From: Branchiostoma floridae
Taxonomy: Eukaryota > Chordata > Leptocardii > Amphioxiformes > Branchiostomatidae
DNA length: 64,000 nt
NCBI RefSeq assembly: GCF_000003815.2
Contig: NC_049980.1
Span: forward strand, 23,139,249 to 23,203,248
Direction of reading: 5' to 3'
The notes beneath the pieces were generated by a model. The model was given only the letters and a program-made list of their open reading frames with translations, ran no database searches and was not told where the DNA came from. Below are positions 1 to 64,000 of the stretch, piece by piece (position 1 is the stretch's first letter; each line of letters opens with the position of its first letter). A program made the position numbers and the translations under genes.

Positions 1-2932
1 CTCCTGGTCTTCTTCCCCTTCCCCTTGCCCTTCTTGCGAGGACTGCCCTCCCCCTCAGACTGCTCATCCTCCTGCCGTGTCTCCAGCGCCTGCTCGTACT
101 GGTCCAGCATCTCCTCACTGTTTGCTTTAGTCATGTCAGAATGGGAGGCAGACGGTGGCCGCTTTTTCTTTGTCTTCTTCTTGGAAGGGGCTAGTTCCTC
201 TATTGTCATTGGCTCATCTCTGTTGAGAACAAAGTAGTTTGCTTCAGTAAAAATAATGATTTTGATGTTTGTTTTTCTATGTGTACATTGATACTGGGTT
301 CAACTTGAATCCATAATACATAACTGAGAGAACAAAAAAAATCCTGTTGCTCAAATAATTAGCAGTAAAATTCTCTCCTACCCCTGATCCGTGTCCTCTG
401 TTGTCAGTCTGCTCTTCTTTTTTTTCTTCTTCTTGCCAGGCGACCTCTCCCCCTCATCTAAGGTGTCTGTACTCCTGCTGACAGACTCCTCCTGTCTTCT
501 CCTGTTCTTGTTGTTCCGAGGACTGTCGTATGAATTGTTCTCCATACTCCTGTTTAAATCATCTGCACTGTCTTTTCTCAGATCAGCACCTTCTCTGAGG
601 GCATCCAGCTGGGAGTTCAAAAAAAAGATGTTGCAACAATGTACAATTAAAAAATAGGAGTCATATTAGTTTGCTTGTTTGATTCTAGATCCTCAGTGAA
701 CATACAAATATTTGACTATATCCTGCTTCTCAAACCATGTCATCATCATTATAATGACAAGCTAGTTGCTGTTATATCCATGTCTCTCTAATCCTCCATA
801 AATACAGGTGAATAAATTGATTAGTCAAATAAAAAAATAAGCCGTACAAAATGTATTTGGAATCTCACCACTGTTTCTGCTGAGGGCTTCTTCTTTCCTT
901 TCTTCTTTTTCTTCCCTCCCTCTTCGGTCCTGTGTGTCGAGAACATTATTAGTATATAGCTCTTGGTGGCAAATGTGCCGATGTTGGCACAATGGTGCAC
1001 CAAATCTGTGTTTTCTGGCACACTTTTGACAGATTACCCAAAGAGTATTAGTGAGCATCACTCCACTGCCATGGTAGGCATACCAGGTACAGTGCCTTTC
1101 TCAAGTCAAGAGCACAATTTCGGGGCGCATGGCCAATATTGAACCCTAGAAAATCTATTGGTTCTGAGACTTATGACAGTTATACCCCACCGGCACCAAG
1201 AATATTATAATTACTCACAGTCAAAGGTACTACATACATGAACTTGAGAATTACAGCCTGGCCTCAAATACCCTGCAGCAGAGCTGCTTTCACAGCACTG
1301 TTATTTTGTACCATATTTAGATTACATACAACAAGTATATGTCCATCAAAATCTCCCACCATAGCTTAGCTAAAGGTTTATCCAGAGGTGGCCGTATGAT
1401 AAAAATACAAAAATCCCTACTTTGCCTCCTCCATGGCAGCCTCCAGCAGCTGGTTCAGCTTGGCTTTAGTCTTGGGACGGAGGTCATTGACCCGAGAACC
1501 TGGAACTGACATAGTAAACAAGCTCTGTCTGACTCCATAAGCAACTAGATGTCAACGCATTTAAAACTCACATGAAGCATGTCAGAGTCTATATAGTATA
1601 CAAAATGATTAGGTATTCCCTGATAATGTGTTGCTAAATTTGAAAAAGAAAAATGTATAAAGCTCACAAACTTTAATTATGTTCCCATTGAGTTTTGAGA
1701 GTTGTACTTTTCAAAATCATTATTCAATCAAAACTTTTTAATGACATGTTTTGAATGAAGATCTGACAACAGCATGTCTCACTCTTATTCGAGAAACTTT
1801 ACTCTGGAGGCTTTTCATTAAAATCATAGTAATCATAATTTGAATCCTACTATGTTGGTGGGTAATTGGATTACAGCAGCAGCATGTTGGTGTGTTTACC
1901 GACATGCACAATAATCCAACATGCCAACGGTGTCATTACATGAAATGCAGGTATTTGAGTAGCCGGGGCGACTCTGTAGAAAACGTATTTACTTGTAATA
2001 CATAGACGTTTTTTTCTGTACAGAGTCGGGGCAAGCTCCATTGGCCATAATGTTTTTGGGTATCTGCTTCAAGAGGATACCTTTTTGCTCCGGTTTTTGC
2101 ACGTCCTGGCTTCCCTGGAGTCTTGCCTACCCCGACGGGGGGGTTAGCCGTCTTCAAAAACCCCTATAAGTACTCCACAACCCGACCTGTTACAAACATT
2201 TCTCACTGTTCAAACTACCGAGCCGCCATCTTGGATGATCGGCAACGCTCCCCGAAATCTTCCGAAGTGTTGTCGGTCATGTTCGGAGGCATTTCGGGAA
2301 GCTGGGAAGCGCTACCGAAAGGTACCCGAAAACGCCCCCCCAACATGACCAACAACATGGCCAATGGAGCTTGCCCCGACTCTGTATAGAAAACAACTTC
2401 TATGTTTATAATTACAAGTAAATACGTTTTCTACAGAGTCGCCCCAGCTAGTATTTGAGATGTCTTAATTAGAGTACACTACAATGATTATACTAGTAGG
2501 TGATTACACACCTGGTGATGGTACATCCTCATCAGGGTCTGGGCTGGACGGAGGTCTCCTGGAAGATTTCTTCTTCCTCCTCTGCTTCATCGAGTTCAAA
2601 CCTATAGCCGTATAGGTTTTATTTCAAAAGAAGAAGATATAGCAAGAACTGAAGAAGTCTGATTCTGCTAGCTGCTGACACTGTCACACAAAGATGCATG
2701 TTTGGTCGACAAGAAACGCACAAGGATTGCCATAATATTTATCCTGCTACGGATACCAGCAAAATTACTCTGTCCTTTGGACTGCGAGATTTTTGTCTAA
2801 AATATATTATATGCCTATAACGTTACATGGTTATAAGATACACGTTAAAACCTTTGTGCCCCCCCCCCCAAAAAAAATCACACGAAAGAAAGGCTCGAAG
2901 GAAAAGAACTACGTACCGATTTCTTCCGCCAT
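1..2932 (-). CDS. Lysine-rich protein, possibly TMEM237-like; 5' part only
   Basis: Six exons join in frame: 2917-2932 (start ATG at 2932), 2512-2601, 1421-1499, 869-929, 382-608 and 1-219, the last running off the window edge. All have GT donors and AG acceptors, and phases agree (1,1,2,0,2). The 230 or so visible residues are hydrophilic, with runs of Lys (KKKKKKK near residue 160) mixed with Glu/Asp/Ser segments, and no membrane segment. The start is MAEEIG followed by a basic RRKKKSSRRPP stretch and an acidic PDPDEDVP. This resembles the cytosolic N-terminal half of TMEM237, a ciliary transition-zone protein with four C-terminal TM helices. Those helices would lie beyond position 1, so the identity is not proven; low-complexity Lys-rich proteins can look alike. 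The gene is head-to-head with YIPF6 across 685 bp. Confidence 0.6.
1070..1165. repeat. SINE-like fragment in an intron
   Basis: The stretch has the layout 'CAGGTAC ... AGTGCCTTTCTCAAG ... GCACAA ... GGGGCG ... TTGAACCCT'. This is a widespread interspersed-repeat signature in deuterostome genomes (a 'caaggacacaa' block followed by a pol III B-box-like 'attgaaccc'). A related copy lies near 21500-21610. Family name not assigned. Confidence 0.35.
1951..2459. mobile_element. Non-autonomous DNA transposon (MULE-like MITE) with 9-bp target duplication
   Basis: The 491-bp element (1960-2450) is bounded by a perfect 9-bp direct repeat GTATTTGAG at 1951-1959 and 2451-2459. Its ends are long imperfect terminal inverted repeats of about 95 bp (1960-2054 against 2353-2450), beginning TAGCYGGGGCGACTCTGTAG. 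Each terminal repeat is itself a hairpin: ACTCTGTAGAAAAC near the outer end is answered by an inverted TTTTCT-GTACAGAGT about 60 bp further in. No transposase is encoded. A 9-bp duplication plus long TIRs is typical of Mutator-like elements; that assignment is inference. It sits in an intron of the flanking Lys-rich gene. Confidence 0.8.
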
Positions 2933-3617
2933 ACCTGCTCCTATCCTTCCAGTATACTAGCAAATCAAACTGGCTTCAAATATCTACATGATTCAACTTA
3001 TTTTGTTGTTTTCGCAATGTTTTTGTTCCACCCAACACCTGTTTGAACTATGTTGACACCCGCCAGACAGCACATCTAATTGGAATTCGTCGTAAAATGT
3101 CAGCTTCCCGTTCATTGGCTTAAAAACAAAGGGTCCGTACGATACAACCAATCAGCTTGTCTGATCCACACCGCTTGGCTAGCAACTGAATTTGAAGAGA
3201 GTGACGGAATGGATTGTACCATTACTAATGCGGGAAATGTTTTTCTACATTTCATATTGTTTCGTACGGTAGCACTGCCCACCTAAATCTTTGATGCCAA
3301 TCTAAGTAAATATTTTCAATTTTTGGATTTTTCTCCTATGATTTAGATTTTATTTGCGTAAAGGTCATACTCTAAGTCTGAAGAACGTTTAAAAATGGTA
3401 TGTTCTAGGGATAAACCATTACGTTCAAAATGATTAGAGAAAGTAGAGTCGTAGATACACATTTTTCTTCTGTAAAGAACGACATAGAAAGTAAAATAGT
3501 TTAAAACAAGTTTTTTAATCTCTGTACAAGTCCGGATCTTCCGTTTCCCCCGGTACTTTGTCATTTGAGCTCTCCTCGTGCAACTAATGGCTTGTCCCGA
3601 ATAAAACACATCCCAAC
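2933..3617. promoter_or_regulatory. Shared head-to-head intergenic promoter region
   Basis: 685 bp separate the start codon of the Lys-rich gene (minus strand) from the YIPF6 start (plus strand). The arrangement implies a bidirectional or paired promoter. I see no clear TATA box close to either start. Short ORFs here have no recognisable product. Confidence 0.4.
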
Positions 3618-6600
3618 ATGGCGGCGACTAGTGTTGACGTGTCTGACGTGACGGACCAGGTGCCGTTAGACGTGGAGGGAGACATCACCGTCCCCGGAGC
3701 TCCTCCCGAGGAGGACGAGGATGACTTCTCCACTCTAGACGAGCCGGTGAAGGATACTATTCTGAGAGATCTGAAGGTATTTTATTGCCATTAGTGTGTG
3801 GGAGGGTAGAAGGGGAGGGGCGGACAAACCGGCATATTTAGAACAGGTGTTTTCATTGTTTCTTGGGCTATATCAGATCAGATGGTTCATTCCTGTCAAA
3901 CTCAAAGCCTATTCATCATGACACACTGATATTCAAGTAGTTATTTCACAGTGCACGGGGAAGTCGGGTTGTTAACGGGTTGGTAACGTAATTATGTAAG
4001 ATCTGTGTCGGATTTTCACATTCAGATTTTCCGACGTTGGATCCGACAGAAACCCAGAAATCAGACCAAATCAATGGCGCCCGCCCATTGTTTTCCCGCG
4101 GATCCCGTCAGCCTTCCGATACGTGCCCGATAGATGTCGGAAATGTGTCGGTTTTCACGCACCGACTGGAGGTCACTTGAGGTCATGATAGGCGTCAGGC
4201 CCCGATTAACAGGATAATGTAGGAATATCTCGATATCAGTAAACGAGCTACAGAGTTGATACTGTTTTGTTGATTACCATACATATTTCTTTTAACGTTA
4301 CATTTTTTTTTAACCAGGGAAATTGATAATTTTACGGTGCCCGCTTTTTTAACCACTGTCACTTTCGGTGGCTAGTTGACCAGTGCATTATGTTGATCAT
4401 GACTAATGTCGTGTATTCCCGTTCTTCAGGTTTGTCAATACCGTCAAAGTTTGAGGATGGAGATGTGCTGTCACGGAAGAACCGATTTATCTTAAATTGT
4501 CTATTGATTTATCCGTTTTGTTCCCGTTGAGTTTGATTTCGTGTTCATTTGTTTCACTGTTTGTCTCAAAAGTTCGTTTTGTCTCTTAAACACTAACTCT
4601 CTAATACTAACACTAATCCTGGAACTAACACGTTTCGAAAGTTAACATGAACCCAGCCAAAGACAGTTTACACAGACTATAGTTTATTAACAAGATATGG
4701 ATATTATCACTTGATAAAAAAGACAAAGTCAAGCATTTGCCGGACCGTAATAGTACAAGACAGATCAAAGGATCAACCAGACAACCACGTGCACTATCGG
4801 AACAATTTTTCAGAATCACCGTAGTTTAAAATACTGTGCGTCGAAATGGGTCCATGAAATCCATGAAGATATTTTGACGCAAGAGGATGACATAAGTGCT
4901 TTTATAAAAGAATACAATCGTATATGTGTCATCAGTAACGGCCACGAAATGCGCTTCAAGTTTCTGCAGACGTTCCGGTTCTTCCGCTAGTAGACCGTCC
5001 CATAATCTTCCGCAATACTAGTACGTCGTGCAATCTTCCACAGAAGTTAGGATACGTAAAGTTACAAAAACTTCTGGACGTCCCGAAATCATCCGCAGAA
5101 ATTGTATGGAAGACGCCACAAGGTTTCCGCAAGAGATACGTTGTACATGTACATAAATTCTTACCGCGGTCACCGCGGCCGTGCGATTAACAACAGCTCA
5201 CAGAACTGTGACTTACTTAGTTGGAGTTATTTACCCACGATGATAAAGATATGGTTGTAAAGCAGTGCAAAAAGTTAGCAATAAAATCCGATGTTACCAA
5301 AACTGTGTCAGCATTTTTTATATGTATCAACGGAACACAGAAAAATACGGTAAGATATAAAGAACAACGCAAGCTAAAGGTTGGACCCGCACGTACCTCA
5401 AGTGTAAACAAACACGCATGTTAGCGGCACATTTTTTCTGTGAGTACAACTCTTCAAATTGCAATTGATATAGCCAAATATTTGATTGAGCGCTGTAACA
5501 AAAATAGCGAGGATCGTCTGGGATCTGGATAAAACTGAACTATAGATTATGAGATTTGATACTACATCAGCAAACAGCAGCTCCGAGATGGCCACTACAA
5601 ATGAACACTTTCCCACGGTGCGTAGTCTTGATTGACAGATCTTGGCCTTTTGAAGATCGTGCCGCCGGCGCCGGACTGTCTGAAACTTTGCCTAACGCAA
5701 ATTCAATCATTTTTGACAGGCAATCAGCGAAAACTGACAGCAAAAATAACCTGATACTTGTCACGTATGAACGAGGTTCTGTCACAGGCGTTTCGTGGTG
5801 AACTCCGAAACATAACTCACAAAAGACGTGTTGTTTTTCTATAAGATTAAAAGAGAGACTTGCAATTCCAAATGTAGAACCGGCGCCGGTAAAACGAAAA
5901 TTTGTGGCAACCAAACACCGAGACAAATCTCAAAGAGGGACTAGCTCATGCACAAATGAGTTACGTTTGTCCACCAGCCGCAAGCCGACAGTGACAAGAT
6001 ATTAACTAGCGTAAGCGGTGCCAAAATATTCCATGCAAGAAACCAAGGCTGAACTGTTGTCTGATTTATTTATTTTAACAAGTTGAAGGCAGGAGGTCCA
6101 TTACAGATTAGTCAGAAACGATTTTTATTTCCCAAACAAAGGTACTTTAATCGAGAAAGTGCGGTATTCATTTTCTGTCCGTCTATCTATGATAAGCAAC
6201 TGGGTTGACGGCTCGGCAAGAGAAAACGCTCATAAACTGGACCTTATTAACATAATTTATGAAATGTTTTTATTTATTGAATTACTCTGATAATAAACAT
6301 GTTTTGTGAACGGGTTTGGCGTACGATGAAATATACGCAATTGTTATTGTCAAAATCACTTAAATCAGTTTCTTTTTATACAGTTTTGTGAAAAAGATGT
6401 AATGTTTTTATTTCAATAACCACATACAAAGTACGCAAGCGTAGACAACTATATGCATGAGTGGTGTTCACACCAACTTGTGCTCGGGACCTCATTAACA
6501 TAATTTATGAAATGTTTTTATTTATTGAATTGCTCTGATAATAAACATGTTTTGTGAACGGGTTTGGCGCACGATGAAATATACGCAATTGTTCTTGTCC

Positions 6601-8558
6601 AAATCACTAAAATCAGTTTCTTTATGTACAGCTTTGTGAAATAGATATAATTTGGCCACTTTAAGAACCACATTCTGAAGTATGCAAGCATAGACAACTT
6701 TCTGCATGAATTGTATTTACAGCTCATATCAGGTGGGCACTTTTCAAGATGCTGACATTTAGGAACCACGGAACCCGTACCATCTGGCGCACAGCGTCAG
6801 CAGGCATTCACGCTGATGAAGTAAAGCCGAAGCGTGATGTCTGCCCTGTGGGTGGTTGAAATCTTGACATAATCGCCTTGATCGCCCGCAAGGTGCTAGG
6901 GGAAGAGCCTTCGGGCCCACCCTGTCAATCATCATCAACCTCCTTGATCTCAGGGAGCTTTCGAGCTTGCCTGGTTTGGTCCAAGGATCTACATATATAT
7001 ATATATGTCCCGGCTATCCCAGCGTGATGCCGGTAGGCAAGTTTCATACTTTTGACTTGATTCCGTTTCGGCAAGTGTTTCCAAAGGAAGTTGGGACTTC
7101 GGAATTCGTTTTGTTTTTCTACCCCAACAAAATGGTAACAGTATATTTTGCCCTTCAAAATAATGTCGCACCAAGGGCCCGAACCCACACTTTCTGGTTT
7201 CAAAGTGATCGTCTGAAGTTTCCCTTATCTTTATTTATTCATATTCTTAACGCTACCGCTGAGAAAACAAACTCTGCTTTCATTCTATAACATTTAGCAC
7301 GTAGAAATGTGGATACGCCACTCCACGCTATATAATGAAACGGATCACGTGGTTGCTTCGTATGTCAATCATTCAGTAGCCATGGTAACCAATAAAGAGG
7401 CTACACGTCACTCAGCGGCGTTGCCATGGCCACATCCAAGCGGGGAAATCCCATCTGCCATGTCTGTTACTTGTTGCCTTGGCGACCGCCATCGGAAATC
7501 TGTGGGAAAAAGAAACCGATGTGATACCGATAAATTTCGTGGAAAACCATCGGATTTATGTTGGAAATTGTTTTCCCATCGGAAGGTCATCGTTGCTGTA
7601 TCGGAAAACGTTAAGTGGCCGACACAGTTCCGACGCAGTTCCACATGTACACAAACTATGGTGACAATACGCACAGTTTTCCGATACATTTCCAGTTATT
7701 AGAGACGATGTATTTCCGATACGGTTCAGATAATTACCGATATCCCCGTGCACTGTGTTTTGGGGGCAGTACAAAGTATTTCGCCACTAGGGCTTGCAGG
7801 TTCGACTCCTCAAAATAATACAGTATATAGTAGGGTGCACAAGGAAGTTACAAATGTTTGACTTCGTGGTTATATGTCGTTTGTGTCATAAACTGTTTGT
7901 CAAGTCAGCTGTTCACCTTTCAATTTCAGGCTGTTGGCAAGAAGTTTGTGCATGTGTTGAACCCACTGAAAGGCAGCCGGTCCTTACTGAGGGAGTGGGA
8001 CCTGTGGGGCCCCCTGGTCCTGTGTGTCATGGTGGCACTCTTACTACAGGGAGACAACGCAGCAGACACCGGAGCACCACAGTTTGCTGAGGTAAGCCAT
8101 GTAGCATTATTGCATTTACTCAAACCACAACGGACACTCCATTTTCTCCTTACCACAAAATCAAATCACTGTGAACTTAATAAAAGTTTTGGTTGTCACA
8201 GGTGTTTGTGATTCTGTGGGTTGGTGCTGTGGTTGTGACCTTGAACTCCCAGCTGCTTGGAGGTCAGCTTTCGTTCTTCCAGAGTGTGTGTGTCCTGGGC
8301 TACTGTGTCCTTCCACTCAGCATGGCACTCATCGTCTGCAGAATTATCCTGGCAGCCTCCGCCACACAGACTATCGTGTTGTTCGCCATACGGTTTGTGA
8401 CCGTTCTTCTTGGGTTTGCCTGGTCGACCTTTGCAGCAATGGCCTTTCTGGGAGACAGCCAACCAGTCAACAGAAAAGCTCTGGCAGTTTATCCAATCTT
8501 TTTGTTTTACTTTATCATCAGCTGGATGATAATATCACATACACACTCGGACACTTAG
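3618..8558 (+). CDS. YIPF6: YIPF6, Yip1-domain Golgi membrane protein
   Basis: Three exons (3618-3776, 7930-8091, 8202-8558) join in phase 0 to give 225 residues, close to the 236 of human YIPF6. The N-terminus is acidic and cytosolic, ending in a segment resembling the vertebrate 'STLNESVRNTIMRDLK' region. Exon 2 carries the family-diagnostic LLREWDLWGPLVLCV. Exon 3 carries LGGQLSFFQSVCVLGYC and the closing ALAVYPIFLFYFIISWMI. About five hydrophobic segments follow from residue 85 onward. YIPF proteins are multi-spanning Golgi/ER membrane proteins of the Yip1 family that act in vesicle traffic and Golgi organisation. The ATG at 3618 (context aacATGG) is the first in frame. Intron 1 is 4.15 kb and mostly repeat-derived. 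The stop is TAG at 8556-8558. Confidence 0.95.
3947..7757. mobile_element. Probable large degenerate DNA transposon filling YIPF6 intron 1
   Basis: A 15-bp sequence CACAGTGCACGGGGA at 3947-3961 recurs exactly in inverse complement at 7743-7757. Both are flanked by TTT, a possible 3-bp target duplication. Inside each end lies a cluster of TCCGAYA/TGTCGGA-type motifs (about 3970-4180 and 7485-7745), like the subterminal repeats of CACTA/Chapaev (CMC) elements, whose ends also begin CAC. No transposase ORF is visible in the 3.8 kb, so a non-autonomous or decayed copy is likely. Two unrelated insertions of one family could give the same picture. Confidence 0.4.
6239..6712. repeat. Two-copy tandem duplication, about 248-bp period
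   Basis: The sequence starting GGACCTTATTAACATAATTT at 6239 recurs at 6487 with few changes over about 225 bp, down to the 'gcaagc(g/a)tagacaact ... tgcatga' block. Divergence is about 10 percent with small indels. It lies inside YIPF6 intron 1 and encodes nothing recognisable. Confidence 0.8.
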
Positions 8559-9813
8559 TATCAGACTGAAGTACAGTAGAATGCCTATTAGAAGCAGTCC
8601 AAAACTAGATCCTTATGAGTTTATGACTTGATTATAGCTGATAGATTTCCTCATGGATTAGAGCATTTTGGACACAAGGGTAGAAGGTCAAGTTTTGAAG
8701 ATCTTTAATATTAGTTATTGAAAATGATAAGCAATAATTTATGAGATATAGGTAATGGTGGCAAAATGTTTTGTTTTTTTTTGTATTCTTCTTTCTGTGC
8801 CATGACTCTGCAAAGTATCTGCAAACTAAGCTGTTGTTATTACAAGGAATCTATATTTGAAGGATTTGTATATTGAAGGGTACTAGCATGTATATATTCA
8901 TTGGAATTGAAAGAAGTTTGTAAGTATTATTGTTATATCAGAAGAGACAACGAAGATATGTAAATTCTTACGTAGTTTTCAATCAATGTTGTATCTATAC
9001 GTTAAAGTTAAACTTATCATGTTATAAGGAGTTAGCTTTTCAACCATAAAATGCAAGCATTGTTCCTGTCAATTCAGTTTATTTATTATATTTTTTTGTT
9101 TCCTTTTCGGGTATGTGATTAATTATAAGATATGGCACACAGTTTTGTACATAAGGAAATCATTTCAACAGACTAATTAGTTTTGATGATGAAGAAGGTC
9201 AAACCTTTTACAACTTTTTTTTCAGGTTATTGTACAATCAGGTGTGTGTGTGTACTATACAATCATATTCTAAAGTTTTGCTACTGGATAAAGGATATAT
9301 TTGTTCAGTTGAAGGTACCACCTACAGCTACCATTACATGCATGTATGAAATTCATGTAATACAACAAATACAAATTACAAGCCTTTCTGCTGTATCGTT
9401 ATGTTCCTTTGCTAATAGTTATACTTCTAAATGTGATACTACTACAAACAGTATTTAAGTGCTTACCACACGGATGACATAATTTTATTACTCACTGAAA
9501 TTACATTTAACTAATAGTAATATTGTAATAACATAGACTTTTTCACAAAATACACATCCTCCTGATCAGATGTTATTGAACATTGAACTATCAAAAAATC
9601 TTAATTCTTCTCACCAGGTAATTCTTGGTGACTATACAGTACCTGTCATGTGACACAAAAAAACAGACGACTTTTAAACTTAATTGTAGTCAAACATCCT
9701 TCTACAGCTGAAGCCCCTATCACACTGGCTTGAGGTGTTCTTGAGACTGAGGCACTTTTAGCCTGTAATATATAACTTGCCTATGAGTGTGAGAGGCTAC
9801 ATAAGATGATGAG
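8559..9813. other. Convergent 3' regions of YIPF6 and the IL-1R-like gene
   Basis: AT-rich sequence without a supported gene. It should contain the YIPF6 3' UTR and, on the other strand, the 3' UTR of the IL-1R-like gene. A minus-strand AATAAA signal is present as TTTATT at 9484-9489, about 330 bases past that gene's stop codon. I found no convincing plus-strand AATAAA for YIPF6. Confidence 0.4.
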
Positions 9814-12800
9814 TTACAGAACTGTCTCCTTCTCCAGCATACTGCTCCTTTCATTGCACACACGTGTCTCATCAATGAAATGTAGGCATGGTGTTGTAAC
9901 ATGAACCTCTTCATGGTCGTCCTCAGCAATAATTGCGTTGTCATCAGAAAATGTGGACCTTTTGTTTTCCCTGTTGTAGTCAGCAACACCATCTGACAGA
10001 GTGGACCTCTGCCGCCGAAACCCAAAACGGACGATAGAATTAGAAACAATACTGTCGGCCACAACGGAGCGCTGACGAAGCAGTTCCCAGGCTGAGCTCT
10101 TCCTGCTAAGGACTCTCTTCTTGGGCATGTTGTAACGGAGCTCGCGCCAGAACCGATGGTCAGCCCTGCTCTCTGCCTCTTCTGACCACTTGATACAAGT
10201 GACCGCTTTCATCAGCTTCTGGACCTGCTCGTTGAATATCTTCAGTGTCTGGGAGAAGTAAAAGGTTTTAGACAGATGTATGTCTTACAGAAGCAGCAGA
10301 AAGTGGGGAAGACATGAGTCAGAGCTCTTTAGCTCATATACAAAGTACCCCCTGGCCCTTTAGATACAGTACACTACACAGAAAGTTACACCCTAGGCTT
10401 ACTAGAATCCTTAAAGATACTGCCAAGCAAATCATCTGAGGGAAAATTGTCATTGTTGTCTGCCAGCCAGAACATGTTACATTATTCCTACCAACCCATT
10501 TTCATGAAGATAATCCTGAAGCATATGTTCATTACCTCGAAGTCCTCCTGGTCCTTGATTGGCTGGTACTCAATCATTACAATCCTGGCCTTCTCCCGCA
10601 GCATCTCGTCCAGAGCGACACATGATGCAAACTTCATCCACTGGTTCTTGACGTAGTTGGGAGACAGAACAAACAGCACACGGCGGGACCGCTCAATGAA
10701 CTCGATGTAGTTGTCATATAATTCTGGTTGTAAACAGGAGAATCTATGGTTACAATACAAGACATAACAGTTTATTTAGGTTTATATTGATTGATTGATT
10801 GATTGATTGATCTTATAGGGTAGTCCCTTCAGTCTAGATGACTGATTTCCAAGGGAGCCCTGAACATGTTCGCACATGTTTACATGGCGGGGTTAAGATA
10901 TTTTCCTTATTTTGCAAAAGGAAAATGTTGATATTAAGTTAAAAAACTCAATGGCCTAATATTAACATACCTGTCCCTCCAGTAAAGTCGCGATGTTCAA
11001 TCCTGACCACACAGCGACAAGTTTTCTCCAGGAAGGGCAGGAGGAGGTTCTTCACAAACTCAAACTGCTCAATATCGTACAGGATAAACACATCATACTC
11101 CTTCTGACCTGTAGAAACATTAGGCAACCATTCAAAGAGATAAACATAACATACTTTCAAAACAGACAGCAAACTGGATCTTGACAAAGCAACAAATCAT
11201 TAATCTCTTTTGGTTCTCAACCTATAAAACTAGAAGTAATTCCATATTACAGGTAATACTATTACTGGAAATTGTAGTCTGCCTTTGCTGTCTGCTACAT
11301 CATAGTACATGTACCTACACCAGATTAGCTTAAGTGATATGATAGTAGCTGCTGTTGATAATTGTTGCTATAAAATTTAATGTGAATATTTCTTTGATAG
11401 CATATCAGTTATGAAATACTGTACACACAAACAAAAAGAAGAAGACAGGGTCATACCAAGGTCTGAGAACCTGAGTTTGCCCTTTGACCTGGAACCGTTC
11501 ATGTATCCCAGGTACTTCACGTTGAGAGGCTCTCCCTCAACCCACTTCAGGAATGGATCTTCTCCTGGGGTTCCCACCTTAGCAGCAAACATAGCAAGAC
11601 ATGCTGTAAGTTTGTTTTTAGGACAGAAAGTCAACTTTGTAATGACAAGAAACAACAGTCTGAGATTAGATCATTTGGCTCTCTTGGGGATAAAAGCAAC
11701 AGCCACTACACAATTCCAAGCATTTCAAGGCTTGCCTTAATGTCCTTTAACTTGAAAACTTACAAAATTGTTTGCAGTCTTAATTCCAGCTTATAATTAT
11801 ATAGTGATAGACAAACTTTCAAACCTCGATGATTCCTTCCTTGAAGCTAACCCAGAAGGTTTTCCATTCATCCCTGGATAGAATCTGAGGTGTCAAAGCA
11901 GAGACTTCTCTCTGGTCTGACTCCCCCATCCCATGAACATGCCGGCAGATGGCAGACCTGGTGTTGTTGTCCGAACCAATGATGATTTCGTATGTGACGC
12001 CTTCAGGACCTACATTGTAAGGGTAACATTCTGTGATTGTAGGGATCTCTTACAAAACTCTGAGCAGCGAGAAATGATGTTGATACACAATGTATAGCGA
12101 CCCGAAATCTAGAAGAAACTTTGTTACACTTTGTGTGTTACACTTTTTTACACAAAGCGACAGAATAATCAGCACGTTGATTGTGGTCGCTTCAACAGGA
12201 AGAGGTCAAATGCAAACAGGAAATTTGATTTTATAGTAGAGAATTGGGAGGAAAAAAAGAGTGCAGTCCTTAGTTCATTCCACAGGTTTGTGAGATGTCC
12301 TGCCTATGGTCAATCAGTCGACATTCAGAGAAGCAATGATGTTAAACTTAATGACCTGGTTTGAAGCCAGACTGAAGCAAAAAACTAGATTAGTTTCAGC
12401 AGAGGAACTGAAAGTGAAAGGCCATTAACAAAGAAATCTTGAGAAGGAGTCCAAACCATGCCACTGAGCGACATCATTCGAAACTGGAAGGAGAAAGCAA
12501 CTTTCATGGCATGTCCTCTGCCACGAGATCTCACCAGGAAAGGAGGTAGAACAAAGAATAGCAGGTAAAGGATTTTCAAACAGAACTTGAAAAGAGCAAG
12601 CATCCCCTGGAAAGATGTTTAGGGAGTGAGGGAGCAGAGTAGTTGGCACATTGCTGCCCAATGTGCCTTCAGGCGCAGAAGGACCTAAGGGCTAAAGTTA
12701 TCTATTGGTATGACAGGAAAGAAATGACCAGACAGATTTGATGACATACCTTTCTCCTGGGAGAGCAGGACCCTGGCGTTCTGCTGCAGTTTGATGTCCA

Positions 12801-15663
12801 TGGTGAAGTGTGTCACGTGCAGCTCCTGTTCATGGAACTGGAAATCCTCGTCACCGTCAGACATGTGCTCGATGGTGTCTGTACAGCAGGAGGTTGTCAA
12901 TAAACTTTATCATGCATTGGATTGTAGTCTAATATCATAATTGATAAACACTCAAAGCTGTTCACCTTCCTTTACACTTATTATTACATCGTAAGTTTGT
13001 ATCCACTTATTTCTAGTGAAAGTGGTCATACTTTTGTTGTCAATAAACTAGCCTGAAGGACTGGTGACTGATTGAAGGGCAATTATGCACTTGTCACTTT
13101 GTTACCAATAATTATTAGCCTGTGTAATGTGAGACTATATACTGTAAATGACACTAGCAACTTTTATTGTATCAAAACTATAACACCCAAAAATTTGAAC
13201 CATATATGGTAATACATAGAAAGGCCTTGTGAATTTCTGCAATAAATGATTCTATAGACTATAGAACTCAGGTGGCAACATACTACATGTAGCTAAAGAA
13301 TGTCCCAAACATCCCTCATGAATGATCATGAGATTATTCCTATTTTGAAAATGCAAACAGCAACAAAAGCAAAAGGTACCTCCTTCCTCAAATGGCATGA
13401 ACTTGTCCTTGATCATCAGGCGGATTTCCAGTTTCTTCCAGTAATACACTGTGGCCAGAACACACAGCATCAGCAGTACAGCACCGCCCCCTGCTGCCCC
13501 ATTCCTGTACTGCTGCATTTCCTCCTTCAAATCTTCTTTGACAGGACTGCTGTTGGGATCTAAATGGACAACGGGATTCAATTATGAATCAATCAAGTTA
13601 CTTTGCAGGCATCTCAATTTAGTGTCAAAGATGAAATGTTTATCACCATTCACTCACGTTTATCGGAACGCCATCGAACAGCATCAACAGAATCTTTTTA
13701 AAGTTCAACTAAGCCCAACCTTGGACTCAGGCTAGCTGAAACAAATTTTAATGCACACCAAGACAAATGAACAAACAAAATCTGAATATAATAAAAAGAT
13801 TCCTTCCTTTTCATGAATGTGAAAATCTAGAATGAGCTCACCGTCCCCCTCTGTCAGCTGGACCTGTGCTGTGACATTTCCAAACAGGTTCTTAGCCACG
13901 CAGGTATACTCCCTGTAATCCTCAGGCTGGATGTCGGTGATGACCAGGGTTCTGTTCACAAACTCTCTTCCTGTCTCATCCTCCCTACAATTGTCAGGAA
14001 AAACATAATGATACCGTTTCAAGTATCAAACCACAGCACTTCGTGAATTCTGCTGTTCCTTCAAATTGTTGGACATACCAGACCCACAGCAACAGAGAGA
14101 GTCTTTCCCAGTTTGCATATTAAGCGCATTTCCAATCTTGTAAAATCTCTAATTCTCTGACAGAACCTTTCCAAGCCAAAAGTGAATTATTTGCAAGTCT
14201 ATGACATAGTGTGTCCAAGCCTAAGAAAGGTGTCAGCTAGCTATAAAAGACTTTCCAAGGATGCAAGCCAATCAGAACTAACCTCTCAGTATGCGGCCCC
14301 TCTTTGACCCTGTCCTTGCCATTGATAAAGGTGCCATTGACAAGCCAGTACACCTGCTTGATCACCTGCTGTACGCCCAGATACGCCGTGCAGGTGAAGG
14401 TGACGTTCTGGCCAAGGCGGCGGTACTCCACATACGCACTAGTACTGGTATCCATGGGATATAGGATGATGGGCGGTAGTGTGGTCATCGAGACTAGAGA
14501 AGATAGCAAGTCTTGGAACATTATGAGCAGCAAAACATATCCCACTGTCTCAGAGAAGAGTTCACTAGGTTGGTATTACAGGGATGGAAAATTACAACAC
14601 ATTAGGAAATGAGAATGACTTGTTGAAAGGTCTGAAAGGTCAGATGAAGTCTTAATGCTAACTGTGCAAATTGCCTAATATGTAACATCCAAATACAACC
14701 AGTTTCAACTAAAGGGGGAAAAAAATTGTCAAAGCATTGCCTCCTTTGTAGACCTTCTACGAGAGCCAGCATTGGTTGTCATTTACGTGCACCTGGGCAT
14801 TGGAGAACCTTGCACACAAATCAGCCCTCCCCAACTTAAATGGCAGTGCTCATACAAGGTCTACAAAGGAGGCTAATCAATGTGATACTAACGCTTCACG
14901 TGGAGAGAGATATGCCCAACCAGGTGTTCTGTCCCGTTGAACCCCTCACATCGGTACGTGCCGTTGTCAGCAGCGATCTGCACCGAGTCAATCTCCAACA
15001 TCTCGTGCTGGTCTCCTCTCAGACTGATCCTCTCAGTCGGCCGGTCTGTCCAGGGGTATGCTTTATTATCTTTGAACCAGGAGAAAGGGCTGCTGGGAAT
15101 GATGCAGTCCGCCAGGGGGCATCTCATCGTCACCTCCTCCCCTTCATAGGCCTTGTGAATCTCAAGATCATCAATGTAGTCACACGGATCTGTTGTATAC
15201 AGCATGAAAGAAGTCACTCATTGTGCGCAAAGATTTCACAGAACCAGGATGAGCCAACTGAATATTTGGTTTGCATTGAGATGACAGTACTTTACAGTTA
15301 GTTAGGGTTAAAAGTATTGTGTACATTTCTGTCTAAGCTGCCTGCATAGCAAACATCATGAAAGTCATTTCAACACCCCCACAGTTACGAAGTTTACGCG
15401 CGCAAACAGTCTGTACCTCCATTTTTCATGGAGGTAACAAACATAATAGATGAAATAGATAATGTGCAGGGTAGTCTAATGAGATTTCAACCATAATTGT
15501 CCATATAAAAAGTTCCTTTAAGATAGTTCTTGCTCTTACCGTAATTTGCGTAATCATACTCATAGTAGTCTTCGTCATACATGTAGTCATATGGAGCGAC
15601 TGTCACGGGAAAGGCAGATCTTCCGAGAAGAGCGAGAATCACGAATGCTGTACCGAGCACCAT
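9814..15663 (-). CDS. IL-1 receptor-like protein: SP-Ig-Ig-TM-FAMeT-TIR
   Basis: Eleven exons (15540-15663, 14893-15189, 14283-14493, 13842-13984, 13380-13559, 12750-12878, 11825-12009, 11457-11577, 10971-11108, 10536-10723, 9814-10248) join without phase conflict into 716 residues. Order: signal peptide (1-18 or so) and a Tyr/Asp-rich N-terminus; Ig1 (about 50-140, MRCP...YRCEG); Ig2 (145-258, FTCTAY...YTCVAK); TM (279-299) followed by basic KKLEIRL; a domain at 319-463 matching the farnesoic acid O-methyltransferase-like family (YEIIIG, SRDEWKTFWVSF, then GEDPFLKWVEGEPLNVKYLG); TIR at about 467-620 with box 1 YDVFILYD, BB loop RDFTGG and box 3 FWRELRY; and a Ser/Arg-rich tail. Family knowledge: a plasma-membrane receptor signalling through TIR adaptors. 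The BB loop lacks the proline of Toll-like receptors. The ligand is unknown, and the role of the FAMeT module is unknown. Confidence 0.9.
10785..10812. repeat. (ATTG)n microsatellite
   Basis: About seven ATTG units in the intron between the two central TIR exons of the IL-1R-like gene. Confidence 0.9.
14739..14873. mobile_element. 135-bp MITE-like inverted-repeat element
   Basis: The ends are GCCTCCTTTGTAGACCTT (14739-14756) and its exact inverse complement ending at 14873; similarity extends to about 24 bp with two mismatches. It is in the intron between the Ig1 and Ig2 exons of the IL-1R-like gene. I see no clean target-site duplication, so the superfamily is left open. Confidence 0.65.
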
Positions 15664-18064
15664 CTGCAGAGTAAGGAAATCACACGTGCTCGTATTTCCC
15701 TGCAAGAAATTGTCATTTTCTGTCTCTCGTCTTTGTATTTACCCCCTTTCTGCTTCTTTGATTTTAAACGCAAAACTTTTGATTACGGCATCAAATCAAC
15801 GACAGTAACAGAGAACTTCTGGACTGGAGGTTATTGGACCCTTCATACCCATTTCACTGAAAAAAAATCAAAATTCCTTACTTTTCCATATTGTAGATTC
15901 CTTACTCAATTTCTGTCGCATATCTGTTCAACTTGAATACATTCGTGCGGTGATACTAAACGTAGCCCAGAAAATAAGCAATAAGCTGTTCTCCCCAAAC
16001 AACGGACCACAGTGGACTCGTCCAAAGATGTGCAATTTGACCGACATGTTTGTTTTGTTACATGTTTCTGTTGACGTCATATGACCTTTCTGTCGGCGTT
16101 TTGTTTTGCAGTTGACGGGCTGTTTCTGTGCCCTGTGTTGGTTTTTGTTTGAACGGGTGGAAACTGTTCCTTCAATAATGATGTCATACTAACGTACTCG
16201 GCCACATACTAGTAAGACTAACTAGTAACACACGTTACTCTCTTTGGGATTGCTATAAAAGTTGAAGTTATGCATCATTTCTGAATTGAGTGACAGACTT
16301 AGAGTGTGCGCCTTTTAAGTTTTACCCTGTTGCACCGCTTCTGAGCTACTTCCGTGGTTTCGGCTTTCACAATGAAGCCGCTATACAGACACGTGTCATA
16401 GCTACGGTTCCCACGTTAAGGGAGACAGGTAACAGTTAAGATTAGAAGATCTTTTGACACATCTGGATCTCTGCAGCTAGTGAAAAATTCGTTGATTTTG
16501 CTTGAAAGAACACAGAATGATGCATGACAAAGTTAAACGCGAACGGTTGATGGTTGGGTGGCAATTTTCCCTTCCAACACTCTACAACAATGTTTCATTT
16601 CGAAAGACGCATTACAGATTGTTCCTTTTGATTTTCTTAGCCTATACAATTGTTTACCCCTTACCCACAGAGAACTGACCCAGAAATGGTTTTAAATGCC
16701 CCAAATACAGAAGCTTCAAAATAAGAGGATCCTAGGAGTGTTAGAAGATCGCAACGTTGTAGAGATTGCGGCAGTTGGTTAAACTTCATGTACCTAATAT
16801 GCACAATAAAGCTAGACTACGCCACGCGAGGTAACATATTATCAAATATCTTAACCAAGAACAATTGACAGACCTACTAAACTAAAGCCAACTGTACTGT
16901 TGTAGTAGTAGTATCTTGAGCTAACGTCAGCTTACCTTGTTCACTAGACTACAGTACGTTATTCTACTTGGAAGTAGCTCAACACATTGATCCCCACCTT
17001 ATTACGTGATGATGGCAATGACTAAGAACACGTCTTATTGTGTGAATAAAAATCTTGCTTTTTCAGCCCTTTCAACCACAGTGCGGACGTCCTCTGCGTT
17101 TTACGAGGAAAATGAGACGGAAAAGAAGACTTCTGGTTTCTGTACGAGTGTGGGCGTCATCACACCTGGCGGTTCCTGTAGCGTTACCACCACCTGGGGA
17201 AGTGAAAGGGGAACTCCCGAGACTTCCGTGTTTTGAGGGCGGGGAAAGTTTACAACAACAATGCCCCGGTAATATATGAGCAAACGTTAGATACGTTGTA
17301 ATAATTCAAAAGTTTAGGAAGTTAGAGACCATCTTTATGTTATTGATGCTGGGAATTGTACTAGTCTTGTACATTAATCGTGAGCTCGCACAATTTCGTC
17401 TGTTCGTTCAGGCCTTCGTAGGTCTAAAAACGTACCAGCAACGTCACCAGATACATAACGAGAGTTCGACAACTTCATACTTTTCCCTAATCATTTTTTT
17501 AAAACATTGATGTACATGTATTTGAATATTTTGAGTACGCAAATATAATTTGCATCTTTCACTTCGCTCGATCTGGCCTCTTGCTGTAGACGACATTATT
17601 GAAGCTGTTAAAACAGAAAAATCAGCTAGAACAAATTAAAAACAATAGTTTTCATGTATACGCACTTAAACTATTGTTCCTGTTTGTTACTCTGTTCATA
17701 TCAAGTTCCATTTGTATTGTCTTTGTTAATAGGGTGAGCTCTGGGTGTGCGTGCTGAACAATCAAGCTAATAAATAGACCACGATCTGTCAGTGGGAATA
17801 CTTGCGTCATATACTGCTTCTTTATCAAGTTTGTAACGTGCGAGACCTTGGGGTGTGTCGTAAGTGTTAGCTGCAAGGCTGCAGTTGTCAGACTGCGTAG
17901 ATAGTACTACAACGTCAGATCGCACGCCAAAACCTGACAATGTACGTCACAGATACGACTACTACGACACGTTCAGTATGGCATTCAGGGGAGCCTGGCC
18001 CCTGCCGGATATAAAATCCCCGGGGTTGTGGTAACCAAAAACACCCTCTGCACGGACTTGCCAC
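15664..18064. other. Head-to-head intergenic region between IL-1R-like gene and P450
   Basis: About 2.4 kb without a supported coding exon. A TATAAAAG at 16253-16260 (plus strand) is followed about 170 bases later by a good donor, GGGAGACAG|GTAACA at 16427/16428, so a non-coding first exon of the P450 is possible but unproven. Short ORFs around 17006-17279 are not supported as genes. Confidence 0.3.
18008..18017 (+). promoter_or_regulatory. TATA box of the P450 gene
   Basis: GGATATAAAATCC lies about 50 bases upstream of the ATGATG at 18065, which fits a TATA element with a very short 5' UTR. The match is to the consensus only. Confidence 0.45.
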
Positions 18065-21000
18065 ATGATGTTTGTACCCTCTAGTCGGTCGGTGGGCATC
18101 TTGAAATCATGGGGCAGAAGGAAGATGTGCGCCGCACTAGCCGCAGGACTGACGGAAGCTGACGAGTTACTTGCCCGGAGGAACACACCATTTCGGGCGA
18201 TACCAGGGCCGCCAAACCTGCCGATGATCAGTCGACTAAAGGACTACTCTTCTTTAGGTGAGTTGTTTCTAAGCCAGAACGATCTTGATGTCGGTAGTAT
18301 ACAGATATTTTACAACACATTACAAAGCATTACTGTGAAACAAAACTGCATTAGACTTTCGAAGTTAACTTATATACACTATCATCGGAACCAATTTGAA
18401 GCTCGTTTCTATTCATCTGAGAACAAAGCGTAGAGACATAACTTGATCACGACTTGAGAGCTGATGTAATTCCGCAAAACGAATTTACAAAGAACGGAAA
18501 ACATCTATTCTGATCCAAACGATTAGACAGCTTTATAGTGGGGTTAACTAGTAACGCCTGATCACATGCGTCGTTGGTGTTGTCGCGCATGCGTGGTACA
18601 AACGTCAACTGTATTTTTTCCCCATCAAAGTCGTACGGCAACCTACCACAAATGTGACTGTGCCGTTACCTCTATCAGAACACACAGAGTGTACACGTGC
18701 GGGGATAGACACGCTTCTGCTAGCGTTATCTGATAGGAGAATTCTTGACATAGCTTGCAGTTACAGAACTGGTTGACCGTGAGTAAGGAGTGTATTTCCG
18801 CGGTAAAAGATCGTCCAATCTGTACATGATACATGAATCTCGACAATTATCGTTTTATAATTGCATGCAGTATAAATGTATCTTGGCTTTACGCTGTCCA
18901 GGTCGTTACGGGGTCGGCAAGCTTCACGAGCGCCATCTTGACCTTCACCGTCAGTATGGTGACATCTGTAGAGAGAAGCTTCTCGGGCGCGAGATCGTTC
19001 ACGTTTTCTCACGCGAGATCGCACAGGAAGTCTTCATGCAGGTTTGGTGTTTGTATTGTTACTTCTGTTACATAATCTTATTCATTATATCTGCGCTCGA
19101 ACTAATCATAGCTTGTTTCCAAAATGATACTCCAGTTTCAACGGTGAACTTAAACTTTCTGCGGATAACATTGTGTTCACCAGGACTAAAAGTTGGTATG
19201 CAGATAGAGATATGAAAGACGAGGTTTTGGGTTATCCACAAAATCATTTTGATGCGACGTACATTTTTTGTCGATCTGTGATTATTCCCCACACGATCTT
19301 GCAATGAACAACCGCGCAACCTACCACTATGTATCATGTTGCGCGTATTCTGAACCATGTAGCTGTTAAACTAAAGAAAGAGACACGCTAACAGACAGAG
19401 TTTATCTTTAGGAAAGCCGGTATCCAGGACGGACAGTGATCGAACCTGATGCTATGTACAGGACCACACGGGGCATCCCGCTGGGGCTGCTGAGCCTGTA
19501 AGACATGCAAAGTTTTGTGTATAAAAGTAAATGTACAAGACTGAATAACAAGTACAAACTCCCCATTCCAGTCAATTATTGCATGCGTATATATATGTAA
19601 AGGCTGGGTTGTCAAAGTTATAACTTAACGTTATATGTCCAAATATGGACATTAATAGTGTCCGTACAATTTTAGTATACATCCTTGAAGAAGAAAATAA
19701 GTAATGAAAGTCTCTGAAGACGCTTGATGATTAAAGGCTGTCTTGTCGCTGCCCTTTCTTCCAGACAAGATGCGAAGTGGCACCGTCTAAGGCGGCTGGC
19801 CCAAGACAGAATCCTTCGTCCGGCGGTGCAGAGTGCAGTCATCCCCAACATGGACAGGATCGCACAGGAGTTCGTCATGAGGACCGACATGCTCCGCTCT
19901 CCAGGAAGTGACGTCATGGAGAGGAATTACAAGGACGAGCTGCACTTGTGGTCCTTGGAATGTGCGTAATCTATAGGACGGTTTACCTCATTGCCTATAT
20001 ATATTTGCAGTGGAATAGTAATGCAAAGTTCAGAAATATGGCATCGTCCATATGTGGATTCTTGTCGTTGGTGAAATTGAAATGTTAACTTCACAACAAT
20101 GTAAAGGATGGAAATTGCTGTCAATTTCTGTTAGATAATCTAAGAAAATGACACATCTGTTTTCTTTCCTCTGTAGCTATCGCCCGCCTGGCCTTCGGTA
20201 TACGCGTTGGCTGTCTGGGGATGAACTTGACAGAGAATACTGACGTGATGCGGTTAATCCGCAGCACGCAGATGTACTTCCGCTGTCTAGGGAAGCTGAT
20301 CTTCAGTCTTCCCTTGTATAAAGTAGTCCCCACTCCCACCTGGAGGAAGCTGGCGGCAGCTCAGGATACCTTCTTCCGGTTAGTGTTGAGATTTTAGAGG
20401 AATTAAGTCTAACGTGTGTTCGCTAAGTTGTGTACATGTCCTCTAAGTTACATTCAGTGCTTGTCGGATAATCCAGGGGTTCAGCACCATGGCCAGATCC
20501 AACTGGCAAAGTATACGGAGTCCTACGGCAAGCCGGTACATGTTAATGCTCGCTGAACTCTCTAAAATTGGTAGAAAGAGACAAAAATGAAACAAATACG
20601 GCTCTGACATTTAACTTCAATACCAGGTTTTAATTCCATCTGCTCCGTGAAACACATTTTAACATTATTTATAACTGACCATTCCCTTAACATGCATAAC
20701 TGAGATAAGAGCTCCTGAATTAATTATTCTTCAGATTGTCAGAAAACTATATAAAGCAAGTGTTGACGGACTCCGGAGATGGTGACCCGGAAACTCAGGA
20801 CAGCCTTCTCTTGCACCTTCTGAGGAAATCAGAACTCAGTAAGGAGGAAGTGAGCGCCACCATTACAGACCTATTCCAGGGTGGGATCGACACGGTAGGG
20901 ACAGAATTTTTGTTTTTATTTTGTTAACAGTAACATCAACATAGGAAAAGAACGCGAAATTTTGAAATAAACGATGCAAGAAGAAAGGCATGACAAGAAA

Positions 21001-23099
21001 GGAACACAATTACAGACAAGGTAGACAATTTATTGCATGTGTACTAATTATTGAATTCCTGATATAACGTTACCCATCTGAAGGCAATTCTAAAAGAACT
21101 GTCATGCTTTCCTTCCAGACCACCAATGGCATGATGTACAGCCTGTTCGCCCTGGCTAAGAATCCCGAGGTTCAGGACTTAGTCTGCCAGGAGATCCGTA
21201 CTCACCTGCCCGAGGGCGCGCGGGTCACGCCCGAGGTCCTGGGAAAAATGAAGTATCTTAAGGCGGTTATCAAGGAAACGTTTAGGTGAGGCATCAGCGG
21301 GGAGTTTCGAAACAGCCCCGACAATGTGGCGCCAACATTATTAATTACATTATTTTGTATGGTGTCGGAAAGTTAGGCAAAAGATAGGTAATGGTCGTTT
21401 TTTGAGACCGTATAAGTAGGGACAGTGGGTTGTCATCCACTGTGTCTAGGTAGGCGGAACCCATCCCTCTCCTTTCATCGTCTTTTAGTTCCCAAATCAA
21501 AGTCAGGTACCCATTTTACACCTGGTTGAAGTGAGGAAAGTCGTGTAAAAGTGCCCTTTTCAAGGACACAAGGTCCAGAAATGAATGATAAGAATCAAAC
21601 CCGTGACCTCTCGATCTCTCTAGTAAATGATCTTAGAAGTCTGTTTTGGCATTGCCTTTTTGTCTGGTCTGAAAACCTCTTCTTGTACAGCTCAACAATC
21701 AACAGACATCACCTGTTATCTTAACAAAGTTTGTCTTCCCGGTTGCTGCAGGTTGTGGCCGGTAATTTTCGGGACCGCCAGACAGTATGACTATGACGTT
21801 GTTCTAGGTGGCTACGACGTACCTGCAAAGGTAATCCCTTCACCACATCATATCAACTACACCATAGCACGTTGTCAGCTACAGATTAGGTTGCTAGGCT
21901 GTGTTTTACATTCTCAAACTTTAACTTTGAACACTTTTTGCTGGTCATAGAAAATTAAATACAGTTTGTATGGTTAATATATGATCCGTAATGACAATGC
22001 TTAAATAAGGTCAGAGCGCATCCAAGACAAACGATACAAAAAGATCTGCTACAAAACCAAGGCGACAGGGGGAAGCAACCTTCGCCCAACACCTACCCAC
22101 GTCCCAAAATATATGTACACGTATCATCACAATCAGTCCAAAGGTTCATAAGTTATTATATTGGTGACCGCAAATATGTGTATGTGGAAGCACAGACCCG
22201 AAACAGGTAACGATTATTGAAGTCTTTGTTTTCCTTCCCTGCCAGACCGAAATCCTGGTACACCATCGCGTCATGTGCCGTCAGGACAAGTATTTCAGGG
22301 ACCCATTGACCTTTGACCCTACCCGCTGGCTCCGAGACGAGACAACATCACGAGTTCCAACGTACCTGTTCATGCCATTTGGACACGGAGTGCGCATGTG
22401 CATCGGTATGTTGAACATGATATTAACTACAAGTAAGTTGTCTTTTAGGATAAATCATGGTTCAAGAAAAATGTGAGACTGCATACAAACATGATTGAAA
22501 CAAGGAGTGGCTTTGTATTTTGAAATGAGAAGCATTAAAAATCATTTTCTTTATCAGGACGGCGGTTTGCAGAGCAGCAGCTGCAGCTCCTGATCATCCG
22601 GGTAAGCGGCCTGAATCCATGAAATTTTTAGTTTGTTTACATTTCTGTCGTTTTAGTTCCTATTCGGCAGTTACCACAGAAGTTCTCCTGAAATTCAGGA
22701 CCTGTTCTTTGTTAGTTACTACAGAGGTCTTAGTTCCTGTCGTTCCTCTTGTAACAGTTGTCTGTTAGTTACTGTGTACCTGAAATTTCTCTATCGTTGT
22801 TCGTGAGCTACTGCAGAAGTTAAGTTCCCGACATCCCACTCTTGTTGTTTGTTTACTAGTTTCTATAGAAGTACTAGTCTATTTCCTGAAATTCCTCTCT
22901 TATTGTTTATTACTTACTCCAGAAGTGTAGTTCCTGACAGTGTTGTCCTGTTGTTTGTTGGGTCCCCCCTCCCCAGATGTTGCAGCGGTTCCATGTGGAG
23001 TGTGAGGAGGCGGAGTTGAGGCAGGTGTTCAGCCTGGTGTTGCTGCCCGACAGGAACCCGAGGTTCATGTTCCGCCGCAGGCAGGGGGAGACGGCGTAG
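18065..23099 (+). CDS. Mitochondrial-type cytochrome P450 (CYP27/CYP24 clan)
   Basis: Eleven exons (18065-18257, 18902-19041, 19412-19497, 19765-19961, 20177-20378, 20735-20894, 21119-21285, 21752-21830, 22246-22405, 22558-22601, 22977-23099) give 516 residues in consistent phase. The N-terminus is Arg/Lys/Ser-rich with no membrane anchor (SSRSVGILKSWGRRK), fitting a mitochondrial presequence, then the proline hinge IPGPPNLP. Diagnostic motifs: I-helix GGIDTT at about 322-327, ExxR as ETFR at 379-382, and heme loop FGHGVRMCIG with the thiolate ligand at Cys460. 'LWSLES' before 'FG..VGCL' resembles CYP24/CYP27. Family knowledge: an adrenodoxin-dependent monooxygenase of sterol or secosteroid type; the substrate cannot be read from the sequence. 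A second start at the MCAALAAG methionine (18125) is possible but would lose most of the presequence. Confidence 0.92.
21420..21625. repeat. SINE-like fragment in a P450 intron
   Basis: The block 'GTCAGGTACCCATTTTACAC ... AAAGTGCCCTTTTCAAGGAC ... AATCAAACCCGTGACCTCTC' has the wording of a common deuterostome interspersed repeat. On the minus strand it ends in a pol III B-box-like GGTTTGATTC. It resembles the copy at 1070-1165. The boundaries are approximate. Confidence 0.4.
22640..22960. repeat. Degenerate minisatellite in last P450 intron
   Basis: About five diverged units of roughly 60-65 bp, each built around 'GTTAGTTACT(A/C)CAGAAGT...AGTTCCTG.AATTCCTCTC.TGTTGTTTG'. The array fills almost the whole intron between exons 10 and 11 and ends at the pyrimidine tract of the last acceptor. 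Confidence 0.65.
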
Positions 23100-23959
23100 A
23101 CGAGCGGGTGTTGGACTTATCTCCGTCACGTTTATTTAAGACTTAAGGGAATTTTACGAAGTAACACTGCCTGTACATGCTTTTTACGTGCTCATTCGAT
23201 TGACTACAGGCGTTAATATAGAGGTTGAAATATACTTATTAGAAAGAGAGTGTTATTGACTAGCTAGCCTGACAAATGTTAAGGAACATCGGCGAAGAAA
23301 AGCTATATTTTATCTTTTGATATAAAATATTTCCTTCCAACCAAAACAGATATATCAATATTAAACCGTATGATTCATCGTTGACTGTCTATTGTGAACA
23401 TCATTTTCCGTGACTCCTTGAATGAGTTATTTCTGACCGAAAGTTGTAATAAGCCAACATCATGCTGTCACCTGTTATGTAGCCCCATAATGCCGGGCAG
23501 GCTAATTAATTAATGACTGCATTCTGTACCTGCAGAAATAAGACCACACAATACAGGCACAGGTCAGACTGGTCGGTTTTTAGATATTTTCCATCGAAGT
23601 AATCTCACATACAATGTCACATTATCTAAAAACATGCACATGGAAGCGCATTTCCTAACCACATGCTAAAATTTAGACCGTGGGCGATGAATAAGGTTGT
23701 ATTTGCCTCTCTATATCCGTTGTAATAACTGCACAAACTACTGCAACCCAGAAACAACATGTTTTATTGCAAACAGAGGCACTTAGGCAAAATTAGTTTT
23801 CAACGTCAAGATCATCATGACAACTGCACTCCGATATTGTTATTGACAATGCATTATTGGCATTCCAAATTAGCTTGACTCCATGGTGCCATATAAAAGC
23901 AGCTTTGACATTGAACGCAGAGTAGGTGACACCGCGACAGTCACGGCCACAAAGTGACC
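23100..23959. promoter_or_regulatory. P450 3' region and promoter of the first Cys-loop receptor gene
   Basis: No gene is supported here. A good TATA box, CCATATAAAAGCAG (ATATAAAAG at 23891-23899), lies about 60 bases upstream of the receptor start codon at 23960 and would place transcription start near 23925. Confidence 0.5.
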
Positions 23960-26900
23960 ATGGGTGTGATCTGGTGGAGTATCTGCTTCTTCCTTGGGCA
24001 TGCAGCAATCCAAGGTAATATTTTATATTTGATTACAAGTAATCTGTGTATTCTGCAAGACTATAACATCTTGTTACACTAGAAGAGTCACAAATGTGTT
24101 CCACATTTATGTACCCGAAAAAAATGTGATGCTATGTGACTTTGGGAAGATTATACATGTAAAAGTATGAAATTTGGAGAAAATGCGAATCAAGGATTGT
24201 GCTTTAATTGCAAAAATGTAAATGTATAAGAGTCGGTTGATCATGAATCTCTAGATTGAAAACAAAATTAAAATGTGATCCTATGTAAGAAACTGTGATT
24301 GACCATGGTCTTGAAACGTCGTGGGTGTAATTATGTGAAGTTACAACACCGTCAAGGAGGCAAAGAAACATGCAAAGTATTGACTTTATGAACGTTCAGT
24401 ATGATAGACGCAACATATGTTTGGAACGTCATATTATAAAATGTGATTTACTTTCACATTTCTTAACATGATGTTTTAGAACAGTTTGGACATGAACTAA
24501 ATGTCAGCAACAAGTTCAATTCTGATCTTATGATTTCACATTTTAAAACGTGTGTTCATGGGGTTGCTCCGGACACTTTCATTTCACATATCATTGAATG
24601 AGTAAAACTGTAAAAGAAATGTGACCTGCCACAGTTACATCATATAAAGACTCGCTTTTCTGCCAAATTTCAATGGTTTGGTGAACATGCAATTGTACGT
24701 GGTTTCATGTGATTTGATGTGCTATTTTCCGTTTAACATAAAATTCACATAATGAGCATTTCCCATTATTTGACCCAATGATGATACGGGTAGGAAATGG
24801 CTTGCATTTTTTTAAAGTTTTAATAAGTGTGCCGATTTTTCCTATGAAACAGATTTTTACATTGTTTGGCAGCCATAAAAAATTACTGCTATGAATGGGG
24901 TATCCGGAATTTGTATTTCACCATTTTCTTCTTCTGCATAGTTTAAAGCCTATTTTTTATATGCACCTTGCCTGGTGTCATTTCAGGTGTAATTTCCATT
25001 CCGATACAACAAGAATTACTGGATAAGTTGTTCAAAACTAACGAGTACAACAACGAGGTCCGACCAGTGATGGATGTCCATGAAGCTGCTGTCGTCCGTA
25101 TCACCCTGACCCTGGAGCATATCATAGATATGGTAAGGTACCTGTATCGTACATACACTTTTACCTGCAGGTCTTCCTTCTCCCGTATTTAATTCTTGTC
25201 GTGGAAATATTTTGAAAAGTATTCAATATTTGTACTGAGATTTCTACGCGAAGCCACCCCTTCCTGTTTAAGGCGGGGTTGTAGATCCGCTCATAGATGG
25301 CCTCTCTGACTCTCATACTGCCATGTGTCAAGGACCTGCCAGTTCATCGTAGTGACACGAAGAAGAGTGATGGATGTCACTCAAAACGTCAGGAAACAAT
25401 CTCCGAATTTTACCCAGCTAGCTGTAGACACTGAAGAGTCTTTACATATTGTTAACCTAGATGTTTCACATTCATAAACACTATACAGACCAATGGTTTG
25501 TCATACTGCTTCCATTCTGTTGCAATGATGTTACGTAACTCGATCAATCGATTTCCAAAATGGAGTTTTGCTAAATGGATACAGAACGCATTAAGATGTC
25601 GCCCTGTGTCCTATGGGAGAAAATGGCGTCAGCATGTTCAATATCTTCGATCGCCACAAAATGCCTTAATGAGCGCAAGTAAACTGCGAGTATGTATATA
25701 AAGTGGATGGTGTTATTCGTTGCCCAATGGGGCATTGAAATCTTGGACGTTTTAGAATACAATGGGCAAAACTTCATCATAAATGGAAAGCAATGAAATG
25801 TCAGTTAGTGCCCACTGCACATCATTACCCTCTCCCTCTAATTGCACCACATCATTCTATATACATATAGCAAAATAGTGACCAAGTTTATAAGTGCGAT
25901 TACCAGGTTTATTGCTTATCAGATCATAATTTTTACTTTCAGAATGAGCACGACCAAGTTCTTCAGACTAAGATGTGGATAGACATGGTGAGTACTAATG
26001 ATAGCTGGCAACTGTGTGTGAGAATAGTATATATAGTCTAAAGATTAAGGAAAGTTACCTCAAATACACTTCAGCTGCAAATTAAATTCAGCAATGACGA
26101 ATTCCACCTCTAGAATAGAAAGTAGGTAGAGAGAACTGATTTACTACAAGTGGATGCATGGCCAGAACTCTATTCAGATCTTCCGTGAATAATTTCATCA
26201 GGATGTAAAATCACTGGAGAACAGGATTCTTTATTCAAAACAGATAGACATACAGCCGCAGCCGACATTTCGGTGACGTTACGCGGAGATTCCAAATGTA
26301 TCATTTGATGGATAATTAATGATGGAAAATGGTAAATGGAAGCAAAAGGGGGAGGCAGGAAATACTGATAAGATTGAATTGACGGGAAAGATCTAAGTAA
26401 CATCCCTTCCACTGACGCAGGACCCAATATGATTGAGGAATCTGATAAACAATGTCACGCAGTGCCCCCACGTCCAAGGAAAATTGGTTTCATGGAGCTA
26501 GGTACATGGTACAAGACCTGTACTCCAGCTGCAGTGTAGACAATGCAATTTCTAGCATGATGTATTTGTTTTTTCAATCTTGCAGCAATTAAAAAGTATG
26601 TTACTTTCAACTGATAGACTAGACAAAAGACCCCAATATATACTGATCTTGCATTTAGAGCTCCTTCGTATTTCAATTGAAACTGCTACAAGGTTGAAGA
26701 ACAAAATTTATACATTATGCCTGTAAACAGTTCAACGAGTTCCTTTGTGATGATGAGTTCCTTTCTGACATTTTTCAAAGAAGTTTTATAAAAGGTTGCT
26801 TTACAATGCAGGCATGGCATGACGGCAGACTTGTGTGGAACCCTGATGACTACGGCGGAATGGTGAACATGACCATCAAAGCAGGGGATGTTTGGAGGCC

Positions 26901-29008
26901 TGACATGGCCCTGTATGATAAGTAAGTAATATGAGCATAGAGCTGTCTGAAAGATAATGCATTGTTTATCAGTTTGTTTGTTTGTTTGTTTGTTTGTTTG
27001 TTTGTTTGGCTGGCTGGCTGGTTGGCTGGCTGGCTGGCTGGTTGGCTGGTTGGTTGGTTGGTTGGTTGGTTGGTTGGTTGGTTGCTTGCTTGGTTGGTTG
27101 GTTGGTTGGTTGGTTGGTTGTTTGGTTGTTTGGTTGTCCTTTCAGTTGGCTGGCTGGTTCGTTGTCCTCTCAGTCGGCTGGCTGGCTGGCTGGCTGGTTG
27201 GTTCGTTGGTTGATTGTCCTCTTAGTTGATGAAGTGATTTCATTATACAGCGTTGATCAAGGCTTCAGTGGCTGGCCAGTCAATGTCTTGCTGCTGCATC
27301 ACAACGGGACGGTGACATGGGCCTTCCCCACAGTCCTGTCCACCAGCTGTAATGTGGACGTCTCTGGCTTCCCGTTCGACGAACAGCACTGCCACTTCAA
27401 GTTCGGCTCCTGGATGCACGACGCCTCCATGCTCAGGATTGACGATAGCGTCAAAAGTGGGGATCTCTCGGTAAGACAGAGGAAACTTTTTCAATAAAGA
27501 ATAATTACATTCTTTTCCTTTCATAGTATTACCTTAACTTGAATGTCATGGTCTTCACTGCAATATCGTCTGAAAGAGTTATAATGTGTGTTTTTTTCAG
27601 CAATTGAGGGAAAGTGCCGAATGGGACGCACATTCATTCCCAGCGGAGTTTCGTAAGAAGGCTTATGGCGAGATCATTTACGATGAAATCATTTTCCATT
27701 TGATCATGAAGCGGAAATGGCCCTTTTACTTCTTAAACCTGATGTTCCCTTGCTTCATGCTGGCCCTGTTGGCGACACTGAGCTTCTACCTACCGGCAGA
27801 GTCAGGGGACAAGGTGAGACATGCATCGATAGAAATGCATCAGGTATGGAAAACCTCATAATGCCATGAATCACTCATGTACAGTTCTGCTGTGTGCGTA
27901 GCCAGATGTGAGAAATTGATATAAATGTTGGAGTCCACAGTTGGAGAGAAATCAGAATTTCCTCCCATGTTTATTGTACCATTCTATCAATTCTAGGTTT
28001 CGTTTGGAGTGACTGTGCTTCTGGCTCTCGCCGTCTTTCTCCTCATGATAGCAGAGGACATGCCACCGAGTGAATCAATTCCTTTGATAGGTCTGTGTTA
28101 ACCTTTTTATATAACAACGTTGCCATCACTTTCATGTGCGGTATTCAGACAATCAAATAGCTTAATATTCCGAGCCGTTGGCTCTAGAGCTCTTTGAATA
28201 ATACCAAAGTGTGTTCCAACTCATTCTTGTGATGGCTGTCAATGATTTCATTCTCTTGTCTCCAGGCTGGTACGTGATCGTGACTTTGGTCCTCCTGTCC
28301 CTGTCCCTGTTGCTGGGCTCCATTGTGGTCAACCTGAGCATCTGTACCGCTGACACCAAGCCTGTCCCTGCCTGGGTCCGTCGCCTCGTCCTCCGCTACA
28401 TGAGCCTCGTGCTGTGCATGGGGGATCTGAGTGAATGTCGCGTTGTTGATGAAGAGCAGGTGAACATATCAATTGTAATGAGTGATTTCCTGTTTTTTTT
28501 TTCTGTTAGAAGAAGGTTCCAAACGAACTACCGACAAATAAGTACACGTTTACCTGCTATCTGTTGCAGAAGTCAGTGGAGACCGGGAAGAGGATTCTGG
28601 ATGATAGAACCCTGCAGGTGCTTCAGATCAACACCCGAGAGGAAAATGGCCCGGAAGTGAAGAAAGCAGATGGGTGAGGTTAAATTCCTCTTCTCATTTT
28701 TCCACACCCTCTCCCAATTCAATGTACTAAATTTACCCGTCCTGCGAGTCGCTGGAAAGTTTCTCACCGGTCCTTCTCACTTTTTCTCCTGTCATAGTGA
28801 GCATCTCCCGCTGAACGGTGGAATGGAGGAGCTGCTGGATCTGGTGCGGAGTATCGCTAACCGTCTGGAGGAGGAGAGGGAGGGAGAGGCACTGGAGAAC
28901 GACTGGAAGCGTGTGGCCCGCGTATTGGACAAGTTCTTCATGGTTCTGTACCTGTTGACTAGCGTCACAGTCATTGTGTTTACTTGTGTAGATGGTATGG
29001 CTGGCTGA
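23960..29008 (+). CDS. Nicotinic-type Cys-loop receptor subunit, tandem copy 1
   Basis: Ten exons (23960-24014, 24987-25132, 25943-25987, 26812-26921, 27251-27470, 27601-27813, 27997-28090, 28266-28459, 28570-28673, 28798-29008) encode 463 residues. The 45-bp third and 110-bp fourth exons are the classic nAChR sizes. Order: signal peptide; ligand-binding domain with loop [10 protein letters not shown], Cys-loop C152-C166 (13 residues between) and [10 protein letters not shown]1 after RKWPFYF; M2 preceded by ESGDK and running [23 protein letters not shown]3 in exon 8; a short cytoplasmic loop of about 110 residues; TM4; C-terminus at DGMAG. Acidic rings at both ends of M2 point to cation selectivity. 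The loop-C vicinal Cys pair of alpha subunits is absent, so it is non-alpha-like or binds another ligand. Expected at the plasma membrane as part of a pentamer, perhaps with its neighbour. Confidence 0.92.
26973..27214. repeat. Compound (GTTT)n/(GGCT)n/(GGTT)n microsatellite
   Basis: About 240 bp of 4-bp units change from GTTT to GGCT and GGTT types in intron 4 of receptor copy 1, ending about 35 bp before the exon-5 acceptor. All three plus-strand frames are open through it, purely because the units contain no stop codon. Confidence 0.97.
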
Positions 29009-30530
29009 TCCGTCAGTCATCTACTGTCATAAACATATTTTGAAAGCATGGTAATGATCGCATTATTCTCTGTGTGTTGTCCAGACGAGAATGTCTGTTT
29101 TAGGACGGAAATGCCAGGCTTGTTAAAGCTGAGTTAAAGTTGAAGGAATTAAAAAGATTCATTTGAAACAAATGTGTACATGTTTTAACTATGCACCCTG
29201 GATGTGCATATATGAATAACAAAATGCATGGTTTAAAGATAAGTTAGAAATGACAATTGGACCGTAGCTTACTCACAGTGATACCTGACACGAGTGGGGT
29301 CTAGTGTTGATGATATATTCAGAGGACTTGCAAAACCAGTTGGCATAGTCAAAGCTCTTACAGGGCTCTTACATTTACACTTCGCCAGGTATCTATCTTC
29401 TGTATCATTATGAAAGCCTATATGATCCAAGTATCTCCATTGGAATCCTAATTCGAACCTAGAACGTCTGCTTATTTCACTTATATTTTGGTCAAAACGT
29501 ATTAGTTGATATTCAATCTTTAATTTCAACGGGGAAGGACTCATGCTCATCATACTATAAACTATAGTTATTTAGGATCGAACCACCAAGAATTGTAGTG
29601 GGGCATGTAATGAATAAGGAATGAGGGGGGTAAGTGTAATGATATTAATATATTACGCAGCATATTACATGGTGAATAGATAAGCCTATACATGAGATGA
29701 CACAGACGAACTATAAACCAAGTAAAAAAGCCTTGATGATTCAACGAACATGATTGTGCAACTTGTTTACGCATGACAACACCATAGCCGACTGTAGAAT
29801 TATTTCACAATATGAAGACAATAAACTAGTAAGCCTCCCAGTGCTTGTGCGTGGTTTGTATCCATCATATGTAGTAACATGTTAGTGTGGAATAGTATCT
29901 TTAATGACATTATGGTCAGTTAGCTGATTACGAAAGTTTCAGACATTGTTAAGGTCTTCTTTCAATGGACCGATTGCCTTTTTCGGTTATCCAGTATGTG
30001 TCTCTATGCTTATTTTAAAAAGAGTATAGCTTACCCATCATAATAGAGTAAAATTTCACACACAAAAAATGAACATACCTACAAGAGCACTGCTTTAAAG
30101 CTCTCCAGGGTTGGTGGACAGCTTGTAATTTGTAACTAATTTTCATATTCTCAAGTTTTCCATGTCTCCTTCAGTGAAAATTTATTGCCAAACATAAATC
30201 GTCTGCAATCATTTGTTGTTATTTGTTTGTGTTATTCATGTCAGAGTAGTTCAATCTATAATGGTGCCTTACATTGAGAGTGTTTCAATAATTCTTGAAC
30301 TGAAAGCAAAGATTTCCATTATAAGAAGCTATTCCCTAGTGGACGAACTTTGTTTGATTTGAGTTAATTGCCTATGGGCATGAATTATGCATTCTAAAAT
30401 CTAATTGGACCGATCCGTCTCGTTCTGGCTCAGATATTAATAGAATTTATTCATTCACCACTCTCACGTGCCAATCTTTTCCGGATGGTGCTTCCAGAAC
30501 GATTGGCAACTATCGCCAAAACAAGTAAAA
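29009..30530. other. Intergenic space between the tandem receptor genes
   Basis: 1.5 kb, AT-rich. A 94-codon minus-strand ORF (29269-29553) has no recognisable domain. No TATA box is evident directly upstream of copy 2, although CCAATT-type and GATATTAATAG sequences lie near 30400-30445. Confidence 0.3.
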
Positions 30531-33500
30531 ATGTCCCGACATGTCGTCTGGTGGAGCCTTCATCTCCTCAGCATTTGGGCATCCCTCCAAAGTAAGTTGC
30601 TGCATGTTGCCGGAATGTCATTAGTGTTAGCTTTTTGGACTAAGAAATCATGTGATACACACACATGTATGTCTGTGTTTCTGTGATTCTATACTTTTGG
30701 GCATTCTTGACGCCATATTCAAGAGCTTGTCGGAAATTCATGTTTTCTTAAACAACAAGTTTGCATTCACAATACGATTTTTGGGCACAACTAATGCTAA
30801 TTTTTCAACATAATTTTCAAAGACGTTCTGGTGGCCCTACAGTGTTAAGAATATTGCGTTCAATCTTAAAGGCCCAATGTCATGTCGGTGAATTTGTATC
30901 TTTAACACATTGTTTAAGATGCTGTTCGGGACAAAATGCCTCTTAAAACCAAGCCAAGGAAAACAGCATTAATCGTGAGGTCACAGATGTACTTTCATTT
31001 GAGCATCGATTGTTGGTTTCATAAAACTCCCTGTACATTACATTCTCCCTTGTTTAATTTTTACAACATAAACTCCAGCAGCTGGATAGATTTCTAACTG
31101 GTCAGACGTTTTAAGAAGCAGTCACTATCTTAATCGGTGACTGATGTATTTGGTGCTGCCTGAACGTCTGAAAACTTGCAGTTTTCAGTTACTATCCAGT
31201 TACTTGAGTAATTGTTATCTAGTCTCTCTTATTACCTAGATGTCTAACCTTCATATCGAAACATGTTTGATTTTTCTTCCAGGCGCATTGTCACTTGGCT
31301 CACAAAAAGACCTACTTCAGAAGCTGTTAGTTGATTCCGGCTACAACAGCGACGTCCGACCGGTCAAACATGCCAATGAGAGTGTGCTGGTCAGCATCGA
31401 CCTGTCACTGGAGCAGATCATTGACCTGGTAAAGCGTTATAAAATCTACTACATTGCCGGACCAAAACGTGAAAAACATTGTCGTTAACTACACGCGAGC
31501 GCTTCTGACATGTATCCATGTGTTGATAGGTTGATATAGATTCTGCTGCTTCAGAACAGCACTAAGAAATTGTGAATGATTCCCAGTAGGAGATTGGCTT
31601 TGCCAAAGTAGGTTACAACTTGAAATGGGTTTAGTTGCAAAGTTTGATCCTGCACACCGGAAACACTCACCAAATATTTGAAATAAGTTATTGTTATTTG
31701 GCAGCATGTTGTACAGATGCCCTTATTTCAGTCAGTCTGTTCAGACGGGGATGTTTTGATGTTTGGACTGTCTATGTCAACATGATTAAGTTACTGGCCT
31801 AAATCATTTCTCTCGCCAGAAAGGGCAGACATTCACGTTACAAAATCATCTAATAATACAAAGATAATGTTGTTAGAAGGCTTAGCACGTGAAAAACTTG
31901 ACAGAAACGTATTGATTTCTGATACCTTAAGTGCAATCCAATGCAAAAATAAAATCAGTACTCATCCCATATCTCGCCATTAATGGTCAAACACCGTTGT
32001 AAATTAGTTTAAGGCAACAATACATGATCTACTACCCACTGACCCGAAACGCTCCAAACCAAAATTCCATTTCCTGAACAAAGCAACTCCCTTGGGTATG
32101 GTTATGGCAACGATTTGGAAGCGTAAGGAGCGGAAATGTTGTTATAGAAAAGTTTCATCTATGGTTGATGGTTGAGACACTTCTAGTCTTACAGCTATTT
32201 CGACAACTTGCACAGGTTAAAAGCATTCATAGAATTTGAAGTAGATCTTGTACATGAGTCACTCAGGTTCACCCAAGTACCCGTCTCCGGTGTGAGCTAT
32301 CAAAGTCAGTCACGGCAACGACGTATTATATTGTAGCTGTTCCTGGCTTATAGTAAGACAAAGTCATGTTCTCTACGTGTAAAGAAACATGTTTTGAAGT
32401 TGTTTTCCAAATCGACTACACATGTTGAAGTGTTCACTTAAATAATACAATTACAAAGTGGCAAAATGTAAGCATAAAGCATAGTTTTCACACTGTATCA
32501 CGAAGAGTGGTTTTGATGATCCTTGCAATGCTACAATTGTAAAACGGCTATTTGTGAAACAATGGGCACCTCACAATTTGCTCATCGTATTAATACATTG
32601 CAGAGTGAACCCGAACAAGTACTGAACAGCAAGATCTGGATGAAAATGGTAAGTAAGTATCAACTTAACTCAAGTCAAGCAAAGACATACCATCTTTGAA
32701 GCTTACTCCGGCCAATATTTACCGTCCAATTTCCCCAACAGCCTCACCTTTTCTGTTCCCTCCTTAATACGTAATTGTGGCACATGTTGCAGATGTGGAA
32801 GGACGTCAGTCTCCAGTGGGATCCTGATGAATATGACGGCATGACGAACATGACCATCCGGGCAGACGAAATCTGGAGACCTGATATTGTTCTCTTCGAA
32901 AAGTACGCAACTTTACTTATGACTTGTTGTAAGCGTCGTTATCATATTGTCATCATCCCATTCATCGAATGCTGTTTCTTTCATGCAAAAGCACAATGCT
33001 GTAAGTTTATAGCACACTGATTAATGTATAAACAATATCATACTTACCGTACTTAGTCCCAGGGAGGGTAGACTGACCACAAGTCGTTAATCTTCAACTA
33101 CGCAGTGTTGACCAGGGTTTCAGTGGTTGGCCGGTTGACCGTGTCAGAGTGGACAGTGATGGGACAGTGTACTGGGCCTTCCCTGTGGTAGCATCCACCA
33201 GCTGTGACGTGGACGTCGTAAGCTTCCCTTTCGACGCGCAGGCATGTCCACTCAAGTTTGGGTCGTGGCTTCATGACAGATCAGCCATCAAGCTTGACCG
33301 CACCAAGACAGCAGGGAATTTGGTGATAACTTTTAATATGAATCTGATAATTACTTTTAATACCGGGCAATGTATCTGTATCTGTATAACCGGTATAACG
33401 GCCCTTCGGCGTAAAGCTAAAGCTAGGGGCACAACCCGCTGTACGTGCGTGATGCGTGGTGTCTACGTGCCAAAACGTGGGCAATCGTTTGGGATCCGTA

Positions 33501-36166
33501 AGTGGTAAGTACGTTGTAAGCACGTACAATTCAACTCACTTGCCATTTGCGCAACGAACGATGCACGCAACCGGCTCACGGCCAGGCGTGGCGTGCAGAT
33601 CTAGACCACATACTTACGTATTATACTCTTGCCACTCCTTCCCACGTTTTCAGAAAAACGTGGCGGATATGACGTCCCACAAAAACGAACGGACAAAAGC
33701 ATGTACGGACAAAAGCATGTGCCCTTAGCTTTACACACCAGCTTCTCAAGCACGTGGCGCGGCAGCAACTGGTTATGTTAGATTGGACGACCTGTTACAC
33801 CTAACCTTTGCACATTTAATTGCAAGTGTTGTTTAAGCTAGTGAGGATGCCCCTGCAACTTGATCAAACAAGTTCTATTCCACGATAGTTCTAGGAAAAT
33901 AAGAGCCTTTGAATACATCAATCTTGATGTTTCTAGTACTCGAAGGCATGACTTTTCGTGTTCTTTTCTGGGCAGGTATAGATGGTAATCATTGATCAAT
34001 TATCCAAGGTGGCATCCATTCTATTTTGATCTGACACAATTCATTGCACAACTTATCCTCTGCAGGTATTAAAGCCAAATGCTGAGTGGGAAGTTGCATC
34101 TTTCAAGCCGATAATTAAGGAGAAAAAGTATGGTTCATCTATTTTTGATGAGGCAACATTTATTTTGGCCATGGAGCGGAAATGGTCCTTTTACTTCTTC
34201 AACCTACTGTTCCCCTGCTTCCTGTTGGCCCTGTTGGCGACACTGAGCTTCTACGTGCCTGCAGAGTCAGGGGACAAGGTACGTGATTATGTTGCTAAAC
34301 CCATACAAACCTACTCTCCAAGCAGAGGTTAGGCACCGGCTGTTTTTAACGTTTTTAGTCGTTTTTACTCAGGTTTTGACACAGCAAGATATAATACAAA
34401 ATAGAAAACCCGATAAAACGACTAAATAAAACGTTAGAAAAACAACCGGAGCCTAACCTCTGCTTGGAGAGTAATATAAATCTACATTTTCACCATTACC
34501 AAGAAGCAAGAAGAAGCCGAACTTCTAAGTTAGACCAGGTCTATGATACTATTATGCATGTCCTGTTTCTGTTGTGACATATACTTAGCTCGGTTGTGCA
34601 AAACATTCATTCATTCATTATTGACTGTCTATGCAGTACTACATAGCATTTGTACTTGTGACTTGATTTGACTTGAACGTTAGAGGTAGCGTTAGCACAG
34701 CCATGTATGCCAACACAAGTCCATTGGTTTCGAAAGGTATAGAAAATGATAATGAAAAAAAAAACACGCGTTATTCCAAGCCTTTGCAAGCTGCTGAATA
34801 CATTGATTTTGGGGTATTAATGTTACGGAACCGAACATAAGTTGATTTTAACTTATCTACAAGACTTCTGGTTCCATTGCTTTACAGATATCCTTCGGGG
34901 TGACTGTGTTGCTGGCCCTGTCGGTCTTTCTCCTCATGATTGCGGAGCAAATGCCCGTGAGTGAACATGTCCCCTTGGTATGTAAGTATCAATTAATTCT
35001 TTTCATGTTAATTGTTTTTCATGGCATGTCTGGGGCTTCAAGACTAACGTATTTTATGTATATTTAGACTGTTATCTGCATAATACACATTAGCAGATAT
35101 AAGACATTGCTGGCCATTGCCGAAGTCGAGAATTTGACAAAGGCATGTTTGTACCTATAATGACGATTTTAGATAGAAGGTATTCGTCAGGCTTTTGCTA
35201 CCAACAGTGTCTCAACCTACCTCCAGCTTGGTACGTGATCGTGACTTTGGTCCTCCTGTCCCTGTCCCTGTTGCTGGGCTCCATTGTGGTCAACCTGAGC
35301 ATCTGTACCGCTGACACCAAGCCTGTCCCTGCCTGGGTCCGTCGCCTCGTCCTTCGCTACATGAGCCTCGTGTTGTGCATGGGGGACCTGAGCGGATCTC
35401 TGGCTGTCAAACCGGACCAGGTAAAGCGATCAAGTAGAGAAACAACAGAAAAGGGGCCGAGGAACAGTCCGACGAGTGTTAAGAATAGATCTAAATTTCT
35501 AGGTATAGTATGCAAAATGCCATCTTTTGCTACTATGAGCTGAAAGTGATCGATTGCTTTGATTATCTGGTGAATTTCTTGTGTTACTTTTGTCTCAGGA
35601 AACAGATGAACCAGGAGAGAAGACGACCCTGGATGACAGCACCATGCGAATCATCCGGGCAAGTGTTGGGGAGCCGGGGGAGTACCCTGAAGGACCTAAC
35701 AAAATGGAAGGGTACGACTTATCCTAGCATTTAGACAAGCAATGTTACTTGTCTGTCTGCACGATAGATTCCGAGTCAGAGTGAAATTGTGGTTGCATTG
35801 AACAGAATCCATGGCCTATACATCCTTTAAGGTAGTAGTTCTTACAGCGCACATGGTGCAGCACATTCTACCAGTTACACAGCATAATCTGTTATTTTCA
35901 GAAAACCTAACATGGCCGGAACCAACCTTCTGATGGAGGATCTGGTGCGAGACGTGCGCAACATCGTCAGCCACCTGGAGGACGAGCGGGAAGGACAGGC
36001 GCTGGAGCACGACTGGAAGCGTGTGGCCCGCGTCATGGACAAGTTCTTCATGACCCTGTACCTCCTGACTACTCTGTTCATCATCCTGGCCACCTGCCTG
36101 GATGGCGTCGTTGGCTGGTCCACCAGGCTGGAGCAGCAAAGGCAACAACTGGAGGCAAAAGTATAA
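30531..36166 (+). CDS. Nicotinic-type Cys-loop receptor subunit, tandem copy 2
   Basis: Ten exons (30531-30591, 31283-31428, 32604-32648, 32793-32902, 33106-33322, 34066-34278, 34888-34981, 35227-35420, 35599-35711, 35902-36166) encode 485 residues, with the same intron positions and phases as copy 1. Signal peptide; loop A WRPDIVLFE (Tyr replaced by Phe against copy 1); Cys-loop C154-C168; KFGSWLHD; TM1 after RKWSFYF; GDK then M2 [23 protein letters not shown]3; variable loop; TM4; and a C-terminal extension after DGVVGW of about 18 residues that copy 1 lacks. No loop-C Cys pair. The outer M2 ring carries EQ rather than ED. Exon 5 is one codon shorter than in copy 1. Probably arose by tandem duplication of copy 1, with which it could co-assemble (inference). 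Confidence 0.92.
31082..31199. mobile_element. 118-bp MITE-like element ending CTGGATAG
   Basis: CTGGATAG at 31082 faces CTATCCAG ending at 31199, and each end is followed inwards by a copy of TCAGACGTT in matching orientation. The rest of the TIR is diverged. It lies in intron 1 of receptor copy 2, just upstream of exon 2. Confidence 0.5.
33411..33734. mobile_element. Short TIR element in receptor copy 2, intron 5
   Basis: The left end GTAAAGCTAAAGCTAGGGGCAC and the right end (inverse complement GTAAAGCTAAGGGCAC) form an inverted pair about 324 bp apart, the left one carrying a small extra GCTA-type insertion. 'GCACAACCCGCTGTACGTGCG' follows the left end. Target duplication not identified. 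Confidence 0.45.
34310..34475. mobile_element. 162-bp MITE with TA target duplication
   Basis: The near-perfect inverted ends CTCTCCAAGCAGAGGTTAGG are flanked on both sides by TA (34312-34313 and 34472-34473), and similarity continues to the TTAACGTTTT/AAAACGTTA block. TA duplication and short size fit a Tc1/mariner-type MITE. It lies in intron 6 of receptor copy 2. Confidence 0.7.
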
Positions 36167-39100
36167 AGAATTTAGCTGAAAGCAGTAAAGAGCATGTATT
36201 ACGTAATTGTGTCTAGAGCACATATTCAACATAGCAAATAAGCATGTTTCTGTATGGAACCATTCTAACGTCTTTGGATGCTAGCAACGCCTATGCCTTG
36301 TGCTGTAGCATAGAATAGACTGAAGATGAATGATTATGGTGCATTTATCATGTTCTTGACTGGTACTATTGTACCTCCTCCAATTTCCTTGTAACAGATG
36401 TGACAAGTATATAGAGCTGAATCGTATGAAAGGTAAACATTCTTATTAAGGAAAAAGCACGAATTGTAACCAGAGCACATGTCCATGAATTCAACACTGA
36501 TGTATATTGGCAGGTTAGGGCATAGGGTAATGTTAGTTACAGTCGTTGTTGTTGTTGTTGTTGGATTTCCATCGCTCTGCGATGATGACGTACAGTACAT
36601 ATAATCTATATCAATGGAACTTCAGTGTACGTAAGTTCTGATATATTTATCAGCAATTGCACCATGTGTGGCATTTTATCCATGCACGTTGTCGTTGTGT
36701 AAAGTAACCTAGTAATGACGTGTATATGCAAATCTGCATTAACATGTCATTCCTGCGCTCTAGATGTTGACGATAAAATGTGATAAATCTATTATCAACT
36801 TCTATGTATGTATGGTCGTCCTTCAGTGCGAGGAAATGATGATTGTTGGAAGCAGTAATAGGCACACTGTCAGGCACTGTTGTATATCACATAGACTAAG
36901 CTACTATAATAACGCTACAGTTAGTCATCACCCATCAGCAGTAAGAGACCAAGTCTAGCGAAACAATACACGTTAAAGGAGAACAACAACATGATTATAT
37001 ACATGTACATCAAATTTGTTTGTAGTTAAAGTTGTAGCTGAGGCTGTAAATGTAGTTGTAATTGTAAGTTGTAAATGTAGTTGTAGTCACTGTTGTAGTT
37101 TCGCCCTGAATACTGATGACATCTACTCTGAGCAGGATGGTGCTCATCATAACCATAGGGACAGTTTGGATTTTCCCGCCACAGATGTATTTGATATAAT
37201 CGTCGGTCATCAGTCACGAGTCATGTATCTGCATACATGCTCTCACAGACGAGACGACAGACATGGAGAGACCCTTGTAATCCAGTCGTTGTTATGCACG
37301 CCACGCCGGGAGCAGCATACCGACGGTATAGATGATAGGGGACGGTTCGCCAAGGATTGTGGATGGGGTGGTGCGTCTGGAACTGGATATAAATCTTTTC
37401 CCAGTTTTACATTCAGAAGCTTTGGAGGAAGAAGATCACGGATGAAGTTTCACCCCCTCGATGACATTAGTGAATGTTTGAATTGGACTAGTCGTGGACA
37501 ATTCTGGCGGATACTGACAAATTGGTAGACTTCAAGGTTAACGATGGTTGGCATTTTGTGGGAAAGTGTCCTTTAAGCTAAAAAAAAGGGGGGGGGGCTA
37601 ATATATCAAATGTCTCAGTAATAAAATAAATGGTGATCGATCGAGCTATATGATGACCCCATCTCTTGTAAGAAGCCCCTCTGAAGACGTATAGTGGTTT
37701 GTCCCTGACAATATTTTAGCCAGGTGAACCAACCATAAACGCTGGGCCAAGCCGACGGCTCTCCCGACAAGATCTAACCTCACCTCAGCTCTCCTCGCTT
37801 TCAACAGCCTTCAGCTTACAGGTCAGTGTTGTTTTTATTCGTAAAATCGTCAAAATACATCGCATACCGTCACAGAACATCTGTGACAGTACAATAACTG
37901 ATGTTGCGTTTTATGAATGATGTATAAACATAAGGGCATCTGGTTCAACCATTATTGTCGATAACATGGGAATGTAGAATATCATCCTAACTTTTTTGTA
38001 TTAACGTTGCGCTGACGACCATGCACAGGGCTGCTTCCAGGCGGGAAAAACACACAAAAACTGCTTTTAGGATCAGCCAGTGTGGTGCCAACCGAGCGAG
38101 CCTACTCGACAGGAGCGAGTCTACGTGTATTGATCTCCGGTTTCAGCACGCGATTTTCCATGATATCAGCGTCTCCCTTTATAAAACCTTAAATGATTCA
38201 TGCCCGATAAGGTCCTAGGGGCATCTGGGTGACCTGCTGAAGGTTTTCAAAACCTCGCGCCCTAAAATAAATCAAATGCCTCAGTGCGTTGTTCAAACAG
38301 TGCTCGGGATAGTAAACATGCACCGACATTTTTATCAAACTGGGATGGCCAACTGACAACATTGTACAACAAAAACCCAGTGAGTTCGTATACACATGTT
38401 TTAAGAACAGAGAAGAGACATGTAAACGTTATAGATATAGTGATAGCATAGCTCCAGATGTACCGTTTACCCAATTGAAACACTACATATAATAGTACTC
38501 AGCTCTTAGTCCCATACTGATACTGATAAAATATAGGACAACGCAAGCCTATCTAGTTCTTGTAATTGAAGTGGTAGCTGTAGCTGTATCAGTGATAAAA
38601 TGAGCTCCGACCTGTGAACTGACGTGCACTGTGGGCTACACAATGTACATCTGAGGATATTATCTCATTGCCAGTGTACATATATGCCTGTAATATTATC
38701 TGCACTCATGTGAACAAAGCCGCAAATTATTTTGCATACAATAATAGAAATCAAAGACGTACAAGTATATTTTTTTAATTGGAAGAAGGCATCAGATATA
38801 AGTGATTTGCACCATAATGTCAGTTGATGTCTGATGTCTGACAATCAAAGGGATGATCCTGTTATGGGTACAAATGGCTCCATACGTTGCTAAGATCCCC
38901 GTTCCACTATAGGACGATCACGCGGCATTTGCCTTGACTTTATAATGAGAATATCAAAATGTAAAAAGAAAATAAGCGAAAAAAAGACACAAAAAAGCGT
39001 ATAAAGATTCGCTTTTCATCTATGTCATCCGATAAGTGAGTGAGTGCAATGCTAATGATCTAATCAAGTTATTAAAGAAATATCTTCCAATCATTAGCGA

Positions 39101-40067
39101 TAAATATGACATAAAATAAACATTTGTATGGTGCATTTTTACGCCCCTTCTTTGCCAATAATGTAACCCCAACATTCATTCTGACTGTGGCGATGACCGA
39201 TAAAATCTAGTTCCCATCTAACTCCAATTAGGCTACACGACTGTCTCCAGTCTGCACCCATCTGTCAAGCTTAACGTCATTATCCGTGTCCTAATGAAAT
39301 ACTGTGGGTCTACAGACTTTCTCTCATACGTGAGCAGGTTTGTAATCTGGCTACTAACAGGGTTATTCCTTGGAAACAACAGTTGTGTTTCCGGCTAGTC
39401 GACCGGCCTTTGCCTTTTGGGGGATGGCAAGGGATATAACGTTTTTGATCTGATACCTGTGTGATCAAATTGCAGTAGAAACGTTTTAAAACATATTATC
39501 CTCATTTCCGTTGGAATGAAAAAAGTTACATAGCTAGACCCACCCAACTCAAGTACCTGTGCTTGTACAATTTATACCTGCAGCATTAGAATAGATGTTG
39601 ACAATACAAGTGCCCTGATGCATTTCAGTTTACTATGTTTGAGCTGAAATCTATTTAAAAGAAAAAAGAGGAGAATACTTTTTGGAATAGTGATAGGAAA
39701 CACAACATTACTTTAATTTTGTACATGTCGGCCTTGCGTCAGTCTATGGTATCCTAGTGTTGAGATAGAACGTGGAGATACTTGATATGCCGTTTCAGGT
39801 CTGCATCAGCAGAGTATCCTTGAGCAGATCTAGAGGTCTTGCCAAAAACAATTAATGGTCATCTTTATTGGTACAATAGTTAACAATATTAGATATTTAA
39901 ACTTAGCCCCGACACATGCTGGCTTTGTATGTCATCTACATCTAGAGTGACCTGGTAGCCTTAGCTTGGTTAGAAATGGTTAGAAATAGATGTAATATTA
40001 CAGATATATAGCCATAGACTCATACACCTAGCCTACTACTAATTGCTATTCTGTATCTGGTTTTCAG
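36167..40067. other. Intergenic region, no supported gene
   Basis: 3.9 kb containing a short (GTT)n tract near 36543-36562, a GTA/TTGTA-rich stretch at about 37020-37095 and an A7G10 run near 37581. A 170-codon ORF at 37016-37528 begins in the simple repeat and has no recognisable domain. A donor-like AGCTTACAG|GTCAGTG at 37821 could close a non-coding first exon of the downstream gene; this is speculative. Confidence 0.3.
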
Positions 40068-42020
40068 ACCAAACCCTTGATCCTTCTCACGATGAGCGCT
40101 GCAGGCTGTTTGATGCCGGGGTTTCATCACCAGTTCGGCGTCTTCGACTTCATTCGGAAAAGGTCGGAGAGCCGCCGTGTCCTCGTCGACAACGAAGAGA
40201 CTTCGGATACCCAGGTCGAGCAGTCTGCCACACCTTCTGTGTTGTCTTGTGAGAACTGCACCCTACATAACTCACCACTCCTGAAACAGCCATCACCACT
40301 AGTCAGCATCTTCCGGGCACTTGCTCTAACAAACACAAACTGCACCGACATTCACTATATCCGTCATACTGACAGCGGTGACTGCACTATCCTCGAAGCG
40401 ACACCTGGTAAGTCACTTTGTAACAGCACAGATACCGACCTTGTAGATGGCTGCTGCAGTGGTAACATATGTATGGTACACTGTAGAAACGATCGACACA
40501 CATCTAACGGGCGAACCATCTTGTCCACAGCCGACCGGAACATAAACCTGTGCAGGTCCGTCGACAGACATTTATGTAGAAGGAACGTCGACATGGACAA
40601 AGTCGTACGCAGCAGAAGTGAAGGGAACTTTGACCTTATAAAGTCGTGTAGAGACACGTTGATGAGTGATTTTCTCATTGAGCATGAAATGAAAAATTCG
40701 GGTGACACCACCACGGCTTCAGCTGTGAACTGGTCGACTGATAGGGAATGTAATGTTGATGCCATCACGCACGCAGGAGGTAACGTAAAACATGACGAGC
40801 TCGAGGCAGACGCAAAACAGGATGATAGCTATGGCGATTTGGCGCATGCCCGAGACAATGTCCCGGGAGGCGCCTACAGCTGCGAAGAGAATCAGAAACT
40901 TATTCCAAAATCTATTCACTCTGACGAAGATCCTGTCCTTAATATAAAAGCTAGCAAAAGTGAGCCAGTCTCCTTGCAAAGCGCCGCTCGCAATGTACTG
41001 TCCCTCCCAACCAAGCTGGGAACGCACTACGTGGAGAAGACAGCGAAGGAACGAAAAAGTAAGCTGAGGGAAGTTGCTAGATTATTCAAGGCCAAGTCTG
41101 AAACAGACAACATTGAGATGGAGACCCTCACGATGCCAGATGACAAGGACACCGATAACAAATCAGAATTGACGAGTTTTATCCAAGGTAAAGACGAAGA
41201 TAGCGGAAGCCTCAAATCGCGCTGGAGAAAATTCAGGTCGGAAAAGTCTTGTAAAATTGAACCCGAGACGACATCAAGAATGTCGGACAAGCAGTGTCTG
41301 GGTAGCTCCTGGAGTATTGCTGCGGGCAGAAGCTTCAGTAATGATAAAATGACTGCAAGTTTAATTGGAGAACCTAACATGGAGACAATACAGAAATATG
41401 CGTCACCTCTATCAGTCAGTTCTAACAACCTTGCAGAAACATCTGACGTACTTTCTACGTGTGACGGTGTCGTTCAGAGGCCAACAACACTGTTTACTAA
41501 GACTTCAGAATGTGATCTTCAAGGCTTTTTGGCGACGCCTATTGAATCTACAGAAGTCCTTGATGTCCAGGAGGCTTCCATGTTGATTTGCACAGAGCAC
41601 AAAGAAGACAACAATGTTACAACAGCTTCCAGACTCAAGCTTTACTTCTCTGGGAAAACAGCATCTACGGAAGACATGGGTTCAGAAGGGATGAGGAAGG
41701 CCCGCACTGGGAAACGTTCCCAGATGAAGAGTTACCATTCCCAGCCGGAGCTCCGCCCGTCTCAGGTGGAACACCGGAGTGGGGTACCCGTTCTGTGTCG
41801 GAAGTCCTCTCCCGAGTACATCGTCAAGGAACCGGTCATCAAGAAATCTCCACAGAGCTGTGAGCAGAACGCGCCTCTCCTCCGACTGAAGACCCGACTA
41901 TTCAAGCAGAAGTCGCCGTTGTTGGCAGGAGGGAAGTTAAAGTTCAACCTAGCCCCGCCGTCACTGGCAACTACAGCCCCGTACAAGGTTAAGGTTAATA
42001 CACCTAAGCTGAAGCCATAA
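40068..42020 (+). CDS. Large single-exon protein of unknown function (642 aa)
   Basis: An open frame runs from a strong acceptor (CTGGTTTTCAG|ACC at 40067/40068) to TAA at 42018-42020. The first ATG is at 40092 (acgATGAGC), giving 642 residues. Because the frame is open back to the acceptor, an upstream coding exon is also possible. I recognise no domain. No signal peptide or TM is visible; the protein is Ser/Thr/Asp/Lys-rich and probably mostly disordered. A basic-hydrophobic module recurs: ARLFKAKSE near residue 326 and TRLFKQKSP near 598, with looser versions SRWRKFRSEK and SRLKLYFSGK between them. RSRSEGNFD and YHSQPELRPS look like phosphorylation or docking motifs (inference). The size and unbroken frame argue that it is a real gene. 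Confidence 0.7.
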   Translation, partial: TKPLILLTMSAAGCLMPGFHHQFGVFDFIRKRSESRRVLVDNEETSDTQVEQSATPSVLSCENCTLHNSPLLKQPSPLVSIFRALALTNTNCTDIHYIRHTDSGDCTILEATPGKSLCNSTDTDLVDGCCSGNICMVHCRNDRHTSNGRTILSTADRNINLCRSVDRHLCRRNVDMDKVVRSRSEGNFDLIKSCRDTLMSDFLIEHEMKNSGDTTTASAVNWSTDRECNVDAITHAGGNVKHDELEADAKQDDSYGDLAHARDNVPGGAYSCEENQKLIPKSIHSDEDPVLNIKASKSEPVSLQSAARNVLSLPTKLGTHYVEKTAKERKSKLREVARLFKAKSETDNIEMETLTMPDDKDTDNKSELTSFIQGKDEDSGSLKSRWRKFRSEKSCKIEPETTSRMSDKQCLGSSWSIAAGRSFSNDKMTASLIGEPNMETIQKYASPLSVSSNNLAETSDVLSTCDGVVQRPTTLFTKTSECDLQGFLATPIESTEVLDVQEASMLICTEHKEDNNVTTASRLKLYFSGKTASTEDMGSEGMRKARTGKRSQMKSYHSQPELRPSQVEHRSGVPVLCRKSSPEYIVKEPVIKKSPQSCEQNAPLLRLKTRLFKQKSPLLAGGKLKFNLAPPSLATTAPYKVKVNTPKLKP

Positions 42021-42465
42021 AGCCAGCGGCAGTAGGGTGCTTAAACATCCCATACTTGGGCGTAACTAGATATTTTGACATAACTGTCCAATTGTATTGG
42101 AAGGTGTAAAAACTAAATGTATACAATAATTCCAGGCTACACAGATATATGTTACTGCAAGGCTTCGTCAGTGTCACTGGCACTCATGCTTTGACGTACA
42201 ACCGTTCCACCGTTGCTTTGTGGGAGCATGTAACTATAAAATCTATTTCAATGTTCAGCCGCAGCAGAGAGCGGTAGAAGCGTCACCTGCAATGGCCTCT
42301 AGCTTTGTTGGCACTTGCAACAGCTAGCTGAAGTTTTTTCAGAGTTTTCCTGGTTCCCAGAAATGCACTGCCCTGTCTTATTTCTAATTGTGAAAGCATT
42401 TCCTACAGTACCCATTTCGAAACAAGATGTAGGAGATAGCCATATCTAATTAGGTGAATCTGACA

Positions 42466-43432
42466 TTAGCCCTCAAACCACCGTAGCTTTTTTGTGACGT
42501 AGATTACCGTATGGGGTCAAAACTGACCCCAAAACGTTTCTACAAATACAGTTTTTTGTGTGACTCTTTTTGTGATTTGTATGTATGTATAGTTTCATTA
42601 ATCTATGTGGGACAGTCTGACCCAATTAGGTGAGAATTCTTATAGCTCATTATGATAATTTATGCAAAAGATCATGAGGACCACATTTTGCACCAACGCT
42701 ATTCAGACGGGGAAGGAGGTTTTTGATGCCTGTACCAACTTCAATGTCGTATAGCGCCTGAATGGCTTATGCTAGGGTCACCAAACTTGGTAACATTTTA
42801 GAAAATGTTGATATAAAACATTTTCAGTGAACAAAGTATGTACATCATTTTTCATGTTGCCATGGCAACGGAATTCTGACAGACATATTTATTACGAAAT
42901 TTTCTAATTTTGTATTAAACATTAAAGTTTTAAGGTTTTCTTGGCAAATAACAGTTGTTTATCACATCTTATAAAATTCAACGTAAATTTCATGACTCAA
43001 TATTAATAATTTATGCTAATTTGATGACGTCATCAGTCAAAATCCAAGATGGCGGCCGATATTACCTAGATGACGTCATAATATCGTCATATAACATGAT
43101 AATGGCACAAAAGTTCTTATGATACTTTTGGCTTACAGATACATCATTCTCTGAAAATTTGGTGATCCTACGATGAGTAGTTTAGGTGTGGGTCGCAAAT
43201 GTTTGTTAAGAAAAATGCTGGGGTCAGTTTTGACCCCACTGGACGCTGCATTAACTTTCGATAATAACTTAATGAATAATGAGCCAATCTCGGTAAAAAC
43301 GTATAAGTTATAGGATATATATACAAACAAACTCCTGGAAGGAAATTCGTTTTCAACCAGAAATGCCATAATGGCACACATTGATATACGCCTGGGGTCA
43401 GTTTTGACCCCATACGGTGGTTTGAGGGTTAG
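42466..43432. mobile_element. piggyBac-like non-autonomous element, 959 bp
   Basis: Inverted ends CCCTCAAACCACCGTA (42470-42485) and TACGGTGGTTTGAGGG (43413-43428) are flanked by TTAG on both sides (42466-42469, 43429-43432), close to the TTAA duplication of piggyBac. An 18-bp near-palindrome GGGGTCAAAACTGACCCC occurs at 42513-42530 and, in the other orientation, at 43220-43237 and 43394-43411. The left end carries about 26 bp of extra sequence between the terminal repeat and the palindrome. No transposase is present. Confidence 0.65.
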
Positions 43433-45997
43433 GTTTGCCCCGAATTGATCGTAAATCACGGGTCTACAATGCGCATCGAATAAAGTAGGCTAATAGCCTC
43501 GATCAGGTTTTCGAACGTTTTACATCGTTTTTATTAGGTCATAGACTAAACGTTTCTCTCAGTTGTATTGTGAATTTCAGTGATATTATAAAAACTTAAG
43601 CAGTGCCACCTAGCGATATCTGATAAAAGCTCATTTACCAGGGAAAGAGCTAAGCATATTATTTCGTTTGCATAACCAGTCAAACCTGTTAAGTTTCCAG
43701 TTAGAATTCCTATCAATACAAAGCGGCCATGTCCTCTTCCCTAACAGTTACTAAATAATGCAGGACTGAACTCCAAGACTTGCAGGACCGGCACAGAGCA
43801 GAGGTAAGGTTCCACCTTGTCTGGTTATTTATGGAAAAGTTCTAAGTGAAGGACTCTCCGTATATGGGTAATAAATCTCCTCACGTGACCACATTATCTT
43901 CAGCAGAAACCAAAATAGGTCAAGACAATCTTTCACGTCTGTTTATGATCTATCTATGACATGTAGGCGCGGTTGGCATGCGTGTTTAGGGGCAACATAA
44001 CGCGACACACAGGATTTGGGGGATTACAATTCAGGTGAGTTGTGTGTAGGTCACCGACCTTATTCTGTATTTATGTATACTCTACGTATACTTAAACTGA
44101 CTGCTAGCGAACTTTAACCTCTCCGGTTATTGTGACAAGGGTTACTGCACGTTATTTGCCATGAGAGACTGACCCAAACCTGAGTATTCACTCGACTCGA
44201 GTCATTCAGTCAAACGGTGGGAACGTACCATCCCCGCCCACCATCTATTGTCTTAGACGAGATCTTATCTGCATAACCTACTAGTATGACTCAACATAGG
44301 CCCGGGTCGTTCAGACATAGCTTTCTTTTCCTAGTCAATTAGACTTTGATCCCAGTTTCGACAATATGATACATATAATGTGTCCCCATCATACCCTACT
44401 AATACTCAGCTCAATCCGAACCGTCCCAGACAAAGATTGTTTACCACCAGGTTCGACATTGTTGCCCCTCTCTTTAACAGGTAGGGTGGTAGATTGTAGT
44501 TATCGAACCACCCGGTTTCCCCATGGCTAAGTGCCAGACACATAGCACATCTATGCCACTCGGTGTCATGCCCAAAGGTTGTCTCAAAGTTATCTCTGAG
44601 CTGATGTAATGTGGCCGTTCAAAATGAATATAAGATAACAAAGTTCGGTATTTATCTGTGATTTGTTCCTCATGGCGACATTGAAGCACAACAATATTTA
44701 ACGTCTGGGACCGCATCTTTTAAAATCGGTACATTGTATCATGTACATAACAGAACCAGTCAGATTTGCGGAGAAAGTAAGAGCAATATAGGTCTTGAAT
44801 ATACTTGGTTATNNNNNNNNNNNNNNNNNNNNNNNNNNNNNNNNNNNNNNNNNNNNNNNNNNNNNNNNNNNNNNNNNNNNNNNNNNNNNNNNNNNNNNNN
44901 NNNNNNNNNNNNNNNNNNNNNNNNNNNNNNNNNNNNNNNNATCCAAAACACACACTTGAGTTTGACTTGGCGAACCACATGACGCCGCCAGCGCCCAGCT
45001 TGAGATCCAGACCAGACGGGAGTTGCAGGCCAAGTAGTGAGTATGGGCGTCCGGACACGAATCAAGGTCAATCAAGGTACGTACGCTCCGCTAGACACTG
45101 CTGACAGGTATGTACTTGTGGCATGCTCCGGACAGGCTCTAGGCACGTCATGTTCACGCCGTTAGACACCACTGACATGTGATCATATACTGGCATTCTA
45201 ACGACATGCTCTGGGCACGTGAGTCATGTGCAGCACAAATTAGACTGGTAACCATACTATCACGAGTTCGCCGTTTAATACCTCTAAGGTGTCCACCCGC
45301 CCGGTTTATTAGGTCACGGGGGGGGGGGGGGTCACAGGGTTAGTTTCAGTACATCCCTTAGCGGCGATTACTTGAAAGGGCGACTACCAGAAACAGTCCT
45401 ATGCTTAGCAGACAGGGCCCATCACCCATAAGCCTACTATACTAGCGGAGAATGGTGACCAGGCTAAGCAGACATGGGTCACGTGTAAGTATCATGGAGA
45501 ACCGGGTAGATTAAGCCAGGCAATAAGAGGACAATGGGCTTTGGGAAGGAAAAGTTTATTTTGCATTAAATGCCTCTAAACGTACATTAACTTAGTATCA
45601 TTTCTTTTTTTTAAAGTTACTAATGTCTCTAATGTCTCTACTAAAGTCTCTAAACAACTCACAAAATGCAGTGGAAGCGTTGGCAAGGTACTTCAGTTTG
45701 ATAATTTTATCCCTGGAAATTCATACTACCTAAATAATCGTACAGGTTACAGCTTCTATTGTCACTCCTTGTCTTTTCAAAATAAAATCAAACATGTACC
45801 AAATGATGGCCAAAGTATAAAAAGTATAAATTTGTAGGGTGTGTGTTACAGTCATATCCTACAGCTGATGCCGTAACGTTACACTTGACTTTAAGATGTG
45901 TAGTTTTTTGCCAACAAAACAGCCTTTGCACTTTATCATTGTTAAATGTAGTTTTGTTATCGTTCTCGCTTTTGTAAAGACCGAACTAACTGACATA
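43433..45997. other. Intergenic region with assembly gap
   Basis: No supported gene. It contains a 128-base run of N (44813-44940), a G14 run near 45318-45331 and weakly repetitive sequence at about 45090-45230 built on 'TAGACAC(C/T)(A/G)CTGACA' and 'CATGCTC(C/T)GG'. A donor-like GAGCAGAG|GTAAGG at 43803 could end a non-coding first exon of the TLC-domain gene; this is unproven. Confidence 0.4.
44813..44940. other. Assembly gap (128 N)
   Basis: An unbroken run of N. Any ORF drawn across it is meaningless. Confidence 1.
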
Positions 45998-48900
45998 ATG
46001 GTGATTGAATATCTTGGGAACAAAGACTCCATAGGCGACATTGAAGGCAACATGCAGAATCTTCACTGTTTGCATGCTAGGTTCAAGTTCAAGAGGACTC
46101 CTGACATGCTTAGCGCCGGCAGACCGGACCATCTGCTGGCCACAGCAGGACTGGCCGTGGTTTGTAATGCACTCATGGTGCAGGTGAGTATTCATCGCTG
46201 CTGGATATGGAACTAATACGTGGTTTGTTTATCTATTCGTCAACTTTGAGTTATAACTACCCTGCGTTTATCAAAACCTTAATTATTCCTACATCAAGTT
46301 TGCGAGAAGTGAACATTCAAGTGCACTTAGTGCACACTTATACTTTCACCTGCACGTAAAGCTCTAGCCTACGAGTACGATAACCTTGACCAACATCTCG
46401 TATCTGAGGCAGTAGAACGCAGTTGTTCCTATTGCATACCCGGTAAACCTTATTCTCGAAGTTATTTTACCGACTACTATCAACCTCTGCTTTGAGAATA
46501 AGTAACTCTAACATGATGTAATCATACCACACTAGGTTTGTACTGAAAAGTACAATAATCCTGCCAGATTTATTTGATCCTCCAGCGCTGCTGGATCATG
46601 AATGGTGGTGGACCTACTCTTATCGATAAGCTCGGTGATTTTCTCGCCACTTTCCTACTGATTTTCAAAAGGACCTTGACAAGAAGGTTATCTCTAATGG
46701 TTTGAAATTTGATGGTATGGATAAAAGACTTCATCATATACAACTTTGTCCCAAAATTTGAGTTATGTACTTACTTCTAAACGTACCCATAACCCCTGGT
46801 GGTTAATTCTAGAAGTTATGTTTTCTGTTTCTTCCCTTCGCAAGCTGGTTGGCCCGTGGCTTCTGCAATTATTTTTCCGTGAAAGGTTCTTCCCGTTGTC
46901 TCTCTCCAAGCAGCAGTGGATGAGAAAGCTGTAAGTACACACTACTTAGTATTTAACATGCTTTCACTTCTTATCATCGGTGGTCAATCATAATACTAGG
47001 ACGATGCCCATCTATCTAGGCATCAAAAGAGAAATGTTTGTATACATAAATTCAAAAGTTGTCACCAGTACGCTCGCTTGGTCTCTCGAGACCCAAACCT
47101 CTAGAGTAGATGTACTCAGGACAAGATAAAACGTAAAGAATTTAAAAAAAACATCTACGTCCTGCAATTACCAGGACCATGAGCATCATGTCGTCAGCCT
47201 TGGTGGGTACCACAGCAGTGATAGTGTATCTGTCAGAAGAACAACTGGATCCCAAACATCTAAGGTGGGTTTACACTACACTAACAATCGTCGCTGGCTA
47301 GTTGCAAATCAGTGAAATCTTGTCCTCTCTTCTGTTTTTTTCCTGCCAACATCTAAGTTGAAGAACATTCTAAGACCTGCAAATGGTTATATATTTGACA
47401 GCTTGTCATTCTCCATTTCTTATAGTTAATTCTATTTCCCTGTAGACATGACATTCCGACTGTTAGCTTCAACTGTGCCTTTATGCTGGGCCACACAGTA
47501 GCAGGTCAGCTCTAAGGTTCTCTCTTTGCCCAGTTCCATATTACTACCCCGTTATGACAGCACCCATTCCTGTTTCGTTTGTCAGTTTTTTGCTGCATGA
47601 GAGATGAGAGAAACAATAAACAAATTATAGAAACCGTTTTGTTGGGATCAAATGTGTGTCTCGGTACCATAGAAGGCGAACTCGCCGCGACCTAGAGTGG
47701 ACTTATGTAATCTGCATTGACTTCATAATAGGAATATCATGCAAAATGTAAAAGCATGACTGAAAATGCAACAAAACGCACTAAGTATAAAAAAATTGAT
47801 ATTTGTATATATATATATGTCTGTCAAATTTTATGTTGCAGTGCGAACGCAGCGAGGTCGCCACACAAGTTGAATGGGGTCCCAGACGTTCATTTAATGA
47901 TAAAAAAACTAGAAATTAATCACTTGATGTAGACGCATGGTTGAAGTTAATCACCCAAAGCCTCTAAACTATTCATCCCACTATTCCATCTCTAGATACC
48001 CTGGCTCACACGTTGCTCAAAACCAACACTATGACAAACTATTTTCAACTAATATTACACCATATCATCACATTGGGAGCAAGCTTCGCTGGCACCGTGA
48101 GTATGATAGTTTCTATCTTTCTCTGTTTCTTCTCTTCGCTCTTTGATGTTCGAAACATTTTATGTGAGTTTATGTGAAGATTAACTAAACATAGTCTTCA
48201 TACTTGAAGATGAACTAAACTAGTTTCCATATTTCCGACAGTACACTATGTGCCATCTCTGATAACATTATATGATCTCAACAGTACCTCTAGAGTCAGT
48301 GAGATAGGGGCTTAATACTCCCGGTTATCGCGTACATAAAATTGAGTTAAGTTTAACGTTAAACGAATTTATGAGAAAAGCATGATGACCTGAAATTCCC
48401 TTTTGTGTTGTTCTTGATATGGATGCTGTTTATTGCGCCACAACTTCGTATGAACATGTAAAAATCGTTGCACAACATTTCAGTTCTCCGGTTGCCTGCC
48501 GTACTACGTCAACATTGGACTGATGATGGAAGTGTCGACTGTTTTCTACTGCTCATAGTAGGTAACGTACACTGTGGCCTTTATAGCGTTATCTATGGTC
48601 GCGACCGCATTTGCCCTGTCACAAATATGCAAATGAACATAAGCTGAATATATAATAAGCATACCTGTGAATAGACAGATAATACACATACCTTATTTGG
48701 ATCCAGGCAACGCCAATGTCATCTACCAAGAATCTCCGTACATGCGCCAATTAGCAATTACATTTTGTACTCAATTGCAAGCAACTGGATATGATTTTGG
48801 AACGGTCAGACGTTTCAGATAACAAACGTTCTCTCTCGTCAATGACACTGAAGATATATCAATTCATAGTTAGGATTTAAAACCTGCTCTCCAGCAAGGT

Positions 48901-49941
48901 CTCTTCAGTGTAAGAAGACGAATACAGATGTTGTCTTAAGCGTCTGATCGTTTCCAAAATCATATCCAGTTGTTATTTGGCATATCTTCAACTTGTTACA
49001 TGTACCTGGAAGTTAAACCTTCATATCGACGTAGCTCTGTACATTTGTCCCTTCCTTTCCCTACAGCATCATGGCGAGGGAGCTCAGCTATCTAAGGCAG
49101 AGCTTAATCATTGGAGTCTTCTTTTTATCGACGTTCTTCTGTGTGAGGATCTTACTTGGGTTCTGCATCTTCTGGTATGTGTTGAAAAAATTTCTTTCTG
49201 TAGGCTGCTTTGTACCATCATCAGCTCAGATATGTTTTTCAAGACGGAACTTTGAGATTGGGTGTAACCAAGAAAAATGGACACAAACTATAGTCAGCCA
49301 TGGCGTTCTTTAGCCTTCTTCTGAATATTATTAGAGCAAATCTTAACGATGAAACAACAATCTGTATGATGATATTCCAAATGTTTTGATAATTGCTCCC
49401 TCCGTCAATGGAATCGATTCCAGATAGACAATGTGATAAAATGCACTTATCTCTAGGCGTGAAATCAGCCACGTTAGATAATCTATCTCGCAAAGAACAG
49501 GTTTCTTGAACATTTATCAAAATTACAAGTCACGTAGATTTGATCATGAATAGCTAAACCATTCAATCCAATCACTCATTTTGTTCTGTCCCAAAATGAA
49601 GTCCTAATGAGTGTGCAAAACAGGTATGCAACTTAAATAGACGTGCATGATTACTTCTGCAATGTAGAAGGTCACCTATCCAAAAAATCGACACGCAAGA
49701 CGGCACTAGACCCTGTGTGTGTTCCAGGTATCACCTGATACCACTACTGCAGACCCCGGAGTTCTACGATCTGGACTTGCCCGTACTGCTGGCACTGTTC
49801 GGCTGCTTTCCTGTCTTCCAGCTGCTGAACCTGGTCTGGTTCCCCCTGGCGTGCAAACGGTACATTCAGGACTGCAAATCCATCAACACGCCTGGATCCA
49901 TCTCCGTGGAGAAGAATGGGTTACATAACAAAACCGCTTAA
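45998..49941 (+). CDS. TLC-domain membrane protein, TLCD4 (TMEM56)-like
   Basis: Eight exons (45998-46183, 46845-46930, 47175-47264, 47446-47504, 47996-48096, 48484-48557, 49067-49174, 49728-49941) join in phase to 305 residues. The TRAM-LAG1-CLN8 fold shows in the run of hydrophobic segments and in conserved landmarks: LHHIITL at the third-helix region, then LPYYVNIGLMMEVSTVF (vertebrate TLCD4 has a closely similar LPY..N..L..E.ST.F), then R-rich loop, FFCVRI, and a basic C-terminal tail. The double His fits non-ceramide-synthase TLCD proteins; the HxxD pair typical of ceramide synthases is not seen. Family knowledge: multi-pass membrane proteins tied to membrane lipid composition. The start is uncertain: ATG at 45998 is used, but MLSAGRPDHLL at 46105 or an upstream exon would also work. 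Confidence 0.82.
48782..48972. mobile_element. 191-bp MITE-like element ending CAACTGGATATGATTTTGG
   Basis: CAACTGGATATGATTTTGGA at 48782 is matched in inverse complement at the right end (48952-48972), and similarity continues through TCAGACGTTT/AAGCGTCTGA for about 35 bp. It lies in an intron of the TLC-domain gene. The target duplication is unclear. Confidence 0.65.
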
Positions 49942-52900
49942 AGTGATATCTGCAGTCCAATAGCACTGTTGAAAAAATATGTACATTTACAAGGAAATGA
50001 TGGGACACTATATGGTTGGAATCTAAATAAGGAAAGGAAAGTAACCTGCATGTACGGGTTAGGAGGGAGATTTTATGTCTAAATGTCTAACCCGGATGTC
50101 AAACTGACAAATGAAATGCTTACAAGGTCTTACCTAATTAGTGGAGTAATGTTAAAAACAGGTCGGTTTGGAGATCTCCCGTTTATGATAGTGCAGCTGC
50201 AGAAACCCGCATTTCGGTAGGTAAGCTTGGTTACAGGGTGGAATTTACAGCCCGACATTCACATGTAAGCTACGTCACAAATTGAACATTGGTGGAATAA
50301 CCGTATGGCAAATAGATAATACAAGACTGTTTGTCCAAAATGTATAGACGTTGTAACAGTGAGTTAGGCACACCTAGGCAACTACACGTACAGTAGGTTA
50401 CTTGTCATGTATAATTTTGTATTTATACCAGTAATTATAGCATTGTACACAGTTTTACCTGATGGCTATGACGGAATCCTCTTAACGTTTATACCCAGGT
50501 GCGCCTTGCCATTCATATATTCATTCATTTACTTAATGCATCAATCATGCACTGTTGATTACCAACAGTATAAATCATCAAACATAAGACACAATATTTT
50601 TTGTTTATCTTTTATTCAAGTTTTCGCCTAAGCTTTATAGAATTATAGCGAGCTCGAACTCATAATGTCGTGTGTCAGTAAACTCGCATGTAGCTTCGCA
50701 ACAAAGAGGTGTGCTGAAGCTTACAGCGGCGGGCGGCGCGCGTTTCTGTCGCGGAAACGGCCGTTGCCATTTGAAACGGTCGATGGCATTTCGCTGACCG
50801 GCCAATGGCACATCCGGGCGTATCAGTAATGTTTTTGTGGTGGGGGTGTGAGAAAAGACAAACAGTGGTGTAAAGTAAAAATTAGAAATGTACGGCAGTA
50901 TCGTGAAATGGTAAAAAAAATGAAAAGATAACGTCTAACAGCTAGAACACGAACCTGGGAAGAAATGTTAATCCCCAACCTATAACCCTCTATACTATAT
51001 CAAAAGTGTGCCGTTCGGGTTCATGACATCGACCGTTACAAATGGCACCGGCTGTTTACGTGGCGGAAATTAGCGGCGGCGGAGGCTTTCCAGAAGGTTC
51101 CAGTCACAAGTTCCTAATAACGTGTTGAGAAACGTGTAAAACCTACGACCTACTGTTGTTCTGTATGTACACTTGTATATCAGTCATCTAACAGTTAATT
51201 CAAACACCATTAACACCTTCTTCTGCTACATGCAAACAAAGAGGTACCAGCTTGGGTGGAGATATTGAAGCACAGTATTTCTCCTCTATATCTTCAAGGT
51301 GAGCAATATGCTTGTGTGAAGCTTCGACATATAAGTCAGTCTAAACACATTTGCTTAGAAAGTCTCTCTTCTTTCCCAACAATCGTAGGAACAATCACAG
51401 GAATTGTCTTTACCCCCTACCCCTTAATCACCCCCACCCCTACCCCGTGCTGTATTAGATGCCAGCGCACCCCCTCATTTGATGCAAATGAATGTGTCAA
51501 CCACATTTTTTTTCAAAATCAATCACATAAAAGAAACATTGAGATATATGACGTCAACATTTAGAGTCTATGCCATGTATGGTCAGATGTTTGATCACAT
51601 GTCACATGCAACAACTCGTACTCCGCAAACAAACTAGCACAAGTTTCTCTAGAATTTGTGCAATGATAAGTCACACCTACAATATTGATATCGATATGAT
51701 ATAAAAATCTAAAGCAACAGAGAAACTGGTCGGATATACTGTGTCTATATCATTAGTATATGTCTAACTGGTGCACGAAACAGTTATAATTTCTTTCTAA
51801 ATCTTGATCTTTCCATGCAGGTTCCATACACCACTACCCTCCGTAACGTACCGGGAGACGTTTGATATCAAATTACGTATTCACTGGTAGAGTATGCATA
51901 TTTTGTGAATATGGGGGACCAAGGATGTTGAATTAGATGATGTTGTGGCCATTTCTTACCGACATCGCAGCTTCTAGGTTGATTTGTGTAATACATTACG
52001 AGATGGTGCTCACATGTCCTCGATATCGTCCTTTTAGATTACAAATAAAACGGCTAAACTTCGTCAGTATCTCTGCCATCATCATTGTCACATACTCGAG
52101 TCATCGTTCTAAAATTTAGATACAGTCCAGTGGATGACTTGGTTCACCTGCGTAGAATTTATGAAAAGTTCCCCACTTTTATTCTAACTCCCTGTAAAGT
52201 CTTTATTACACGAGGTCGGTTAGGATCCATACGTGAGTCAGTCCCTAGGGGTCGTTTCTTTCGCATTTCATGCAAGCGTAATAGTATCATCACTTCCATC
52301 GAACTTCACATCAAAGGGCGACAAAATCATCACGAAAGTCGTTGGCACGCAGAAGCACGAGGGTTGACGAGATCGCCAGAAACTTAATACATATACATAT
52401 ACATGTAGATCTACTTTACACCAGAATTTCAGAAACCTCGTTTTTACTTTAGGTATCGTGTACTGAAACAGCTGAAGGACAGTACGGGAAGGGATTTGGT
52501 ATAGATGTACAATTCAAAACATGCTGACCACTACCCACAAACTTTTGTAGTCCCTCCCTAATTAAAAAAAGAAACACAATTTACCAACTGTTTTCAGGTG
52601 AAAGCCCACTCTCTCGTGCTACTACGAGGCATCTCCTAGTTTTTCTGGGTTACCTACAACCCCAGCTACATAGACCTTATCTAATTGAAATCAGGCAAAA
52701 TGCACTGCAAAGTTAGCGCAATTCCACATGAACTCGACAGGGAGCGCTTTGAGCGTAGCCTCCTTTCTAGGGTACAAGCTTCTAAAAGAGCTGCGTTCCA
52801 CATGCGCCAATAGTTGGAGCAACTGCAGCGGTACTTATAATAGTACAATGATGAAACATGAACGTACGTCATATATCTACAGAGAAATCATTGGTCCGTC

Positions 52901-53024
52901 TAACATCCTATCATATGCCCTGAAGAAGTGTTGTTATCGGTGCAGAGTTCAACGCAACGGTGAGTAACGTTGGGTGTCGGTCCACGGAGAGTTGATTGGC
53001 ACTTTGTTGTGATGATGGTGGCCC
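49942..53024. other. Convergent intergenic region of TLC-domain and glutamate receptor genes
   Basis: 3.1 kb with no supported coding exon. Scattered ORFs (e.g. 51256-51564, 52085-52387) show no domain, signal peptide or splice context that I can support. It includes the inverted-repeat pair at 50724-51087. Confidence 0.35.
50724..51087. repeat. Foldback pair with about 85-bp GC-rich arms
   Basis: The left arm 50724-50811 (AGCGGCGGGCGG ... TGCCATTTGAAACGGTCGAT ... GGCAC) matches the inverse complement of the right arm 51008-51087 at roughly 70 percent, best over TGCCATTTG(A/T)AACGGTCGATG. About 195 AT-rich bases lie between the arms. It looks like an old MITE. Confidence 0.55.
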
Positions 53025-56000
53025 TCACAGTTTGGTGTCCGACAGGACACAGTTCGGCTGCTGCAGCGCAAAGCCGTCCTGATTGTTCCGCGCCACGATT
53101 TTTAAGGACCCGTTTTCTATACATCTGAGGAATTTCAGCATCTCGTGTGTGACTCGTATCTCCTCAGTATCCTCCGACACAGTCTGAGGCATCCTGTTGG
53201 CAGGTTCCTCCTCCTGGGGATAGAGTGGTGGGGTTAATGCACCGGTCACTGTAAACACACGGGGGAACGAATGCACCAGTCACAAGAAACACAGAGGGAG
53301 GGGGAGGGTCACACAAGTCGCTGGGAGGGACTTTGTCTTTGTCTTTGTCTGAAACAGAAACATGATATAACTAGCGTACCTGAAATGGAAGGATGCTACC
53401 ACATCTCTACAAAATACTCCTACAAAAAATGGCGACTTGAAATATGTTCATCATCATCAACAAAAATTATTCATCAATGAAAAACGTTTCTTCTGAGTAA
53501 CTTTAATCGAAACCGGCATTTTAGATTAATTGAAAGCCGCCATATTTTGTAGTTATTTTGAAAGGGAGAGAGAAAGAGAGATGTGAGAGGTAGAGAGAGA
53601 GAGAGAGAGAAAGAGAGATGAGGGAGGTAGAGAGAGAGAGAGAGAGAAAGAGAGATGAGGGAGGTAGAGAAAGAGGTAGCGAGTCGTGTGGTCAAAGCGA
53701 TTGCGACGAAACAGACGCACACGGAGGAGAGAAGCGCCAGCCATGCGGGAAACTGAAAGTGGGCGGAGCCAGAGGAAGATGAACTATCTTTGGTGAGGTT
53801 TTATTCGAGCGTTTCTTTTAGTTCACAGGAGCAATAAAGATATCGTAAATCTACAAGATTTGCTACTGAATGCAATCCGGATCCAATGTTTCAAATACAT
53901 CCATTCCTCTCCTAGTACTGCGTAACCATCAGTCAGCGTCAATAAGCAGTTACACCTTTGGAATGTCTACATCTTTGACACGGAGAAAATAAAAGGATGA
54001 GTCTCTTCGTAACTACTGAGGTTTTATTATAACGCAGGTATGCCTCGCTATAGATAGTTCATCTATCTCTGACAAAGTTTTGGTTGGCCTTTTATGTGCA
54101 GATGGAGTGGGACTTTACACGTCATGTTGATCTCACGCAAAACACACCCAGTTTCTGTCCTTTTCGTTCATCTTTAGTCTGCAGACACATCCAATGGTCA
54201 AAGGCTGTTTCGGGTATAATGTTTTTGTCGGAAATATCGCACGATGGCGCTCTTTAAGGAAACGATGGGTAAGAGGGCCATCATGCGGCTATCTCGACAA
54301 CGACAACCATATCCATCTTGCATCGCATGCCCACCTGTGTCTCACAAAAACGGCCCCGCCAACACTGAAATAGTTCCCGCAAGACGAAGCGATTTTGTCT
54401 GAGCTGGGGAAATACAAGGAGACAAGTAACATGACAGATACAGGTCTCAGTCGTAGTAAGAGTATCATACAAATCAGGTTAATTTTATGACATCCAACTT
54501 GTTGAAACGGTCAAAAGTGATAGGTTTAGGCCAATAGTGCAATGTGTTTGTGTGGTAAATAACGAAGTAAACGAAAAAATGCATATACTCACCGTTGACC
54601 TTATTGTAAACCATCATGATGACTAAACCTGTAGTGCCTCATCCAAACATAGTGATTCTTGAACTTTTAGTCTAATTCAAACATATACCAAACGTCTCAT
54701 AGAAAGTATGACGCGTGTTAATGTAACATGGAGAACAAAGACAGGAATAAACAAACTCCCAGTGCAGAACATTGATGTGTCACCTCACCAGTAATGACAG
54801 ATGGAATGTGTTGAACCCTGTCAGAAGACAAGGTCTTCCGAGTCAGGCGCCGACGCCCCCGTCTCTTGTCTCACCTGTTTTTCCTTGGGAAGTTTGGGTC
54901 TGCAGCAGCGGTGATAGATGATTTCAGCCGCCGCGGTGATGAAGGATAGTCCCGCCCCGCCCAGGAGGACGTAGAACACCCCCAGGACGTTGTCTATCCC
55001 CAGCGCCACGGCGTCTTTAGCTGCAGGGGAATGGTCGCTGACGCAGCCCTCCTTAGGCCACCACCTGTCCCTCAGCATCCCGATCCTCCCGGACTCCTGC
55101 ATTTTTAGAATCCTGTAAGAAGTAGTAACATCAGTTACGTCACTGAACAAAGAAATCGAAGATCCCATTGCCTTGGAAGTCCGCTGTAGTCGAAGACGAA
55201 TGTCGGTGTACTCGTCATGCGGATCAGGGGATGTGTGACCTCATGTGGCCTCTAACTTAGACCAAAGCTACTCATTCCGCCGTGAACTATGTAGAGGTTT
55301 TGTAAGTTTCCTGACAAAATATATCACAACCATGTCCGTTTCATCAAGGAGGCTATATATAGTTTACCGTTGGAACAATGAATATTAAGAGAGACAGCGT
55401 GTCCTTCTTAGACAACTAAAACTAAATGTCTTTTAGGTATTTGAAGCCCCCAAGCCGCCGGCGCGTAGGCAATCAACATGATTTTATAGAGACCGCGTCT
55501 TTTTGTAAGACAGCTTTGAACTGTAGACTTCGAGTGAGTGTTTGTCTATATTGCTGTCACCCTGGGTCGAGTTGACCAGCGTGTTAAGCCGACTTGACCA
55601 GGGGGATGGACAGAGTTGACCATGGCAGCGCGATGTAATGGGCCGAATTGACTGGCACATGTCGTTTTGACAATGTACCTATATTCACTTTCCGGGAGCA
55701 AGCCTGCTTTGACGAAGGCCAGTTCAACTCTGGTATCCTATCTGTCTCCGGTTACAACCTGGAACAAACTTGGACGCGGGTCCGCGGGAACAGACCGAAA
55801 ACAATACCTCCGTTTTCAAGGAAGTAACTAAAAATTTAGTAGCCTAGATCTACAACCCTTCGCACTCATACCCCAATATCCACCACAAGTCATGGAAAAA
55901 AACATGAACGGCACGTACAGTGTACCTTTAGTGATGTGATCCTCAATGTGCTTGAGCTATGACAGTGTCCAACTATATATTGGGGGTTCATCAAGTAGTT

Positions 56001-59000
56001 GAGTTCTCGATGACTTATTTACAATCACTTTACCTGTATTTCCTTAAGCATGCCACGCCCACTCTTATCGTGAGGGTGCAGCCCAACATCCGCCAGGGCC
56101 GTGTATCATAGAGTATTAACCGCAGCATGCGGTAACATCCGCTCTTCTTATTCTAAGGAGCGATTCTGGTCACGACTGGTTACACAGCATGTTCGTTTCA
56201 CGGAGAAATCAAGTTTGAACGCGATCTCATCAGATTAGATCAAGTCACGTGTTGTAATTGAATACTTTCTTCGCTCATGACTTGGGTCGATCTCATGCCA
56301 GTCCTTTTATCGACCGCTTTCTAGTTACACGCCTCGCTTCCCGCCGGAAACTCCGCGGTGACAGTCACACCTCTCCGGTAGCCATTATGCGTCTATATTG
56401 CCGAAATTTGATGCATCACTTCTCTGCAGCTACTGTGTCTTATTGGAAAAGAAGGATCTCGGACTACATAAGAAATTCGTCATGTCAGCAATTGTGGCTA
56501 TCACGTAAATCTACGAAGTAAGCTTTGGTCGTTGCCGACTCAATCCCCTATTCAACCATCATTCACCCGCGCACGAAGTAGTCTACTCATTAGTCCACTC
56601 ACCCACCCACCCACTCACCCTTCTCCTACCCTCACACATAATTCCCAACTGGCACAATTATCTACAACAGACTCACCAGCATGGTATAAAGGGATATGAA
56701 GACTAAATATACGGTCGAGCTTTTGGATGATCACTAAATGTGTACCAGCCAACAATTACTCATGAGTGTTCTGGGTGTCCGCATCTCAAATCTCCAAGGG
56801 TGTGTGGTTGATGGCGGCTTGTGACTAAGACGCTGAAGTTATCTGATTTATTTTGCTTTCTCGGAGAAGTAGGGTTATGACGTTATATTGACTGCAAATG
56901 TGAGTTGTACAGGCGTTCTTCTTAATCAAGGTATTACTGTTGCGAAATAACTGTCAAATTTGAAGTTAAGCCTGCATTCCAAACTAAATGCATAGGCACT
57001 ACATGGAAGTCGACTGGATTCAATATCATCTATCCCTTGTCAGTCCCTTGTGGAACAAGCTACCGCTGTCCTAGTAACAATCTCCGACCTCCACTTGTTG
57101 ATCCCACGTCACAGCGACAGACACCACAGACGCGGAATGTCTGATATCACCCCAACATATTTCAGAGAGAGAGTGGCATAAGAGACGCAGATAGACGGTT
57201 CCTTGCTGCGGGCAGATCTTCCCGGTGAACGCACAGGTAATGAAGACAAATGACAGACGAGAGCGTGGCACATCCATGTTTACATCACCAAAATCCACAC
57301 GTCTAGATATAGCCGGAAATATATGGCTACTGGAACGGAAACTGCAGGTGGGGCATTAAGTGTACAGTTTAAGGATCCAATAGACAGAGGCCAGGCTTTA
57401 AGTGCAGAATGAGCACCCGTTGGTAAAAGCCGGCCAGGCATTAAGTGTGCAGTACGAATTCTGGAGATAGGGGCCAAGCATTACGTGGGCAGCAGTATCA
57501 CTGAAGAATACTTTGGTACGAGATACGGTCACGGAGAAGATGAGAAGAAGACTGTTGAAAAGGAATACTAGAAAAAAGAGGTCGTTGTATATGGCATGCA
57601 ACTCTACAAAGGTGGTAAGTCATCAACCAACAGTAATGGCATTTCTGGGTGCTTTGTTCCTGGTAGAAGATTATGTTCCTTGAATACAACGGCAAAATCT
57701 ATCAATGTCTTATTTCTTCAATGGTCCAAAGTAGTCGCCAATGTCTTCACTCCTACTTGTCTGGAGAATTGCTGCACATATCACTAGGACTTGACCTTTT
57801 GAATGTCTTGTGAATGCCGTGATAGTTCACAAACAATGGTAGCAAAGGATGAAAAAATTGAATTACATAACACGACATTAAAACTTGCAGATTACCAATA
57901 CACCCCTTTTAATTTTGTATCTGTTAACGTTATTTTATTGCATTACGTGAAAACTATGTCTTGTGTTGGTGCGGCGTGTATCTTTTCACTTTTTTCTGTG
58001 TTTCTATGAACTTCCTGCGTCCATCCACTTGGCACTATGATGAATAGGCAGGCCTGACACGTATGGGGCTGATTGCACTCAACAGCCCACCCTTTCTGGC
58101 CGTCCTACACATTTGTGGTAACCTATGTATAAATCAACGGTAGAATGTACCCCACGAGGTATTGATAAGCAGCGGTAGGAAATTACTGAAACATTCCGGT
58201 CATTTTTTAATCGTGTGAAACGCGTTCGTTCACAGAGAAGAACCTGACCTGATGAATGGATGTGTAGATATGCACCTCCGACTGGCGCCACAGCGCGACA
58301 AACAACCGATTACTTTGTTCCGGAATAAAAGCATATCTTTCTGCGGGGAGTTTGACAACCTTAAGACAGTGGCAAGACAAATCATCACAACACAATGACT
58401 TTGTCATTAAGGTCCTTCACATTTCCCCAATCAACAGGCTAATGATGTGTATCGCGTTGGTACACTGACTGATGGCCGTTTTACCAGGCTTATCCACTGC
58501 ACATACTCCAGAGGGTACGCTGATCTTGACAAGGAGGGAGGACGATTCATCATGCCCGGTTCTAAAGTACACCGGTGCTCAACTGACGTTACTTCTGTCC
58601 CGAATGACACGGGCAAGGGCACGTCGGAAAGGACTTTGTAGCGCTGCACTCAAGTTTTCAACGTACATGTACTACATCAAAGTCTCAGCGTTCCAGAGCA
58701 TGAACAACTAGGCTTAGGTACCTTGATAAATTAGAATTACACAAAGACGGATGTACTTATTCTGAATGAGACGATCAAGGTGATAAAAGTGTTAGCTCTT
58801 TCATTCGAAAATGACATTTGCGTGCAAATACAACTATGATCTATGACACTGATTTAGCAGATTACAAACTCATATATCTGACATAATCTGTACTATGCAA
58901 ACATTCTTGTGAAATAAACTTTTGATAAAAGTGTATGCTCTACCAGGCTTACTTACCTGTGGCACAGTAGGCTTTCTAACAATGACACGCGTAGTGTATA

Positions 59001-62000
59001 ATGTAATTTTTCATTTCACAATGTAACACACCCTAACAACATAGCTTTAATTAAGCTCATTGTAGATTCTATTGATTGCTGGCATAGCATCGTGTGCTCT
59101 ATCGTGGAACGCGGTCGGTCAATGTGTTGTCGCATGATTGTTGGGTTGTAAACCCGTTTCTTCTCAAATTAACTGGTGGACTTTGGTGTCAATGTAAAAG
59201 GCAAAGAATTAGAAATGGACTCTCGCGCTGTGGAATTAGCTAATTGGATCTGTGTGAACTTAAAGACAAGCATAGATAAACCGATCTAATAAAAGTGCTT
59301 ATGTTTCAAAAGCCATAGTGCCCGCTGTCATTTTGCAATGCACAGAATATCTACATGGCAGTTCTGGAAAAATTCTGTAGATTGGGAAAAAAACTATGAA
59401 CACTCAGGTGTTTGCATCTTTACAACGGTACCAAACTATGACCCGTACCAAGGAAAATAACTCTTTCTACGTAATGTGTGTCGTTTTATGCGACCCCAAA
59501 GGTAGAACGGAATGCTCGATCGCGGGTTGGCCCTCTGACTATGTTTTGGCTGGGCGAAGTTACGGTAGTTCGAAGATTAAAAGTTTATCATTGCGGCTCC
59601 CCTCATAACGTCTCTCTCCGGGCAGTGTGCTGGCTAAAGAGATCCCGAGGCAGAGCAAGGTCATCGTCCTCATCAGCTTAACATCATTTCATAGCTGCTT
59701 CATTGTAGCTTACAAGAGCAAGGTGACTATGTTCAAACAATACATGTGAGACACCAGTAAAGGAGTTCTAAACAACAGACGCTGGAAGTGCGTACTAATG
59801 TTTTAAATTTATGGCAAAGCACGGGCCACGGTCATTATCAATCCAACATATTACGTCGAGGGGCTCATACATATAGCATTAGCATTAAAACCAGAACGCA
59901 CAGTATAAAAAGCTTCCATAAATTTCATCCACGCTTGACAAAAGTTTCAGGAAACCAGTCTGATATTTGGTTTCCATTCACCGACAGTTTGAGGAATTTT
60001 GCCTGTCCCTGCGTAGATATGGCGATCCCTGAACCATTTTGAATAGTTCCTTGAGAGTCTTCGATTAAAGCTCGGGAACGAATTCCTGCTTGATAAGCAC
60101 CTTCGGCAAGGGCGAATTGAGGGTGATCGCGACGGTGCTGCACATATCCATTACATACGTGCATGTAGTAAAATAAATGCGTGATATTCACTCCGTTATA
60201 AATGAGGACATTCGTCTCTATCTATGTAATTAAGTAAGTACAGTGCAGTAAACCTGATCGGGACACATGCTATGCGCGTGCGTGATTGATATCCGGATCA
60301 TTAGGATTTACACATAAGATGATGTAAGAAGTCGGAGAAAGTTCATACATAATCTACGTTTTCTACACTGTTAGCTTTGACTTTGCATCTAGATCAAATC
60401 AGCTAGTATACTGTGACAGATGTTAGATTCCTCCTCTCGGGGGAATGAGAGATAGCTCACTGTACACTCTTATGTCAGCCTCATCAAAATAACTTTTTGC
60501 TAATAAATCTTTGCATTTTCCTTACATCAGATGAAGAAACAGAAGGTGCATCAGTTTTCTTAACCTCAGAGAAACATAAAAAATAGCAATAGCTGCATGA
60601 CCGTGTGTGCTCTCAACTGAGTTCTTTGGGTCGGAGTAAATTTTGCCTACAACTATCCTGATAAGCAACGGTCAGTGGAAAGAGGTAACGTTTACTGTGG
60701 AGAGACTACTTTGATGATGTCACACGATGAAACGTTCTAGGATGTACTTACTGAACAGAGAGCTTGTCTAACAAATGTCCGTCTCGCTGTGTGGCTATCC
60801 CGTACCCACGGTACAGGAAGGGCTTCCCCACTAACATCAGCTCACAGTTCTCGTCGTTAGCCACCAGGTACTCCAGGATCGGCTCGTCGTCCATGAACAC
60901 ATAGTTCCCATCGCGAACCTTCTCTATCCCCTCCGTTAGGCTAGTCGCGAAGTTGTTGGGGTCGGCGCTCATACTGTGCCACATGCGCTCGAACACACTA
61001 CCGGTGCCTGTGGTAAGACAAGGAGTAAAGAGTGATGGATCATAGAATGGCATCAAAACAATGTGGACCCCATTGGCCGCCAGGCATCCGCCTGGAATTT
61101 CCGCAGCAGGTAATCACATGTTTCATCTGCAAAGGTCATTCACCTATAATTACTCCTCAGAGATCAACCATTTATCGAAGTAGCGGGAATACGGTCAAAC
61201 ATGGCGGGGCGATGCTACTTAATCGCGAACACCTGAAACGAGCAGGATGACCTGAAAAACGAAGTAGACTAACAAGGAAACTAATGGTAGATCTGCTGAT
61301 CGTAAAATGGTTATATCTACAGGACGATCTAATTGGTGATGCAATGATGGTATGAAATTGACACGGCTATGGACAAAGTTATATTTTTAAAGGTCAGAAA
61401 CATGTTGTAGGTTAGGAAGGATACCCCTTCCCCCAGTTGTCGATATGACGTATGATAGTTTGTGAACACACTGTAAATCGTACATAATACCTGCAAATGA
61501 GCACGCCGCGAATTGCAAAAAAACTATTGGACTGATGCTTATGTCGTAGAATGCAAAGTAGATTGTCAAATAAAAGAACAGAAGAGTATATCATTTAGTT
61601 TACCAAGTTCGGCCCTTAGTGTTGAGTCAACCAGAGAATGTCATCCATAAAATCAAATTAGTATGGCCTGACGTGAGGGAACGTACTATACGTGTAGTAA
61701 ATGATCATCGCGATTTGACAATAACGCCCCCACCGCCCACCATCCACCTGCGGTAACAGTCTGCCCACACATCCCAGATGTGCCATATAGACAACACGCG
61801 TTACTGTCGTTAGGAGCTGTGGCATTTGGCATTTTTGAGACTCAACACTGCCTACCTTTACAGGATTACAAACAAAACGAGGTGGTGATAACATTTAATG
61901 CCCTGCCTTCATCCCTCCGTCTTATTCTTCTGTAGGTCAAAGATACAGATTCGTCAAACGTCATTCAGGGCGTCTGGCGAACTGACAACTCACGAAAACG

Positions 62001-63699
62001 AATCTCTAATGGATAAGGATTTGGAAGGCGTTTGTCACTTCCATTTTATATTTGGAATTTTCAGTGACGACGAATAAAAAGTTATGCATAGTGCACTCCA
62101 CTTTGTCCGTCTAGCATCATAGACCATGTCTGTTGTGGAAAGACACACAGAAGCTGATGTGCATATACTTGAAGATAGCTGAGACACATTGTAAGCCGAT
62201 GCTGAATATGATAAAACGCATTAGTAGATAGATGTTCGAGCATTTAAAGTTGTGATCAGCACCTCAGCGCGGTTCACTCAGGCGCCAAGAATATTTACTA
62301 CCGGGGCTACGGAGGGTCAAAACAATTTTGAAACCGGTGCCCTTGCTAACCCTACCGTTGATGGGATGAATCTACCAGAAATAGACGACGCCAGTGTACC
62401 TTTCCCTCCGCCTTTATCACAATGCAGGAGTCGCTATGTGGAAAAAGCCTCCAGTTCTTAGGATTTGGAGCTGATGGGGGATTGAGAGCAACACTTCTGC
62501 CCGTAATACCGGGATTTGTGGTCTTCCAACTCAAGAATGACGGTTCGAGAATATTCGAGGGCAGAATACTCGAATTAATATCCAGAAGGTAGCGCGCTGT
62601 AATGTAAATGGTAAGCTATCCAGTTACAGCACCTGTTTCTTAATTCTATCACGCGAACAGAAAGTTTAAGTTTGCGTGCACAATATAACTACACGTACCT
62701 CAATAGCGGGGCGCATAAATGTTGAGCTGGATAGATTAGGATTTATGATGTTTTTCTCCCTTCCCCTTGTATCTGTTCTTGAAAATTATCCACATAAGTT
62801 TATGTTCTTTTCCCTGGATAATTTTCAAGAACAGATACAAGGGAAAGGGAGAAAAACACCATAAATCCTAATCTATCCAGTTCAAAATATGTTCAAGATT
62901 GGCGGAGAAGGGTTCGTACTTTATTCAGGTTTTTCCATTTTAGGTTTCAGTCGGGCTTTTGGAACTTGTCCCAAATCGGGTGCGTACTTTAATTGAAAAA
63001 ATACGGGATACTGAATTCTGATCAAAAGAATTTTTGATGAAAAAGGAAAGGATAACTGTTTTCCCCGGGACAATCAGAGTTAGAGAATTTCTCAATCAGA
63101 AAGTTGAAGTGAAAGTGATATCGAAAGTTTAAAAAAAGTGCTAAAGAAAGTGATATCGATCCAGTTAAGCTCACTGAAGAGCTGATCTATCACTGGTCGT
63201 CACAGAGAGTACATACGTCATGTACAGTATCTGTGGGTTAATATTGTATCGGGGACATCCCCTTCGCTCTTGTCAAAAAACACAAAGAACAATGGACCGC
63301 GGCTTGACGCCCCGTCCTAAAGACTGCGTGTTGGATGAGCGACACAGTCAGAATGACCTCACGGCTTCTTGTAGTTCTTACATGTAGTTCTAGATGTAGG
63401 GTCTCTAAACACTGGGTAATGCACGCTACTAATGATAGATAGACGAATCTGCCGAATGGAAGGAGACTTACCGTCCTGTTCTTTAAAGAAATTATACAGA
63501 AACACGTCTTTTTCCAGTCCGTAGGCTATTTCAGTTTGTTTGGCCAGGTCTTCCAAGGAGGCGATCGGGGAGCTGAGCCGTTTGACCGTGAGGAAGGCCG
63601 TGAGATTTGCGGTGTACGTGGAGACCACGATCAGGGCAAACAGCCACCAGAAACCCGCCAAGATCCGGATGGGGAGCGACCTCGGGGCAGGCTCGCCAC
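53025..63699 (-). CDS. Ionotropic glutamate receptor, C-terminal half (delta/epsilon-like)
   Basis: Four exons are visible: 63472-63699, 60752-61007, 54875-55112 and 53025-53213; the 5' part is beyond the window. Exon 1 gives the end of the pore loop region, M3 with STYTANLTAF (family SYTANLAAF) and the start of S2 (SPIASLEDLAKQTEIAYG). Exon 2 holds the S2 ligand site; the residue contacting the ligand amino group is Asp (FMDDEPILEY), as in NMDA/delta-type receptors, where kainate/AMPA types have Glu. RGYGIATQ follows. Exon 3 has RWW, a conserved Cys, M4 (NVLGVFYVLLGG) and a basic tail. Exon 4 adds 62 residues ending SDTKL. Reading through the exon-3 donor instead gives a stop at 54821 and a tail ending EDLVF. 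Expected to be a plasma-membrane cation channel; subclass assignment is inference. Confidence 0.88.
53564..53679. repeat. GA-rich minisatellite, 37-bp period
   Basis: Three near-identical units, each containing AAAGAGAGATG (53573, 53610, 53647) and GAGGTAGAGAGAGAGA. It lies in the last intron of the glutamate receptor gene, about 350 bases upstream of the final acceptor on the transcribed strand. Confidence 0.9.
55572..55622. repeat. Three TTGACCA motifs at 22-bp spacing
   Basis: TTGACCA occurs at 55572, 55594 and 55616, exactly 22 bp apart, with a looser TTGACTG at 55648. It is in the 5.6-kb intron of the glutamate receptor gene, which otherwise shows no supported gene. Confidence 0.6.
57345..57495. 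repeat. Degenerate tandem repeat, 40-50-bp units
   Basis: Four versions of GGCATTAAGTGTRCAG (about 57351, 57391, 57437, 57476) occur in sequence, separated by 40 to 50 bp and each preceded by 'GG(C/G)CAGG' or similar. It is in the large glutamate receptor intron. Confidence 0.6.
62727..62880. mobile_element. Near-perfect 66-bp-arm foldback element
   Basis: The arms 62727-62792 and 62815-62880 are inverse complements with only two mismatches in 66, separated by a 22-bp loop. The arm begins CTGGATAGATTAGGATTTAT. It lies in an intron of the glutamate receptor gene; a transcript would fold into a long hairpin. The high arm identity suggests recent origin. Confidence 0.85.
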
Positions 63700-64000
63700 C
63701 TTTGGGTGAAAGGAGAATGAAATGGCAAGATAAATCAGTAACGGCAAGTTTAGCATGGTCACGACAGATTAATCAGTCAGTTTTAAAACACATAATGTAA
63801 TTTTTATTCTGTCAACACTTTTTTTATTGCACAGGTATTTTTTTGTGACTGATTGTTAACCAATTCGCCTTGTTTCCTTTTGATTATTTTCCGTTACCCA
63901 TATATTGCATGTTTGTTTGAACTGTGTTCTTACTCGTAAATGTTTTCAAGCTTTTAGCATTATCCTTAATAGATGAATATGAATAACGATAAAAGAAATC

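Follow-up and report, generated by a model that had tools for sequence, protein, structure and literature searches.

A gene in the lancelet Branchiostoma floridae is predicted to encode an IL-1R-like receptor with a farnesoic acid O-methyltransferase-like (FAMeT) domain, PF12248, between its transmembrane (TM) helix and its TIR domain. The gene lies in the window, by which we mean the whole 64,000-nucleotide stretch of DNA that was analysed, and a second, diverged gene elsewhere in the same genome has the same domain order. Our reading, to which we assign a probability of about 0.5, is that a FAMeT domain was shuffled into an IL-1R-like receptor, was retained there, and would have a binding or regulatory role.

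Gene structure of the receptor

Splicing of the window DNA joined 11 minus-strand exons, running from 15663 to 9814, into 717 codons that include a single terminal stop and contain no internal stops. The predicted receptor is 716 residues long. All introns are of the GT-AG type and their phases are consistent throughout. Re-splicing reproduced, exactly to the base, the exon coordinates proposed in the first-pass annotation of this DNA. The exons are listed below with the evidence for each.

15540..15663, minus strand: exon 1, signal peptide and Tyr/acid-rich N-terminus (YDYMYDEDYYEYDYANY); ATG, GT donor, similar Tyr-rich frame upstream in the paralogue on contig C14
14893..15189, minus strand: exon 2, Ig domain 1; splice phases, Pfam Ig in two stretches
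14283..14493, minus strand: exon 3, first part of Ig domain 2; splice phases, Pfam
13842..13984, minus strand: exon 4, second part of Ig domain 2; splice phases, Pfam
13380..13559, minus strand: exon 5, stalk, TM helix (about residues 280-299) and juxtamembrane stretch, ending in phase 1; hydropathy, phases
12750..12878, minus strand: exon 6, first third of FAMeT, preceded by a phase-1 intron; splicing, Pfam
11825..12009, minus strand: exon 7, middle of FAMeT, donor GAG/gtttga; splicing, Pfam
11457..11577, minus strand: exon 8, end of FAMeT, followed by a phase-1 intron; splicing, Pfam
10971..11108, minus strand: exon 9, TIR box 1 (YDVFILYD) and BB loop (RDFTGGT); splicing, Pfam, structure-database alignment
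10536..10723, minus strand: exon 10, middle of TIR; splicing, Pfam, genome search
9814..10248, minus strand: exon 11, end of TIR (FWRELRYNMPKKR), C-terminal tail and stop codon; splicing, Pfam, genome search

Two side observations concern this gene. Retention of intron 7 (window 11819-11827, minus strand, GAG/gtttga) would add one residue before a stop, leaving a TM receptor without a TIR domain. Directly after the signal peptide, exon 1 (window 15540-15663) encodes a Tyr/acid-rich N-terminus (YDEDYYEYDY), whose counterpart in the C14 gene is DDYYYDYYSYY; such a stretch could be tyrosine-sulphated.

Domain architecture

Pfam and hydropathy analysis of the spliced frame gave the order signal peptide, Ig, Ig, TM, FAMeT, TIR and C-terminal tail, in agreement with the layout that the first-pass annotation had read from the letters. 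The profile match to PF12248 that it had named as a check was obtained at residues 332-450 with 86.7 bits and an E-value of 1.6e-24 in the whole protein; the excised domain scored 90.9 bits, against a curated cut-off of 24.2 bits. A whole-genome profile search with PF12248 on unspliced DNA arrived at the same locus independently (E 8.8e-11). The TIR match covers residues 468-624 (E 1e-18) and the Ig_3 match falls in two stretches (E 3.9e-17). The mean hydropathy over 19 residues exceeds 1.3 only at residues 1-25, the signal peptide, and 277-304, the TM helix. The single chain thus combines Ig domains, one TM helix and a TIR domain, as in IL-1R-like receptors, with the sides of the membrane assigned from topology. 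These E-values, together with the same domain order in the C14 paralogue, exclude a chance match. As far as the genome sequence can tell, we are highly confident that the Ig-Ig-TM-FAMeT-TIR architecture is real.

When the Ig region was compared with solved structures, the best matches were IL1RAPL1 (E 1.1e-10) and IL1RL1 (8.3e-10), followed by FGFR4 (1.8e-8). For the TIR domain the best match was TLR1 (E 5.1e-13; TLR1/6 51 bits), with IL1RAPL2 at 2.9e-11 (45.6 bits) and IL1RAP at 43 bits. Within exon 9 we take YDVFILYD to be TIR box 1 and RDFTGGT to be the BB loop, which in the alignment has Gly where TLR1 has Pro. The FWxxLRxxMP ending of the domain presumably resembles that of IL-1R receptors. 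The catalytic Glu of SARM1-type NADase TIR domains is, on our assumption, the one in the WCxxE position; here WMKFA is aligned with WCHYE of TLR1, which places Ala at the Glu position. The domain has both box 1 and the FW-containing end, and its NADase Glu position is Ala; it is therefore likely of the signalling type and not an NADase.

A diverged paralogue on contig C14

A genome search with a TIR-end protein query returned 21 matches, including both window exons. Among the weak matches, behind two other TIR genes, was an exon on C14, a large contig of the same genome (53% identity, E 3.4e-4), which lies slightly downstream of two PF12248 matches on the same strand. A tblastn search of 30 kb of C14 with the window protein (E <=1) recovered Ig1, Ig2 in two exons, TM plus juxtamembrane stretch, FAMeT in two exons, TIR start and TIR end, in order and on one strand. 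The best of these pieces had an E-value of 2e-16 and the weakest 0.002; one extra match paired Ig2 with the Ig1 exon (E 0.79). An open frame with a signal peptide and Tyr-rich stretch lies upstream. The second gene therefore reads signal/Tyr-rich, Ig, Ig, TM, FAMeT, TIR. Pfam matched its FAMeT domain to PF12248 with 98.9 bits (E 2.8e-28) and found two Ig stretches. Its TIR is only partly visible, the middle being hidden by a run of N. The acceptor of its TM exon is ambiguous: of two candidates 17 nt apart, we used the acceptor that preserves both phase 1 and the reading frame of the TM helix. The first exons were joined by eye.

Segment by segment, the two proteins are 31-59% identical, except for the tail at 23%. 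Identical residues number 15/41 in the signal/Tyr-rich segment, 32/85 in Ig1, 34/111 in Ig2, 10/30 in stalk plus TM, 10/17 in the juxtamembrane stretch, 52/138 (38%) in FAMeT, 14/26 at the TIR start, 21/43 at the TIR end and 18/78 in the tail. The FAMeT domain is thus not less conserved than the Ig domains. Local alignment of the two FAMeT domains with BLOSUM62 scored 259, compared with a mean of 27.3, an SD of 4.8 and a maximum of 50 for 1000 shuffles. Rough Nei-Gojobori estimates for this domain were dN 0.63 and dS 2.06, and because dS is near saturation the resulting dN/dS of ~0.3 shows only restrained protein change. The domain contains two internal introns in the window copy, on contig C2, and one in the C14 copy, so some intron change followed the duplication. 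Because the C14 paralogue has the same order, neither an erroneous gene join nor a recent chance event is a likely source of the fusion; this diverged copy indicates a real, retained domain arrangement.

Side of the membrane

The one TM helix is followed by a basic juxtamembrane stretch. Since there is a single helix and the TIR domain is C-terminal, FAMeT is predicted to be cytosolic, provided that the TIR domain is cytosolic. Topology thereby upholds the cytoplasmic placement proposed in the first-pass annotation.

The cysteines of the domain were also compared by eye. A Cys directly follows the W-x-F motif in 13/19 other sampled FAMeT domains, often together with a Cys near the start of the domain, and in 0/2 fusion copies. 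The pair looks like a disulphide, and loss of the W-x-F Cys from the fusion domains would fit a reducing cytosol, which we regard as a weak hint. The copies on C4 and C275 also lack this Cys. So does a FAMeT domain on C6, one of six lacking it, whose neighbours are exons for C-type lectin, EGF and REJ domains; the Cys is therefore not a clean marker of membrane side. At this C6 locus (~3.60 Mb; L068:3472-9999, plus strand) FAMeT has a C-type lectin exon on one side and EGF and REJ exons on the other, surroundings that we take to be polycystin-like.

At the C4 locus (~6.07 Mb; L067:4988-5569 and 8062-8337, minus strand) no intron interrupts the FAMeT domain. A doublecortin exon lies on the same strand at a distance of 2.5 kb, and a near-identical copy of this FAMeT is found on the small contig C275 (L069). 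The doublecortin exon scored 24.6 bits with DCX (cut-off 22) and 26.1 bits with DCX2_DCDC1 (E 9.4e-6), just below the cut-off of 27.8. Because it lies near a DCDC1-type doublecortin exon, this FAMeT domain probably belongs to a cytosolic protein, and the locus is a probable second non-secreted setting for the domain. The first-pass annotation names arthropod FAMeT proteins and secreted or lectin-like invertebrate proteins as settings of the domain; the C4 copy adjoining a DCDC1-type exon suggests that it is not restricted to secreted proteins. A literature search found no report of DCDC1 with farnesoic acid.

Origin of the FAMeT module

In both the window and the C14 gene the FAMeT module is flanked by phase-1 introns. 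For comparison we sampled 28 FAMeT loci of the genome, the best-scoring 8 and 20 out of 123 and 108 matches. After duplicates were merged, 20 different domain ends remained, including that of the C14 fusion, and 17 different starts, the fusion not counted. By eye, 14/19 of the other ends are G/GT in phase 1 and 14/17 of the starts have an AG acceptor in phase 1. Of the five remaining ends, two belong to the near-identical C4 and C275 copies and are ambiguous, one has no clear donor and two end in a stop; the three remaining starts, on C6, C13 (one) and C155, are ambiguous. Exon shuffling is the likely origin, since phase-1 flanks occur in both copies and in most sampled FAMeT genes.

The two fusion domains share the ending K-L-[RK]-F-x-D-L-G and keep the signature positions, 18 columns that are invariant among six sampled domains. 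In a tree built from 16 selected FAMeT domains they grouped together with a support of 94/95, just below the 95/80 mark of the tree tool; the branch of the window domain is long (1.49).

Genome-wide, at least 123 PF12248 matches were counted exon by exon, several of them clustered on C3, C13 and C14, and they represent a large expansion of FAMeT in this genome. When the starts of these matches were compared with those of at least 91 TIR matches, the window locus was, among the matches listed, the only FAMeT-TIR pair within 100 kb, at a distance of 1.2 kb; the next-closest pair among them is 107 kb apart on C3. As both counts are lower bounds, further pairs may exist. The C14 copy is absent from the TIR matches because much of its TIR reads N.

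According to an extract of PMC4284660, exon shuffling in lancelets is the fastest in metazoans, is biased to 1-1 phase exons and creates new domain pairs at a rate above 10 per Myr. At such a rate a new domain combination is expected, and the fusion is less surprising. We propose that a FAMeT exon module would have been shuffled into the phase-1 intron that separated the TM/juxtamembrane exon from those encoding TIR, most likely in a single event before duplication to C2 and C14, after which both copies would have retained it. One acquisition before the duplication is the simplest reading, and we consider it quite probable.

Other searches and features of the window

A phmmer search of the PDB with the FAMeT domain gave no match up to E 10. 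A two-row FAMeT profile gave one PDB match at E 0.96, which was taken as chance, and a six-row profile gave none. The FAMeT pattern was not found in the viral collection, and none of its 50 matches in prokaryote genomes was confirmed.

Elsewhere in the window, on the plus strand, a Yip1-type exon (8184-8555) and two Cys-loop channel ligand-binding exons (26958-28657 and 33077-35540) scored above cut-off, each accompanied by a transmembrane exon just below cut-off. Among 83 frames scanned there were also a glutamate-receptor-type frame and a P450 frame, not individually placed. An open frame of 662 residues (40032-42017, plus strand) had no Pfam match at E 0.001; by eye it is of low order and Ser/Thr-rich. 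Rfam gave no match at gathering score in the whole window.

Possible role of the FAMeT domain

In the reading we prefer, the Ig domains would bind an extracellular ligand and FAMeT would fold in the cytosol beside TIR, most likely binding a ligand or partner protein without acting as an enzyme. It would bring together, space or hold back the TIR domains, and might in this way gate TIR signalling. According to an extract of PMC10015273, which also cites Burtenshaw 2008, FAMeT is poorly characterised and may not be an enzyme: reliable evidence of methylation has never been obtained, its role in arthropods is unclear, and a fly FAMeT mutant showed no effect on juvenile hormone. We rejected an enzymatic role on this literature alone. 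A binding role is our best guess because FAMeT is perhaps not an enzyme and because of its other settings, namely adhesive proteins, CPAMD8 and a protein whose title refers to microbe binding.

A mis-joining of neighbouring genes, an assembly error or a pseudogene is one alternative, the gene model coming from genome sequence alone and intron 5, between the TM exon and the first FAMeT exon, being 501 nt long. Against it, the phases all fit, the exons contain no stop or frameshift, and the same order recurs in the C14 copy, with restrained protein change between the two. Mis-joining of a gene pair was rejected on the matching phases and the paralogue, and we consider an artefact of any of these kinds very improbable. 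The module may instead be subject to regulated splicing, with exons 6-8 acting as a cassette that is included in some transcripts only, the main product being a plain IL-1R-like protein. Exons 6-8 form a symmetric 1-1 module of 435 nt whose skipping leaves an open frame of 571 residues, the exon 7 donor gtttga looks weak by eye with a stop one residue beyond, and splice variants with one and two FAMeT domains are reported for insects (PMC10015273, extract). However, symmetry of the cassette follows from exon shuffling anyway, and we consider this rather unlikely as the main mode of expression. Regulated splicing would not contradict the architecture.

A further possibility is that FAMeT simply separates the TIR domain from the membrane, as a neutral or structural spacer left by frequent shuffling and without a function of its own. 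The reported pace at which lancelets gain new domain pairs, above 10 per Myr (PMC4284660, extract), would favour such an outcome, as does the identity of FAMeT between the copies (38%), which is similar to that of the Ig domains and not higher. On the other hand, both copies keep the FAMeT signature, with the 18 invariant columns of six domains and the rough dN/dS of ~0.3. A spacer need not keep the domain core and its Pfam score (E 2.8e-28 for C14), although the need to fold could explain this by itself. We judge a spacer unlikely, if somewhat less so than regulated splicing. It is more doubtful still that the receptor monitors the outside and the inside of the cell alike, the Ig domains binding an outside ligand and a cytosolic FAMeT, as a relative of a FAMeT protein that binds microbes according to a title, detecting a microbial or damage molecule and gating TIR; signalling would then need, or be changed by, two signals. 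We believe that a binding or regulatory role for the retained domain describes the receptor better than these alternatives.

FAMeT is often found in secreted proteins. Here, by topology, it is cytosolic on an immune-type receptor and has been kept in two diverged genes. The receptor therefore offers a natural experiment on FAMeT function, readable through TIR signalling, for which skipping of the exons would provide a clean control. To the 1-1 phase shuffling reported for lancelets (PMC4284660, extract) the fusion contributes a case that was retained.

Comparison with known systems

The first-pass annotation knew of no described receptor with this domain order, and our search of the open-licence PMC literature likewise gave no match. 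In the same literature no report was found of FAMeT with TIR or with amphioxus; databases, supplements and subscription journals may list one. Among the titles and abstract starts of open-licence PMC papers naming PF12248, none concerned TIR or an IL-1R-type receptor; the title of one refers to GABA-A receptors.

With the IL-1R family and IL-1R-like receptors of vertebrates and cnidarians the window receptor shares Ig domains, one TM helix and TIR. It differs from the IL-1R family in having two Ig domains plus FAMeT between TM and TIR, and its best solved TIR match is TLR1. A view cited in an extract of PMC5094078 is that Ig-TIR proteins arose independently in cnidarians and vertebrates.

PF12248 is common to the window receptor and a range of other proteins. 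The FAMeT proteins of insects and crustaceans carry PF12248 singly or in several copies, often together with DUF3421, and are not described as receptors in the extract of PMC10015273. Sea-star Sfps, which are adhesive, contain PF12248 and are secreted; no function is known for FAMeT in either sea stars or molluscs, according to the same source (PMC9382459, extract). Oyster MFCP contains PF12248 and has 'microbe binding activity' according to the title of a reference only. The DCDC1-type gene on C4 has FAMeT in a presumably cytosolic protein without the W-x-F-C cysteine, like the fusion copies; unlike the window receptor, it yielded no match to TIR when six frames of the locus were scanned. CPAMD8 is an extracellular protein. 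It too has PF12248 in common with the window receptor (PMC9363628 and PMC9358689, extracts).

Unusual TIR combinations are also reported from lancelets themselves. The amphioxus immune repertoire is reportedly covered by Huang 2008 in Genome Research. In the extract of PMC2575513, Zhang et al. 2008 list 28 domain combinations with TIR for amphioxus and report 20 as specific to it; a word search for 'methyltransferase' in the main text of that paper gave no hit. Like these lancelet hybrid TIR genes (TIR-SAM, TIR-NACHT, TIR-Laminin and others), the window receptor has its TIR domain in an unusual combination.
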